Source: an uncultured Geobacteraceae bacterium
GTDB lineage: Bacteria > Desulfobacterota > Desulfuromonadia > Geobacterales > Pseudopelobacteraceae
NCBI GenBank assembly: GCA_903930585.1
Contig: CAIYZD010000180.1
Span: 1 to 47,792, forward strand
Direction of reading: 5' to 3'
Length of the DNA stretch: 47,792 nucleotides
The position numbers were made by a program, and so were the translations under genes. The first letter of the stretch is position 1. The number at the start of each line of letters is the position of its first letter. Positions 1-47,792 of this stretch are shown in pieces. The notes under the pieces are model-generated. The model was not told the DNA's origin. It made no database searches and saw only the letters and a program-made list of their open reading frames with translations.

Positions 1-89
1 CGTTACATGGAAAGTTTTTGCATTGATAAATAAATTTTCCCATTTATTCATGCCGCATATTTGCCGCACAGCACTGAAAATAATAACAA

Positions 90-119
90 AAGGGGCTAGG
101 CTTAATTGCCTAACCCCTT
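90..119 (-). terminator. Terminator downstream of tRNA-Val
   Basis: Twelve-base arms (90-101 and 108-119) enclose a 6-nt loop, with one G-U pair when read as minus-strand RNA. The minus strand continues into TTTGTTATTA, a fair U-rich tail. The plus strand also has GTTTTTG after the hairpin, so it may work in both directions. It lies 8 nt beyond the tRNA 3' end and would end that transcript. Confidence 0.75.
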
Positions 120-127
120 GTTTTTGT

Positions 128-202
128 TGGTGGGCGCTACTGGGATTGAACCAGTGGCCCCTGCCGTGTGAAGGCAGTGCTCTCCCGCTGAGCTAAACGC
201 CC
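128..202 (-). tRNA. tRNA-Val (anticodon CAC)
   Basis: The minus strand folds into a full cloverleaf. The acceptor arm GGGCGTT pairs with AGCGCCC using one G-U pair. The anticodon stem CTGCC/GGCAG holds the loop TTCACAC, giving anticodon CAC, which reads the valine codon GUG. The T arm contains GGTTCAATCC. A 3' CCA is encoded at 128-130. Its own promoter lies just upstream (216-244) and a terminator just downstream (90-119), so it is a single-gene unit following the moxR/DUF58/transglutaminase operon. Confidence 0.95.
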
Positions 203-215
203 CATATGGCTATCT

Positions 216-244
216 TGATTACCAGAGCGGCCCGTTGCTGTCAA
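216..244 (-). promoter_or_regulatory. Sigma-70 promoter of tRNA-Val
   Basis: On the minus strand a perfect -35 box TTGACA (239-244) is followed by exactly 17 nt and then TAATCA (216-221), 13 nt before the mature tRNA 5' end. The -35 box overlaps the stop codon (241-243) of the upstream transglutaminase gene. Confidence 0.8.
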
Positions 245-2166
245 GTCAAATGCGGTAACTTCCGAATGGTACGGAGAAGAAGCTGCAATTGACGATACTC
301 GTCATCGGTCAACCTCCGGTCGTGATAAATGGCTCCTGCATATATTGCAACGAAATCGGAAACAAGAACGTTATCAGCAGCGGCAGCTAACTCAAATAAC
401 CCTCTCCTCCCCTTGTCTGTTGAAAGAGAAAAGGTCCGTTCTACCGTTTTCAAAAAACGATGCAGGATGCGTTGTTCGCGGGAGAGTAATAGCGGCGAGC
501 GTCTGATTACAAAAAACAGGGCGACGCACAAGAAACCTGCAAAAACATACGGCACAACGACGCGAACTGTTTTTGACGGGTCAATCAACTGCAGGCGTGA
601 TCCGACGTTGCGGGCAATATTCATTTGTTGCTCGAAGTCATAGCTTATAACAGAACGATTCCACGCATAATTCAATGAATCAAGAAAAAGCGTGATGCGC
701 AGCTTGAGGCTGCGTGATCCGGGAGCCTTCCAGACATCTCCCGCGTTGGTGGCGAACGCGCTGGGATCCACTCTCACCCATCCGGTTCCCTCAATATAGA
801 CTTCCACCCAGACGTGTGCCTGAGCATCGGTGACAATATAATAACCGCCAAATTCGTTGTATTCTCCTCCGAAATAGCCGCCAACCAATCGGCATGGTAC
901 ACCGGCAGCACGCAGCAACAAGGCAAATGATGACGCAAAAAATTCGCAATGTCCCCGTTTGGTTTCAAATATGAATCGTTCGAGAGCCTTGTCTCCGGTT
1001 GCAAGATCTCTGGTGGAATAGTGGTAGCCGCCGGAGCGGAAATGGTTTTCCAGCAGTTCTACCCTGGCGCGATCATCTTTCCCGCGACGTACTATGTCAG
1101 CAGCAAGAGCCTTAAGCCGTGCAGGTAGATGCTTCGGCAGTTGCAGGTAAAACAGTCTATCGATCACGGCGCGCTGCGCAGTAATACCGTCAGGCTCAGA
1201 ATCTGCGGTATAGCTCAGGCGCCTTCCGGTGGATCCGTTAAGCTCGAAGACCCCGTCAGTAAATTGTGTTATCCGTTGCCGGCTAAGAACTGCGGGGCGA
1301 TCGAGCGCTATCAGCACACGCACGGATGTCGGTTCCGGATAAATGGTCTGCCTGACCAGCTTTCCTGAAAAAGCAGAGCGTTCTGACGGAATCCGGCGCA
1401 TGCGGGTCCATTTGTTTCCGTCAGTCAGGTTGAGTACCGTGCCGCGCCAGTACAGCTGCGCTTGAACAAGATGTTCCATTTCGGCCCGAAAAACAAGTGC
1501 GCGTGATATGGTAATACTGCTTTGAATACCCGGTTCAACCGATTCGGTAAAACCGGTTGAACGAGATGCGGGAGGGGTGAGAAAATGCCAGAGCGGGAAT
1601 TGGGTACGAGGTAAAATCGGAAAAAATATCAGCAGCAACGGCAGTGCCAGAACCGGCAACATCAGAGCTGATATCAGAATTTTTTTCAGCTCCGGCGTTG
1701 ACACCGTCATGGCGGCATCCTGGTTTTGGAATGTCAGCAGCACCAGTGCCAGGGGAACCATAAGCAAAAGGAAACCAAGGTAGGCTAAAAAAGCAGGACT
1801 GAGATCAAACAGCGTGGAAGAAGCAAGACAGAACAGTGCGAGAGCGTATATCTGGGTACTGTGGCGAACTGTTTTTTCACCACCAAGTCGAACCGCAAGC
1901 ATTATTGCCAAAATGCTGATAACCGGTTGAATCAGGTTTGCACGACCGAATTGAAGGGCGTAATAGACGAATACCGGCACAATCACCACATTCTGCATCC
2001 AGGGCTTCAACTGCCATCTTCCTCTGCTATCATGCCAGAGACCAACCACGAGAGCAGCCAGCAGAGTCACACGCAGAAACAGCGGTAGCCACGGGAGGAG
2101 CGGAATGATTCCGCACAGGCTGATGGCATAGGTAAATATCGCGGTCAGTACTCTAATCGCTACCAT
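241..2166 (-). CDS. TgpA-type membrane transglutaminase-like protein (DUF3488)
   Basis: 641 aa. The N-terminal ~180 residues hold several hydrophobic segments (DUF3488-type membrane region). A periplasmic part follows with a transglutaminase-like core: the nucleophile region RGHCEFFASS, the histidine region AHVWVEVY and the aspartate region VRVDPSA form the expected Cys-His-Asp triad. One more membrane segment (near VVVPYVFAGFLCVALFFVI) precedes a cytoplasmic tail. The architecture matches Pseudomonas TgpA. The ATG at 2166 overlaps the end of the DUF58 gene by 14 nt, so translation is probably coupled. It is the last gene of a moxR-DUF58-transglutaminase operon, a common trio thought to act in envelope protein handling; the substrate is unknown. 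Confidence 0.9.
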   Translation of the reverse strand: MVAIRVLTAIFTYAISLCGIIPLLPWLPLFLRVTLLAALVVGLWHDSRGRWQLKPWMQNVVIVPVFVYYALQFGRANLIQPVISILAIMLAVRLGGEKTVRHSTQIYALALFCLASSTLFDLSPAFLAYLGFLLLMVPLALVLLTFQNQDAAMTVSTPELKKILISALMLPVLALPLLLIFFPILPRTQFPLWHFLTPPASRSTGFTESVEPGIQSSITISRALVFRAEMEHLVQAQLYWRGTVLNLTDGNKWTRMRRIPSERSAFSGKLVRQTIYPEPTSVRVLIALDRPAVLSRQRITQFTDGVFELNGSTGRRLSYTADSEPDGITAQRAVIDRLFYLQLPKHLPARLKALAADIVRRGKDDRARVELLENHFRSGGYHYSTRDLATGDKALERFIFETKRGHCEFFASSFALLLRAAGVPCRLVGGYFGGEYNEFGGYYIVTDAQAHVWVEVYIEGTGWVRVDPSAFATNAGDVWKAPGSRSLKLRITLFLDSLNYAWNRSVISYDFEQQMNIARNVGSRLQLIDPSKTVRVVVPYVFAGFLCVALFFVIRRSPLLLSREQRILHRFLKTVERTFSLSTDKGRRGLFELAAAADNVLVSDFVAIYAGAIYHDRRLTDDEYRQLQLLLRTIRKLPHLT

Positions 2167-3130
2167 AGAGCGCCAACTCCTTCAGCAGCAGAAGAGAATG
2201 CTGTTTGCCGATCCCGGGCGGATAAACGCGGTTGCCGAGCAGTAATCCGACCGGCCGCTCTCGCGTCCAGCACCGAACCAACCAGGCGGCCCTGGACAAT
2301 TGTTCTTCAACCCCCTCCCCCGCCAATACCGTTGGATCTATCACTAATGGAGCCACTACGCTTTTCCCGAAACCTTTTACGAGAAGATCGTGACTACGGG
2401 CTGAATGTTTCCAGTGAATCATCCGGAGCGGCTCCGAGCCGGAATAAGGATAAATTCGTTCAAGTTCGCCACTCAATCCCCGCTCCGGGCGGATACCGGT
2501 TCCGCTTACCGGAGAATCATCTCCGTTCCCATGTAAATCAGTGCTTATCGGGCAGGGAAAAACGAGTGCGGAGTCAGAAATTTCAAAACTCCAATAGCGG
2601 GTGAAAAATCCAACCGGATACGGTGAGCTGATCGTAATCCTGCCAAGTGGTACCCGCCCCCGACGGGGAAAGGATAATAAAACCGTACTGTAGCCGACGG
2701 AGTTCCGGGTCACAACGGGAAAAACAAGAGTCGTGCCGGCGTGGCATTCCAGTTGGATCAGAAAAGAGGGAAGATACCGTTTACCGTTTTTTACCGATAA
2801 ACGGAATGGGGCAGGCATTCCGGCATACATTTCGTCCGGCGGGTGAAGGTCGGGGACAAGGTGCTTGATATTGTACATACCGGCCAGACCGGTCACCGAC
2901 ATGAACGCCAGCAGACCGGCAACAACCAGAAACAGGAGGTTATTGCCGGTATTGACCGCAGCAAAGCCGAGCAGGAGCGTGATCAATACATAAAGCGTTC
3001 CCGATTTGCTGATTTTCAGGCCAAAGGTAACGCTAAGGCAGCGATTATCGTTCGTATGACCCCTCCCCTGTCGGTAGTGGTCATATCGTTTCGCATTACC
3101 AATCGATGGGCACAGACCGCCGCGACACAT
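2153..3130 (-). CDS. DUF58 domain protein
   Basis: 325 aa from the only ATG in frame. Two hydrophobic segments near the N-terminus (YVLITLLLGFAAV and LFLVVAGLLAFMSV) are followed by the DUF58 domain (IYPYSGSEPLRMIHWKHSAR, about residues 230-250), a von Willebrand A-like fold usually paired with MoxR ATPases. The start is doubtful. The ATG at 3130 overlaps moxR by 115 nt and adds about 37 residues not typical of the family. The family-like N-terminus (KISKSGTLYVLI) would begin at a CTG at 3019 that overlaps the moxR stop as CTGA. No clear ribosome-binding site precedes either candidate. It sits between moxR and the transglutaminase in one operon. Confidence 0.85.
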   Translation of the reverse strand: MCRGGLCPSIGNAKRYDHYRQGRGHTNDNRCLSVTFGLKISKSGTLYVLITLLLGFAAVNTGNNLLFLVVAGLLAFMSVTGLAGMYNIKHLVPDLHPPDEMYAGMPAPFRLSVKNGKRYLPSFLIQLECHAGTTLVFPVVTRNSVGYSTVLLSFPRRGRVPLGRITISSPYPVGFFTRYWSFEISDSALVFPCPISTDLHGNGDDSPVSGTGIRPERGLSGELERIYPYSGSEPLRMIHWKHSARSHDLLVKGFGKSVVAPLVIDPTVLAGEGVEEQLSRAAWLVRCWTRERPVGLLLGNRVYPPGIGKQHSLLLLKELALYGSD

Positions 3131-3957
3131 TTTTTGACATCATCCGGGGCAACATAGTCTCGACCTGCCAAAAACGCGGCAGCTTTGGCCGCTTGAACCA
3201 AATTGATGGCGGCCCGGGTAGAAAGGCCGGTCAGTATCAGCTCGTGAGAGCGGGTTGCCAGAACCAGATTATGAATATAAGTCAGGACTTTTTCCGAGAG
3301 ATAGACCGCTTGAACATCTTTTCGAGCCGCCATTATTTCATCCGACGTTATCAGCGGCACCAATCCGGCGAGCCGATCACGAACACCGCCTCCCGCTATT
3401 ATTTGACGTTCCAGTTGTTCCGCCGGATAACCGATACCGGTACAGATCAGGAACCTGTCAAGTTGTGATTCAGGAAGCAGAAAGGTACCACTCTGGTCGG
3501 AAGGATTCTGGGTGGCAAATACCATAAATGGATCTGGCAAAGCGTGTGTAACCCCTTCAATCGTGACGCGCCGCTCCTCCATCGCCTCAAGCATGGCACT
3601 CTGAGTGCGCGGCATGGCCCGGTTGATTTCATCAACCAGTACAATATTATTAAAAATAGGACCCGGTTGAAAACTGAAATGTCCCTCTTCTCGATTGAAT
3701 ATCGATAGTCCGGTGATATCGGAGGGAAGCAGATCGCTGGTACATTGTACCCTGCCAAAGGAGAGTCCGGTAATTCCGGCAAGGGCAAGGGCAACAGTCG
3801 TCTTGCCCAAACCGGGCAGATCCTCGACAAGAATGTGACCACCCACCAGAAGAGCAATGGCCGACAAGCGCAACACTTCTTCCTTCCCCTGTAGATAATC
3901 CCGTGAGAGGGTGTCAAATACATTTGTAAATGGGTGTACTCGTGTAGATACCGCCAC
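3016..3957 (-). CDS. MoxR family AAA+ ATPase
   Basis: 313 aa from the chosen GTG at 3957. Walker A is in LVEDLPGLGKTT, Walker B in VLVDEINRA, and sensor 1 lies near FATQNPSDQSG. The C-terminal lid ends with HRLVMRND. MoxR ATPases are chaperone-like and usually act with a neighbouring VWA/DUF58 protein, which is next door here. An upstream in-frame GTG at 4014 would give 332 aa, but it falls inside a terminator hairpin (3991-4023). The GTG at 3957 has GAGGTG about six bases ahead of it and gives the usual family length, so it is preferred. It heads the moxR-DUF58-transglutaminase operon. Confidence 0.88.
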   Translation of the reverse strand: MAVSTRVHPFTNVFDTLSRDYLQGKEEVLRLSAIALLVGGHILVEDLPGLGKTTVALALAGITGLSFGRVQCTSDLLPSDITGLSIFNREEGHFSFQPGPIFNNIVLVDEINRAMPRTQSAMLEAMEERRVTIEGVTHALPDPFMVFATQNPSDQSGTFLLPESQLDRFLICTGIGYPAEQLERQIIAGGGVRDRLAGLVPLITSDEIMAARKDVQAVYLSEKVLTYIHNLVLATRSHELILTGLSTRAAINLVQAAKAAAFLAGRDYVAPDDVKKCVAAVCAHRLVMRNDMTTTDRGGVIRTIIAALALPLA

Positions 3958-3990
3958 ATGGCACCTCGGAGATGTAACTTGAAAAACGTC

Positions 3991-4023
3991 ACGACCCCCA
4001 GGAAACAATTCCACGGGGGTCGT
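3991..4023 (-). terminator. Terminator ending the pyr/carB-greA-DUF1858 run
   Basis: Perfect 9-bp arms, ACGACCCCC (3991-3999) and GGGGGTCGT (4015-4023), enclose a 15-nt loop. The minus strand then reads GACGTTTTTC. It lies between the DUF1858 gene and moxR and separates the two operons. Confidence 0.75.
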
Positions 4024-4044
4024 AAATATTGTATGAAAAACCGC

Positions 4045-4242
4045 TTAAACTAAAGCGGCGTTCAAATCGTTCAATAAGGTCTCAACATCAAGTCCGTGCG
4101 CCCGCGCTCCCTGTTCCAAGCTTTCATTTTGAGCCCCCATGCATCCAATGCAGCCCAGATTATGCTTTTGAAGAACCTTGACAGACTCGGGATAGGTGCG
4201 CATCAATTCGAAAAATGTCATCTCTTTTGTAATTTCTGCCAT
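4045..4242 (-). CDS. DUF1858 domain protein
   Basis: 65 aa. A DUF1858-type helical domain contains the motif HNLGCIGCMGA, a Cys-X2-Cys pair typical of the small redox-disulfide proteins found alone or fused to hybrid-cluster and other redox proteins. The start has a strong ribosome-binding site (GGAGGGAG, 6 nt before the ATG). It is the last gene of the long run beginning with pyrR. Its biochemical role is not established; a redox or metal-binding role for the cysteine pair is inference. Confidence 0.85.
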   Translation of the reverse strand: MAEITKEMTFFELMRTYPESVKVLQKHNLGCIGCMGAQNESLEQGARAHGLDVETLLNDLNAALV

Positions 4243-4278
4243 GTGAAACTCCCTCCACGCGTAGTTGATGCTACGCCG

Positions 4279-4755
4279 TTATTCGTATTTTATATCGATG
4301 ATTTCATATTCCTTGGTGCCGGACGGGACAATGACCCTGACTGAATCATCCAGTTTGTGACCGATCAGTGCTTTGCCAACCGGTGACGTACAGGATATCT
4401 TGCTCAACTTGATATCCGCTTCATCTTCGCCGACAATCTTATAGGTTACCTCTTCCTCCGAAGCCGTGTCGTACACGGTAACCGTGCAGCCAAACACAAC
4501 TTTATCCGGTTTCAATCCGGAGAGATCGACAACATGCGCACGTGCCAATTTACCGTTGATTTCCTGAATTCGTCCTTCAATAAATCCCTGGCGGTTTTTG
4601 GCGGCATCGTATTCGGCATTTTCCGACAAATCACCATGATCACGGGCTTCAGCAATATCCTGAATGACCTTGGGGCGTTCCTCACGAATCAGACGTTTCA
4701 ACTCTTCCTGCAGAGCTTCAAAGCTCTCTTTGGTTAACGGTATTGAATGGGACAT
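4279..4755 (-). CDS. greA: Transcription elongation factor GreA
   Basis: 158 aa, the normal GreA length. The N-terminal coiled coil (residues ~8-75) has the acidic tip region DHGDLSENAEYDAAKNRQ that enters the RNA polymerase secondary channel and promotes cleavage of backtracked RNA. The C-terminal FKBP-like domain carries the family signature near ISCTSPVGKALIGHKLDD. It lies 29 nt downstream of carB and 36 nt upstream of the DUF1858 gene on the same strand. The carB-greA pairing is seen in several proteobacteria. Confidence 0.97.
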   Translation of the reverse strand: MSHSIPLTKESFEALQEELKRLIREERPKVIQDIAEARDHGDLSENAEYDAAKNRQGFIEGRIQEINGKLARAHVVDLSGLKPDKVVFGCTVTVYDTASEEEVTYKIVGEDEADIKLSKISCTSPVGKALIGHKLDDSVRVIVPSGTKEYEIIDIKYE

Positions 4756-4784
4756 CTAGTAGTCTGCTCCTGTAAGTAATAATC

Positions 4785-7700
4785 TTAACTTAGATAATCC
4801 TGAATCGGTTTAACGTTCAAATCCTGGGTCTGCAAGGAGAGGATACTGTCAGCAACCGCTTTTGCTCCGGCAATGGTCGTATAATATGCAAGGCCATGCA
4901 TCAGGGCCTCTCTCCTGATCGAAAATGAATCCGCAACCGCCTGAGCTCCATGCGTGGTATTAATTACCAGTTGAACCTCTCCATTCTTGATGGCATCTAC
5001 AATGTGGGGACGTCCTTCAAGCACCTTGTTGACGCGCCGGATCGGAATTCCTTTTTCTTCAAGAAATTGAGCTGTTCCGCCAGTTGCCAGAATCCCGAAA
5101 CCGGCTTTATACAGTTTTTCAGCCGCGCTGACAACATGTTTCTTGTCTGCATCACGAACGCTGATAAAAACATTGCCGGACATCGGCAATTTGACATTCG
5201 CCCCCAACTGTGATTTGGCAAAAGCTTCGGCAAACGTTTCACCAATACCCATGACCTCACCGGTTGATTTCATCTCGGGGCCAAGCAGCGTATCCACGCC
5301 GGGAAACTTTACAAAAGGGAATACCGCTTCTTTTACCGATATATGTTTCGGAATAATATCGTCGATAATTCCCAGCTCTTTTAATGACTTTCCAGCCATG
5401 ATACGGGCTGCAATCTTGGCGAGCGGTCGTCCGGTCGCCTTGGAAACAAAGGGTGATGTCCGTGAAGCACGGGGATTCACCTCCAAGATATAGACGACCG
5501 TACCTTTGACCGCATACTGCACGTTCATCAACCCTTTTACATTCAACTCTAGTGCCATTAAAACCGTCTGACGGCGGATTTCGGCAACAATTTCCGGACT
5601 GATTGAATATGGCGGCAGACTGCACGCCGAATCTCCCGAATGAATGCCCGCCTCCTCAATATGCTCCATGATACCGCCAATCACCACATCGGTCCCGTCA
5701 CAGAGCGCATCAACGTCGATTTCAATTGCTTCATCCAGAAAACTGTCCAGCAAAATCGGATGTTCTGGAGAAACCAGCACAGCGGTTTTCATATAACGCT
5801 GCAGGTTTTCCGAGTCATATACGATTTCCATGGCCCGTCCGCCCAGAACGTACGAGGGGCGCACGACAACCGGATACCCGATGCGCTCTACTACTTTTAT
5901 CGCCTCTTCAAAAGAACGTGCGGTACCGTTTTCCGGCTGTAGAAGCCCCAACTTGTGAAGCATCTCCTGGAACCGTTCACGATCCTCAGCCCGATCAATT
6001 GCATCCGGAGAGGTTCCGATAATCGGCACACCCGCCTTCTCCAGTGAAACGGCCAACTTAAGCGGCGTCTGACCGCCAAACTGAACAATCACACCGACAG
6101 GCTTCTCGATAGCGACGATTTCCAGGACATCTTCGAGCGTCAACGGTTCAAAATAGAGTCTATCTGAAGTATCGTAATCTGTGGAAACCGTTTCCGGGTT
6201 ACAGTTGACCATGATAGTCTCGTACCCGTCTTCAGCCAACGCAAAGGCGCCGTGAACGCAGCAATAATCGAATTCGATCCCCTGTCCTATACGGTTAGGC
6301 CCCCCACCCAGAATCATGATCTTTTTCCGGTCAGTCGGCGCCGCCTCACACTCTTCCTCATAGGTGGAGTACATGTAGGGAGTATACGCAACAAACTCGG
6401 CCGCACAGGTATCGACGCGTTTGTACACGGGACGCACGCCGAGTGACCAACGCAGCTCACGTACCCGGTCTTCACTCGTGTTCCATAATTTAGAAAGCAT
6501 CTTATCGGAAAAGCCCATCTGCTTGGCTTCACGCAGTACGTCTCCGGTAACGTCAGCAAGAGCAAGAGACTTCAATTCTTCCTCTTTTTCCAGAATCTGA
6601 CGGATATTGTGCAGAAACCAGGGATCGATGGCCGTGTGCTTCTGAATTTCGTCCACGCTCATGCCGCTTCGCAAGGCATCGCCAATATACCAGAGTCTGT
6701 CGGCATTCGGCACTCGCAGTTTTTCCAGCAGCAGCTGCTGCTCCTTTCCGGTCAGGGCACGCCTGGTTTCACTGCCAAGTTCGAATAATTTGGAATCGAA
6801 ACCACAAACGCCGATCTCAAGTGATCTGATCGCCTTCTGGAATGATTCCTTGAAGGTCCGGCCAATTGACATGACTTCACCCACCGACTTCATCTGCGTG
6901 GTCAGGGTTGCGTCAGCCGCCGGAAATTTTTCAAAGGTAAACCGAGGAATTTTAGTGACGACATAGTCGATACTCGGTTCGAAGCAGGCCGGCGTTTCAC
7001 GGGTTATATCATTAGTAACTTCATCCAGGGTATAGCCAACCGCCAGTTTGGCGGCAATCTTGGCGATCGGGAAACCGGTCGCCTTGGAAGCAAGCGCCGA
7101 TGAGCGGGACACCCGGGGATTCATCTCGATAACGACCAGACGTCCGTCACGGGGATTAATGCCGAACTGAATGTTGGAACCGCCGGTATCGACGCCTATC
7201 TCGCGAATGATCTTCAGTGAGGCATCACGCAGGATTTGATATTCCTTGTCGGTCAGGGTCTGAGCAGGAGCAATGGTGATCGAATCGCCGGTATGAACAC
7301 CCATCGGATCGAAGTTTTCAATCGAGCAGATAATCACGACGTTATCGGCGGTGTCACGCATGACTTCCAGTTCGTACTCTTTCCAGCCAATAACCGATTC
7401 CTCGATAAGGATTTCATCGGTTGGCGAAGCATCAATCCCCCCCATCGCCATCTTTTCGTACTCTTCAAGGTTATAGGCGATGCCGCCACCGCTCCCCCCC
7501 AGGGTAAACGATGGCCTGATAATAGCTGGAAAGCCGATGGTTTTAATAACCTCCATCGCTTCGGTATGATTGTGCGCCAACCCTGATTCCGGCACCGCCA
7601 GGCCGATTTTCTCCATTGCCGCTTTAAAAAGGGTACGGTCCTCCGCCTTTTTGATTGCAGGGAGTTTAGCGCCGATCAGTTCGACGCCGAATTTTTCCAG

Positions 7701-8021
7701 AATTCCCATCTCGGCGACAGATACCGCCGTGTTAAGAGCAGTCTGTCCGCCAAGAGTCGGCAAAAGTGCATCAGGGCGCTCTTTCTCAATAATTTTTGCC
7801 AAAATTTCCGGCGTCACCGGTTCGATATAGGTGCGGTCGGCAAAATCGGGGTCAGTCATGATGGTAGCAGGATTGCTGTTCAGCAGCACTACCTCGTATC
7901 CCTCTTCTTTTAATGCCTTGCAGGCCTGAGTGCCGGAATAGTCGAACTCACAGGCCTGGCCGATGACGATCGGACCGGCGCCGATAATAAGAATTTTGTT
8001 GATGTCTGTTCTTTTAGGCAT
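4785..8021 (-). CDS. carB: Carbamoyl-phosphate synthase large subunit
   Basis: 1078 aa, full length. The enzyme makes carbamoyl phosphate from bicarbonate, two ATP and ammonia delivered by CarA. Two homologous halves are visible: the first starts with [20 protein letters not shown] and has a glycine-rich ATP-grasp loop ([11 protein letters not shown], ~res 174-184); the second starts near [20 protein letters not shown] (~res 570). The last ~140 residues form the MGS-like regulatory domain (from [14 protein letters not shown]), where UMP and ornithine bind in the E. coli enzyme. It is separated from carA by a radical SAM gene and a DUF486 gene but stays in the same minus-strand run. Confidence 0.98.
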
Positions 8022-8044
8022 TTATACAATACTCCTTCGTGTGA

Positions 8045-8371
8045 TTATCGAAATATGAAGAAAACCGCTCCGGCCAGACAAAAACCGGCCCAGAGGTAAT
8101 TCCAACTGAGAGTCGCCCCCATATACAGAACGGCAAACGGAACAAATACCGACAACGTGATAACTTCCTGCATGATCTTCAGCTGGGCAAGATTGAACCT
8201 GCCGTAGCCGATTCGGTTGGCCGGAACCTGAATAAGGTACTCGAAAAAAGCGATCCCCCAGGAAACAGCGACTGCAATCAACCAGTGGCGGGTCCGCAGA
8301 TTTTTCAAGTGTGCGTACCATGCAAATGTCATGAAGACGTTTGATATGACCAGCAGGATTATCGTTCGCAT
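8045..8371 (-). CDS. DUF486 family membrane protein
   Basis: 108 aa from the ATG at 8371, the usual DUF486 length. A longer frame reaches 8419 but adds 16 hydrophilic residues and overlaps the preceding gene, so the inner start is preferred. Four hydrophobic segments are visible (for example TIILLVISNVFMTFAWYAHL, and WNYLWAGFCLAGAVFFIF at the end). The protein resembles half-size members of the drug/metabolite transporter superfamily. Its substrate is unknown. It sits between the radical SAM gene and carB in the pyrimidine run. Confidence 0.88.
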   Translation of the reverse strand: MRTIILLVISNVFMTFAWYAHLKNLRTRHWLIAVAVSWGIAFFEYLIQVPANRIGYGRFNLAQLKIMQEVITLSVFVPFAVLYMGATLSWNYLWAGFCLAGAVFFIFR

Positions 8372-8403
8372 ACATTTATCTTCGGCAAGGGCATGAAAAT
8401 CGT

Positions 8404-9306
8404 TCACTCCTGCACCCAACCGTTATCAAAATCGAACTCTTCAAGCAACTCCGCCACGTCTTCGTATTCATCATCGGTAATCTTGTGATTTATCTCCGGC
8501 ATTTCCGTGGCCTGATGGGCGGGGAAGTACTGCTTCATAAGCGATATATGGGTTTCGGTCCCCAAATAGTCGGCAATCCACCGCAAGGTTTCGCGCGAAC
8601 CGGCCAATCCTCCAGGGAGGACCAGATGCCGGATAATCACCCCGCTATTCGCAATCCCGGCATCGTCAAGTACAAGATGCCCAACCTGACGCATCATCTC
8701 CGAAACAGCCAGACGGTTGCAAGCCCGATAGCCGGTAGCCGAGGAAAGTCTATCTGCCGTCACGTCATCCGAGTACTTCATATCCGGCAGATAAACCGAG
8801 ACAACCCCGTCCAAAAGGCGTAGGGCATCGACCTTCTCATAGCCGCTGCTATTCCAGACAATCGGCGCCGAAAAACCATGGGGAATCGCCAGCCATAACG
8901 CTGCCAGAATCTGTGGCAGAAAGTGCGTCGGAGTGACAAAGTTAATATTATGAACACCGCGCCGCTGCAGTTTTAGCATGCGCTGTGCCAGTTCCCTGGT
9001 GGTAATCTCTTCACCGTTACCAAGCTGGCTGATAGGATAATTCTGGCAGAAAACACACTGCAAGGAACAGCCCGAAAAAAAAACAGTACCGGATCCTCTC
9101 GACCCCGAAATCGGCGGTTCCTCCCCCTTATGCACGTTGGCCGAAGCGATCTTCGGTTTCAACCCTGCACCGCAGACCCCCCTCTCCCCCTTGATACGAT
9201 TGACACCGCATTCGTGAGGACAGAGATCGCAGGACGCCAGCCAACGGTATGCCTCGCGCAGCCGGAGCAACAATTCACCTGATTGATAAAGAGCTTGATA
9301 ATCCAT
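8404..9306 (-). CDS. Radical SAM protein, PflX-like (COG1313)
   Basis: 300 aa. The radical SAM cluster motif CSLQCVFC (Cys-X3-Cys-X2-Cys) binds a 4Fe-4S centre and S-adenosylmethionine. An N-terminal cysteine-rich segment (CDLCPHECGVNR...GVCGAG) is typical of the PflX / pyruvate formate-lyase activase-like group, which is of unknown function. No glycyl-radical enzyme gene is nearby, so calling it a formate-lyase activase would be unsupported. It lies 17 nt downstream of carA and 32 nt upstream of the DUF486 gene start, so it is almost certainly co-transcribed with pyrimidine genes. Confidence 0.9.
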   Translation of the reverse strand: MDYQALYQSGELLLRLREAYRWLASCDLCPHECGVNRIKGERGVCGAGLKPKIASANVHKGEEPPISGSRGSGTVFFSGCSLQCVFCQNYPISQLGNGEEITTRELAQRMLKLQRRGVHNINFVTPTHFLPQILAALWLAIPHGFSAPIVWNSSGYEKVDALRLLDGVVSVYLPDMKYSDDVTADRLSSATGYRACNRLAVSEMMRQVGHLVLDDAGIANSGVIIRHLVLPGGLAGSRETLRWIADYLGTETHISLMKQYFPAHQATEMPEINHKITDDEYEDVAELLEEFDFDNGWVQE

Positions 9307-9323
9307 GATAAAGCCGCGTTTTA

Positions 9324-10448
9324 TTATCCCTTGTACTTTTCCATGAGCTCCACGAATCGACCGAATAAATACCGGGAATCGTGCGGCCCCGGCGATGCTT
9401 CCGGATGATGCTGGACAGAGAAAATCGGCAACTCGCAGTGACGAATGCCTTCGACTGTCCGATCATTCAGATTCACATGCCCGAGACAGGCAGTATCACC
9501 CAGTGAATCGAGATCGACGGCAAAGCCGTGATTCTGCGAGGTAATCTCAACTTCACGGGTCTGCATATCCATCACCGGCAGGTTGGAACCATGGTTGCCA
9601 AATGGAAGTTTAACCGTCTTCCCTCCAAGAGCCAGACCGAGCAATTGATGCCCGAGACAGATGCCGAAAATCGGCTTCTTACCGACAAAATTACTGATTT
9701 CCTGCTGCACTTGCAGCAACGGTTCAGGATCGCCCGGGCCATTAGAGAGAAAAATACCGTCCGGATTCATCGCCAGCGCTTCTTCAGCCGGGAAATCGGC
9801 CGGTACCACGGTAACATCGCAGCCTGTGTTCACCAGACAGCGGAGAATATTGTATTTGATGCCAAAATCGTACGCTACCACCTTGTATTTCAGAGTTGAA
9901 GCATCCACCTGGGGATACCCATCCGTCAGATCCCACTCCCCTTCAGTCCAATGGTACGGTTTACTGCAGGAAACGCCGGAGGCAAGATCCAGACCGGACA
10001 TGCTTGGTACAGACGTGGCCTTGGCAACCAGGCTGGCATGATCATGGTCAATCGTAGAAATGATACCGTTTTGAGCTCCTTTGTCCCGCAGGTGCCGGGT
10101 CAAGGCACGGGTATCGATTCCCTGAATACCGACCACGCCGTTCTCCTTGAGATAAGAATCAAGGCTCATGGTCGCACGCCAGTTGGAGTAACAGTCCAGA
10201 TATTCCTTGACGATGAAACCGGAGAGAAACAGGCCGCGACTCTCAATATCTTCCGGGTTGATACCGGTATTGCCGATCTGCGGATAGGTCATGGTAACCA
10301 TCTGCCCCTTATAGGACGGATCGGTCAAAACCTCCTGATAACCGGACATGGCGGTGTTGAATACGACTTCACCGGTGGATTCACCGCTGGCGCCAAAAGA
10401 TTTTCCTTCAAAGATGCGCCCATCGGCGAGCGCAAGAATTGCTTTCAT
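9324..10448 (-). CDS. carA: Carbamoyl-phosphate synthase small subunit
   Basis: 374 aa. This is the glutamine amidotransferase subunit that hydrolyses glutamine and channels ammonia to CarB. The N-terminal small-subunit domain (ALADGRIFEGKSFGA...) precedes a class I amidotransferase domain with the nucleophile in FGICLGHQLL (Cys264) and the His/Glu pair in VQHHPEASPGPHD. It follows pyrC by 24 nt and precedes the radical SAM gene by 17 nt. The two subunit genes are not adjacent here, which is less usual than carAB. Confidence 0.98.
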   Translation of the reverse strand: MKAILALADGRIFEGKSFGASGESTGEVVFNTAMSGYQEVLTDPSYKGQMVTMTYPQIGNTGINPEDIESRGLFLSGFIVKEYLDCYSNWRATMSLDSYLKENGVVGIQGIDTRALTRHLRDKGAQNGIISTIDHDHASLVAKATSVPSMSGLDLASGVSCSKPYHWTEGEWDLTDGYPQVDASTLKYKVVAYDFGIKYNILRCLVNTGCDVTVVPADFPAEEALAMNPDGIFLSNGPGDPEPLLQVQQEISNFVGKKPIFGICLGHQLLGLALGGKTVKLPFGNHGSNLPVMDMQTREVEITSQNHGFAVDLDSLGDTACLGHVNLNDRTVEGIRHCELPIFSVQHHPEASPGPHDSRYLFGRFVELMEKYKG

Positions 10449-10472
10449 ATACGGTAGCTCCTGAATTCTGTT

Positions 10473-11747
10473 TTAACGTTTGTGCATCAGTTTACCGCCG
10501 ACAATGGTCGCCGCAGCGCCACCTTTCATCTGTTGACCAAGCCATGGTGAATTTTTGGACTTGCTCGCCAATGTGCCGGCCTCAACGACCCACTCGCATG
10601 CAGGGTCAATCAGGGTAATGTCGGCGACAGCTCCTGCGGCAAGAGTTCCACGTTTTAAATTAAGAATATTCGAAGGGTTGCATGACATTGCATCAATTAG
10701 TTGATTAAGGGTAAGCACGCCATCTTCCACCAGCTTTAATGACAATGGCAGCGACGTTTCCAATCCGATAATACCGTTCATGGCGACATTGAATTCGACA
10801 TCCTTTTCGTCCAGGTGATGCGGCGCATGATCGGTGGCAATGGCATCGATGGTGCCGTCTTTCAACCCCTCCTTGATGGCAGCTACATCGTCAGCTTCCC
10901 GCAGAGGCGGGTTCATTTTGGCGTTGGTATTATAACCGCGCACCGCGTCATCGGTCAGCGTAAAATAGTGCGGCGCCGTTTCACAGGTCACCCTGACGCC
11001 GCGTGCCTTGGCTTCGCGAATAATCCGGACCGCCCCCTTGGTTGAGACATGGGCGATATGGATCGGTGTGCCGGTGTACTCGGCCAGCAACGTCTCGCGG
11101 GATGTCGCAATATCCTCGGAAACTCGAGGAATTCCCTTCAGTCCGAGTTCGGTAGATGTGTACCCTTCATTCATAACACCTTCACCTACCAGCTCCAGTT
11201 CCTCGGCATGGGAAATAACCATGATCCCGATCCCGGCAGCGTATTGCAGCGAACGCATCATCAATTCACTGTTATTGACCGGTTTACCGTCATCGGAAAC
11301 GGCAACACACCCCGACTCCTTCAGCTCGCCCATCTCGGACATGCGATCTCCGGAAAGCCCGTAGGTGATAGAGCCTACCGGAAAGACATTACAGAAACCC
11401 TCCGCTTTTGCCTTGTTAATGATGTAGCTGACAACCGTTTTGTTGTCGATCACCGGTTTGGAGTTCGGCATACAGCAGATCGAGGTAAAACCGCCCGCAA
11501 CCGCAGCTTTTGTTCCGGTAACTATATCTTCTTTGTACTCCAGTCCCGGATCGCGCAGGTGGACATGCATGTCAATCAGCCCTGGCACCACGTACATTCC
11601 GGCAGCATCGATGGTTTCAGCCCCGGCAGGAGCAGTCAGCCCCTTACCGATTTCTTTTATCAGACCGTTTTCCACCACCAGATCAAGAGTGTCATCAAGC
11701 TTCTGGCTCGGGTCGATAACCCGGCCGTTTTTTATCAGCAGATTCAT
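10473..11747 (-). CDS. pyrC: Dihydroorotase
   Basis: 424 aa, type I (PyrC/AllB-like) amidohydrolase that closes carbamoyl aspartate to dihydroorotate. The metal-binding HxH is in [16 protein letters not shown] near residue 60, further histidines are at VISHAEE and IAHVSTKGA, and the catalytic Asp is in [10 protein letters not shown]. It is preceded by a 164-nt gap holding an imperfect palindrome and followed closely by carA. A dihydroorotase encoded directly after pyrB often forms a complex with it in bacteria; that is family knowledge, not shown here. Confidence 0.96.
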
Positions 11748-11751
11748 ATAG

Positions 11752-11911
11752 TCACCTCGTTAATGAAGTATTTAAATATAAAAAGTTACCGGGACGTTCA
11801 ATTTTGTGCAAGGTCAAGGAAGATGAGTGTTTGCACGGAGGCGTAGCACTCGCTACGCCGCACACGTAAACACGAAATCTGACGCCGAGATTGCGCAAAA
11901 GTGGACGTCCA
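11752..11911 (-). repeat. Palindromic intergenic element between pyrB and pyrC
   Basis: The pyrB-pyrC gap is unusually long for this tight operon. It contains a perfect 8-bp palindrome, GGCGTAGC-ACTC-GCTACGCC (11840-11859), inside a longer imperfect stem (GTGTTT at 11828, AAACAC at 11868-11873). On the minus strand the surrounding bases translate to a short open peptide with no recognisable domain. From memory, similar sequences occur in other Geobacter genomes as an intergenic repeat; this is unverified. A shorter hairpin with the same core, GCGTAG-TTGATG-CTACGC, lies at 4259-4276 between greA and the DUF1858 gene. Confidence 0.5.
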
Positions 11912-12844
11912 CTACTCCAGTTCGCCGCCACAGACGTGGTACAGCATCGCCATACGCACCGCAACGCCGTTTTCCACCTGTTTCAGAACCCAGGATTGAT
12001 CTCCGTCAACCATGCTGGAGGACATTTCCACGCCGCGGTTGATCGGTCCGGGATGCATAATCATGGCATTCGGCTTGGCCAGTTTGATATTCGTCGGATT
12101 AAGTCCAAAATAGCGGGAATATTCACGGGCATTCGGCATAAGAGTCTTACCCTGGCGCTCCTGTTGAATACGCAGCATCATAACCACATCGGCATCCTGA
12201 AGCGCCTCATTCATGGTAGCACAAACGGTGACATTGCCCAGCTTTTCCACTCCTGGAGGAACCATGGTTGGTGGCCCGGAAACAAAAACCGACGAACCCA
12301 TCTTGGTTAATCCTAAAATATTTGAACGGGCAACACGGCTATGGGTAATATCGCCGATAATCGCAACTTTCAGACCATCCAGACGGCCAAAGCGATCCTT
12401 CATGGTCAGCATGTCCAGCAAACCTTGTGAAGGATGCTCGTGGGCACCGTCACCGGCGTTGATAATTGAGCAGTTTATCTTGTTGGCGAGGAAGTAGTGC
12501 GAACCGGAAACGGAATGACGCATGACAATAATGTCCGGCTTCATCGCCAGCAGATTCAGGGCCGTGTCGGCTAGCGTCTCTCCCTTTGTGGCCGAACTGG
12601 AGGCTGTTGTAATATTGACGGTGTCGGCCGACAGGCGCTTACCGGCAATCTCAAATGAGGTACGGGTACGTGTCGAGGCTTCATAGAACAGGTTGATGAT
12701 CGTCTTGCCGCGCAGTGTCGGCACCTTTTTGATATCGCGACTGTTAATCTCCCGCATGCTCTCGGCGGTCGAGATCAATAGTTCGATATCCTCTTTCGAC
12801 AGGTCTCGCAGGGCAATAATGTGTTTATGCTTGAACTCGGCCAT
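11912..12844 (-). CDS. pyrB: Aspartate carbamoyltransferase catalytic subunit
   Basis: 310 aa from the ATG at 12844. It joins carbamoyl phosphate and aspartate to give carbamoyl aspartate, the first committed pyrimidine step. The carbamoyl-phosphate motif STRTRTSFE, the HPSQGLLD segment and the C-terminal [12 protein letters not shown] are all present. The start has a strong AGGGGGG ribosome-binding site; an upstream in-frame ATG at 12901 would overlap pyrR and is rejected. pyrR ends 13 nt upstream. No pyrI regulatory subunit gene is present, so control probably rests on PyrR. Confidence 0.97.
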
Positions 12845-12857
12845 TCCGGTATCCCCC

Positions 12858-13449
<592 letters not shown>

Positions 13450-13518
13450 TCAAATATGAATTACGTAAATCCATTGTGTCGCCTTTGCTGGTATCTCGTA
13501 CCAAATTAAAAGGGAGTG

Positions 13519-13547
13519 TATATAAGCTGGGCCACTCTACCATTCAA
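13519..13547 (-). promoter_or_regulatory. Candidate pyr operon promoter
   Basis: On the minus strand TTGAAT (13542-13547) and TATATA (13519-13524) are separated by 17 nt, about 70 nt upstream of the attenuator hairpin. A second, weaker candidate is TTGACC (13558-13563) with TAGAGT (13534-13539), 18-nt spacing. The choice between them cannot be made by eye. Confidence 0.5.
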
Positions 13548-13614
13548 CACGGAAACAGGTCAAGTACGATTTCGCTCATGAACCGTTTTGCTTCCGAAAC
13601 AGGAGAAAATTGAA

Positions 13615-14886
13615 CTACACCACCAACATCCCGGAAGACAGACCAAGATCGGCAACCGGTCCCATGACTTCAAGGTGCAAATAATCGCTCCGGAACAAAT
13701 CCAGTGCGACCCGCTGAAGATCGTTGCTGGTAACCGCATCGTAATTGGCGATGACCTCTTCAATAGACTGCTGTTTTTGCAGGTATATCTCGTTTTTAGC
13801 CAAGCGGGTCATCAAGCTGTCGCTACTTTCGAGCGACATAAGTGTCTTCCCTTTCAGCTGTTCACGGGCGGCATCGAGCTCGTCCTGTGGCACCTCTTCG
13901 ACAACAAGCCGGGACATCTCTCTCTGGGCAATCTCGATTACTTCGCGACAGTGATCTTTTTCGGTACCGGCGTATACGACAAGCGCTCCTGTGTCCGCGT
14001 GGGATATGATATAGGAGTAGACCGAATACGCCAGACCTTTCTTTTCCCGTATTTCCTGAAACAGCCGCGAACTCATCCCTCCGCCCAGAATCGTTGTCAA
14101 CAGAAACAGCGCGTAACGATCATGATGATCATAGCGAAGCGAACGGGTTCCAAGACATACCAGCGTTTGCTCCATTTCCCGCTCAACAAGATTCAGCTCT
14201 TTTGTAATGGAAGGGGTCGCAGTATGTATTTGCGGCTGCCACGAAGAAGAAAGACCCGAGAAGAGCGGCGCCATGACGGCAACCAGATCGTCGTGCCGCA
14301 CGTTTCCGGCTGCCGCAATTATTACATCCTGAGGGCGATAGCGGCTGTTTTTATGAGCCAGGATCGACGCACGCGATAAACCGGTTACCGTCTGCTCGCT
14401 TCCCAAAACCGGCATGCCAAGAAGCTGGCCACGCCAGAAATTTTGATGAAATCGGTCATGTATGAATTCTTCAGGCGAGTCGTCACGCATCTTGATTTCC
14501 TGAAGAATTACTTTTCGCTCCCGTTCGATTTCATCAAGCGGAAAAGTGGAATTCAGAAAAATGTCGGCAAGCAGATCGGCCGCCCGTGGGAGGAATTTAG
14601 CCAGAACCTTCGCGTAATAACAGACATATTCGTGTCCGGTGAACGCGTTCAGTATCCCCCCCATAGAGTCGATCTCGCGGGTGATCTGATGGACATTGCG
14701 GCGTGTCGTCCCCTTAAACAGCATATGTTCAATAAAATGAGCAACGCCGTTATCCTCGGGAGCTTCGTTGCGGGTGCCGTTGGCTACCCATATTCCGGTT
14801 GTTACCGTGTGCATGTACCCGATGTTCTGGGTAACGATCCGAACGCCATTATCAAGAGTCGTTGTAGTTATCATGAATGAAAGCAT
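13615..14886 (-). CDS. M16 family zinc metalloprotease (insulinase/processing peptidase-like)
   Basis: 423 aa. The inverted zinc motif HFIEH (HxxEH, ~res 50-54) and a downstream glutamate-rich helix (ERERKVILQEIKMRDD), which should supply the third ligand, mark an active M16B peptidase. The second half carries the Arg/Tyr region GGGMSSRLFQEIREKKGLAYSVYSY. The length is that of the single-chain ~420-residue bacterial type (PqqL/YmxG-like). The start at 14886 (MLSFMITT) or four codons later cannot be decided from ribosome-binding sequence. It lies just upstream of the pyr promoter and is probably transcribed separately. Confidence 0.93.
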   Translation of the reverse strand: MLSFMITTTTLDNGVRIVTQNIGYMHTVTTGIWVANGTRNEAPEDNGVAHFIEHMLFKGTTRRNVHQITREIDSMGGILNAFTGHEYVCYYAKVLAKFLPRAADLLADIFLNSTFPLDEIERERKVILQEIKMRDDSPEEFIHDRFHQNFWRGQLLGMPVLGSEQTVTGLSRASILAHKNSRYRPQDVIIAAAGNVRHDDLVAVMAPLFSGLSSSWQPQIHTATPSITKELNLVEREMEQTLVCLGTRSLRYDHHDRYALFLLTTILGGGMSSRLFQEIREKKGLAYSVYSYIISHADTGALVVYAGTEKDHCREVIEIAQREMSRLVVEEVPQDELDAAREQLKGKTLMSLESSDSLMTRLAKNEIYLQKQQSIEEVIANYDAVTSNDLQRVALDLFRSDYLHLEVMGPVADLGLSSGMLVV

Positions 14887-14965
14887 ACCCTAGTTTTTTT
14901 CAATTTCAAACAAAAACAGGCGACTAATATGAAATCAACGGTTTCAGAATAAAATTAATGCCGAA

Positions 14966-15206
14966 TCACATCGTATTCCCCATTATCTTCATCTGTTCTT
15001 TTTCACACGCGGGACATATACCGTGACTGAACTGAGCCTCGGAATGGGCACTGATGTACTCTTCCAATTGTTGCCAACTATTTTTGTCATCTCTGATTTT
15101 ATTGCAGATGGGTTAGAAGCCTCTCTGTAACACATGCAAATGCTTCGGCAGTTTCAGAGGAAACTTTGGGAAGTTCACGAAAACTCGCAAAAATTTCATC
15201 AACCAT
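14966..15206 (-). pseudogene. Remnant of a response-regulator/PAS protein zinc-ribbon tail (frameshifted)
   Basis: This is the recognisable content of the 468-nt gap between the M16 protease and the chemotaxis receptor. A minus-strand frame (14966-15112) encodes a ~48-residue tail beginning PICNKIRDDKNSWQQLEEYI and ending with SHGICPACEK, matching the Cys-rich 'PIC..CKKIRDD...W..iE.yi...FSHGICP.C' tail common at the end of signalling proteins in this group. It has no start codon in frame. It overlaps the end of a 35-codon frame (15099-15206, MVDEIFASFRELPK..., with AGGGGG five nt before its ATG). The two frames join if a short indel near 15110 is assumed. The first cysteine pair of the tail appears shortened. 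Confidence 0.55.
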
Positions 15207-15354
15207 AATTTCCCCCTGATACCGATAGTTGTCGATTCGTTGTGCACAGCATGGTCGTATGAATTTTTCCGGTTTCATCACAATTTGTCATGACACCCTC
15301 TTACGAGAAACTTTTTTTCCTATCCATGATACGCCCTCCACCGGTCGCAATGTT

Positions 15355-17046
15355 CTAAGAATCCGCAGATATCTTGAAACGTCCGGTCATCTGTTCCAGT
15401 TCGATCGCCAACCGGGACAGGTCTTCAGCGCTCTCCAAAACCTGGGCGCTGCCGCTCGATATCTCGCCAACTGCCTGATTCGTCTCAGAAATATCGCGGG
15501 CTATCATTTCTGCCACGCCGGAGGTCTGAGCCACGTTCTGGTTCACCTCCTGCATCCCGTGAGCCGCCTCGGCAATATTGGTAGCAATTTCCAACATTAC
15601 CGTTGCCTGTTGTTCGATAGCGACCGCCGATGTGCCGATGATACCGTTAACATCCTGAATGACCTGGGAAATTTTGCCGATTTCTTCTACCGCCTCAGCT
15701 GTGGACAGCTGTATGTTGTCGATCTTGTCACGGATCCCCTCGGTGGCGGCGGCGGTCTGCTGGGCAAGTTCCTTGATTTCGGTGGCAACAACCGTGAATC
15801 CTCTGCCCGCAGCTCCGGCCCGGGCAGCCTCGATGGTGGCATTCAGAGCGAGCAGGTTGGTCTGGGCAGAAATAGCGGTGATAACCTCCGTTACCTTGCC
15901 GATGTCCCGCGCCGCTCTCCCTAATGCCGAAATCTGCTCCGTAATTTTGTCCGCCTGATTCACCGCCTGACCGGTAATATCCCGAGCCCTGTCGGAATTC
16001 TTGGCAACGTCGGCAATCGTGACGGTCATCTCTTCGGTGGCAGTGGCAACGGTATTGACATTGGCTGTGGCCTGCTCCATTGCAGCCGAAACCGATAGCA
16101 TGTTGGCGCTCATCTCTTCGGCTGCCGCCGCCACCCCCTGGGTGCGGGAGGACGATATCTCGGCGCTGGAGCTCAATTGCCGTGAAACAGCGGAAAGTTC
16201 CGTTGACGATGAAGATATCGTCTGAACGCCACCGGTCAACTCGGTGAACATCTGTCGAAGATTACGGACCATACTATTCATGGCTCCGAGGACGCTCTCA
16301 TCACCACCCTGTTTTGCATCAACATCTATTGAAACATCTCCTGATGCGACCCTTCGCACAACCGCCAGAACGTCACTCGGATCGCCTCCAAGCTGGCTCA
16401 GAAGTTGCTTGATAATGACGGAGCTCAGGATTGATGCAAAAATAACAATGATAATGCCGATCACGAAAAGCACCCATGTCCTGGTACTGATTGTAGAAGC
16501 TGCGCTTTTTTCACAGGTCTCGCTGGCGACCGTGGCAATTTTAACCGCTTCATCAATGGCTGACCGGTGTTTATTGTATGAGGTTGTCAGCTTGGTGTTG
16601 AAAATTTCTTGCGCCTTGGCATTACTTCCGGCATCCAGTGCCGGGAAAAATTCTTTCTCCACAACCGCAAAAAAATCTTCGGCAGGCTGAAACGATTTAA
16701 CCAGGATCAGATCTTTTAATTTGTCGTCATTCAGCTCTTTCTTCCAATAGTCGCGCCGTTCGTTGTAATCTTTTTTCAATTTTGCATATTGGTCCTTGTA
16801 TGATTTCAGATCACTTTTCGTGGCATCACACGCCTGCTTTACCACCAGATACGATTCGAGGATATACAGCGGTGGCGGCAAAATATCGGCAAGCAGATCT
16901 TTATTGCAAACGATCTCCTTATACATGGGGCCATTGATGCTTAACGTGTTTAAGGTCGATTTTGCCACAAGTCCAAAAATCATAAATCCGGCAACAAAAC
17001 TGAACAGCAGCAGGTACAACTTGGCAGACAATTTCATGTTCTTCAT
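15355..17046 (-). CDS. Methyl-accepting chemotaxis protein
   Basis: 563 aa. TM1 is at residues ~8-28. A ~160-residue periplasmic region, predicted helical and rich in Lys/Glu (four-helix-bundle type), follows. TM2 ([20 protein letters not shown], ~190-210) leads into HAMP (~212-262) and a long signalling domain with the hairpin tip [20 protein letters not shown]. It passes ligand signals to CheA/CheW. The ribosome-binding site is AAGGAG, nine nt before the ATG. No che genes are in the window. A NarL-type regulator gene lies 150 nt upstream on the same strand; a perfect 9-bp inverted repeat sits between them at 17148-17169. The ligand cannot be told from sequence. Confidence 0.95.
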
Positions 17047-17196
17047 TGCATTTCTCCTTTTGGAATGCTCAGGTAATTATCAAATCATCACCAAATATCG
17101 AGCCTATATTGATGAATATGCGAGTTACGGCCGGATGTATATTCATAGAAATGATTAGACAATCATTTCAAAAAAATTGTGTAGAGAAGGAGATCG

Positions 17197-17838
17197 TTAT
17201 TCGTCGGTAGAAAGCATCATGCCGGCTATTGCCGCCCATTGGGCAAGATTTGCGGCGTTTGTGGCATCAAGTTTTCTCATCATGTTTGCCCGGTGAACTT
17301 CTACCGTATTGCGTTGGATACCAAGACGTTCGGAGATTTCTTTGGATGTGTAGCCATCTCCAACCAACAAAAGGATTTCACGCTCCCTGCTGGTAGTCTT
17401 TTGAAAAAGAATGTCGAGCTTTTTCTGTATATCCGCCGGCTCATCAGGTTCATCAGGCTGGTGAAATACCGAGATACGTTGCAGGCGAGCAACTATGGCC
17501 GATATCAATTCTTCGGGAGTAAACGGCTTTGTCAGGTAGTCGTCAGCACCTTCAAGCATGCCACGGCGTACATCGGTACGGTCGCCCAGGGCGGAAACGA
17601 AAATGAAGGGTATTTTGGCAATGGGGTAGTCGTTTTTTAATACCTCCAGTACGGAATGACCATCCATTCCCGACATCATGATATCGCACAGAATCAGATC
17701 GGGATGCTTTTCGCGGATCATGGCCACACCGGAGACGCCACAATCGGCAGTTCGGACGGCAAACCCCTCCATCTGCAGAATCAGTTTCATCGAGTTTCGG
17801 TATGAAGCATCGTCTTCAATAACCAGGATCGATTTCAT
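17197..17838 (-). CDS. NarL/FixJ-family response regulator
   Basis: 213 aa. The receiver domain (1-120) has acidic residues Asp9/Asp10, phospho-acceptor Asp52 (LILCDIMMSGMDG) and the conserved Lys of LTKPFTPEEL. The C-terminal LuxR-type HTH (SREREILLLVGDGYTSKEIS...QRNTVEVHRANMMRKL) is intact. It is divergent from the hybrid kinase gene that begins at 18206, a likely partner. The 5' region carries a near-perfect CTGTAGGA...TCCTACAG palindrome of the dimeric type NarL-family proteins often bind, so autoregulation is plausible. A GC-rich hairpin (17908-17931) would lie in its leader. Confidence 0.93.
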   Translation of the reverse strand: MKSILVIEDDASYRNSMKLILQMEGFAVRTADCGVSGVAMIREKHPDLILCDIMMSGMDGHSVLEVLKNDYPIAKIPFIFVSALGDRTDVRRGMLEGADDYLTKPFTPEELISAIVARLQRISVFHQPDEPDEPADIQKKLDILFQKTTSREREILLLVGDGYTSKEISERLGIQRNTVEVHRANMMRKLDATNAANLAQWAAIAGMMLSTDE

Positions 17839-17995
17839 AGTCGTAGTTCCTCTGTTACGCTGCTGATCAGATCGCCTATTTCATAGTTACTCGTGATGGC
17901 AAGGGGCGCCGGCGACTTATCAGACGCCGGCATTGCGACAAGTCTTGATGTGCAGTTTAATGATATTTCAATGGTATATGTATTAGGCGTTTTAA

Positions 17996-18066
17996 GTAAA
18001 TCAGCATAATACTTTATATTTTGTAGTACATGAGGGTGAGTTACTGTAGGAGATGTCCTACAGTAA
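17996..18066. promoter_or_regulatory. Divergent regulatory region with CTGTAG...CTACAG palindrome (copy A)
   Basis: In the 367-nt gap between the NarL-type regulator and the hybrid kinase is an inverted repeat with 11-bp arms and a 4-nt centre (18041-18066, core CTGTAGGAGATGTCCTACAG). Forty-eight nt before the core begins the conserved string GTAAATCAGCATAATACTTT (17996-18015). On the minus strand its TATTAT (18006-18011) could be a -10 box for the regulator gene, placing the palindrome near -55. A second copy with the same spacing is at 26989-27056. The rest of the gap holds only the GC-rich hairpin at 17908-17931. Confidence 0.6.
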
Positions 18067-18205
18067 TGCAGAAATTATTGTTAATTCTAATGGTTTCTAT
18101 GAATAGACGTCTCCTTGAAGCAGGCCTATCATCAGAATTACTCTATATCAATCTTTACAGACCACCGATAAAGTCTGGCCTCAAGAAGTTCCAGGGGATT
18201 TTCTT

Positions 18206-19933
18206 ATGCTTAAAAGCAGGACAAATTCTGTGGCTATTGTCTGTTTGTTGACGCTTGCTGTCATCTGGTTCGCTATTATTTACCAGGCGTCATATGATCG
18301 AAGGCTTGCTCTTTCTGCTGCTGAGATAAGTACGACAAACCTGGCCATGGCATTTGAAGAACATGTCGAAAAAAACATAGAAAATATCGATGGGCTGCTA
18401 CTGCAACTGCGGCATGAGTATCAGAAAAATCCACTCGCCTTAGCAGGCCGCATACGTTTTCTTGCGGAGCACAAAAGCGTTAGCGAACTTCTTATTCAGG
18501 TAAATGTCACCAACAAGCTCGGTGTGGTGGTTTTCAGTACGAACAGCCTGCCGGCTACACCCATAGATATAAGTGATCGCGAGCATTTCCGTGTTCACCT
18601 TATGGAACACGATGACCGGCTCTTTATCAGTAAGCCGGTAATCGGCAGGGTCTCAAAGAAATGGAGTATCCAATTCACCCGTAAAGTTGTGACCGACACC
18701 GGTTCCTTTGCCGGAGTTATCGTGCTTTCCATCGATCCGGATTATTTTGCAAATTACTACAAGGGCATTGATCTCGGTTCCGGAGGCGCCATCTCACTTG
18801 TTGGGACTGACGGTATCATCCGTGCGAGAGCTTCAAAAACAAGACCCGCACTGGAAGCGATAGGGCTTGCAATGCCAAAGGATCGTGTCTTTTTTGATCC
18901 AGCCAAACCGGCAACAGGAATTTACAAAATGACAAGCGCTGTGGACGGAGTTCTTCGCATCGGAGCATATCGTCGCCTGAATACGTATCCGCTGGTCGTT
19001 CTTGTTCTGCATACTGAAAAGGATGTCCTGGCCTCGGTCAATACTCGGGTAATGCAAACGTACTATGCCGGTCTCATACTCTCCGTTCTCGTTTTGTTCG
19101 TCGGAGCCCTCTATTGGAGTGATGAACGCAGGAGGATCTCTCTGCTCAAAGCGCTTTTGGATAGTGAAGAAGCATACCGAACCGTTGCCAATTTTACGTT
19201 TGACTGGGAATACTGGAGAGCCCCGGACAGAAACCTGCGTTATGTTTCCCCATCGTGCGAGCGCCATACCGGATACAGTTCTGAGGAATTCATACAGGAT
19301 CCCAGCCTGATGACTAAAATAGTGCATCCCGATGATAGGGATCAACTTGGCAGACATTTGGGTGGCGAAATGAATCAGGATGACTTCCAGATGGATTTCC
19401 GGATTATTACTCGCAGCGGTGAAATACATTGGTTTGCGCACGCATGCCTGCCGGTCTATGACAAAAACGGGAAATTCCTGGGACAACGTGCCACTAACCG
19501 TAATATTACTGATCGTAAAAACATGGAACTTGAACTTCTGGAGAGCAAGGTCAAGCTCCTTGAACAAAATGAAGAGTTATTGGCCACTGATGAAGAGTTG
19601 CGGGTTCAGATTCTGGAATTTCAGGAAACGCACGATCACCTGTTGGCCACTGAAGAAATGCTGCGAGTGCAATTGGAAGTTTCCGAAACAAACCAGCACC
19701 TGTTGAGTGAGACCAGCAGAAAGCTGGAAACGATTATTAATGCATCACCTCTTGCTATCATAAGCCTGGGACACTCCGGACAGATAAACCTCTGGAATCA
19801 GACCGCAAGTGATATTTTTGGCTGCACTGCCGAGGATATCGGCCATACATTGATGAGCCTTTTTGCGTCCGAAGACGAATACGAGAAGTTTATTGTCCAT
19901 CTAACCAACGACAGGTCAATACGCTTGCCGTAA
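18206..19933 (+). CDS. Hybrid sensor histidine kinase, N-terminal sensory part (interrupted by in-frame TAA)
   Basis: 575 aa. TM1 is at ~8-26 and an extracytoplasmic Cache/PDC-type sensor spans ~30-285 (SDREHFRVHL, FTRKVVTDTGSFAGVIVLSI). TM2 is at ~288-308. A PAS domain (~325-440, ending with the PAC-like NRNITDRK) precedes a coiled coil containing an internal repeat (LLATDEELRVQI / LLATEEMLRVQL). A second PAS domain begins at ~505 (LETIINASPLAIISL) and is cut at a TAA (19931-19933). The same frame stays open after the stop and continues the PAS domain into the kinase at 20027-21199, so the ancestral gene encoded ~997 aa. The start has AGGGG eight nt upstream. As it stands, this piece has no kinase domain. 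Confidence 0.85.
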   Translation: MLKSRTNSVAIVCLLTLAVIWFAIIYQASYDRRLALSAAEISTTNLAMAFEEHVEKNIENIDGLLLQLRHEYQKNPLALAGRIRFLAEHKSVSELLIQVNVTNKLGVVVFSTNSLPATPIDISDREHFRVHLMEHDDRLFISKPVIGRVSKKWSIQFTRKVVTDTGSFAGVIVLSIDPDYFANYYKGIDLGSGGAISLVGTDGIIRARASKTRPALEAIGLAMPKDRVFFDPAKPATGIYKMTSAVDGVLRIGAYRRLNTYPLVVLVLHTEKDVLASVNTRVMQTYYAGLILSVLVLFVGALYWSDERRRISLLKALLDSEEAYRTVANFTFDWEYWRAPDRNLRYVSPSCERHTGYSSEEFIQDPSLMTKIVHPDDRDQLGRHLGGEMNQDDFQMDFRIITRSGEIHWFAHACLPVYDKNGKFLGQRATNRNITDRKNMELELLESKVKLLEQNEELLATDEELRVQILEFQETHDHLLATEEMLRVQLEVSETNQHLLSETSRKLETIINASPLAIISLGHSGQINLWNQTASDIFGCTAEDIGHTLMSLFASEDEYEKFIVHLTNDRSIRLP

Positions 19934-20026
19934 CTCCAATTCCAATCGTATGAGCACGATCCTCTTATTGTCTCAATAGTATCTGCTCCACTTATTCAAG
20001 ACAGTATTGAATCGGATATTCTTCTC

Positions 20027-21199
20027 ATGCTTGAGGATATTACCCAGCAGAAACGGATTAAAGAGCAGTTGCAGCACGCTCAGAAGATGGACGTTATCGG
20101 GCGGTTAGCCGGCGGCATTGCTCATGACTACAACAACATGCTGACCGGAATTATTTGCTCCGCTGAAGTGATGAAAAACCGCATGGCCGAAAGTGACCGC
20201 AACATGAAGCTGGTCAATACAATTCTCAACGCTGCAACACGTTCAGCGGAACTTACTCGGGAATTATTGTCTTTTTCACACAAGAGCAAACGTAAAGATC
20301 AGCCTGTTGACATCAATACGACCATAGTTGCCGTTCTCGAACTGCTTGAACGGACTATCGACAAAAACATCATCTTGAGTACCTGCCTGGACACTCAAAA
20401 CCCCATAGTACTTGGTGATTCCACCTTGCTACAGAGTGCCCTGCTTAATCTGGGTGTTAACGCCAGAGATGCCATGCCGGATGGCGGTATTCTTTCCTAC
20501 GCCACATCGACAATTACTCTTAATGCTGCCGACTGCAAGACGCACCAGGTATTACTCGAACCGGGAGACTACCTGCAAATATCGGTTTCAGATACCGGGA
20601 CCGGAATACCCAAAAAAATAATAAATACTATTTTTGAACCATTTTTTACCACCAAGGAACAAGGCAAGGGAACGGGCTTGGGTTTGTCGGCAGTGTACGG
20701 TACGGTCAGGGATCACAAGGGGAGCATCAATGTTTACAGCGAACCGGGACAAGGGAGTGTGTTCAAAGTGTTTCTACCACTAAGCAGCGCCACTTCAGAT
20801 TTGTCTATCCAGAAAAGCGGAATCATCAAGAGAAGCGGCGTCATTTTGCTGGTGGATGATGAGGAAATTCTCCGTTTTACCGGACGCGATTTGCTCGAAG
20901 AGTTAGGCTATACCGTATTTCTTGCCGCAGACGGTGAGCAGGGATTGGAATTTTACACCCAGAATAGTGGTTCTGTCGATCTTGTCATCCTCGATATGAT
21001 TATGCCCAACGTTAATGGAAAGAAGGCATTCTTGCGATTGAAAGAATTTGATCCAATGGTGCGTGTCCTTTTTTGTTCCGGTTTTCACACTGAAGGGACA
21101 GATCAAGACCTTATTAAAATGGGGGCGTGTGGTTTTATCCACAAACCGTTCAATATGCTGGATCTCAGTCGATCAGTGGCCGCAGCCATTGGAATATGA
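20027..21199 (+). CDS. Hybrid sensor histidine kinase, kinase-receiver part (downstream of in-frame stop)
   Basis: 390 aa. It starts with the end of the PAS/PAC segment (MLEDITQQKR), then HisKA with the phospho-acceptor in GRLAGGIAHDYNN, then HATPase with the N box LLNLGVNARDAMP and glycine boxes SDTGTGIPKK and GKGTGLGLSAVYG. A C-terminal receiver domain has VDDEE and the acceptor Asp in LVILDMIMPN, plus the HKPFN lysine. It is in the same frame as the upstream sensory part, and the intervening 31 codons (LQFQSYEHDPLIVSI...) are PAS-like. The ATG at 20027 has no recognisable ribosome-binding site. It is probably a product only by readthrough or weak reinitiation, or the stop is a sequence error. 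Confidence 0.82.
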   Translation: MLEDITQQKRIKEQLQHAQKMDVIGRLAGGIAHDYNNMLTGIICSAEVMKNRMAESDRNMKLVNTILNAATRSAELTRELLSFSHKSKRKDQPVDINTTIVAVLELLERTIDKNIILSTCLDTQNPIVLGDSTLLQSALLNLGVNARDAMPDGGILSYATSTITLNAADCKTHQVLLEPGDYLQISVSDTGTGIPKKIINTIFEPFFTTKEQGKGTGLGLSAVYGTVRDHKGSINVYSEPGQGSVFKVFLPLSSATSDLSIQKSGIIKRSGVILLVDDEEILRFTGRDLLEELGYTVFLAADGEQGLEFYTQNSGSVDLVILDMIMPNVNGKKAFLRLKEFDPMVRVLFCSGFHTEGTDQDLIKMGACGFIHKPFNMLDLSRSVAAAIGI

Positions 21200-21244
21200 T
21201 TCGTAGAGGCGCAAACAACTTTCTTTCGCGTCAGCAGTAAACAG

Positions 21245-21268
21245 GGGGCAAGTCAAATGACTTGCCCC
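21245..21268. terminator. Hairpin between convergent genes
   Basis: GGGGCAAGTCA and TGACTTGCCCC form 11-bp arms around a 2-nt centre, in the 112-nt gap between the kinase gene (+) and the small unknown gene (-). There is no T-run on either side, so it would be a weak or bidirectional terminator, or an mRNA end-stabilising hairpin. Confidence 0.5.
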
Positions 21269-21311
21269 AGCCAGCATAGAGGAGTGGGAGTTCTCTCCAT
21301 GCAAGGTTTTA

Positions 21312-21596
21312 TTATATTGTCCGAATATGGGGTCTACTATAATCAATAAGTCTCTGAAGGCGTGACAACGTACCTCTTATCCTCGTCTCTAATCGATCAC
21401 TATGCATTCCATTTTCTAATTTCACAATATCATCACGATAAACCAGTATATTCACTTTACGACCTTTTGAAGAGATGTTGACAAGGTAAACGTCAAGGCA
21501 ACCGAAAGGCCGGCCATCGACTATAGAAGCTTGAGACAGCTTCAACCCCATAGTGCAAGCGATATTTAAAACATACTCTTCAATCATTTTACCCAC
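21312..21596 (-). CDS. Conserved small protein of unknown function
   Basis: 94 aa, family not recognised. It has no signal peptide, membrane segment or cysteine cluster; two cysteines (Cys14 and Cys33) are far apart. The sequence looks like a compact alpha/beta domain (LDVYLVNISSKGRKVNILVYRD) with a basic, helical C-terminal third (ETRIRGTLSRLQRLIDYSR). It starts 20 nt after the stop of the porin-cytochrome gene and is probably the last gene of that operon, so a role with the envelope redox proteins is possible but unsupported by motif. Confidence 0.65.
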   Translation of the reverse strand: MGKMIEEYVLNIACTMGLKLSQASIVDGRPFGCLDVYLVNISSKGRKVNILVYRDDIVKLENGMHSDRLETRIRGTLSRLQRLIDYSRPHIRTI

Positions 21597-21616
21597 TCCC
21601 TGTATGAAGTAAATAC

Positions 21617-22912
21617 CTATAAAGCGAATGAAACCCTGAAGTTGGCCTGATCGTTACGTATCTTTGTGCCCGCGGCTTCCGATGTATTCTCGCTTACGTA
21701 TTCAAGAATAAGTTTCACATTTTGAACAGGACTGTAGACGACTGAAGGGATGATTCGTCGTGCGACATTTTGATGCTCAACATCTTCTATCTCGTAACGC
21801 AGTGAGGTAAGAAGAGAAGGATTAAGAAGGTACTCGCCTTGAACCATGCCCATTTTTGAATTTGCAGCCAGTTGATCGGCAAGTGGATCTGCAACACCGG
21901 CTGAATCGACAACACTTGGGTTATTATCATGACCATAGACGCCGCCAATCTTGAGCTTGGCCTGCTTCCAGTTGAGTTCCGCATCGATACCGGTGCGGTA
22001 AAAATGATTATTGGAGTCATTTGAAGACCCTATGTAGCCGTATCCACCAATGGTAAGACTCAGAAAGTCGACAAAACTGGTCTTATCAAGGTCCATTTCA
22101 GGCTCTACACCTTTAAAATCGGCCCCCCCGATCTTGGTTGAAATGTGACCGTACCAGTCCTTACCGTTCGTTTTTTTATGTAGGCCATTGGTGATGCCAG
22201 TAGCGAAGAATAAGCGCGGCAGCAGAACTCCGTTGAGTTCGACACCATTTTGTTGCGTGTCAAGTGTAAAGTTGGGTTCACCAGTAGTAGGGTTTCTGTC
22301 GACGTTCGTTGCCAAATGACCAAAGTCAGCAATCATCGCATTGTTGTTAGACTTCCAAAGAGAGGTCTTAGGCTCAAACTTGCCTATTTTAATGTTGACC
22401 GGAATGCCGGGAATTGGCTTCATTAGCTGAAGAAATACTTCACCGACCTGGTTTCCGGCCAAGTCGTAATCTGCCCAGTACCCCACCTTGCCGAGAAAAT
22501 TTCCACCTGCCATCAGGTCAAGTGACGTACCGCCATCAAGGTTCAATTGGGGTCGGTTATTCTGGGCAGGGTTGTTTTTGTTGTTGGTAATGTCGGCTTG
22601 GCCCCAAAATGAAACAGGAACCTGGGACGGTATACCGACTGCTCCCAACGGATCTATAACATTAGGAGAACCCGCTGTCCTGGTTGCAGCTTTTGACACT
22701 CCTTCCGGAGGGTAATAACCGTTTTTTTCGAAAGCCTCACCGTATTCGTTCCGCTCCGGATACATAGTGTGACACGTTGCACACTCTTTCTGGTACATCC
22801 GACTGAAAGCCGGAATAGCATACGCCTTGGAAATCATAAAACTTGGAAATAACAGAGCGCCCATAACAGCTACAACAGCACCTTTTTTACTTTTTTTGAT
22901 GGTTTTCTTCAT
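21617..22912 (-). CDS. Outer-membrane porin-like protein with N-terminal c-type heme site
   Basis: 431 aa. A Sec signal peptide (basic start, hydrophobic core to ~res 30, cleavage likely after KAYA) is followed directly by CATCH (Cys44-His48), a c-type heme-binding motif. The remaining ~370 residues show alternating beta-strand patterns and end with a terminal aromatic/hydrophobic strand (NFRVSFAL) typical of outer-membrane barrels. Combining one heme site with a barrel suggests a role at the outer membrane in electron or small-molecule transfer; the substrate is not known. It follows the monoheme cytochrome gene by 64 nt and is co-oriented with the upstream two-component genes. It is distinct from classical porin-cytochrome conduits, which use separate multiheme subunits. 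Confidence 0.82.
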   Translation of the reverse strand: MKKTIKKSKKGAVVAVMGALLFPSFMISKAYAIPAFSRMYQKECATCHTMYPERNEYGEAFEKNGYYPPEGVSKAATRTAGSPNVIDPLGAVGIPSQVPVSFWGQADITNNKNNPAQNNRPQLNLDGGTSLDLMAGGNFLGKVGYWADYDLAGNQVGEVFLQLMKPIPGIPVNIKIGKFEPKTSLWKSNNNAMIADFGHLATNVDRNPTTGEPNFTLDTQQNGVELNGVLLPRLFFATGITNGLHKKTNGKDWYGHISTKIGGADFKGVEPEMDLDKTSFVDFLSLTIGGYGYIGSSNDSNNHFYRTGIDAELNWKQAKLKIGGVYGHDNNPSVVDSAGVADPLADQLAANSKMGMVQGEYLLNPSLLTSLRYEIEDVEHQNVARRIIPSVVYSPVQNVKLILEYVSENTSEAAGTKIRNDQANFRVSFAL

Positions 22913-22976
22913 ATATCACCTCATTTATATAGTTTTTCGTTCCTGCTCTTCCAGGCCGAATTCATGGTAACTGGTT

Positions 22977-23354
22977 CTATTTTGTTATTTCCTCGCGTAA
23001 CCAATTTATGAGCTCAAGTATCTTTTTCAGCTCAGCCGTTGTCATGTCGGAACCCGGCTTTCTCAGCATCCTGACCCCTAACGACTGAATACCTGACTTT
23101 TCAAAGGGTACGCCTGAGGGGGTCACACCGGTTTGGATACTACCGAACGACAGGTCGAGACCGTGACACAAGCTGCACTTCTTTTGCATCAACTCCAAAT
23201 TGGGCTTTAAATATGCTGGAATAACAGACGCATCAAGCGAGATATCTCTGCCACTTCCGGCAAAAATTTGTGCGGCCATGGATGACCCGGCAGCACCCAG
23301 CATGACCAATCCTGTTACTGCAACAACTCCCGCAATTATCTTTAATCGTTTCAT
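22977..23354 (-). CDS. Monoheme c-type cytochrome
   Basis: 125 aa. The signal peptide (KIIAGVVAVTGLVMLGAAGSS) probably ends after SSMA. One heme motif CSLCH is at residues 60-64. Methionines at about 96 and 104 (MLRKPGSDM) are candidates for the sixth ligand. The fold is probably a small class I type periplasmic electron carrier. AGAGGAGG lies 13 nt before the ATG, a somewhat long spacing. It is the first gene of a likely operon with the heme porin and the small unknown protein. A PmrA-like box lies 81 nt upstream. Confidence 0.88.
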   Translation of the reverse strand: MKRLKIIAGVVAVTGLVMLGAAGSSMAAQIFAGSGRDISLDASVIPAYLKPNLELMQKKCSLCHGLDLSFGSIQTGVTPSGVPFEKSGIQSLGVRMLRKPGSDMTTAELKKILELINWLREEITK

Positions 23355-23434
23355 ATCCGGTCAAAAGCCTCCTCTTTCCTGTAATGACAAATAGAGACAT
23401 TCTCAGTCTCGTGGCCGCACAATAGAGGTAAAAC

Positions 23435-23451
23435 CTTAACTGAATATTAAG
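23435..23451 (-). promoter_or_regulatory. PmrA/QseB-like response-regulator box upstream of the cytochrome gene
   Basis: On the minus strand CTTAAT-ATTCA-GTTAAG (6+5+6) fits the PmrA/QseB box pattern of two TTAA-centred half-sites 11 bp apart. It is also the core of an inverted repeat, AAACCTTAA/TTAAGGTTT. It lies in the 167-nt gap between the sensor kinase gene and the cytochrome gene. The adjacent OmpR-family regulator is of the right type to bind it. As an alternative, the hairpin may simply weakly terminate the kinase transcript (only four U follow). Confidence 0.5.
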
Positions 23452-23521
23452 GTTTGATATTTTTATTGGAGAAGATGGTTATAACTGTTTCAAGATCTGC
23501 TGTAGATGGAGGGACTTCGGA

Positions 23522-24859
23522 TTATAATTTGGTTATAATGGGGGGTGAATATGGGTCGATTGGTAATTTTATGACTACTCTGAGCCCTTTTCCTCTGCTT
23601 GGTTCGCTAAGAACGATGGATCCGTTGTGTCTTGTTACTGCAGACTGGACAATGGCCAAACCCAAACCGCAACCAGTGCTGACATTTGCTTTGCACCGAT
23701 AAAAGCGATCAAATACACGCTCTTTTTCTTCTGCGGAGATACCAGGCCCGGAATCAACAATTTCTACGATGGCAGTTAGTTCATCTCTATACAAAGTTAC
23801 ATCAACGGTTCCTCCCGGCAACGTATAACGTATGGCGTTATCAATCAGGTTGCCGATTATACTTCTGAGCGCCTCCGGTTCGCCTGGGACTGAAATTGTA
23901 CCGTCATGTCTCGTCCCGAGGTAAATTCCCTTATTGATGGCAATCTGAGTCTGTTCTGTCATGATCTGCTCAACCAAATCGTTAAGCGAAACTATTTCCC
24001 GCGGTGTGGGAGGTGCTTCAGGGGCAACACGCGCAAGGGTGAGTAATTGACCAACCAGGTGAACGGCACGGTCGATTCCGGTCCCAAGACAGGAGAGTGC
24101 CTCAATTCGTTCAGCTTCAGAGGTACAGCGATCCAAAATACGGGCCTGCAATTTTACAACCGTTAGTGGTGTACGCAATTCATGGGCGGCATCAGCCACA
24201 AAACGCTTTTGAATGTCAAAGGCATGGCTGAGCTGGTTGAACAGTAAATTGAGTCTCTGGACCAAAGGGAGAATCTCTGCCGGAAGATCGTCTTTGGGGA
24301 GTGGTTCCAGTGAAACTGGTGAGAGCTGGGACACTCTGTCTGCGACCCCGGTAAGCGGCTTGAGCGAGTAACGGACAACAAGCCAGATCATTAAGCCAAG
24401 TACCGGGAAAATAATCAAAAGCGGAATGATAGTACGGAGGGCAAAATCGACGCTTATTGCACGACGGACTTCAAATGGTTGAGAAACCTGGATAGTTCGC
24501 CCTTGATCGTTGAGAAGGAAAACCCGCCAGACAGCATTGTTAAAAAAAACGGTTTGTAAACCTGGTTTGGCAGAGCGCGGCAAGGGAATATCATGAAACG
24601 ATACAAACAACAGGGCACCGTCTGCATTCCATACCTGGATGGTAATATCCTCTTCCTTCTCATATTCAGAAGTTGCAATTGGACGTTGCTCAAACGTTTT
24701 CTGATCTCTCAGGGATAGAGCGAATTGTTGGAGTTGGTAATCGAAAAGCTCATTAATTTCATCATGAGCTTTATAGTAGGTGCAGACTCCTGACAAAAGA
24801 GCGGCAACAATAAGCGCTCCAAGAAGAAGCGCAATGAGGCGCCTGCTGATAGAATTCAT
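23522..24859 (-). CDS. Sensor histidine kinase, QseC/PmrB type
   Basis: 445 aa. TM1 is at ~8-28, followed by a short extracytoplasmic sensor domain (~30-150), TM2 (IPLLIIFPVLGLMIWLVVRY, ~153-172) and HAMP. HisKA contains the acceptor histidine in DAAHELRTPLTVV. HATPase follows, with the N box IGNLIDNAIRYT, G1 EIVDSGPGISAEE, F box RVFDRFYR and G2 GCGLGLAIVQS. All catalytic boxes are intact. The gene begins 2 nt after the stop of its partner regulator. The signal is unknown; position suggests it governs the downstream cytochrome/porin genes. Confidence 0.95.
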   Translation of the reverse strand: MNSISRRLIALLLGALIVAALLSGVCTYYKAHDEINELFDYQLQQFALSLRDQKTFEQRPIATSEYEKEEDITIQVWNADGALLFVSFHDIPLPRSAKPGLQTVFFNNAVWRVFLLNDQGRTIQVSQPFEVRRAISVDFALRTIIPLLIIFPVLGLMIWLVVRYSLKPLTGVADRVSQLSPVSLEPLPKDDLPAEILPLVQRLNLLFNQLSHAFDIQKRFVADAAHELRTPLTVVKLQARILDRCTSEAERIEALSCLGTGIDRAVHLVGQLLTLARVAPEAPPTPREIVSLNDLVEQIMTEQTQIAINKGIYLGTRHDGTISVPGEPEALRSIIGNLIDNAIRYTLPGGTVDVTLYRDELTAIVEIVDSGPGISAEEKERVFDRFYRCKANVSTGCGLGLAIVQSAVTRHNGSIVLSEPSRGKGLRVVIKLPIDPYSPPIITKL

Positions 24860-24861
24860 GA

Positions 24862-25518
24862 TTATTCTTCCATAAGATAGCCAACACCGCGGATTGTGCG
24901 AATCAGATTAGTACCCAGTTTTTTTCTTAAATTGTGGATATGCACCTCAATGGCGTTGCTTTCGACCTCTTCATTCCATCCGTATAATCGCTCTTCAAGT
25001 TTTTCACGCGAAACAGCCGTCCCTGGTCGCTCCAATAGAATTGATATAAGTGAAAATTCGCGGAGAGATAATCTGGCAGGCTTTTCCTGGATAAATAGTT
25101 CGTGGGTAGCCGGATTTAGAGTTAAAGGTCCAAACGAAATTAATGGTTCGATGCGTCCATCCCGGCGGCGCAGAAGTGCTCGGATACGTGCTGACAGTTC
25201 ATCCGGGTCAAACGGCTTGACCATGTAGTCATCTGCGCCGCTATCCAGGCCTGCAATTCGATCACTGACCGCATCACGGGCAGTTAAAATGATTACCGGT
25301 ACAGAAGCCCTTCTTTTTCGCAGGCCGTGCAAAATTTCCAGACCGCATTTCCCCGGTAACCCCAAGTCAAGTAGTACAAGATCATATGGCAGTGCGTTAA
25401 GTGCCAGCACTGCCTCATCACCGTCTTGCACCCAATCTACGGCAAAAGATTCCTGTTGCAGAACACGCTGCAGGGCACTTCCCAACATGGAATCATCTTC
25501 AACCAGCAATAATCTCAT
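24862..25518 (-). CDS. OmpR-family response regulator, QseB/PmrA type
   Basis: 218 aa. The receiver domain has Glu7/Asp8/Asp9, acceptor Asp51 (LVLLDLGLPGKCG) and the MVKPFDPDEL lysine. The C-terminal winged helix (LSLREFSLISILLERPGTAVSREKLEERLY...SNAIEVHIHNLRKKLG) is complete. The sequence style matches the QseB/PmrA/TctD subgroup, whose members bind TTAAG direct repeats; a matching site is at 23435-23451. It forms a two-gene unit with the kinase and lies downstream of the Rrf2 gene by 62 nt. Confidence 0.95.
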   Translation of the reverse strand: MRLLLVEDDSMLGSALQRVLQQESFAVDWVQDGDEAVLALNALPYDLVLLDLGLPGKCGLEILHGLRKRRASVPVIILTARDAVSDRIAGLDSGADDYMVKPFDPDELSARIRALLRRRDGRIEPLISFGPLTLNPATHELFIQEKPARLSLREFSLISILLERPGTAVSREKLEERLYGWNEEVESNAIEVHIHNLRKKLGTNLIRTIRGVGYLMEE

Positions 25519-25580
25519 AAACAGTTTCCAAAACGCTCAGCAAACTTTTGATTAATTCCAGTCCTCAGTTTACGGGAGTG

Positions 25581-25979
25581 TCAAGCAGTACCTTCTGCAA
25601 GATCTTTCAGGGATATATTTCGGAGTAACTCTCGAACATGTACCTGCGCTTTAACCCATACCGGGTGGGATGGTTCTGTAACAATGCGGTCGTTTTCTGA
25701 AAAAACAGCGAGGGCGATCGGCCCATCGGCAGCCTCCACAATTTCAAGAAGAGAGATATTTTCCGGGATACGCCCCAAAATATATCCGCCACTTTTACCT
25801 TTAAATGACGTCACCAGTTTTTTTTGGCTGAATTCCTTTAAAAACTGGGCCACAAAAGACGCCGGCGCCTTTGTTTGTAATGCGATAGTGGCAGCGGTCG
25901 TAATCTGCCCGTATTGAACTGACGCCAGATGAACCATGCACCGGATCGCGTAGTCTGTTTTTCTGTTGATTCCAATCAT
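25581..25979 (-). CDS. Rrf2-family transcriptional regulator
   Basis: 132 aa. The N-terminal winged HTH begins GINRKTDYAIRCMVHLA and continues through APASFVAQFLKEFSQKKLVTSFKGKSGGYILGR, the standard Rrf2 pattern. The three C-terminal cysteines that hold the Fe-S cluster in IscR/NsrR are absent (only Cys14 is present), so this member is probably not an Fe-S sensor of the known type. It lies upstream of the two-component pair on the same strand and may control it or the redox operon. Confidence 0.9.
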   Translation of the reverse strand: MIGINRKTDYAIRCMVHLASVQYGQITTAATIALQTKAPASFVAQFLKEFSQKKLVTSFKGKSGGYILGRIPENISLLEIVEAADGPIALAVFSENDRIVTEPSHPVWVKAQVHVRELLRNISLKDLAEGTA

Positions 25980-26028
25980 GTGTTACATCTTATAAAACTG
26001 CTATTACTTTGGATAGTCGGTTTAATGA

Positions 26029-26056
26029 TGATTACGCGGTAGGAAAAGAACGTCAA
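26029..26056 (-). promoter_or_regulatory. Candidate promoter of the Rrf2 gene
   Basis: On the minus strand TTGACG (26051-26056), a 16-nt spacer and TAATCA (26029-26034) stand about 50 nt ahead of the Rrf2 start. This is pattern recognition only. Confidence 0.4.
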
Positions 26057-26127
26057 GATACGTAGGTGGTTTACTGACAGCGAAGCCGATTTCTTACGTA
26101 TAAATATGATTTGCGTATTAGTTGATT

Positions 26128-26807
26128 TTATGGAGTCTGCTCGAACATCTCAATAAGTTCGGAGACAAAATCTCTTAACAACGTATTTGTGGGGGAATTT
26201 TTGCTCACGATGAGTGTTCGATGATGGTTATGACTGAATCCGGCAATACGATGCTCCCTGAGGCTCCCCTGCCGGAGCTGCTGTTCGACAAGTGATCGTG
26301 ATACAAAGGTAGTCCCGTTTCCCTCGGAAACCGTTTTAAGAATAAGATGCAGATCGTCACAAATAATGGTTCGGGCAAATTCGGTACAACACCTGCCATG
26401 TTTTTTCAGGTTGTGTACAAGTAATTTGTTTGAGCAACACCCCTCCTTCCTGATGTACTGGAATGATGCAACATGAAATGTTTCATTAATTCGGGTAGAT
26501 ATGCAATTCCAAAGGCCGGCGTACAGCAGAAAGTTATACTTTGCTTGTGTTCGAACTCATGAAGGTTTTGAATAAGCTCCTTCTCAAGGGCAAGCATTTT
26601 ATTCGCCTTGTCCATGACGATCCGCCCCGCTTCGGTAGGCATCAGTACCGGACCACTCCGATCAATAAGCGGGTAGCCATAATGCTCCTCCAAAAACTGG
26701 ATACGTCGCGAGATGGCGGACTGGGTAACAAAAAGTTTATCAGCAGCCTTCGAAAAGCTCCCTAATGTTACAGCTTCTACAAGTGTTTGAAAATATTCTG
26801 ATTTCAC
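26128..26807 (-). pseudogene. LysR-family regulator, internal deletion and frameshift
   Basis: The N-terminal piece (26807 down to ~26470) is a good LysR HTH (FSKAADKLFVTQSAISRRIQFLE) plus the start of the effector domain (FCCTPAFGIAYLPELMKHFM). The frame then runs into unrelated residues and stops at 26406. In another frame, the LysR C-terminus resumes: RKEGCCSNKLLVHNLKKHG..., then ICDDLHLILKTVSEGNGTTF, SRSLVEQQLRQGSLREH and TLIVSKNSPTNTLLRDF, ending at TAA 26128-26130. About 80 residues of the effector domain are missing between the two parts. The first codon is GTG with AAGGGG seven nt ahead. The total is ~680 nt against ~900 for an intact gene, so regulator function is very probably lost. 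Confidence 0.85.
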
Positions 26808-26925
26808 GTAGTCACCCCTTGATGTGTGCTGTCAATAAACAGAATTATTCTAAGTATATTTTATTATTTGGTTTTCCGGCAGTCGGAATATGAATGATTA
26901 TACGGTAGGTAAAATGCCTGATCAT

Positions 26926-27056
26926 CTGTAGGCATTATAACTACAGATGCAGCCACACAACAGATGATATATGTATTTTATGCTTCATGTAAATCAGCAT
27001 AATACTTTTTATTTTTAAGTATTTACGGGTGAGATACTGTAGGAGATCTCCTACAG
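26926..27056. promoter_or_regulatory. Regulatory region with CTGTAG...CTACAG palindromes (copy B)
   Basis: The 300-nt gap between the LysR relic and the 3' end of sbcC holds a perfect 20-bp palindrome, CTGTAGGAGATCTCCTACAG (27037-27056), and a looser inverted repeat, CTGTAG-N9-CTACAG (26926-26946). Forty-eight nt before the perfect palindrome is GTAAATCAGCATAATACTTT (26989-27008), exactly as in copy A at 17996. On the minus strand it could drive the LysR relic; on the plus strand there is no gene, only the sbcC end. Confidence 0.6.
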
Positions 27057-27107
27057 GACGGGGGGATAAGTCGTTATTCATCACCTCCCGGATGCTCCGT
27101 ACTGCAC

Positions 27108-30100
27108 CTAGTCGCCATAAATCTGCCTGCACCCTGGGCCGCTCAGGGTGCTGCGTCCGGCACTGCCCGCTTCCAGCTGGATCTGAGTACCGATACGTTC
27201 TTTAAGCGCCGGGACATGCGAAATAATGCCGATCAGCTTCCCGTCCTGCTGCAAGCCGGAAAGGGTTTCAAGAGCAGTTTCAAGAGCATCTTCGTCAAGG
27301 GTTCCGAACCCTTCATCGAGAAACAGCGAATCGACGCGCACATTGCGACTGGTCATGCCGGAGAGGCCGAGGGAGAGTGCCAGGCTGGCGATAAAACTTT
27401 CGCCGCCGGAAAGGTTCTTGGTGGTGCGGACCTCACCAGCCTGGTAGTTGTCGATAACATTGAGTTCCAGCGGTTCGCTGTTATCACGCACAAGGATATA
27501 ACGGTCACTCATCTTCTGTAACTGGCGGTTGGCATGGGCAACCATCAACTCAAACGTCAACCCCTGGGCAAAATTGCGAAATTTCTTCCCGTCTCCGGAA
27601 CCGATCAACGAGTGCAAGCGTTCCCACCGTTCACACTCTTTCTTCTGCAGTTCGAACAACTGCAGCCGCCCCTGAAGGCGTTGCTGCTGTTCGGCGTGCT
27701 GACGCAAGCTTTGTTCGACTGCTCCCGATGCTTTCTGAAGCTCACTCAATCGTCCTGAAACTGTGCCGATCTCTTCCCGTATCAACTCAAGCGGTTTGTC
27801 GGTCAACTCTTTATCCAACTCGGCCACTAACGTTTCAGTGCGATCCAGGTAACGGGTCTGAAGTGCGGTTTCGTCACTGCGCAAGAGCTCCGCCATGCAT
27901 ACAAGGGAATCATACTTTTCCTGCGGCAGGCACGCCCGCACAAATGCAGCTTCATCGGCAAAACCGGCCTCAATCAGGTGCCGGGAGAAGACAGATTCCA
28001 GTTCGGCACGCTGCCCGCCTCGTTGGGCGATGGAGAGTGTCAACCTTTCAATCTGCCGCAGCACTCCGTCAACTCCGGCGCGAAGGCTGTGCTGTTCCTG
28101 CGCCGCCGCTTCGCGCAGCTCACCCGCCTGCCGGAACAGATCGTTCAGCAGTTTTTCCTCCGTATCCGGATTGCGTTCTCCATACCGTTCCAGACGCTGC
28201 TCTATCAGCATATCCCGCTGACTGTTTCTCTCCCGCAGATGTTGTTCCTTTTCAACAAGCACCTTTTCCGATTCAGCAAGGAGAGCCTGACATTTTTCCC
28301 GTTCGGCAACAGCATCTGTTCGCTCTTTTTCCAATCGTTCTCCGGTCTGTACCCGTTGAGCGTATGCAGTGCGGCGTTCGGTCAGAACGGCCAGCAGTTC
28401 ATCAGCCCTGTCCGGATCAATATCCCGGCAGCCGTATGCGGCAACGGTACGTTCGACTTCGATAAGTGCCCGTTCATAATCAGCACGGAGCATCCCGGAT
28501 TCTTCCTCCAGACGCGTACGCTCCGACAGCGCATTTTCATGTCCCAGTCGGGCGGCCAGCAGCGTTCTGTCACGTTCTGCACACTCATCCCTGAGTTTGG
28601 CGAGTGCTGCCTGCGCATTCCGTTCTTCAAGCTCTTTTTGTTCCACGCTCCGGATTATGCCATGCCGTTCGGACAACTCCCGGCGGCTCGCATCCGATTC
28701 AAGCAGAACAATCTCCGGCCACGACGCGGCATCGGCAGTTACACCGATTTCCGGAAAAGCACCGGTGCAGAACAGTTCATCACGTTCCTGACGCTCGCGA
28801 AGTTCCTGCTGAACCTGAACGGCCTGAAGCTGGTCCCTTTCGACCAGGACCAGTTCCAGCGTGAGAGCGGAAAGCTGTTCGCGCACCTTTTTCGCTCCGT
28901 CAAGAGCCAGCTCCAGCTCTTGTCGGGTTTCATCAAGGTGTGGAATGGTTCCAGTCGTATACGGATGGTCACAGGAACCGCAGAGTGGACACGGCGTGCC
29001 ATCAACCAGCTGCTTTCGATCTTCTTCCAGAGTGCGTACCCGGTTGAGCAGCAAGACGTTATCCTGCAGACGGCAGACAACCTGTTCACGCAGTTCACTC
29101 TCCCCGGACAGCGCTTCATGCTGGTGTATAATGGCATGCCGTTTGAGCTCAAGCGTTTCTTTCAGCCGTTGCAGCTCTACACGTTTTGGTGCAGTTTCTT
29201 CGATCCGTGCCACGGATTCCTGAATCGCTCCGAGACGATTCAGCCTGGCCGCTACCGTTTCCGCTTCACTGCGCAACGCGGAGAGAGTCTGTCCCTGCAA
29301 CAGGGAGTAGCGTTCGGTGCATATTTCTGCCAGTTTATTCTCAGCCTCGGTAACAGCATGGTGCGCCCCCTGCCACTCAGATTCAGCAATGTTGCATGAG
29401 TGCGTGGCGTTCTTGATTCGCTCTGACTGCCGCGCAAGCCCGGCTTGTACATCGTGCTGTCGTATATAGAGCGCCTTGAGAGATTTCAGTTGCTGTTCGA
29501 TTCCGGTCAACGCCTCGGCCAATCCGGCTTCGCTCTTGTGCGTTTCCAGAAAAGCCGCGATACGTTGCAACTCATCACCGGTTTCACTCAGGCGGTGATC
29601 GCACTTTTCAATCTCCGTACGGTAATCGCCATTGCGGCGAGCTGTTTTTTCGATATCTGCTGCCAAGCCCTGTAACTGGATTCGGGCTTCGCCAAGCTTG
29701 ACGTCCAGCTCACGCGTCGTTCGGATCAGCTCCGCCTCCTCTCTCTGCCGGTCTCCTACGCTCTTAAGAGCCGCTTCTGCCCGTTCCAGCGCTTCAAAAG
29801 CGCTCTGCCAGCCGAGTTGCAACCGGGGGTGACTCTCGGTTGCAACTGCCAGTTCTGACCGGTCCCTTTCCTCCTGTGTCCGGAGAGCACAAATGTGGGC
29901 GTAGTCGCCGCCCCGTTTCAAGGCATGACCGGCCTGTTCCAAGAGTTCCAACTCCGGTAGGGCCGACGCTTTACGTGTTTCAAACGCATGCCGGTCCAGT
30001 TCCAACTGGAGAAGTTCACCTTCCAGAGTCGCAATCCTCTCCCGCCATTGTTCGGCTTCGCGAAGTATCCGGACATCGGCGGTCAGAGCTCTTTCCGCCA

Positions 30101-30788
30101 GTTGAAAGTCCGATCTTTCACGAAGCAGCGCTTCAACTTCAGGAGGAGACAGCAGGTTAATGCCATCAAGTTCGGAACGCATCTCCCCCACCCTTTTGCG
30201 CTCTTCGGAGGTGCGTTCATGAACCTTAATGGAAATTCGACTATAGATCGTGGTACCCGTAATCTGCTCCAGAATAGGAGCGCGTTCGTCGGGACGGGCC
30301 TGCAAAAAAGCGGCAAAGCTCCCCTGTGCCAGTAACATCGATCGGGTGAAACGATCAAAATCCATGCCGGTGACATCCTCAACCTTGTCAACAACGGCCC
30401 TCAATTTCGATTCAAGAATCATCCCGCTTTCAGCCTCGGCAATCTCGTGTCGGGGGGACTGTAACTGTCCACCCGCCTGTTTACGCGAACGGTGCTGGCT
30501 CCAGTGACAGCGGTAGTGTCCTTTGGCCGTTTCGAACTCAACCTCGGCAAAGCATTCGCCAGTCTGCCGCGACATGATTTCATTTTCGCTCTGGGTGATT
30601 CTGGCAAGCCGGGGAGTCTGGCCGTACAAACCCAGGCAGATGGCATCGAGGATGGTACTCTTCCCCGCTCCGGTCGGTCCGATGATGGCAAAAATACCGC
30701 TGGAAACATAGTCGGGATGAGTAAAATCGATATCCCACACACCGGCAAGTGAATTCAGATTCTTGAAACGGAGCCGGAGGATTTTCAT
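27108..30788 (-). CDS. sbcC: Exonuclease SbcC (Rad50-like) subunit
   Basis: 1226 aa. This is the SMC-like ATPase of the SbcCD nuclease that cuts DNA hairpins and protein-blocked ends. The N-terminal ABC half has Walker A in IGPTGAGKSTILDAI (~res 36-50). Long Glu/Arg/Gln-rich coiled coils run from ~200 to ~1000. The zinc-hook motif CPLC (residues 600-603) sits at the apex. The C-terminal half has the ABC signature NLSGGESFIASLALSLGLS and Walker B SLFLDEGFGTLD. The start overlaps the sbcD stop by 4 nt. Both ends are complete. Confidence 0.96.
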   Translation of the reverse strand: MKILRLRFKNLNSLAGVWDIDFTHPDYVSSGIFAIIGPTGAGKSTILDAICLGLYGQTPRLARITQSENEIMSRQTGECFAEVEFETAKGHYRCHWSQHRSRKQAGGQLQSPRHEIAEAESGMILESKLRAVVDKVEDVTGMDFDRFTRSMLLAQGSFAAFLQARPDERAPILEQITGTTIYSRISIKVHERTSEERKRVGEMRSELDGINLLSPPEVEALLRERSDFQLAERALTADVRILREAEQWRERIATLEGELLQLELDRHAFETRKASALPELELLEQAGHALKRGGDYAHICALRTQEERDRSELAVATESHPRLQLGWQSAFEALERAEAALKSVGDRQREEAELIRTTRELDVKLGEARIQLQGLAADIEKTARRNGDYRTEIEKCDHRLSETGDELQRIAAFLETHKSEAGLAEALTGIEQQLKSLKALYIRQHDVQAGLARQSERIKNATHSCNIAESEWQGAHHAVTEAENKLAEICTERYSLLQGQTLSALRSEAETVAARLNRLGAIQESVARIEETAPKRVELQRLKETLELKRHAIIHQHEALSGESELREQVVCRLQDNVLLLNRVRTLEEDRKQLVDGTPCPLCGSCDHPYTTGTIPHLDETRQELELALDGAKKVREQLSALTLELVLVERDQLQAVQVQQELRERQERDELFCTGAFPEIGVTADAASWPEIVLLESDASRRELSERHGIIRSVEQKELEERNAQAALAKLRDECAERDRTLLAARLGHENALSERTRLEEESGMLRADYERALIEVERTVAAYGCRDIDPDRADELLAVLTERRTAYAQRVQTGERLEKERTDAVAEREKCQALLAESEKVLVEKEQHLRERNSQRDMLIEQRLERYGERNPDTEEKLLNDLFRQAGELREAAAQEQHSLRAGVDGVLRQIERLTLSIAQRGGQRAELESVFSRHLIEAGFADEAAFVRACLPQEKYDSLVCMAELLRSDETALQTRYLDRTETLVAELDKELTDKPLELIREEIGTVSGRLSELQKASGAVEQSLRQHAEQQQRLQGRLQLFELQKKECERWERLHSLIGSGDGKKFRNFAQGLTFELMVAHANRQLQKMSDRYILVRDNSEPLELNVIDNYQAGEVRTTKNLSGGESFIASLALSLGLSGMTSRNVRVDSLFLDEGFGTLDEDALETALETLSGLQQDGKLIGIISHVPALKERIGTQIQLEAGSAGRSTLSGPGCRQIYGD

Positions 30789-32017
30789 GCTGCCCCCTGA
30801 CCGGCTTCTTCGTATAATGCGGCAACTGTCTCGTGAAACAGCGCCACCAGTTCTGCCTGCTGTTCCTGCGGAACATCGTGGGCGTTAAGACAGCGGGCAA
30901 ATACATCGTCAACCGTGAGATCATCCAGAGTTTCTTCCGTTGCCATCCGGCTCAAGGTCCGCTGCACCAGGCGCATATTCTTTGTCCGCAGAATTTCCAG
31001 TGACGTGCCGTTGATCAATTCGCGTAACCGTTCCTGTAAATCGCCGACAACCTCCTCACCTTCATAAATCACCTCCAGCCACACCGGAGCAGGCTCATTT
31101 TTATAAGCGGCAATTCGTTCGACGATCTGCTTCCAGTCGCCACGTAGCGTTGCCAACTGCTGAAACACCGGAACCGTTATTTCCCGTACCGTTACCTCTT
31201 CAACACCCGCATTCACCATAAGCACAATCTTGCGTTGTCCCGCCTCACCAAAACTCATCGGGATCGGTGCTCCCGAATACCGACGGACGTCAGAGCCGCC
31301 CACCTGTTGCGCCACATGCAGATGACCAAGAGCAAGGTAATCGTAACAATCGGGAAATATTTCAGCCCGTACCTGTCCGAGGCTCCCCACGTACAACTCC
31401 CGCACGCCATCACCTTCGATCGTGCGGCCGCCGCTGGTGAAAAGATGCCCCATCGCGATAATCGGCAGGTTTCCGCCATGGTCTGCACGAATGGCAACGG
31501 CAGTTTCACCCACCTCCCGGTAATGATCGCGGATACCCTCCACAAGCTTACGACTTTTGTCTTCAAAGGTTTCGCCGGCCTCGGCGCGACGGATATCGCG
31601 ATCACGCAGATAGGGAACGGCACAGACGATTAATTCCGCCCTGCCATCGGCATCGTGCAGTACCACCACTTCATCCTCTGTCGCCTCGGTCATGCAGCCA
31701 ATCACATGAACATCAAGATGGCGCAGTACCTCGCGCGGGGCATTGAGAAGGGATGGCGAATCGTGATTTCCTGCCGTAATCACCACGTGTCGGCACCCCG
31801 CTCCCGCAACGCGGCAGAGGAAGCGGTAATAGAGCTCCAAGGCCCGATTGCTCGGCGTTCCGTTATCAAAGACATCACCGGAAACCAGCAGCGCCTCGAT
31901 TCCTTCGGACTCAATGCTACCGATCAGCCAATCGAAAAACCGGGAGAATTCCTCGTACCGTTTACGACCATACAGGGCACGTCCTATGTGCCAATCCGAC
32001 GTGTGCAGGATTTTCAT
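30785..32017 (-). CDS. sbcD: Exonuclease SbcD (Mre11-like) subunit
   Basis: 410 aa. Calcineurin-like metallophosphoesterase motifs are all visible: HTSDWHIGR (~5-13), LVSGDVFDNG (~44-53), TAGNHDSP (~81-88), and the later AMGHLF and ALGHLH histidines. It provides the Mn-dependent nuclease activity of SbcCD. The 4-nt overlap with sbcC indicates translational coupling. It is divergent from mazG across a 142-nt gap. Confidence 0.96.
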   Translation of the reverse strand: MKILHTSDWHIGRALYGRKRYEEFSRFFDWLIGSIESEGIEALLVSGDVFDNGTPSNRALELYYRFLCRVAGAGCRHVVITAGNHDSPSLLNAPREVLRHLDVHVIGCMTEATEDEVVVLHDADGRAELIVCAVPYLRDRDIRRAEAGETFEDKSRKLVEGIRDHYREVGETAVAIRADHGGNLPIIAMGHLFTSGGRTIEGDGVRELYVGSLGQVRAEIFPDCYDYLALGHLHVAQQVGGSDVRRYSGAPIPMSFGEAGQRKIVLMVNAGVEEVTVREITVPVFQQLATLRGDWKQIVERIAAYKNEPAPVWLEVIYEGEEVVGDLQERLRELINGTSLEILRTKNMRLVQRTLSRMATEETLDDLTVDDVFARCLNAHDVPQEQQAELVALFHETVAALYEEAGQGAA

Positions 32018-32159
32018 GAAATACTTATTCCTTTTAGCAAAGAATGCAATCGTATCCGGGATCTTGTTTTCTTACGGTAAAGAACGTATAACTTCTCGCG
32101 ATACTACTCTACTCTGCATAAATTCCACAACAGATCATATCGGAAAAAAGGGAATCACC

Positions 32160-32954
32160 ATGAACCACCCATACAGTTTCGAACGCCTCGTATCGATCAT
32201 GCAACAGCTCCGCGCCCCCGGCGGTTGCCCCTGGGACGCGGAACAGACCCACGAGAGCCTGACTCGCTATCTGCTGGAGGAAACCTACGAAGTCATGGAA
32301 GCTATTGACGAAAAATCTCCCCAACATCTCAAGGAAGAGCTGGGAGATCTGCTGCTGCAACCGGTTTTTCACGCAGCAATTGCCGCTGAGTCAGGCCACT
32401 TCACCATTGACGATGTTATTGCGACACTCTGCGATAAGCTGATAAGGCGTCATCCCCATGTATTTGGCGACCTTGAAATCAATAGCAGCGACCAGCAGAT
32501 AGTAAATTGGGAGAAGATCAAGAAACAGGAAAAAGGGGACGAACGGCCATCGGCTCTTTCGGGAGTTCCCGACCATCTTCCGGCTCTCCTGAAGGCTCAC
32601 AAAATAAGTGAAAAAGCATCACGGGTCGGATTTGACTGGGAACATGCCGACCAGGTATTTGCCAAAGTCATGGAGGAACTGCACGAATTTGAAGAAGCAT
32701 GGGCCGGGGGAGATCCGGCGCGTATGGAAGACGAAATGGGTGACTTGCTGTTTGCAATTGCAAACCTGGGGAGATTTTTACAACTCAATCCGGAAGAAGC
32801 GCTGCGTAAAACCATAAACCGTTTTCAAAAGCGTTTCTGCCATGTCGAAGCCGAGTTGCTCCGCCAGGGAGTGCCGATGCAAAACGCCACACTTGAAGAG
32901 ATGGATGAGCTCTGGGAACAGGCAAAACGTGCCGAGCGTGTGAGTAAAATATAA
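32160..32954 (+). CDS. mazG: Nucleoside triphosphate pyrophosphohydrolase MazG
   Basis: 264 aa from the ATG at 32160; the open frame extends further upstream, but only from here does it match the family (YSFERLVSIMQQLRAPGGCPWD). Two tandem MazG domains are present, with the metal-binding LLEETYEVMEAI and GDLLL in the first, and VMEELHEFEEAW and DEMGDLLFAIANLGR in the second. It hydrolyses (d)NTPs to NMP and pyrophosphate as a house-cleaning enzyme and, in E. coli, modulates ppGpp. It is divergent from sbcDC. Confidence 0.96.
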   Translation: MNHPYSFERLVSIMQQLRAPGGCPWDAEQTHESLTRYLLEETYEVMEAIDEKSPQHLKEELGDLLLQPVFHAAIAAESGHFTIDDVIATLCDKLIRRHPHVFGDLEINSSDQQIVNWEKIKKQEKGDERPSALSGVPDHLPALLKAHKISEKASRVGFDWEHADQVFAKVMEELHEFEEAWAGGDPARMEDEMGDLLFAIANLGRFLQLNPEEALRKTINRFQKRFCHVEAELLRQGVPMQNATLEEMDELWEQAKRAERVSKI

Positions 32955-32976
32955 TGTGGCACCACGATGTCACTGT

Positions 32977-33041
32977 TTTTACACAATTGTTATTTTTATC
33001 CACAAAAATTGTGGAAAACTTGTGGAGAACATTGTGGACGC
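32977..33041. other. Cluster of DnaA-box-like sequences
   Basis: Within 65 nt of the 237-nt gap between mazG and ogt: TTTTACACA (32977-32985, +), TTATCCACA (32996-33004, +, the perfect E. coli consensus), TTTTCCACA (33010-33018, -), TTCTCCACA (33021-33029, -) and the partial GCGTCCACA (33033-33041, -). A sixth box, TTATACACA, lies at 33209-33217 (-) inside the end of ogt. An AT-rich stretch follows (33050-33125), with a small palindrome ATAGGA-TAC-TCCTAT. It could be a replication origin or a DnaA-titration/regulatory site. dnaA itself is not in the window. Confidence 0.6.
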
Positions 33042-33191
33042 TATGCAAAAGCAATATTTTTACAACTGTTTTGTCCAAAATGCCGTTTTTTTATACATAG
33101 GATACTCCTATATATTTCAACAAGTTACAGTCATTGCTGTAAAAATAGGGAGTTGCGTTGTCAAGCTCTTTTTGCACTGCACGTAATTTTG

Positions 33192-33740
33192 TTACTGATG
33201 AGAAGTTCTGTGTATAACTGCATGATGTCTAATGGCTAACACCCCTTTGAATTCAACACCTTCCATCTGTAACAGCGCCTTTTTTGTACTCTCTCCACCC
33301 GGTGCTGAAAAACCGGTCAGTCGTCCATCCGATGCGACGACCCGGTGACACGGGATAATAATCGGAACCGGATTTGAAGCCAACGCCCCCCCCACAGCCC
33401 GGGCCGCATGAGGCGAGCCGCACATATGTGCAACCTCCCCATAACTGCATATTTCGCCAAATCCAAGGGTGCGAATTACCTTCAGGACCGTGCGCCGAAA
33501 CGGAGTTATGGCGTCAAATAATACCGGAATCGAGCTGAAATCAATACATTCACCCTGAAAGTACCTCTCAAGCATATGAGCAACCTGGACCGTTGTTTCA
33601 GACGACTCGAATTCAGGCAACGTGACCGGGGCTGTCGTTTGATTGCAACTCAAATCCGGTATTTCAACTTTTACCACCCCATGATCGGCGGCATACACGA
33701 TTCCGGCTCCATAACGGGTTATAAATTGCGAACAGTACAT
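33192..33740 (-). CDS. ogt: Methylated-DNA--protein-cysteine methyltransferase
   Basis: 182 aa. The active-site motif PCHRVV (in IIIPCHRVVASDGRLTGF) contains the acceptor cysteine that takes alkyl groups from O6-alkylguanine. The winged-helix part (FGEICSYGEVAHMCGSPHAARAVGGAL) is typical. The N-terminal ~85 residues form the variable Ogt/Ada domain. It is a suicide repair protein. murJ ends 6 nt upstream on the same strand, so the two are probably co-transcribed. Confidence 0.94.
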   Translation of the reverse strand: MYCSQFITRYGAGIVYAADHGVVKVEIPDLSCNQTTAPVTLPEFESSETTVQVAHMLERYFQGECIDFSSIPVLFDAITPFRRTVLKVIRTLGFGEICSYGEVAHMCGSPHAARAVGGALASNPVPIIIPCHRVVASDGRLTGFSAPGGESTKKALLQMEGVEFKGVLAIRHHAVIHRTSHQ

Positions 33741-33746
33741 CTTTTC

Positions 33747-35315
33747 CTATCCTTTCTTCAGCTTCCTGCGCAACAGCGCTACCGCATCAAGCGCTTCTTC
33801 GGAGCGCAACAATTTCACCGTAACCATGTACAGAATGAACCCGCAGAGTATCGAACCACCGAGAACAGAACCTTTCAGCAATTTATGTCCCGCTTGGGAC
33901 CAGTCAACAAACGAGCAGCTGTACCATACCGCTGTCGCCATCGGAAGCGATGCCGCAGTCGATTTCAGAGCCGTCCGCATAATCCTGCTCCCGTCAAAAG
34001 CCCCGAGCTTGCGCCTCAAGAACCAGAACAGCAGCAGCATGTTGCAGAACGCGGAAACTGTCGTCGCGAGGGCCAAACCGCCATGTTTGAGAGGCCCCAT
34101 CAAAGCGATGCTCACGCAGAAGTTGATAACAAATGATATAAACGCGGCATATACCGGAGTTTTTGTATCTTTGAGCGCATAAAACACCGGTGCCAGCACT
34201 CGCGTCAAGGCAACAAACGAGAGACCCATGGAATAGTACATTAGTGCCAGGGCCGAATTGGCAACCGTTTCATAATTGAAAGCGCCCCCCATGAATATAA
34301 GGCTGAAAACAGGGGTTGAACAGGCCATCAAACCGGCCATGGCAGGAATGGTGATAAAAAGCGTCAAGCGCACCCCGAAAGAGAGTGTCTCTTTCATACC
34401 GGCCATATCCCCCTCAGCGGCCTGCCTGCTCATCGACGGCAGCACCGCCTGTGCCACCGACACGGTAAAAATTCCTTGAGGAAACTCAAACAGCCGCTGG
34501 GCATAGTAAAGGTACGAAACACTTCCCTGTGGCAGGAAAGAGGCCAGAATGGCGCTGACAGCAATATTCAGATAATAGACCCCAACTCCGAATATCGACG
34601 GCAGCATCAGCACGGCTATACGGCGAACTTCAGGAGATTTGAAGCTAAAATCCGGAGTAACCGGAAATCCTTTACTCCAGAGAACCGGCAGTTGCATGAT
34701 CAGCTGGACACAACCGCCAATTAATACACCGACTGCCAGTGCAGTGATGGGAGCTTCGAAGAATCCACGCAGGCAGAGTGCGGCAACTATCATGGAAATA
34801 TTCAGGAAAACGGTCGATATGGCTGGAGTAAAAAAGTGCCGGACTGTATTGAGAATCCCCATACAGAGGGCGACCAGGCTGATAAAGAAGATGTAAGGGA
34901 ACATCAGGCGGTTGAGAAGTACCGTCAACTCGAATTTCCCCGGCACAGCCTGGAAACCGGGAAACATCAAACCGACGATCAGGGGGGAAAAGAGAATGCC
35001 GGCCAGGGTGATGGCCGCCATGATTATGGTTAGCAGGGTGAAACAGGTATTGGCAAGTTCACGGGCCTTTTCTTCTCCATCCTGGGACAGGGTTGCCGAA
35101 AAGGTCGGAACAAAGGCGGACGTCAGAGCACCTTCGGCAAAAAAGCGGCGCAACATGTTGGGAATTTGAAATGCCGCAAAGAATGCGTCGGTAGCCAGAC
35201 CCGCACCGAACAGGCGCGAAACGACCATGTCCCGCACCATCCCCATGATGCGGGAAAGCATCGTGGCACTGCCCAGAATCCCCGCGGCCCTGGCTATCTT
35301 CCGTTTTTCCGACAT
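33747..35315 (-). CDS. murJ: Lipid II flippase MurJ (MviN)
   Basis: 522 aa with about 14 hydrophobic segments. The family N-terminus (ILGSATMLSRIMGMVRDMVVSRLFGAG) and FFAEGALTSAFVPTF are clear. It moves the peptidoglycan precursor lipid II across the inner membrane. thrC ends 11 nt upstream on the same strand, and ogt follows 6 nt downstream. Confidence 0.96.
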   Translation of the reverse strand: MSEKRKIARAAGILGSATMLSRIMGMVRDMVVSRLFGAGLATDAFFAAFQIPNMLRRFFAEGALTSAFVPTFSATLSQDGEEKARELANTCFTLLTIIMAAITLAGILFSPLIVGLMFPGFQAVPGKFELTVLLNRLMFPYIFFISLVALCMGILNTVRHFFTPAISTVFLNISMIVAALCLRGFFEAPITALAVGVLIGGCVQLIMQLPVLWSKGFPVTPDFSFKSPEVRRIAVLMLPSIFGVGVYYLNIAVSAILASFLPQGSVSYLYYAQRLFEFPQGIFTVSVAQAVLPSMSRQAAEGDMAGMKETLSFGVRLTLFITIPAMAGLMACSTPVFSLIFMGGAFNYETVANSALALMYYSMGLSFVALTRVLAPVFYALKDTKTPVYAAFISFVINFCVSIALMGPLKHGGLALATTVSAFCNMLLLFWFLRRKLGAFDGSRIMRTALKSTAASLPMATAVWYSCSFVDWSQAGHKLLKGSVLGGSILCGFILYMVTVKLLRSEEALDAVALLRRKLKKG

Positions 35316-35326
35316 GCCGCTGTCAA

Positions 35327-36712
35327 CTAGCCGATGTGAGCGACAATGAATTCACGAACCGAGGCGATATCAGCATCCATAATTTCACATCGGGTCGGTT
35401 TGCCGTACAATTCTTTAACCGATTCCGGCGCCGGCGACTGGAAGCCAAGCGCCTGCTCCACCGTTTCACTGAATTTTGCCGGATGGGCCGTAGCAAGGCA
35501 GACTCTGGCTGAATCGGACGGTAGCAGGTCAAGGGCAGCCTTGACACCAACCGCAGTGTGGGGATCCAGCAGATAGTCGGTCTTTTCATAAAAGTCACGG
35601 ATTTGCTGGAGGGTGGCTACCTGATCAACCGAATCGGAACAGAAATCGGTACGGACCTGCGCCATTTCCTCCGGAGAACAGGTAATACGGCCATCCGCTT
35701 TCAGTTCGGCAAATGCTTCTTTAAGCCGGACAGAGTCTTCGGCAAACAGATGAAACAGATACCTTTCGAAATTCGAAGCGATCTGGATATCCATCGAAGG
35801 TGACACGGTCGGAACAACCGTTCCCAACGAGTAGTCGGATGCATTGATGAAACGGGTCAGGATATTGTTTTCATTGGTGGCCAAGAGCAGCCTGCCCATC
35901 GGCAACCCCATTCGTTTGGCAACATATCCGGCAAAGATATCGCCAAAGTTTCCCGTAGGAACCGAAAAGTGCACCGGACCGACCGCTTCATCGGTTACCC
36001 GCAGCCAGGCATAAAAATAATAAACCACCTGCGCCAGAACGCGAGCCCAGTTGATCGAGTTTACCGCACCCAGAGAATATTTTTCCTTGAACTCCAGGTC
36101 GCCAAACAGCTCCTTGACCATATCCTGGCAGTCATCAAAGGTACCATGCACCGCAATATTATGTACATTGGCATCGGTTACGGACGTCATCTGCAACGCT
36201 TGAACCGCCGACGTTTTGCCTAGCGGATGCAGAATAAAGATGGAAATGCCCTTTTTACCGCGCACACCGTGAATGGCTGCGCTGCCGGTATCACCCGACG
36301 TTGCGCCGATAATGTTCAATGTCTGATTGCGTTCCGCCAGGATATATTCGAACATATTGCCCAGGAATTGCAGCGCAACATCCTTGAAGGCCAGAGTCAC
36401 GCCATGGAACAATTCAAGTATATAGACACCGTTTTTCCTGACCAAGGGTGTGACATCAGGATGGGTAAAGGTGGCGTATGATCGGATAATCAAGCTTTTC
36501 AGATCCGCGGCAGGGATATCGTCGACATAACGGGAAATGACTTCAAAAGCCAGTTCCGCATAGGTCAGCTTACGCCATGACTCAAGCTGTTCTCCGGAAA
36601 TAGCCGGGTAGGATTGCGGCAGAAGCAAGCCTCCATCGGAAGCCAGGCCCATCATCACGGCATCTTTGAAAGCTATTGGGGAGATGCCGCCACGGGTACT
36701 GATATAACGCAT
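35327..36712 (-). CDS. thrC: Threonine synthase
   Basis: 461 aa. It converts O-phosphohomoserine to threonine using pyridoxal phosphate. The N-terminal RYISTRGGISPIAFKDAVMMGLASDGGLL, the PLP lysine in GVTLAFKDVALQFLGN, and the phosphate-binding GATSGDTGSAAIHG are present. The length fits the longer, E. coli/yeast-like class. The 266-nt gap upstream (36713-36978) separates it from the divergent ccdAB pair and holds the inverted repeats listed for that pair. Confidence 0.96.
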   Translation of the reverse strand: MRYISTRGGISPIAFKDAVMMGLASDGGLLLPQSYPAISGEQLESWRKLTYAELAFEVISRYVDDIPAADLKSLIIRSYATFTHPDVTPLVRKNGVYILELFHGVTLAFKDVALQFLGNMFEYILAERNQTLNIIGATSGDTGSAAIHGVRGKKGISIFILHPLGKTSAVQALQMTSVTDANVHNIAVHGTFDDCQDMVKELFGDLEFKEKYSLGAVNSINWARVLAQVVYYFYAWLRVTDEAVGPVHFSVPTGNFGDIFAGYVAKRMGLPMGRLLLATNENNILTRFINASDYSLGTVVPTVSPSMDIQIASNFERYLFHLFAEDSVRLKEAFAELKADGRITCSPEEMAQVRTDFCSDSVDQVATLQQIRDFYEKTDYLLDPHTAVGVKAALDLLPSDSARVCLATAHPAKFSETVEQALGFQSPAPESVKELYGKPTRCEIMDADIASVREFIVAHIG

Positions 36713-36902
36713 GATATAAACCTCTTGTTCTTAAAATGTGAAAACCTGTTGTGACAAATAACACACTTTCACGCATAACTCAAAATTGTATCTCAAGGCC
36801 ATGTTACCATATTCACTCTTCACCGCTCTACCAGAAGTGCAATTTCCCAGGAGCTGATACAGGAAGCATATACCGAACGGATTTTGAAACAGCTTGCGTC
36901 AT

Positions 36903-36961
36903 AATGTAAACCTCCTATTTTCATTTACATTCATAGTTCCGCAAGATATCCTATGCGCATA
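36903..36961. promoter_or_regulatory. Candidate ccdAB operator region
   Basis: Two symmetric sites precede ccdA: AATGTAAA-N13-TTTACATT (36903-36931), and the perfect 10-bp palindrome TATGCGCATA (36952-36961) about 23 nt before the ATG. Toxin-antitoxin operons of this type are usually repressed by the antitoxin or its complex, so these are likely operators. The rest of the thrC-ccdA gap shows nothing recognisable. Confidence 0.45.
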
Positions 36962-36984
36962 ATAAATATACATGAGGAGTGCGT

Positions 36985-37233
36985 ATGCAATCCACAGAGT
37001 TACAAACACCACCGCAAAAAAAATCCACCAACCTGAGCATAAATTGCGATCTGTTACGTCGTGCCCGTGAGCACAAAATAAACCTGTCCAAAACACTTGA
37101 AGAGCGACTTACGGAGATTTTACGGCATGAGGAGCGTGAAGCCTGGCGTCTTGAAAATGCCGATGCAATCAACGACTACAATGACAGGATAGAGAAGAAC
37201 GGCGTATTTAGCGATGGACTGCGGAGTTTCTGA
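36985..37233 (+). CDS. ccdA: Antitoxin CcdA
   Basis: 82 aa. The N-terminal ribbon-helix-helix-like part (STNLSINCDLLRRAREHKINLSKTLEERL) should bind DNA. The C-terminal part (RLENADAINDYNDRIEKNGVFSDGLRSF) is the toxin-binding tail typical of CcdA, with the ending GVFSDGLRxF. The ATG at 36985 is chosen because GAGGAG lies just ahead of it; an in-frame GTG at 36979 overlaps that site. The stop overlaps the ccdB start (TGATG). Confidence 0.93.
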   Translation: MQSTELQTPPQKKSTNLSINCDLLRRAREHKINLSKTLEERLTEILRHEEREAWRLENADAINDYNDRIEKNGVFSDGLRSF

Positions 37234-37547
37234 TGGCACAATTCGACGTGTACGAAAACCCGAATCCGGCATCGCAAAAAACCATCCCCTTTCTTCTTGA
37301 TGTTCAGACAGACCTGCTTGATAACCTTGCCACCCGTGTGGTAGTTCCGCTTGTTGCTTCTGCAGCCATACCGAAACCGGGACGTCACCTGAATCCTGCA
37401 TTCAGCATCGGAGAAACCGGGGTAATTATGTCTACTGCAGAAATAGCCGGTGTTTCAATCAAGAGCCTTGGAAAAAGGGTTTGTTCGATTAAGGAGTACC
37501 GCGACAAGATTGTCGCGGCGATTGACTTTATGATTACCGGGATTTGA
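37233..37547 (+). CDS. ccdB: Toxin CcdB
   Basis: 104 aa. It starts MAQFDVYENPN and ends with the conserved Gly-Ile (DFMITGI), the C-terminal region of CcdB that contacts gyrase. It poisons DNA gyrase subunit A when not held by CcdA. It overlaps the ccdA stop by one nt, so translation is coupled. It is an intact module inserted between thrC and a DUF218 gene, both core-type neighbours. Confidence 0.93.
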   Translation: MAQFDVYENPNPASQKTIPFLLDVQTDLLDNLATRVVVPLVASAAIPKPGRHLNPAFSIGETGVIMSTAEIAGVSIKSLGKRVCSIKEYRDKIVAAIDFMITGI

Positions 37548-37572
37548 ATGATACCTGACAAGTCAACTCGCA

Positions 37573-38187
37573 TCACCCTCCCGAAACAACCGGCATCACG
37601 CTTTCCCGAAGCTCTCCGGGCGCCAGCATGAAAAACATCCGTAACATGCAGTATTTGTAAAATTCACGAAACAACAGCTGGAAACTGCCACCATGACTCC
37701 ACCATGACTCCTTCAGATTTACCGAATCGACCGGATACGGGATAATAGCAATATCCGTGGGAAGCGAATTTCTAAACAGAATCGATGCACGTTTAAGATG
37801 ATAGCGCGAGGTAATCAGGAGCACGGAATGCACTCCGCTCCGCACGAGTATGTCACGGCCGTAGATCGAGTTTTCAAGAGTATTGCGGGATGATTTTTCA
37901 AGAATAACGTTATCGGAGGAAGGATCATCTCGCCGTGGCCGATACAGATCACTTTTTCTGACTGATGGGTCAACCCCCACAAAAACGAGTAACTCGGCGC
38001 GAGAATCACGAAAAAGGCGGACCCCTTCTTCGACCCGACCCTTGCCGCCCGTCAAGACAACAATTGCGTCCGCATTCTGCGTATTCTGGCGATATGAAAA
38101 TGTTTTGTAGGTAAAATCAATAAAAAGGGCCGTTATGACAACCAGTCCGATGATGCAGAGCGTTAAGAATGCCTTGATAGTATTCAT
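37573..38187 (-). CDS. DUF218 (YdcF/SanA-like) membrane-anchored protein
   Basis: 204 aa from the ATG at 38187, which has AGGA six nt ahead and starts directly at the hydrophobic anchor (IKAFLTLCIIGLVVITALFI). A longer frame to 38274 would overlap rpmB and adds a hydrophilic stretch, so it is not preferred. The DUF218 domain includes ADAIVVLTGGKGRVEEGVRLF, SRNTLENSIYGRDIL and VLLITSRYHLKRA. Relatives (SanA, ElyC, YdcF) affect envelope integrity; the reaction is unknown. It is divergent from rpmB. Confidence 0.88.
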   Translation of the reverse strand: MNTIKAFLTLCIIGLVVITALFIDFTYKTFSYRQNTQNADAIVVLTGGKGRVEEGVRLFRDSRAELLVFVGVDPSVRKSDLYRPRRDDPSSDNVILEKSSRNTLENSIYGRDILVRSGVHSVLLITSRYHLKRASILFRNSLPTDIAIIPYPVDSVNLKESWWSHGGSFQLLFREFYKYCMLRMFFMLAPGELRESVMPVVSGG

Positions 38188-38267
38188 ACCTTGTCCTATA
38201 TTTTTCTTGCAACAACCACGACAGTCTGCTATAAGATTTTTTTCAGCAATCAACGGAGGACAACGAT

Positions 38268-38462
38268 ATGTCAAGAAAATGTGAAATTTGTGGAAAAGGC
38301 CCCAGCTTTGGAAATAACGTCAGCCATGCGAACAATAAAACCCGTACGGTCTGGTATCCAAATCTTCAGAAAATCAAGGCTGTCAAAAACAATGGCAGTA
38401 TAACGACCGTCAAGGTCTGCACCCGCTGTATCCGCTCAGGATTCGTAACCAAATCCCTCTAA
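38268..38462 (+). CDS. rpmB: Ribosomal protein bL28
   Basis: 64 aa. This is the zinc-binding (C+) form with two Cys-X2-Cys pairs, CEIC near the start and CTRC near the end. [16 protein letters not shown] is the family core. A ribosome-binding site (GGAGGA) precedes the ATG. A strong terminator follows at 38490. It is a single-gene unit, divergent from the DUF218 gene. Confidence 0.97.
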
Positions 38463-38489
38463 CAGATTTCACAACAGGTTATTTATGAT

Positions 38490-38519
38490 AGCCGCACCCT
38501 CACGGATGCGGCTTTTTTT
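38490..38519 (+). terminator. Rho-independent terminator of rpmB
   Basis: AGCCGCA and TGCGGCT (38490-38496 and 38507-38513) form a 7-bp stem with a 10-nt loop, followed on the plus strand by a run of T to 38519. Confidence 0.9.
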
Positions 38520-38541
38520 CGTATTTGATTTGAAATTGGCG

Positions 38542-38922
38542 TTACACGTTCGCGAGCACTTCTATCTCAAGCAGTGCATCGCGCGGCAATGATTTAACCG
38601 CAACGGTGGATCGAGCCGGCTTATGGTTCTGAAAGCAATTGCCGTATATTTGGTTAACTGCCGCGAAATCGGCCATGTCGACCAAATAAATAGTTGTTTT
38701 GATGACGTCGTCAAAACCAATGCCTGCTGCGGATAGCACGGCAGCAATATTACTCATCACCCGCTCAGTCTGCCGCGTTATGTCACCGGTAACCATCTCG
38801 CCGGTTGCCGGATCAAGCGGGATCTGTCCGGAACAGAACAACATATTTCCACATTTGACCGCCTGCGAATACGGCCCGATTGCCGCCGGCGCCGCGTTGG
38901 TCGCCAAAACTTCAAGTTTCAT
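38542..38922 (-). CDS. ridA: RidA family reactive imine/enamine deaminase
   Basis: 126 aa, full length. The family features are the N-terminal NAAPAAIGPYSQAVKCGNMLFCSGQIPLDP and the C-terminal RSTVAVKSLPRDALLEIEVLA, which includes the arginine that binds the substrate carboxylate. It hydrolyses 2-aminoacrylate and related reactive intermediates. The ATG overlaps the rel stop by 4 nt (ATGA), so it is translationally coupled to rel. Confidence 0.95.
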   Translation of the reverse strand: MKLEVLATNAAPAAIGPYSQAVKCGNMLFCSGQIPLDPATGEMVTGDITRQTERVMSNIAAVLSAAGIGFDDVIKTTIYLVDMADFAAVNQIYGNCFQNHKPARSTVAVKSLPRDALLEIEVLANV

Positions 38923-39998
38923 TGTTTGATCCTTTCCACTTTAATAACACCTTTTATTTTCATAAGCGAATTCATAACCTTTTGAAGGTGCGCCAGATTG
39001 GTAACGTTGACCTCGAAGATGTTCTCACCCCGCTGGTCAATGGTGCTCTGAATCTGGGCACTGGCAATATTTGCCTCGCAATTGGTGATCGCCAGGGTGA
39101 TTGTCGCAAGAATCCCCTTTACGTCATGGCAGAGCACCCTGATCTTGACCGGTAACACCGCCGTTTTAACCTTGTTCCAGACCACATCGACCCGGCGCTC
39201 GGGATCGCTTTCCAGAGCGAACTGGCAGTCGGAGGTATGGACCGTAACCCCTTTACCCCGAGTGATAAAGCCGATAATCTCATCCCCCGGCACCGGATTG
39301 CAACACTTGCCGAAACGTACCAGAACATCGTCCAACCCGCTGATTTCAACCGCACTGTTTGATTTTCCCTTCAGCTTGTTGATGACCGTCTGAAGCCGTG
39401 ACTCCTTATGGTCGGTACGCTCTTTCAGTTTCTCATCGGGAAGAAGCTTGCCGACAATCTGACTGCTGGATATCTTGCCGTAACCGACCGCCGCCAACAG
39501 GTCATCGTCCGCCGCATAGCCGAATTCGGCGGAAATCTTCTTGAATTCGCCGCTTTTTTGTATTTTCTGAAGATTGAGCGAATACCGGCGGAAATCCTTT
39601 TCGCAAATTTCACGCCCCAGCACGATACTCCGCTTCCGTTCCTCAATTTTAATCCAGGCCCTGATTTTATTACGGGCACGGGAACTCTTGACTATCTTGA
39701 GCCAATCTTTACTGGGGGTATGGTGCGGCGATGTTATGACTTCAACAATATCGCCGTTCTTCAGTTCGTATTTGAGCGGCACCAGTTTGCCGTTGACCTT
39801 GGCGCCAACACAACGATGTCCGATATCGGTATGAACACTATAGGCAAAATCTATCGGAGTAGAACCTTTGGGATACCCCTTCACGTCCCCTTTGGGGGTA
39901 AATACATAGACTTCTTCGGAAAAAAGTTCAACCTTGACCGAATCCATGAATTCCTTGGAATCCTGCAGATCCTGTTGCCATTCAAGGAGTTGCCGCAA
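38919..39998 (-). CDS. rel: Rel (p)ppGpp synthetase/hydrolase, C-terminal regulatory part (after frameshift)
   Basis: The 359-codon piece carries the end of the linker (RQLLEWQQDLQDSKEFMDSVK), the TGS domain (VYVFTPKGDVKGYPKGSTPIDFAYSVHTDIG), the conserved cysteine region VRFGKCCNPVPGDEIIGF and the C-terminal ACT domain (VLCHDVKGILATITLAI). Its nominal first codon at 39998 is a TTG that encodes leucine inside the ancestral protein, so it is not a natural start. Adding one base near 40030-40047 joins it to the upstream part and gives 716 aa. If the shift is real, this regulatory half would be lost or made separately. ridA overlaps its stop. Confidence 0.85.
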   Translation of the reverse strand: MRQLLEWQQDLQDSKEFMDSVKVELFSEEVYVFTPKGDVKGYPKGSTPIDFAYSVHTDIGHRCVGAKVNGKLVPLKYELKNGDIVEVITSPHHTPSKDWLKIVKSSRARNKIRAWIKIEERKRSIVLGREICEKDFRRYSLNLQKIQKSGEFKKISAEFGYAADDDLLAAVGYGKISSSQIVGKLLPDEKLKERTDHKESRLQTVINKLKGKSNSAVEISGLDDVLVRFGKCCNPVPGDEIIGFITRGKGVTVHTSDCQFALESDPERRVDVVWNKVKTAVLPVKIRVLCHDVKGILATITLAITNCEANIASAQIQSTIDQRGENIFEVNVTNLAHLQKVMNSLMKIKGVIKVERIKQ

Positions 39999-41068
39999 CC
40001 AGGCAAAACGCTTGACCTCCTTCTCGTCGTACCCTTCCCTTCCTTGTACTTCCAGTGGGCGGCAATCCCGGCATCGGCAACGCTGTGCATCTCATGGGTC
40101 CGGATCTGAACTTCCATCCGGTCACCCTGGGGACCTATAACCGTCGTATGCAGGGATTGATACATATTTCCCTTGGGCATGGCGATATAGTCCTTGAAAC
40201 GCCCCGGAATAGGCTTCCAGGCCGAATGGATCACACCCAGCACTTCATAACACTCACGGACACTGTCAACAAGAATCCGCACCGCAATCAGGTCGTAAAT
40301 TTCCTCGAATTCTACATTACGTTTTTCCATCTTTCGATAGATCGAAAAGAGATGCTTGCTCCGGCCGGAAACTTCACCTTGAATTCCGTAGAAATCCAGT
40401 TTTTCAGATATGATAGCCTTTGCTTCTTCAACAAAAGCTTCACGCTCATGTTTTTTTTGGGAGATTTTTTTTACCAGATCGAAATATATTTCAGGATGCA
40501 AATAGCGGAACGACAGATCTTCCAGTTCGACTTTCACCCATGAGATTCCGAGCCGATTAGCGATAGGAGCGTAAATATCCATCGTCTCACGGGCGATTCG
40601 CCGCTGTTTCATTTCATCCTGAAATTCCAGCGTACGCATATTGTGAAGTCGGTCTGCCAGCTTGACCAGAATAACGCGAATATCGATGGCCATGGCCAGC
40701 AACATTTTTCGAAAGTTTTCAGCCTGGCTTTCTTCCTTGGTCTTAAAGTTGATCTTGCTGATCTTGGTAACGCCATCGACCAGCGCAGCTACCTCGATTC
40801 CGAACATTTTGGCAATATCTTCCGACGTTGCCAGGGTATCCTCGATCGTGTCATGCAGAAAACCGGTCACAATACTCGGGACATCCAGCTTCAGATCGGC
40901 AAGAAGTCCGGCCACCTCCATCGGATGAATGATATACGGCTCTCCTGACAGCCTCGTCTGCCCCTGATGCACCTTGGCGCAATACACGTATGCCTTGCGT
41001 ATCAGATTGTGATCAGCAGTCGGATTGTACGCTGAAACCTTATCAAGAATGTCGTTGAGCCGGATCAT
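39881..41068 (-). CDS. rel: Rel (p)ppGpp synthetase/hydrolase, N-terminal catalytic part (frameshifted)
   Basis: 395 codons, of which the first ~365 are genuine Rel/SpoT. The HD hydrolase domain (YIIHPMEVAGLLADL, FLHDTIEDT, KLADRLHNMRTLE) precedes the synthetase domain (GRSKHLFSIYRKMEKR, EIYDLIAVRILVD, MPKGNMYQSLHTTV, MEVQIRTHEMH). After AHWKYKEGKG the frame becomes unrelated (TTRRRSS...) because one base is missing in the purine-rich run at 40030-40047. Both catalytic domains are complete, so the truncated product could still make and degrade (p)ppGpp without its regulatory half. It lies downstream of rpoZ, with a terminator hairpin between them. Confidence 0.88.
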   Translation of the reverse strand: MIRLNDILDKVSAYNPTADHNLIRKAYVYCAKVHQGQTRLSGEPYIIHPMEVAGLLADLKLDVPSIVTGFLHDTIEDTLATSEDIAKMFGIEVAALVDGVTKISKINFKTKEESQAENFRKMLLAMAIDIRVILVKLADRLHNMRTLEFQDEMKQRRIARETMDIYAPIANRLGISWVKVELEDLSFRYLHPEIYFDLVKKISQKKHEREAFVEEAKAIISEKLDFYGIQGEVSGRSKHLFSIYRKMEKRNVEFEEIYDLIAVRILVDSVRECYEVLGVIHSAWKPIPGRFKDYIAMPKGNMYQSLHTTVIGPQGDRMEVQIRTHEMHSVADAGIAAHWKYKEGKGTTRRRSSVLPGCGNSLNGNRICRIPRNSWIRSRLNFFPKKSMYLPPKGT

Positions 41069-41118
41069 ACGCTAGTCGTCGCCTGTAATAGAGTAATCAG
41101 GAATGTACGTGGAGTAGA

Positions 41119-41155
41119 TAAAAAAAGAGTGAAACCGGAGTAATTCCAGCTTCAC
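41119..41155 (-). terminator. Terminator between rpoZ and rel
   Basis: On the minus strand GTGAAGCTGGA and TCCGGTTTCAC pair along 11 positions (two G-U) around a 5-nt loop (41129-41155), followed by a run of U to 41119. It lies 13 nt after the rpoZ stop and would reduce read-through from gmk-rpoZ into rel. Confidence 0.75.
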
Positions 41156-41168
41156 CCGAAATGGCAGG

Positions 41169-41375
41169 TTAGGAACGCTGTTTTTTTGAAACTTCGAAAC
41201 CGATTTTACCGGCAGCAATTTCACGAAGAGCAGTGACAACCTGACGGTTATTTTTGGATTCAATCAACGGTTGTGCTCCTTTATAGAGCTGCTTCACCCG
41301 TTTTGCAGCTAGTATTACGAGCTGGAATCTGTTTTCAACTTTTTCCAGACAATCTTCAACGGTTACACGAGCCAT
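41169..41375 (-). CDS. rpoZ: DNA-directed RNA polymerase omega subunit
   Basis: 68 aa from the ATG at 41375 ([20 protein letters not shown]), the usual omega start, preceded by GGAGG. A frame to 41396 exists but would skip this ribosome-binding site. [16 protein letters not shown] is the conserved helix. It assists assembly of beta' and in many bacteria helps ppGpp binding. It lies between gmk and rel, the common order in proteobacteria. Confidence 0.96.
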
Positions 41376-41429
41376 ACGATTACCTCCTTCCAGCAACTTT
41401 TGATGATTGAATTTATACCCTACATCGTA

Positions 41430-42038
41430 TCAGATATCAAACAATTTTCCGACTTTTTCCATCATTCTGAAGGATTTACGCTGATGGGCAATCACTATTG
41501 CCGCCAATTCCCGACAGGCAACCTCAAAATTATCGTTAAAGATAATATAATCATACCAGCGGGATTCCCTGATCTCATCAGCAGCCCGAGCGATACGGCG
41601 TTCAATTACCTCCTGGGCATCGGTCGAACGTGATTCAAGACGGCGGCGCAGTTCTTCCATGCTGGGCGGCATAATAAACACGTACACCCCGCCATCGAAC
41701 TGCTCTTTCAACTTTCGTGCCCCCTGGCAATCAATATCAAGAACCAGATCAATTCCATTCTTACGTGCTTCTTCAAGGGTACGCAACGCGGTACCGTACT
41801 TGTTGCCATGAACTTCTGCCCATTCGGCAAAAGCATCTTCTGCAACCATTTGCTCAAACGTTTCCCGGCTGACAAAATGGTACGCTTCTCCCTCAACCTC
41901 CCCCTGCCGTGGCGCCCGGGTCGTATAACTGACCGACTCCTTCATATCGGGAAACGCTTTGAACAACTCACGGCAAAGGGATGTTTTTCCGGCGCCGGAT
42001 GGCGCCGAGAGAATCAGTATCAAGCCTTCACGTTTCAT
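41430..42038 (-). CDS. gmk: Guanylate kinase
   Basis: 202 aa. The P-loop LSAPSGAGKTSLC (~9-21), the GMP-binding SYTTRAPRQGEVEGEAYHFV and the lid RLESRSTDAQEVIERR are intact. It phosphorylates GMP to GDP and stands upstream of rpoZ and rel. The ATG has AAGG eight nt before it. The yicC and remA-like (DUF370) genes that often precede gmk in relatives are not here; a SWIM/HTH gene lies 22 nt upstream instead. Confidence 0.97.
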   Translation of the reverse strand: MKREGLILILSAPSGAGKTSLCRELFKAFPDMKESVSYTTRAPRQGEVEGEAYHFVSRETFEQMVAEDAFAEWAEVHGNKYGTALRTLEEARKNGIDLVLDIDCQGARKLKEQFDGGVYVFIMPPSMEELRRRLESRSTDAQEVIERRIARAADEIRESRWYDYIIFNDNFEVACRELAAIVIAHQRKSFRMMEKVGKLFDI

Positions 42039-42060
42039 CGGATATGCCTTTCATGTATTT

Positions 42061-43053
42061 TCAGTGTGTCATCTCCCAGACAGTGCGAAGCGCCGCCAGC
42101 GTGCGGGCGTGCATACCAATACCATTATTACCTCTTTTTTCCCATTGAGAAATGCTTGCAGCAGTAACCTTGAGGCGGGCTGCAAACGTAGCCTGTGTTT
42201 CACCAAGAGCCGAGCGCCAGGCTAATATGGCCTCACCGGTGATCGGTTCGGGAAATGGCACAACTCCGGAAGTTTTTTTACGACTTTTTAACGGCGCCGG
42301 AGAGGTTTTCTTAAGTGAAGTTACGGCGGGTGTTCCCTCACCCACCTCGGCAATTTCGACCCCGAACACGTCGGCCAGACCGCCGACCGCAATCCTGCGG
42401 CGCGATGTTCCACCCTTTGTGCCACCAATTGCCGCAGCCGAGACATCAACCAGCTCTTCGTGATTCACACCACGCAAAAGAAACAACAGCTCCGGAGAAT
42501 GATCCAGTCTCGCCCCCACTCCATAAAGTACCGCCGCAATATGTTTGCACATTCCGGCCGAATCCGGACAGTCGCAAGCGAATTTGATTTCACCCGGCAG
42601 CGGGAAAAGCCCCTCCCTCCGGTCCGAAACAACCTCCATGACGCCACGGTCCAGCTTGCCGCGCAACAGGTCGATCAATGATCCGATCTTGCCGGTGCAG
42701 GCCGCTTTGACCGTATTCCATTTATGCAGTGCCAGCGGAAAGATGGTAACGGAAACATTGTACAGCGATGAACCGCTGACAATCGCCTCAATCCTGCCCG
42801 GTTTGATGTCAAGGTGGCAGACCGAACCGTTTCTGACGTAGGTACGGCCACGGGGGAGACGGTTGGCATAATCGCCGAACGACTCCATATGGTCGCACCA
42901 CCCCTTTCCCCAGAAGGAATCGGCAATCTTGCGCCCGGACAGTTGTACCGGTTGCACGTTCAAGCCCTTCTTTTTCATCTTTTCAAGCTGTTTCTGCGCC
43001 TTCGCCCGACGCTCTGCAACCGGCACGTACGGCGCCCATCCATAGTAGCTCAT
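42061..43053 (-). CDS. SWIM zinc-finger protein with C-terminal HTH domain
   Basis: 330 aa from the ATG at 43053, chosen because GGAGGAG stands nine nt ahead; upstream in-frame starts reach 43104. The N-terminal region (YYGWAPYVPVAERRAKAQKQ..., GKGWCDHMES) is typical of SNF2-associated SWIM proteins. The SWIM motif is CDCPDSAGMCKH (CxC...CxH). The last ~60 residues form an XRE-like helix-turn-helix (WRSALGETQATFAARLKVTAASISQWEKRG), joined by a basic, proline-rich linker. The gene just upstream encodes the partner-type SNF2 helicase. The pair is widespread, but its cellular role is not settled; a role in DNA/chromatin transactions is inferred. Confidence 0.88.
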   Translation of the reverse strand: MSYYGWAPYVPVAERRAKAQKQLEKMKKKGLNVQPVQLSGRKIADSFWGKGWCDHMESFGDYANRLPRGRTYVRNGSVCHLDIKPGRIEAIVSGSSLYNVSVTIFPLALHKWNTVKAACTGKIGSLIDLLRGKLDRGVMEVVSDRREGLFPLPGEIKFACDCPDSAGMCKHIAAVLYGVGARLDHSPELLFLLRGVNHEELVDVSAAAIGGTKGGTSRRRIAVGGLADVFGVEIAEVGEGTPAVTSLKKTSPAPLKSRKKTSGVVPFPEPITGEAILAWRSALGETQATFAARLKVTAASISQWEKRGNNGIGMHARTLAALRTVWEMTH

Positions 43054-43105
43054 GGGAGATGTCTCCTCCATACACATGATAGCGATAAAATATGTGCCTG
43101 TCAAA

Positions 43106-43140
43106 CAGACCTCCGAGGTTTTGGAAACCTCGGAGGTCTG
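43106..43140. repeat. Perfect 16-bp inverted repeat between helicase and SWIM genes
   Basis: CAGACCTCCGAGGTTT (43106-43121) and its exact reverse complement (43125-43140) flank a 3-nt centre, six nt after the helicase stop. There is no U-run on the minus strand, so it is not a classic terminator. The CCTCCGAGGTTT core recalls, from memory, a palindrome found in many bacterial intergenic regions; this is unverified. Confidence 0.8.
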
Positions 43141-43146
43141 CCAAAT

Positions 43147-45843
43147 TCAAATCCCCGCCTTATCCAGATCAAGCGCCACCAGCTGCAATAACGCCTCGTC
43201 ATCCATCTCGGTCAGCAGCGTTTCCGCCCCTTCCAGCAGTTCGGTCGCCAGACCCGCCTTGGCGGTAATCATCGCGGCGATCTTCTCCTCCACCGTCCCT
43301 TTGCAGACAAACTTATGCACCATGACGTTCTTTTTCTGGCCGATACGAAACGCGCGGTCGGTGGCCTGATTCTCCACCGCCGGGTTCCACCATCGGTCAA
43401 AATGGATAACGTGGCTGGCGGCGGTAAGGTTGAGGCCGGAACCGCCTGCCTTAAGCGAGAGCACGAAGAATGGCGGGCCATCCTCATGCTGAAAGCGGTC
43501 CACCAGCTTTATTCGTTCTGAAACCTGCGTACCACCATGCAGCACCAGACCGGGACGACCAAACAGTGGCGCCAGAAAGGTAGCTATCGGCCCGGTCATT
43601 TCACGGAACTGGGTAAAGACAAGCACTTTTTCCTGGCGAGAAGCGATTTCTTCAGCCAGTTCGCGCAGACGGATAAACTTGCCGCTCCTCTCCTCGGTAT
43701 AATCACCATCGCCGAGCGACTGACCTGGATGGTTGCAGATCTGCTTGAAACGCATCAGTGCGGAAAGAATCAGCCCCCGCCGCTTCATCCCCCCTTCCTG
43801 CTGTTCCTTCAGCGCCTCGGCCAGTGAAGTGACCGCCTGACTGTACAGCCGCGCCTGGGCCTTGCTGAGACCGCACCATGCCGCCATTTCAACCTTATCG
43901 GGAAGATCACTGATGACATTCCGGTCGCTTTTCAGGCGTCGCAGAATATACGGCTGCACCAGTGATCGCAATGGCGCATAGGAAGGAGGTTCGCACTTCT
44001 CCAGCGACGAAACGAATTGTTTGAAACGGGACGCACTGCCAAGCAGGCCGGGACAGATAAAGTCGAAAAGCGACCAGAGATCGGAGAGCCGGTTTTCAAT
44101 CGGGGTGCCGGTGAGGGCAATGCGCGCCCGCCCGGAAAGGGACTTGACCGCCTTAGCCTGCTGTGTGCCGGAGTTCTTGATCGCCTGGGCCTCGTCCAGC
44201 ACGATCAGGTTCCACTCCGGACTTCTGAGCCATTCCTGGCGTTGCAGCATGCCGTATGTCGTCAGCACCACTTCGGTGGTTGACAATGATTGTTCGGGGG
44301 AGGAAGCGATGCGTTCCAGCTCGGTCCGTTCCAGCTCCGACGGATGGAGACAGACAACCGACAGCGACGGGGCAAAGCGCGCCAGCTCGCTCTTCCAGTT
44401 GGAAAGCAGCGATGCGGGCAGCACCAGCAGACTGGGAACCTTTTTCCCGCCCCGCCCCTTTTGCGCCAACAGCAGGGAGATAACCTGAATCGTCTTACCA
44501 AGCCCCATATCATCGGCCAGACAGGCGCCAAGCCCCAACTCCGACAGGAACCAGAGCCAGTTGAGACCGGTCTGCTGGTATGGGCGCAGAGTCGCATGCA
44601 AGGCGGGACCGGCCTGCACTGCGGCCAACCGGGCAGGCTCGCGTAAACCGGCAAGCATCTCCCGCAACCGGTCGCCCGCCTCCACAAACGCCCAGCCGGT
44701 TTCATCAAGCATCGGATCATTTCCGGACAGGTCACGCCGGGCACCGGCCAGAAGACGCATCCCCTCGACAAAGGAGAGACCATCCCCCCCCGCCTCCGCC
44801 TCAACCCGGCGCCACTGTTCCAGCGCCTCGCGGAGCTTGTCGCCATCCACCTCGACCCACTCCCCCCGCAATATCGCTAATCCCTCACCTGCCGTGGTCA
44901 ATGCGGCGATCTCCTCCGGCGTAAGATCTACCCCCCCGAGGGTCAGTTGCACCCTGAAGTCCAGCAGTGCCATGGCGGAGAGAGATCCTCCGCTGTTTGA
45001 ACCGATGGACACCTGCACTCGTGGCCGGGGACGCTTTTTCCACCAGTCCGGCAAGCGTACGACAAGACCGCTCTCTTCCAGGAATGGGACATCCTTCAAG
45101 AAAGGGTAGGCTTCCTCGGGCGTCCAGGCCAGCGGATGATAGATATCGTCGCTTTCAAGCAGCTCCCGTACCCAGTCACACCGGTTACTTGCTTCGTGGA
45201 TCGGCTCCAGCAGGCGCAGGAGCGCTGACCGGTTTTTAGTCCCGGCATATTCGGCCAGCGCCTGATTGAGCGGCAAATGCTGGGCGCGGGCATTTTTACC
45301 CAGCCGTGGGATGTAGGTAGCCATGAAGGCAAAGGGAAATTCCGGATCTTTTTTATTTTCAGCCAGATGGAAGCAGACCCGCCCCACCTGATGCCAGAGC
45401 GGCGCGTACTCGCGCAGGAATCCGGCCATTCCTTCACCATGGCGGGCAATCGCATTCAAAGCCCAGGCGTCAAGATCACTCCAGATAGCGACAAGAACAT
45501 CCGGATTACAATATTCGGCGCCCGGCATGGGGGGGATGCTCAAAGTTAAATGGGCAAGGATCGAAATGTCAGGAGGAGAGAGCGGCTCAAGCCGCCCGGA
45601 AGCGGGTTGGGTCTGGCAGAGCAACAAAAGATAGCGTGAGCCGAAGTCACGCCAGAACAGCCAGGAGAGCGGCCAGTCAGGAGCGGATTTACCGCCTGCA
45701 AGGACCATAATCCCGGCTGCCTGTGAAACGGCAAACGCCTGTTTTATCGCATCTGCGCGATACGGAGTCGTACCGTTGACTTCAGATGACGAAACCGGAG
45801 TAATCATTATCAAATGTCCGGTCGGAGTTATGGTAAGGGTCAT
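43147..45843 (-). CDS. SNF2-family helicase-like ATPase
   Basis: 898 aa. The N-terminal ~420 residues are the SNF2-helicase-associated region. The helicase core follows: motif Q/I in RPYQQTGLNWLWF and LADDMGLGKTIQV (Lys450), II in VLDEAQAIKN, III in ALTGTPIENRLSDLW, IV-V in KVLVFTQFREM and SLKAGGSGLNLTAASHVIHFD, and VI in ATDRAFRIGQ. It is a DNA translocase of the Rad54/RapA-like superfamily 2 type. It lies directly upstream of the SWIM-domain gene. By eye this gene is richer in G+C than the rel-gmk block, which fits acquisition, though composition was not computed. Confidence 0.93.
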   Translation of the reverse strand: MTLTITPTGHLIMITPVSSSEVNGTTPYRADAIKQAFAVSQAAGIMVLAGGKSAPDWPLSWLFWRDFGSRYLLLLCQTQPASGRLEPLSPPDISILAHLTLSIPPMPGAEYCNPDVLVAIWSDLDAWALNAIARHGEGMAGFLREYAPLWHQVGRVCFHLAENKKDPEFPFAFMATYIPRLGKNARAQHLPLNQALAEYAGTKNRSALLRLLEPIHEASNRCDWVRELLESDDIYHPLAWTPEEAYPFLKDVPFLEESGLVVRLPDWWKKRPRPRVQVSIGSNSGGSLSAMALLDFRVQLTLGGVDLTPEEIAALTTAGEGLAILRGEWVEVDGDKLREALEQWRRVEAEAGGDGLSFVEGMRLLAGARRDLSGNDPMLDETGWAFVEAGDRLREMLAGLREPARLAAVQAGPALHATLRPYQQTGLNWLWFLSELGLGACLADDMGLGKTIQVISLLLAQKGRGGKKVPSLLVLPASLLSNWKSELARFAPSLSVVCLHPSELERTELERIASSPEQSLSTTEVVLTTYGMLQRQEWLRSPEWNLIVLDEAQAIKNSGTQQAKAVKSLSGRARIALTGTPIENRLSDLWSLFDFICPGLLGSASRFKQFVSSLEKCEPPSYAPLRSLVQPYILRRLKSDRNVISDLPDKVEMAAWCGLSKAQARLYSQAVTSLAEALKEQQEGGMKRRGLILSALMRFKQICNHPGQSLGDGDYTEERSGKFIRLRELAEEIASRQEKVLVFTQFREMTGPIATFLAPLFGRPGLVLHGGTQVSERIKLVDRFQHEDGPPFFVLSLKAGGSGLNLTAASHVIHFDRWWNPAVENQATDRAFRIGQKKNVMVHKFVCKGTVEEKIAAMITAKAGLATELLEGAETLLTEMDDEALLQLVALDLDKAGI

Positions 45844-45869
45844 GTATTCAGCTCACAAATAAAGTTCTC

Positions 45870-45887
45870 CAAGGGGTCACCCCCTTG
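45870..45887. terminator. Hairpin between the PIN toxin gene and the helicase gene
   Basis: CAAGGGG-TCAC-CCCCTTG forms a perfect 7-bp stem in the 66-nt gap. The plus strand then reads AAAAGTTTTT, the minus strand GAGAACTTTATTTG. It is a possible weak terminator for the toxin-antitoxin transcript. Confidence 0.5.
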
Positions 45888-45909
45888 AAAAGTTTTTCTT
45901 CATCTCTTC

Positions 45910-46302
45910 TCAAGTTATAACGTTCACCGCCATTCCACCAGAGACATTTGCCAACCGGTCGTCGTTCGTCCATAACTCGGTACAGCCATGATGCCGCGCT
46001 GTTGCCAGATGGAGCGCATCAGGCGTTTTTATCCCGTATTTCGCCCTAAGCCTGGCCGCCTCCCGATAAACAGCGTCAGGCATATCAAGCTTTACATTGA
46101 GTGAAAAAAAACGGTTGAATTTGTCGAGAAGATCTTTGCGATCCAGACGGAGTGGCACCACAAGGCATTCAAGCTCAGTCAACGGGCTGTAACAGACAAG
46201 ACCTTGCAGTTGTGCCAATGCTTTTTCAATGTCCGCACAATACGAAAAGTGTTCCTCAACCAGATAGATTGCGGTGCATGAATCGAGATAGACCTTGCGC
46301 AT
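45910..46302 (-). CDS. PIN-domain toxin (VapC-like ribonuclease)
   Basis: 130 aa from the ATG at 46302, which overlaps the antitoxin stop as TAATG; an in-frame GTG lies three codons earlier. PIN acidic residues are visible in VYLDSCTAIYL (Asp7), LTELECLV (Glu), KTPDALHLATA (Asp) and LWTNDDRL (Asp). The family acts as a Mg-dependent RNase, held inactive by its antitoxin. RNA target unknown. Confidence 0.88.
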   Translation of the reverse strand: MRKVYLDSCTAIYLVEEHFSYCADIEKALAQLQGLVCYSPLTELECLVVPLRLDRKDLLDKFNRFFSLNVKLDMPDAVYREAARLRAKYGIKTPDALHLATARHHGCTELWTNDDRLANVSGGMAVNVIT

Positions 46303-46643
46303 TATTCCCACGCCTCGCGCTCTTCACGAATCTGGTTGTCAATCTCATCAGGAGACAACCGTGAAGCCGCCGCAATGCGGTTGCTTCGTAGGAAATCCAG
46401 CAAAGCGGCACTGTTTCCGGCAGAGTTGTCCGAGTCTGTGGCATGGATTCCAGCCAGAGGTATTTCGCACGCTTGTTCCAGGCGTTCATACACGTCAACC
46501 GCTACAAGCACCGCCTCCAATCGGTTGTTCCTGATAATAGCAACCTTTTCGCGCCGATGCTGTACGACACTGCTCAAAACCGCACCAAAATTGCGCACTA
46601 CTTCGCTGGACGACATTATTTCTTCACGGGCATACTGTGCCAT
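46302..46643 (-). CDS. Phd/YefM-family antitoxin
   Basis: 113 aa. The N-terminal ~55 residues (MSSSEVVRNFGAVLSSVV...KVAIIRNNRLEAVLVAVDVYERL) have the Phd/YefM DNA-binding fold pattern. The C-terminal half is longer than usual and ends with an acidic helix (LSPDEIDNQIREEREAWE) that should bind the PIN toxin. The stop codon overlaps the toxin start by one nt. The 184-nt gap upstream (46644-46827) shows no recognisable gene. Confidence 0.85.
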   Translation of the reverse strand: MAQYAREEIMSSSEVVRNFGAVLSSVVQHRREKVAIIRNNRLEAVLVAVDVYERLEQACEIPLAGIHATDSDNSAGNSAALLDFLRSNRIAAASRLSPDEIDNQIREEREAWE

Positions 46644-46827
46644 ATGTGGTTACTCCCTGATAGCAATATACATCAAATTATACGTAATATCCCGTGTAAA
46701 GCAATGCAATTCCATCTTATATCTCAGGTCCCGCGTATATTCGGGAGACTATTTTACTGCGAAAGCCCAAACATTAGGCGTTCCATGAAGAACCTGAGCC
46801 CTTGAAAGAGAATTATCACAGAAGTTT

Positions 46828-47792
46828 TTATATATCCAGTAACCACCTTACAAGATTCTTTCGTTCTATGGTTACCCCATGCCACTGTATCAATGTTTCG
46901 TCTTCGTCCAGCGACAAAAGCAGGTTTGTTCCTTCCTGCAAATGAGCATCTGCAAGGACAAAAACCCCCAGTTCACGTTTTTCATCCTCAGCAGTAAGAG
47001 TGGCAGTTACCTGAACTTTATCATATCTGCACTCTCCGGATGAGACGATAAAATCAATCTCCTTACCGCTGTCATTTGTGCCAAAAAAGACCGTATCACC
47101 GCGCCTGCGAAGTTCCAGATACACAACCTGTTCAAGCCGTAGAGATAGATTCTCCTCAGGTGGACGATACAGAGTAATTAGTCCGGTATCGACGCTGTAA
47201 TACTTGCGGGTATCGCTGAATACCCGATTCTGTTTCCAGCTGAATCGGAAAACTTCAAAGAGGGCAAAGGCCTTGAGAAGATACGAGCAATAAGCGATGA
47301 CCGTTTCCGGTTTTGTTTTGATGCCCATGGCGGCACAACGGCGGGACAGAGAGGCAAATGTGCTGACATTTCCAGCCCCGGCCATCAGATAATGAAACAA
47401 CTTTTCAAGAAGAGTTACATTATCGACTTTGAAGCGGCGGACTACATCATCCAAGATAACTTTGCTGACGATACCGGACAGATATGACAGCTTTGATTCA
47501 GGAGACGGGATGTCGAAGACCTCGGGGAAACCACCATGATTCAGATATTCCGTGAACATGGCGCTGATCTCGCGTTTATTGCGGAGATAGCCGGCCTTGT
47601 CGTCTACCTTCATACCACGATATGACAAAAACTCTCGAAAACTGAATGGCAAAAGAAAGAATTCAATGAAACGCCCCGCCAGGTTACTCCCCAGTTCTGA
47701 AGATAGCAGTTCCGAATTGGAACCTGTCAGGATGATTTCGATTTCATCGCTGTCTTTTTCATAGATGGTGCGAATAAAACGATCCCAATCCC
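46828..47792 (-). CDS. AAA ATPase with DUF4143 domain (5' end beyond window)
   Basis: The open frame runs past the first ATG (47652) to the window edge at codon boundary 47790, so the N-terminus with the Walker motifs is outside. Visible are DWDRFIRTIYEKDSDEIEII, then the sensor/Arg region LTGSNSELLSSELGSNLAGR, FSFREFLSYRG, and the DUF4143 domain with LRRRGDTVFFGTNDSGKEIDFIV near the C-terminus. This resembles the nuclease-fold ending of such ATPases (E-D-K pattern: ELRRRG, KEIDFIV). Members are common in accessory regions, and their function is poorly known. It is at least 320 residues long here. Confidence 0.85.
   Translation of the reverse strand, partial: DWDRFIRTIYEKDSDEIEIILTGSNSELLSSELGSNLAGRFIEFFLLPFSFREFLSYRGMKVDDKAGYLRNKREISAMFTEYLNHGGFPEVFDIPSPESKLSYLSGIVSKVILDDVVRRFKVDNVTLLEKLFHYLMAGAGNVSTFASLSRRCAAMGIKTKPETVIAYCSYLLKAFALFEVFRFSWKQNRVFSDTRKYYSVDTGLITLYRPPEENLSLRLEQVVYLELRRRGDTVFFGTNDSGKEIDFIVSSGECRYDKVQVTATLTAEDEKRELGVFVLADAHLQEGTNLLLSLDEDETLIQWHGVTIERKNLVRWLLDI

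Follow-up and report, generated by a model that had tools for sequence, protein, structure and literature searches.

A conserved multi-part DnaA-box element between mazG and ogt in Desulfuromonadia: a candidate DARS-type site

Organization of the Locus

The window, i.e., the whole stretch of 47,792 nucleotides analysed here, is contig C180 from an uncultured Geobacteraceae bacterium whose assembly comprises 854 contigs and 5.89 Mb. A cluster of DnaA boxes sits in it between the convergent genes mazG and ogt. The features of the locus are as follows, with offsets (+n) given relative to position 32996, where box I starts:

32160–32954, plus strand: mazG, upstream neighbour (TIGR00444, 308 bits)
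32996–33004, plus strand: DnaA box I, TTATCCACA, exact TTWTNCACA
33010–33018, minus strand: DnaA box II, TTTTCCACA, opposing box I across 5 bp
33021–33029, minus strand: DnaA box III, TTCTCCACA, one mismatch, in the orientation of box II after a 2-bp gap
33033–33041, minus strand: weak box IV, TGTGGACGC on the plus strand, three mismatches, oriented as boxes II and III
33081–33097, no strand assigned: TGC-N12-CA block, TGCCGTTTTTTTATACA, at +85, often TGCCTATTTTTTAGGCA in relatives, a form that agrees with the Fis consensus
33115–33127, plus strand: IHF-like motif, TTTCAACAAGTTA, at +119, matching 8/9 of the IHF consensus used, WATCAANNNNTTR
33192–33740, minus strand: ogt-type alkyltransferase gene, convergent neighbour (TIGR00589, 96 bits)
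33209–33217, minus strand: distal DnaA box, TTATACACA, at +213, within the 3' end of ogt

An earlier sequence-only reading of this DNA had described the cluster, and it proves to be real: boxes that fit TTWTNCACA exactly begin at 32977 (plus), 32996 (plus), 33010 (minus) and 33209 (minus), and near-boxes stand at 33021 and 33033 (both minus). The same reading held that such a density is unlikely by chance, which is borne out by the observation that three exact boxes within 42 bp (32977, 32996, and 33010) occurred in none of 400 Markov-1 shuffles, and neither did four exact boxes within 241 bp, the fourth being 33209 (0/400). Over the whole window, nine exact boxes are found vs. 3.4 expected, a number that was attained in one of 100 shuffles. 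The AT-rich stretch is likewise present, the window copy having a GC content of 0.33 over the first 180 bases 3' of mazG, and dnaA is indeed not adjacent, as it lies on a different contig (C123).

Just two of 30 same-genus sequences have an exact box at 32977, so this box is probably incidental. It represents a variant of an inverted repeat located just upstream of box I, where positions 32973–32984 read CTGTTTTTACAC in the window and CTGTTTTTACAG in many same-genus sequences. The counterparts of weak box IV in relatives are TGTTGACGA or TGTGGATAA-like.

Conservation and Distribution of the Core

Thirty same-genus sequences 3' of mazG align across the cluster and retain the boxes at 32996, 33010, and 33021 as a unit. 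The consensus of this core is TTATCCACA-5-TGTGGATAA-2-TGTGGAnAA, with 26 scored positions. When the first 300 bp 3' of mazG were scored in 97 sequences, those with the element reached 22–26/26 and all others 16 at most. Mean pairwise identity among 28 same-genus sequences (two others, carrying an insertion or ending early, were removed) is highest in the core (0.917), followed by the TGC block (0.896) and the 50 bp directly after the core (0.794). The IHF-like block, at 0.672, lies barely above the remaining intergenic sequence (0.606), and the four-fold sites of mazG stand at 0.422. The core and the TGC block, whose identity exceeds that of both the intergenic remainder and the mazG four-fold sites, are very probably under selection.

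A sequence-only model built from 64 sequences (R1) was run against 58 genomes including the window's own. Its best match lies 3' of mazG in 50 of the 57 genomes with mazG, at a distance of 30–169 bp in 43 and of 0.98–1.84 kb in seven; in one genome (G049) the best match lies close to the end of a different contig, and in six it is not by mazG. A mazG 3' UTR or terminator was rejected on the seven genomes with the 0.98–1.84-kb distance and the six without a match by mazG; inserted genes and altered neighbours speak against mazG itself playing a part. In two of these six genomes (G037 and G043), no core was found in the stretches around mazG and the best R1 matches are weak. Across the class, 198 of 277 genomes show R1 matches at E 1e-8 or better; the E-values of this AT-rich model are generous, and only checked sites are counted. 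Among 20 further class or order sites that were extracted, the core is present in all 20 (21–24/26), with mazG in the stretch for 17.

The element sample used below consists of 101 distinct sites picked by core from 138 loci; 13 loci were discarded because they were too short or lacked the core, and the remaining exclusions were duplicates. Box I opposes boxes II and III, the arrangement of a DARS core, both in the window (32996–33029) and at the 101 sites. The spacing of the core template was fixed, so that the 5/2 spacing (I–II/II–III) is partly built into this result, and sites found by R1 were also selected for the TGC block.

Sites Outside the Class and Away From mazG

A strict core-only pattern found nine matches when run on 395 genomes of the phylum (Desulfobacterota), as opposed to none for the reversed control. 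Four of the nine are in the class, and another four belong to one genus of a family outside it (f44), where they lie on contigs that differ from that of dnaA. None of six mazG-region genes sought near these four f44-family sites was detected. All four carry TGC-N12-CA at +85 and the IHF-like motif at +118, and two of them a full Fis match. The ninth match, also outside the class (G588, L328:3301), is located 3' of mnmE near yidC, with dnaA on another contig; it has a TGCC-N9-GGCA block and no IHF match of at least 8/9 at +118 to +120. In the window's genome, mnmE and yidC (named by eye) stand beside dnaA, and the G588 match could be an origin-linked site.

Fifteen further sites with the core lie away from mazG, in members of the window's genus and of the rest of the order (L311:4160 on C21 and L312:4513 on C572 of the window's genome, G000; L313, L314, L315, L316, L317, L318, L319, two in L320, L322, L329, L331, and L332). 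The exact 5/3 spacing is seen in 13 of them; L317 and L318 fit 5/2 better. A TGC block occurs at +83 to +86 in 15/15, a full Fis match in 14/15 and an opposite-strand IHF-like motif at +107/108 in 5/15. The neighbours of the two sites in the window's genome include CheR/CheW-like and glycogen-phosphorylase-like ORFs, as named by eye. Several R1 matches at E 1e-8 or better per genome were observed in genus g28 of the order (four in G231, four in G234, and five in G235), and two further matches in G231 (L283 and L284) show the core together with the TGC block.

Accessory Motifs at Fixed Offsets

In 98 of the 101 sites, TGC-N12-CA is found at +84 (31) or +85 (67). All six fixed positions of the Fis consensus GnnYAnnnnnTRnnC (as given in PMC8682772) are matched by the block at +85/86 in 46/101 sites; a match anywhere in the 80-bp slice is present in 47 sites vs. 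3.6 expected. The block of the window fits only four of the six positions.

A match of at least 8/9 to the IHF consensus stands at +118 to +120 in 58/101 sites, where other offset triples reach at most 8/101 with a mean of 0.5. The perfect consensus occurs anywhere in the slice in 18 sites vs. 1.0 expected. Since R1 ends short of the IHF-like motif, the model did not select for it. A near-equal consensus, TAAnnnnTTGATW, appears in the description of PMC8682772. The motif of the element holds additional conserved bases (TCARnnAGTTACA) that are unneeded by IHF, and it shows A or G at a position for which IHF prefers A; because of the additional bases it may be bound by a protein other than IHF. 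Past the motif, another conserved stretch at 33157–33172 reads GTTGTCAAGCTCTTTT in the window and GCTGTCAAGC in much of the genus.

Of the 30 same-genus sequences, 19 carry an exact copy of the distal box at 33209. An exact minus-strand box at +190 to +224 is found in 36/101 sites, 34 of these at +211 to +216; simple arithmetic on the box frequency of the window predicts fewer than one. This box often falls into the 3' end of ogt, and in 10 of the 36 cases it lies in a locus without detected ogt. Owing to its recurrence at +211 to +216, also where no ogt was detected, the 33209 box probably belongs to the element.

Position Relative to dnaA and oriC

The sequence-only reading had considered an unexpected oriC, to be checked by GC skew and by comparison with the dnaA–dnaN region. 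Both checks speak against it. The skew shows no inversion at 33 kb in the window, i.e., none at the site, and the sign change is found on C123 between approximately 20 and 28 kb, around dnaA (24.5–26.0 kb). This contig also harbors a second box cluster: a single exact box immediately precedes dnaA, another lies within the gene and three occupy the dnaA–dnaN gap. In a relative (G041), the cumulative-skew minimum, derived from 20 samples, adjoins dnaA; the site is found some 0.7 Mb beyond the maximum, where the curve is falling. For G046 and G057 the noise was too high for a reading, two of the G046 samples being mostly masked.

The shorter distance between site and dnaA ranges from 0.156 to 0.487 of the contig in 18 relatives with both on one long contig (G205 was left out, as its two lie on different contigs; four lengths are rounded, and two refer to the main contig where the assembly has two or three). 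In these relatives the site is located outside oriC, between oriC and terC, as expected of DARS; in the window's genome dnaA is on another contig. In Escherichia coli, DARS1 is placed at 0.81 Mb and DARS2 at 2.97 Mb in the account of PMC5742627, which by arithmetic on these positions is 0.34 and 0.20 of the chromosome from dnaA. Skew, the position of dnaA and the distance from it thus rule against reading the site as oriC. The alternative proposal of the same reading, a DnaA sink or regulatory locus, is supported by an ordered box core that is conserved class-wide and far from dnaA wherever this is measurable. In Desulfuromonas soudanensis, DnaA boxes predicted by Ori-Finder adjoin dnaA in the account of PMC4914508, where mazG goes unmentioned.

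Comparison With Known DnaA-Control Sites

In the description of PMC5742627, DARS is defined by a box I opposite boxes II and III, by equal spacing at both sites and by a head-to-head contact. The DARS1 and DARS2 cores used here were taken from E. coli K-12. DARS1, located between bioD and uvrB (the uvrB–ybhK interval contains no boxes), has the core TTATCCACT-5-TGTGGATAA-3-TGTGTATTA and scores 23/26 against the element template; DARS2, upstream of mutH, has the core TTATTCACC-5-TGTGGATAG-3-TGTGAAGAA and scores 22/26. Box orientations and the 5-bp gap between boxes I and II are identical to those of the element, whereas boxes II and III are 3 bp apart in E. coli and 2 bp apart here, the 3-bp gap being that of 13 of the 15 further sites. 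A template scan of 1.165 Mb from three genomes of the order, without a box I filter, yielded nothing above 18/26. The datA region of E. coli (L323), which likewise combines DnaA boxes and an IHF site outside oriC, and for which DnaA boxes 2, 3 and 7 grouped about a single IHF site are the defining feature, reaches 19/26 at best and contains no face-to-face triple core.

E. coli DARS1, unlike the element, has no IHF consensus of at least 8/9 within 330 bp of box I. DARS2 has an 8/9 match on the same strand at +109, ten bases nearer than the +119 observed here, a second match on the other strand at +93, a Fis match at +145 and an exact distal box at +211 (vs. +213 here) in the opposite orientation; these are sequence matches and may differ from the published IBS, FBS, and boxes IV–VI. 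The module order is core, IHF, Fis in DARS2 as opposed to core, Fis-like TGC block, IHF-like motif in the element, and the two differ in class and gene neighbourhood, and in that no Fis was identified here on the basis of HTH_8 matches. Bacillus subtilis also possesses DnaA-box clusters outside oriC and is portrayed as having no Hda, IHF, datA, or DARS (both by the description in PMC13220808).

Discussion

The locus is very probably a DnaA-binding site that is maintained by selection and distinct from oriC. As to its function, we lean, with confidence little better than even, toward a DARS-type site that would reactivate DnaA, as opposed to a sink or a datA-like site; confidence is held at this level because geometry alone speaks for DARS. 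The core is conserved as a unit, away from dnaA, together with the TGC block (+84/+85) and the IHF-like motif (+118 to +120). Furthermore, the core geometry is that of DARS1 and DARS2 apart from the gap between boxes II and III, with datA and the 1.165-Mb background scoring lower, the exact E. coli 5/3 spacing recurs at some related sites, and the four core-found sites of one genus outside the class repeat the offsets of the TGC block and the IHF-like motif. Conversely, several points weigh against DARS: the confinement of Fis to gamma-proteobacteria related to E. coli, as put forward in PMC4245941, together with the mere 4/6 Fis positions of the window's TGC block; the module order and distal-box orientation, which differ from E. 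coli DARS2; the IHF-like motif, weakly conserved in the genus and with non-IHF bases; and the lack, in 58 genomes, of any Hda-type match over the Hda cut-off.

The chief rival to the DARS reading is titration (sequestration), in which high-affinity boxes would merely hold DnaA, as proposed for E. coli chromosomal boxes and for six B. subtilis DnaA-box clusters in the texts of PMC12371093 and PMC13220808. Strong boxes, the non-oriC place and more such sites elsewhere in the genome fit this accepted idea; titration, however, needs no set orientation, no 5/2 spacing and no motifs at fixed distances, all of which are conserved here, and we regard it as rather unlikely. A datA-like site, at which IHF and DnaA boxes would promote ATP hydrolysis and thus inhibit initiation, draws on the IHF-like motif between the core and the distal box, the latter suiting DARS2-like and datA-like readings alike. 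It is nonetheless improbable given the missing triple-box geometry of the E. coli datA region, and datA is described as acting mainly through head-to-tail contacts (PMC5742627), whereas boxes I and II of the element face each other.

The conserved intergenic sequence could also be read as a DnaA-controlled promoter or a small RNA gene between mazG and ogt, all the more as DnaA doubles as a transcription factor. The two genes are convergent, however, and the core persists where the surrounding genes vary, which leaves this reading very improbable. The RNA gene in particular was rejected: at gathering scores no Rfam family is found at the site, the only hit being a tRNA at the left end of the window, and RNAalifold on 64 sequences returned no consensus structure and no pair. 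Phage records gave no match. Finally, a second or alternative replication origin has hardly any probability left, for although the boxes adjoin AT-rich DNA and the G588 core match lies near genes that flank dnaA in the window's genome, the skew flip and further boxes at dnaA, the G041 minimum and the distances in 18 genomes all point elsewhere.

If the DARS-type reading is correct, ADP-DnaA, produced by an Hda-like inactivator, would assemble on the core, where boxes I and II would force a head-to-head AAA+ contact, leading DnaA to release ADP. A DNA-bending protein (IHF) and a protein on TGC-N12-CA would shape the complex, and the freed apo-DnaA could take up ATP and start the next round at oriC. 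In E. coli, DARS is depicted as preferring ADP-DnaA, and DnaA molecules on boxes I and II are proposed to sit head to head, a contact tied to ADP release (both PMC5742627).

DARS has been treated as a trait of E. coli and its relatives in the DARS literature as represented by PMC4245941 and PMC5742627, the former placing the DARS2 core in gamma-proteobacteria related to E. coli only. The part of the open-access literature searched yielded no description of a comparable site among relatives of Geobacter. We propose, tentatively and with less than even confidence, that DARS-type reactivation is not a speciality of the E. coli family: Desulfuromonadia and at least one genus of another class of the phylum would carry a multi-part nucleoprotein site in up to several copies per genome, its components (a face-to-face DnaA core, a TGC-N12-CA site, an IHF-like bend and, in many cases, a distal box) being set at fixed distances, and DNA-templated nucleotide exchange on DnaA would be either ancient or have arisen twice with one geometry. 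If so, the use of dedicated chromosomal sites to control whether DnaA carries ATP or ADP would be general and reach another phylum, and the rules of spacing and accessory proteins could be read from natural variation (5/2 vs. 5/3, with or without the IHF-like motif).

Candidate Partner Proteins

Among the matches listed, a separate Hda-like ORF of 134–160 bits is present in 54 of 58 genomes; it is partial in G008 and G012, and for G020 and G026 the listed matches comprise DnaA alone. No Hda-type match in the 58 genomes reached the Hda cut-off of 194.8. With an Hda-like ORF in almost all of the genomes, a co-occurrence test with Hda is uninformative. That of the window's genome carries MQQFFEFP near its start, which we take to resemble a clamp-binding motif and which is out of register with the E. 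coli Hda motif when aligned. A source of ADP-DnaA, and a need for recharging, is plausible. In the DnaA of this genome, Leu290 and Asp269 (named for DARS action) as well as Arg285 and Arg334 are retained, which says little because DnaA is conserved throughout.

The genome contains 18 HU/IHF-family matches; four of the seven that were scanned exceed the IHF-alpha cut-off (NF001401), and one of the seven is just under that for IHF-beta. HTH_8, a model not specific for Fis, has 47 matches, 46 of them in frames of at least 251 aa. A 110-aa ORF with a C-terminal Fis-type helix-turn-helix was noted at L321:1472–1804 (contig C564 of the same genome), beside an ORF that is NtrC-like by eye, and is a possible candidate for the protein that binds the TGC-N12-CA site.
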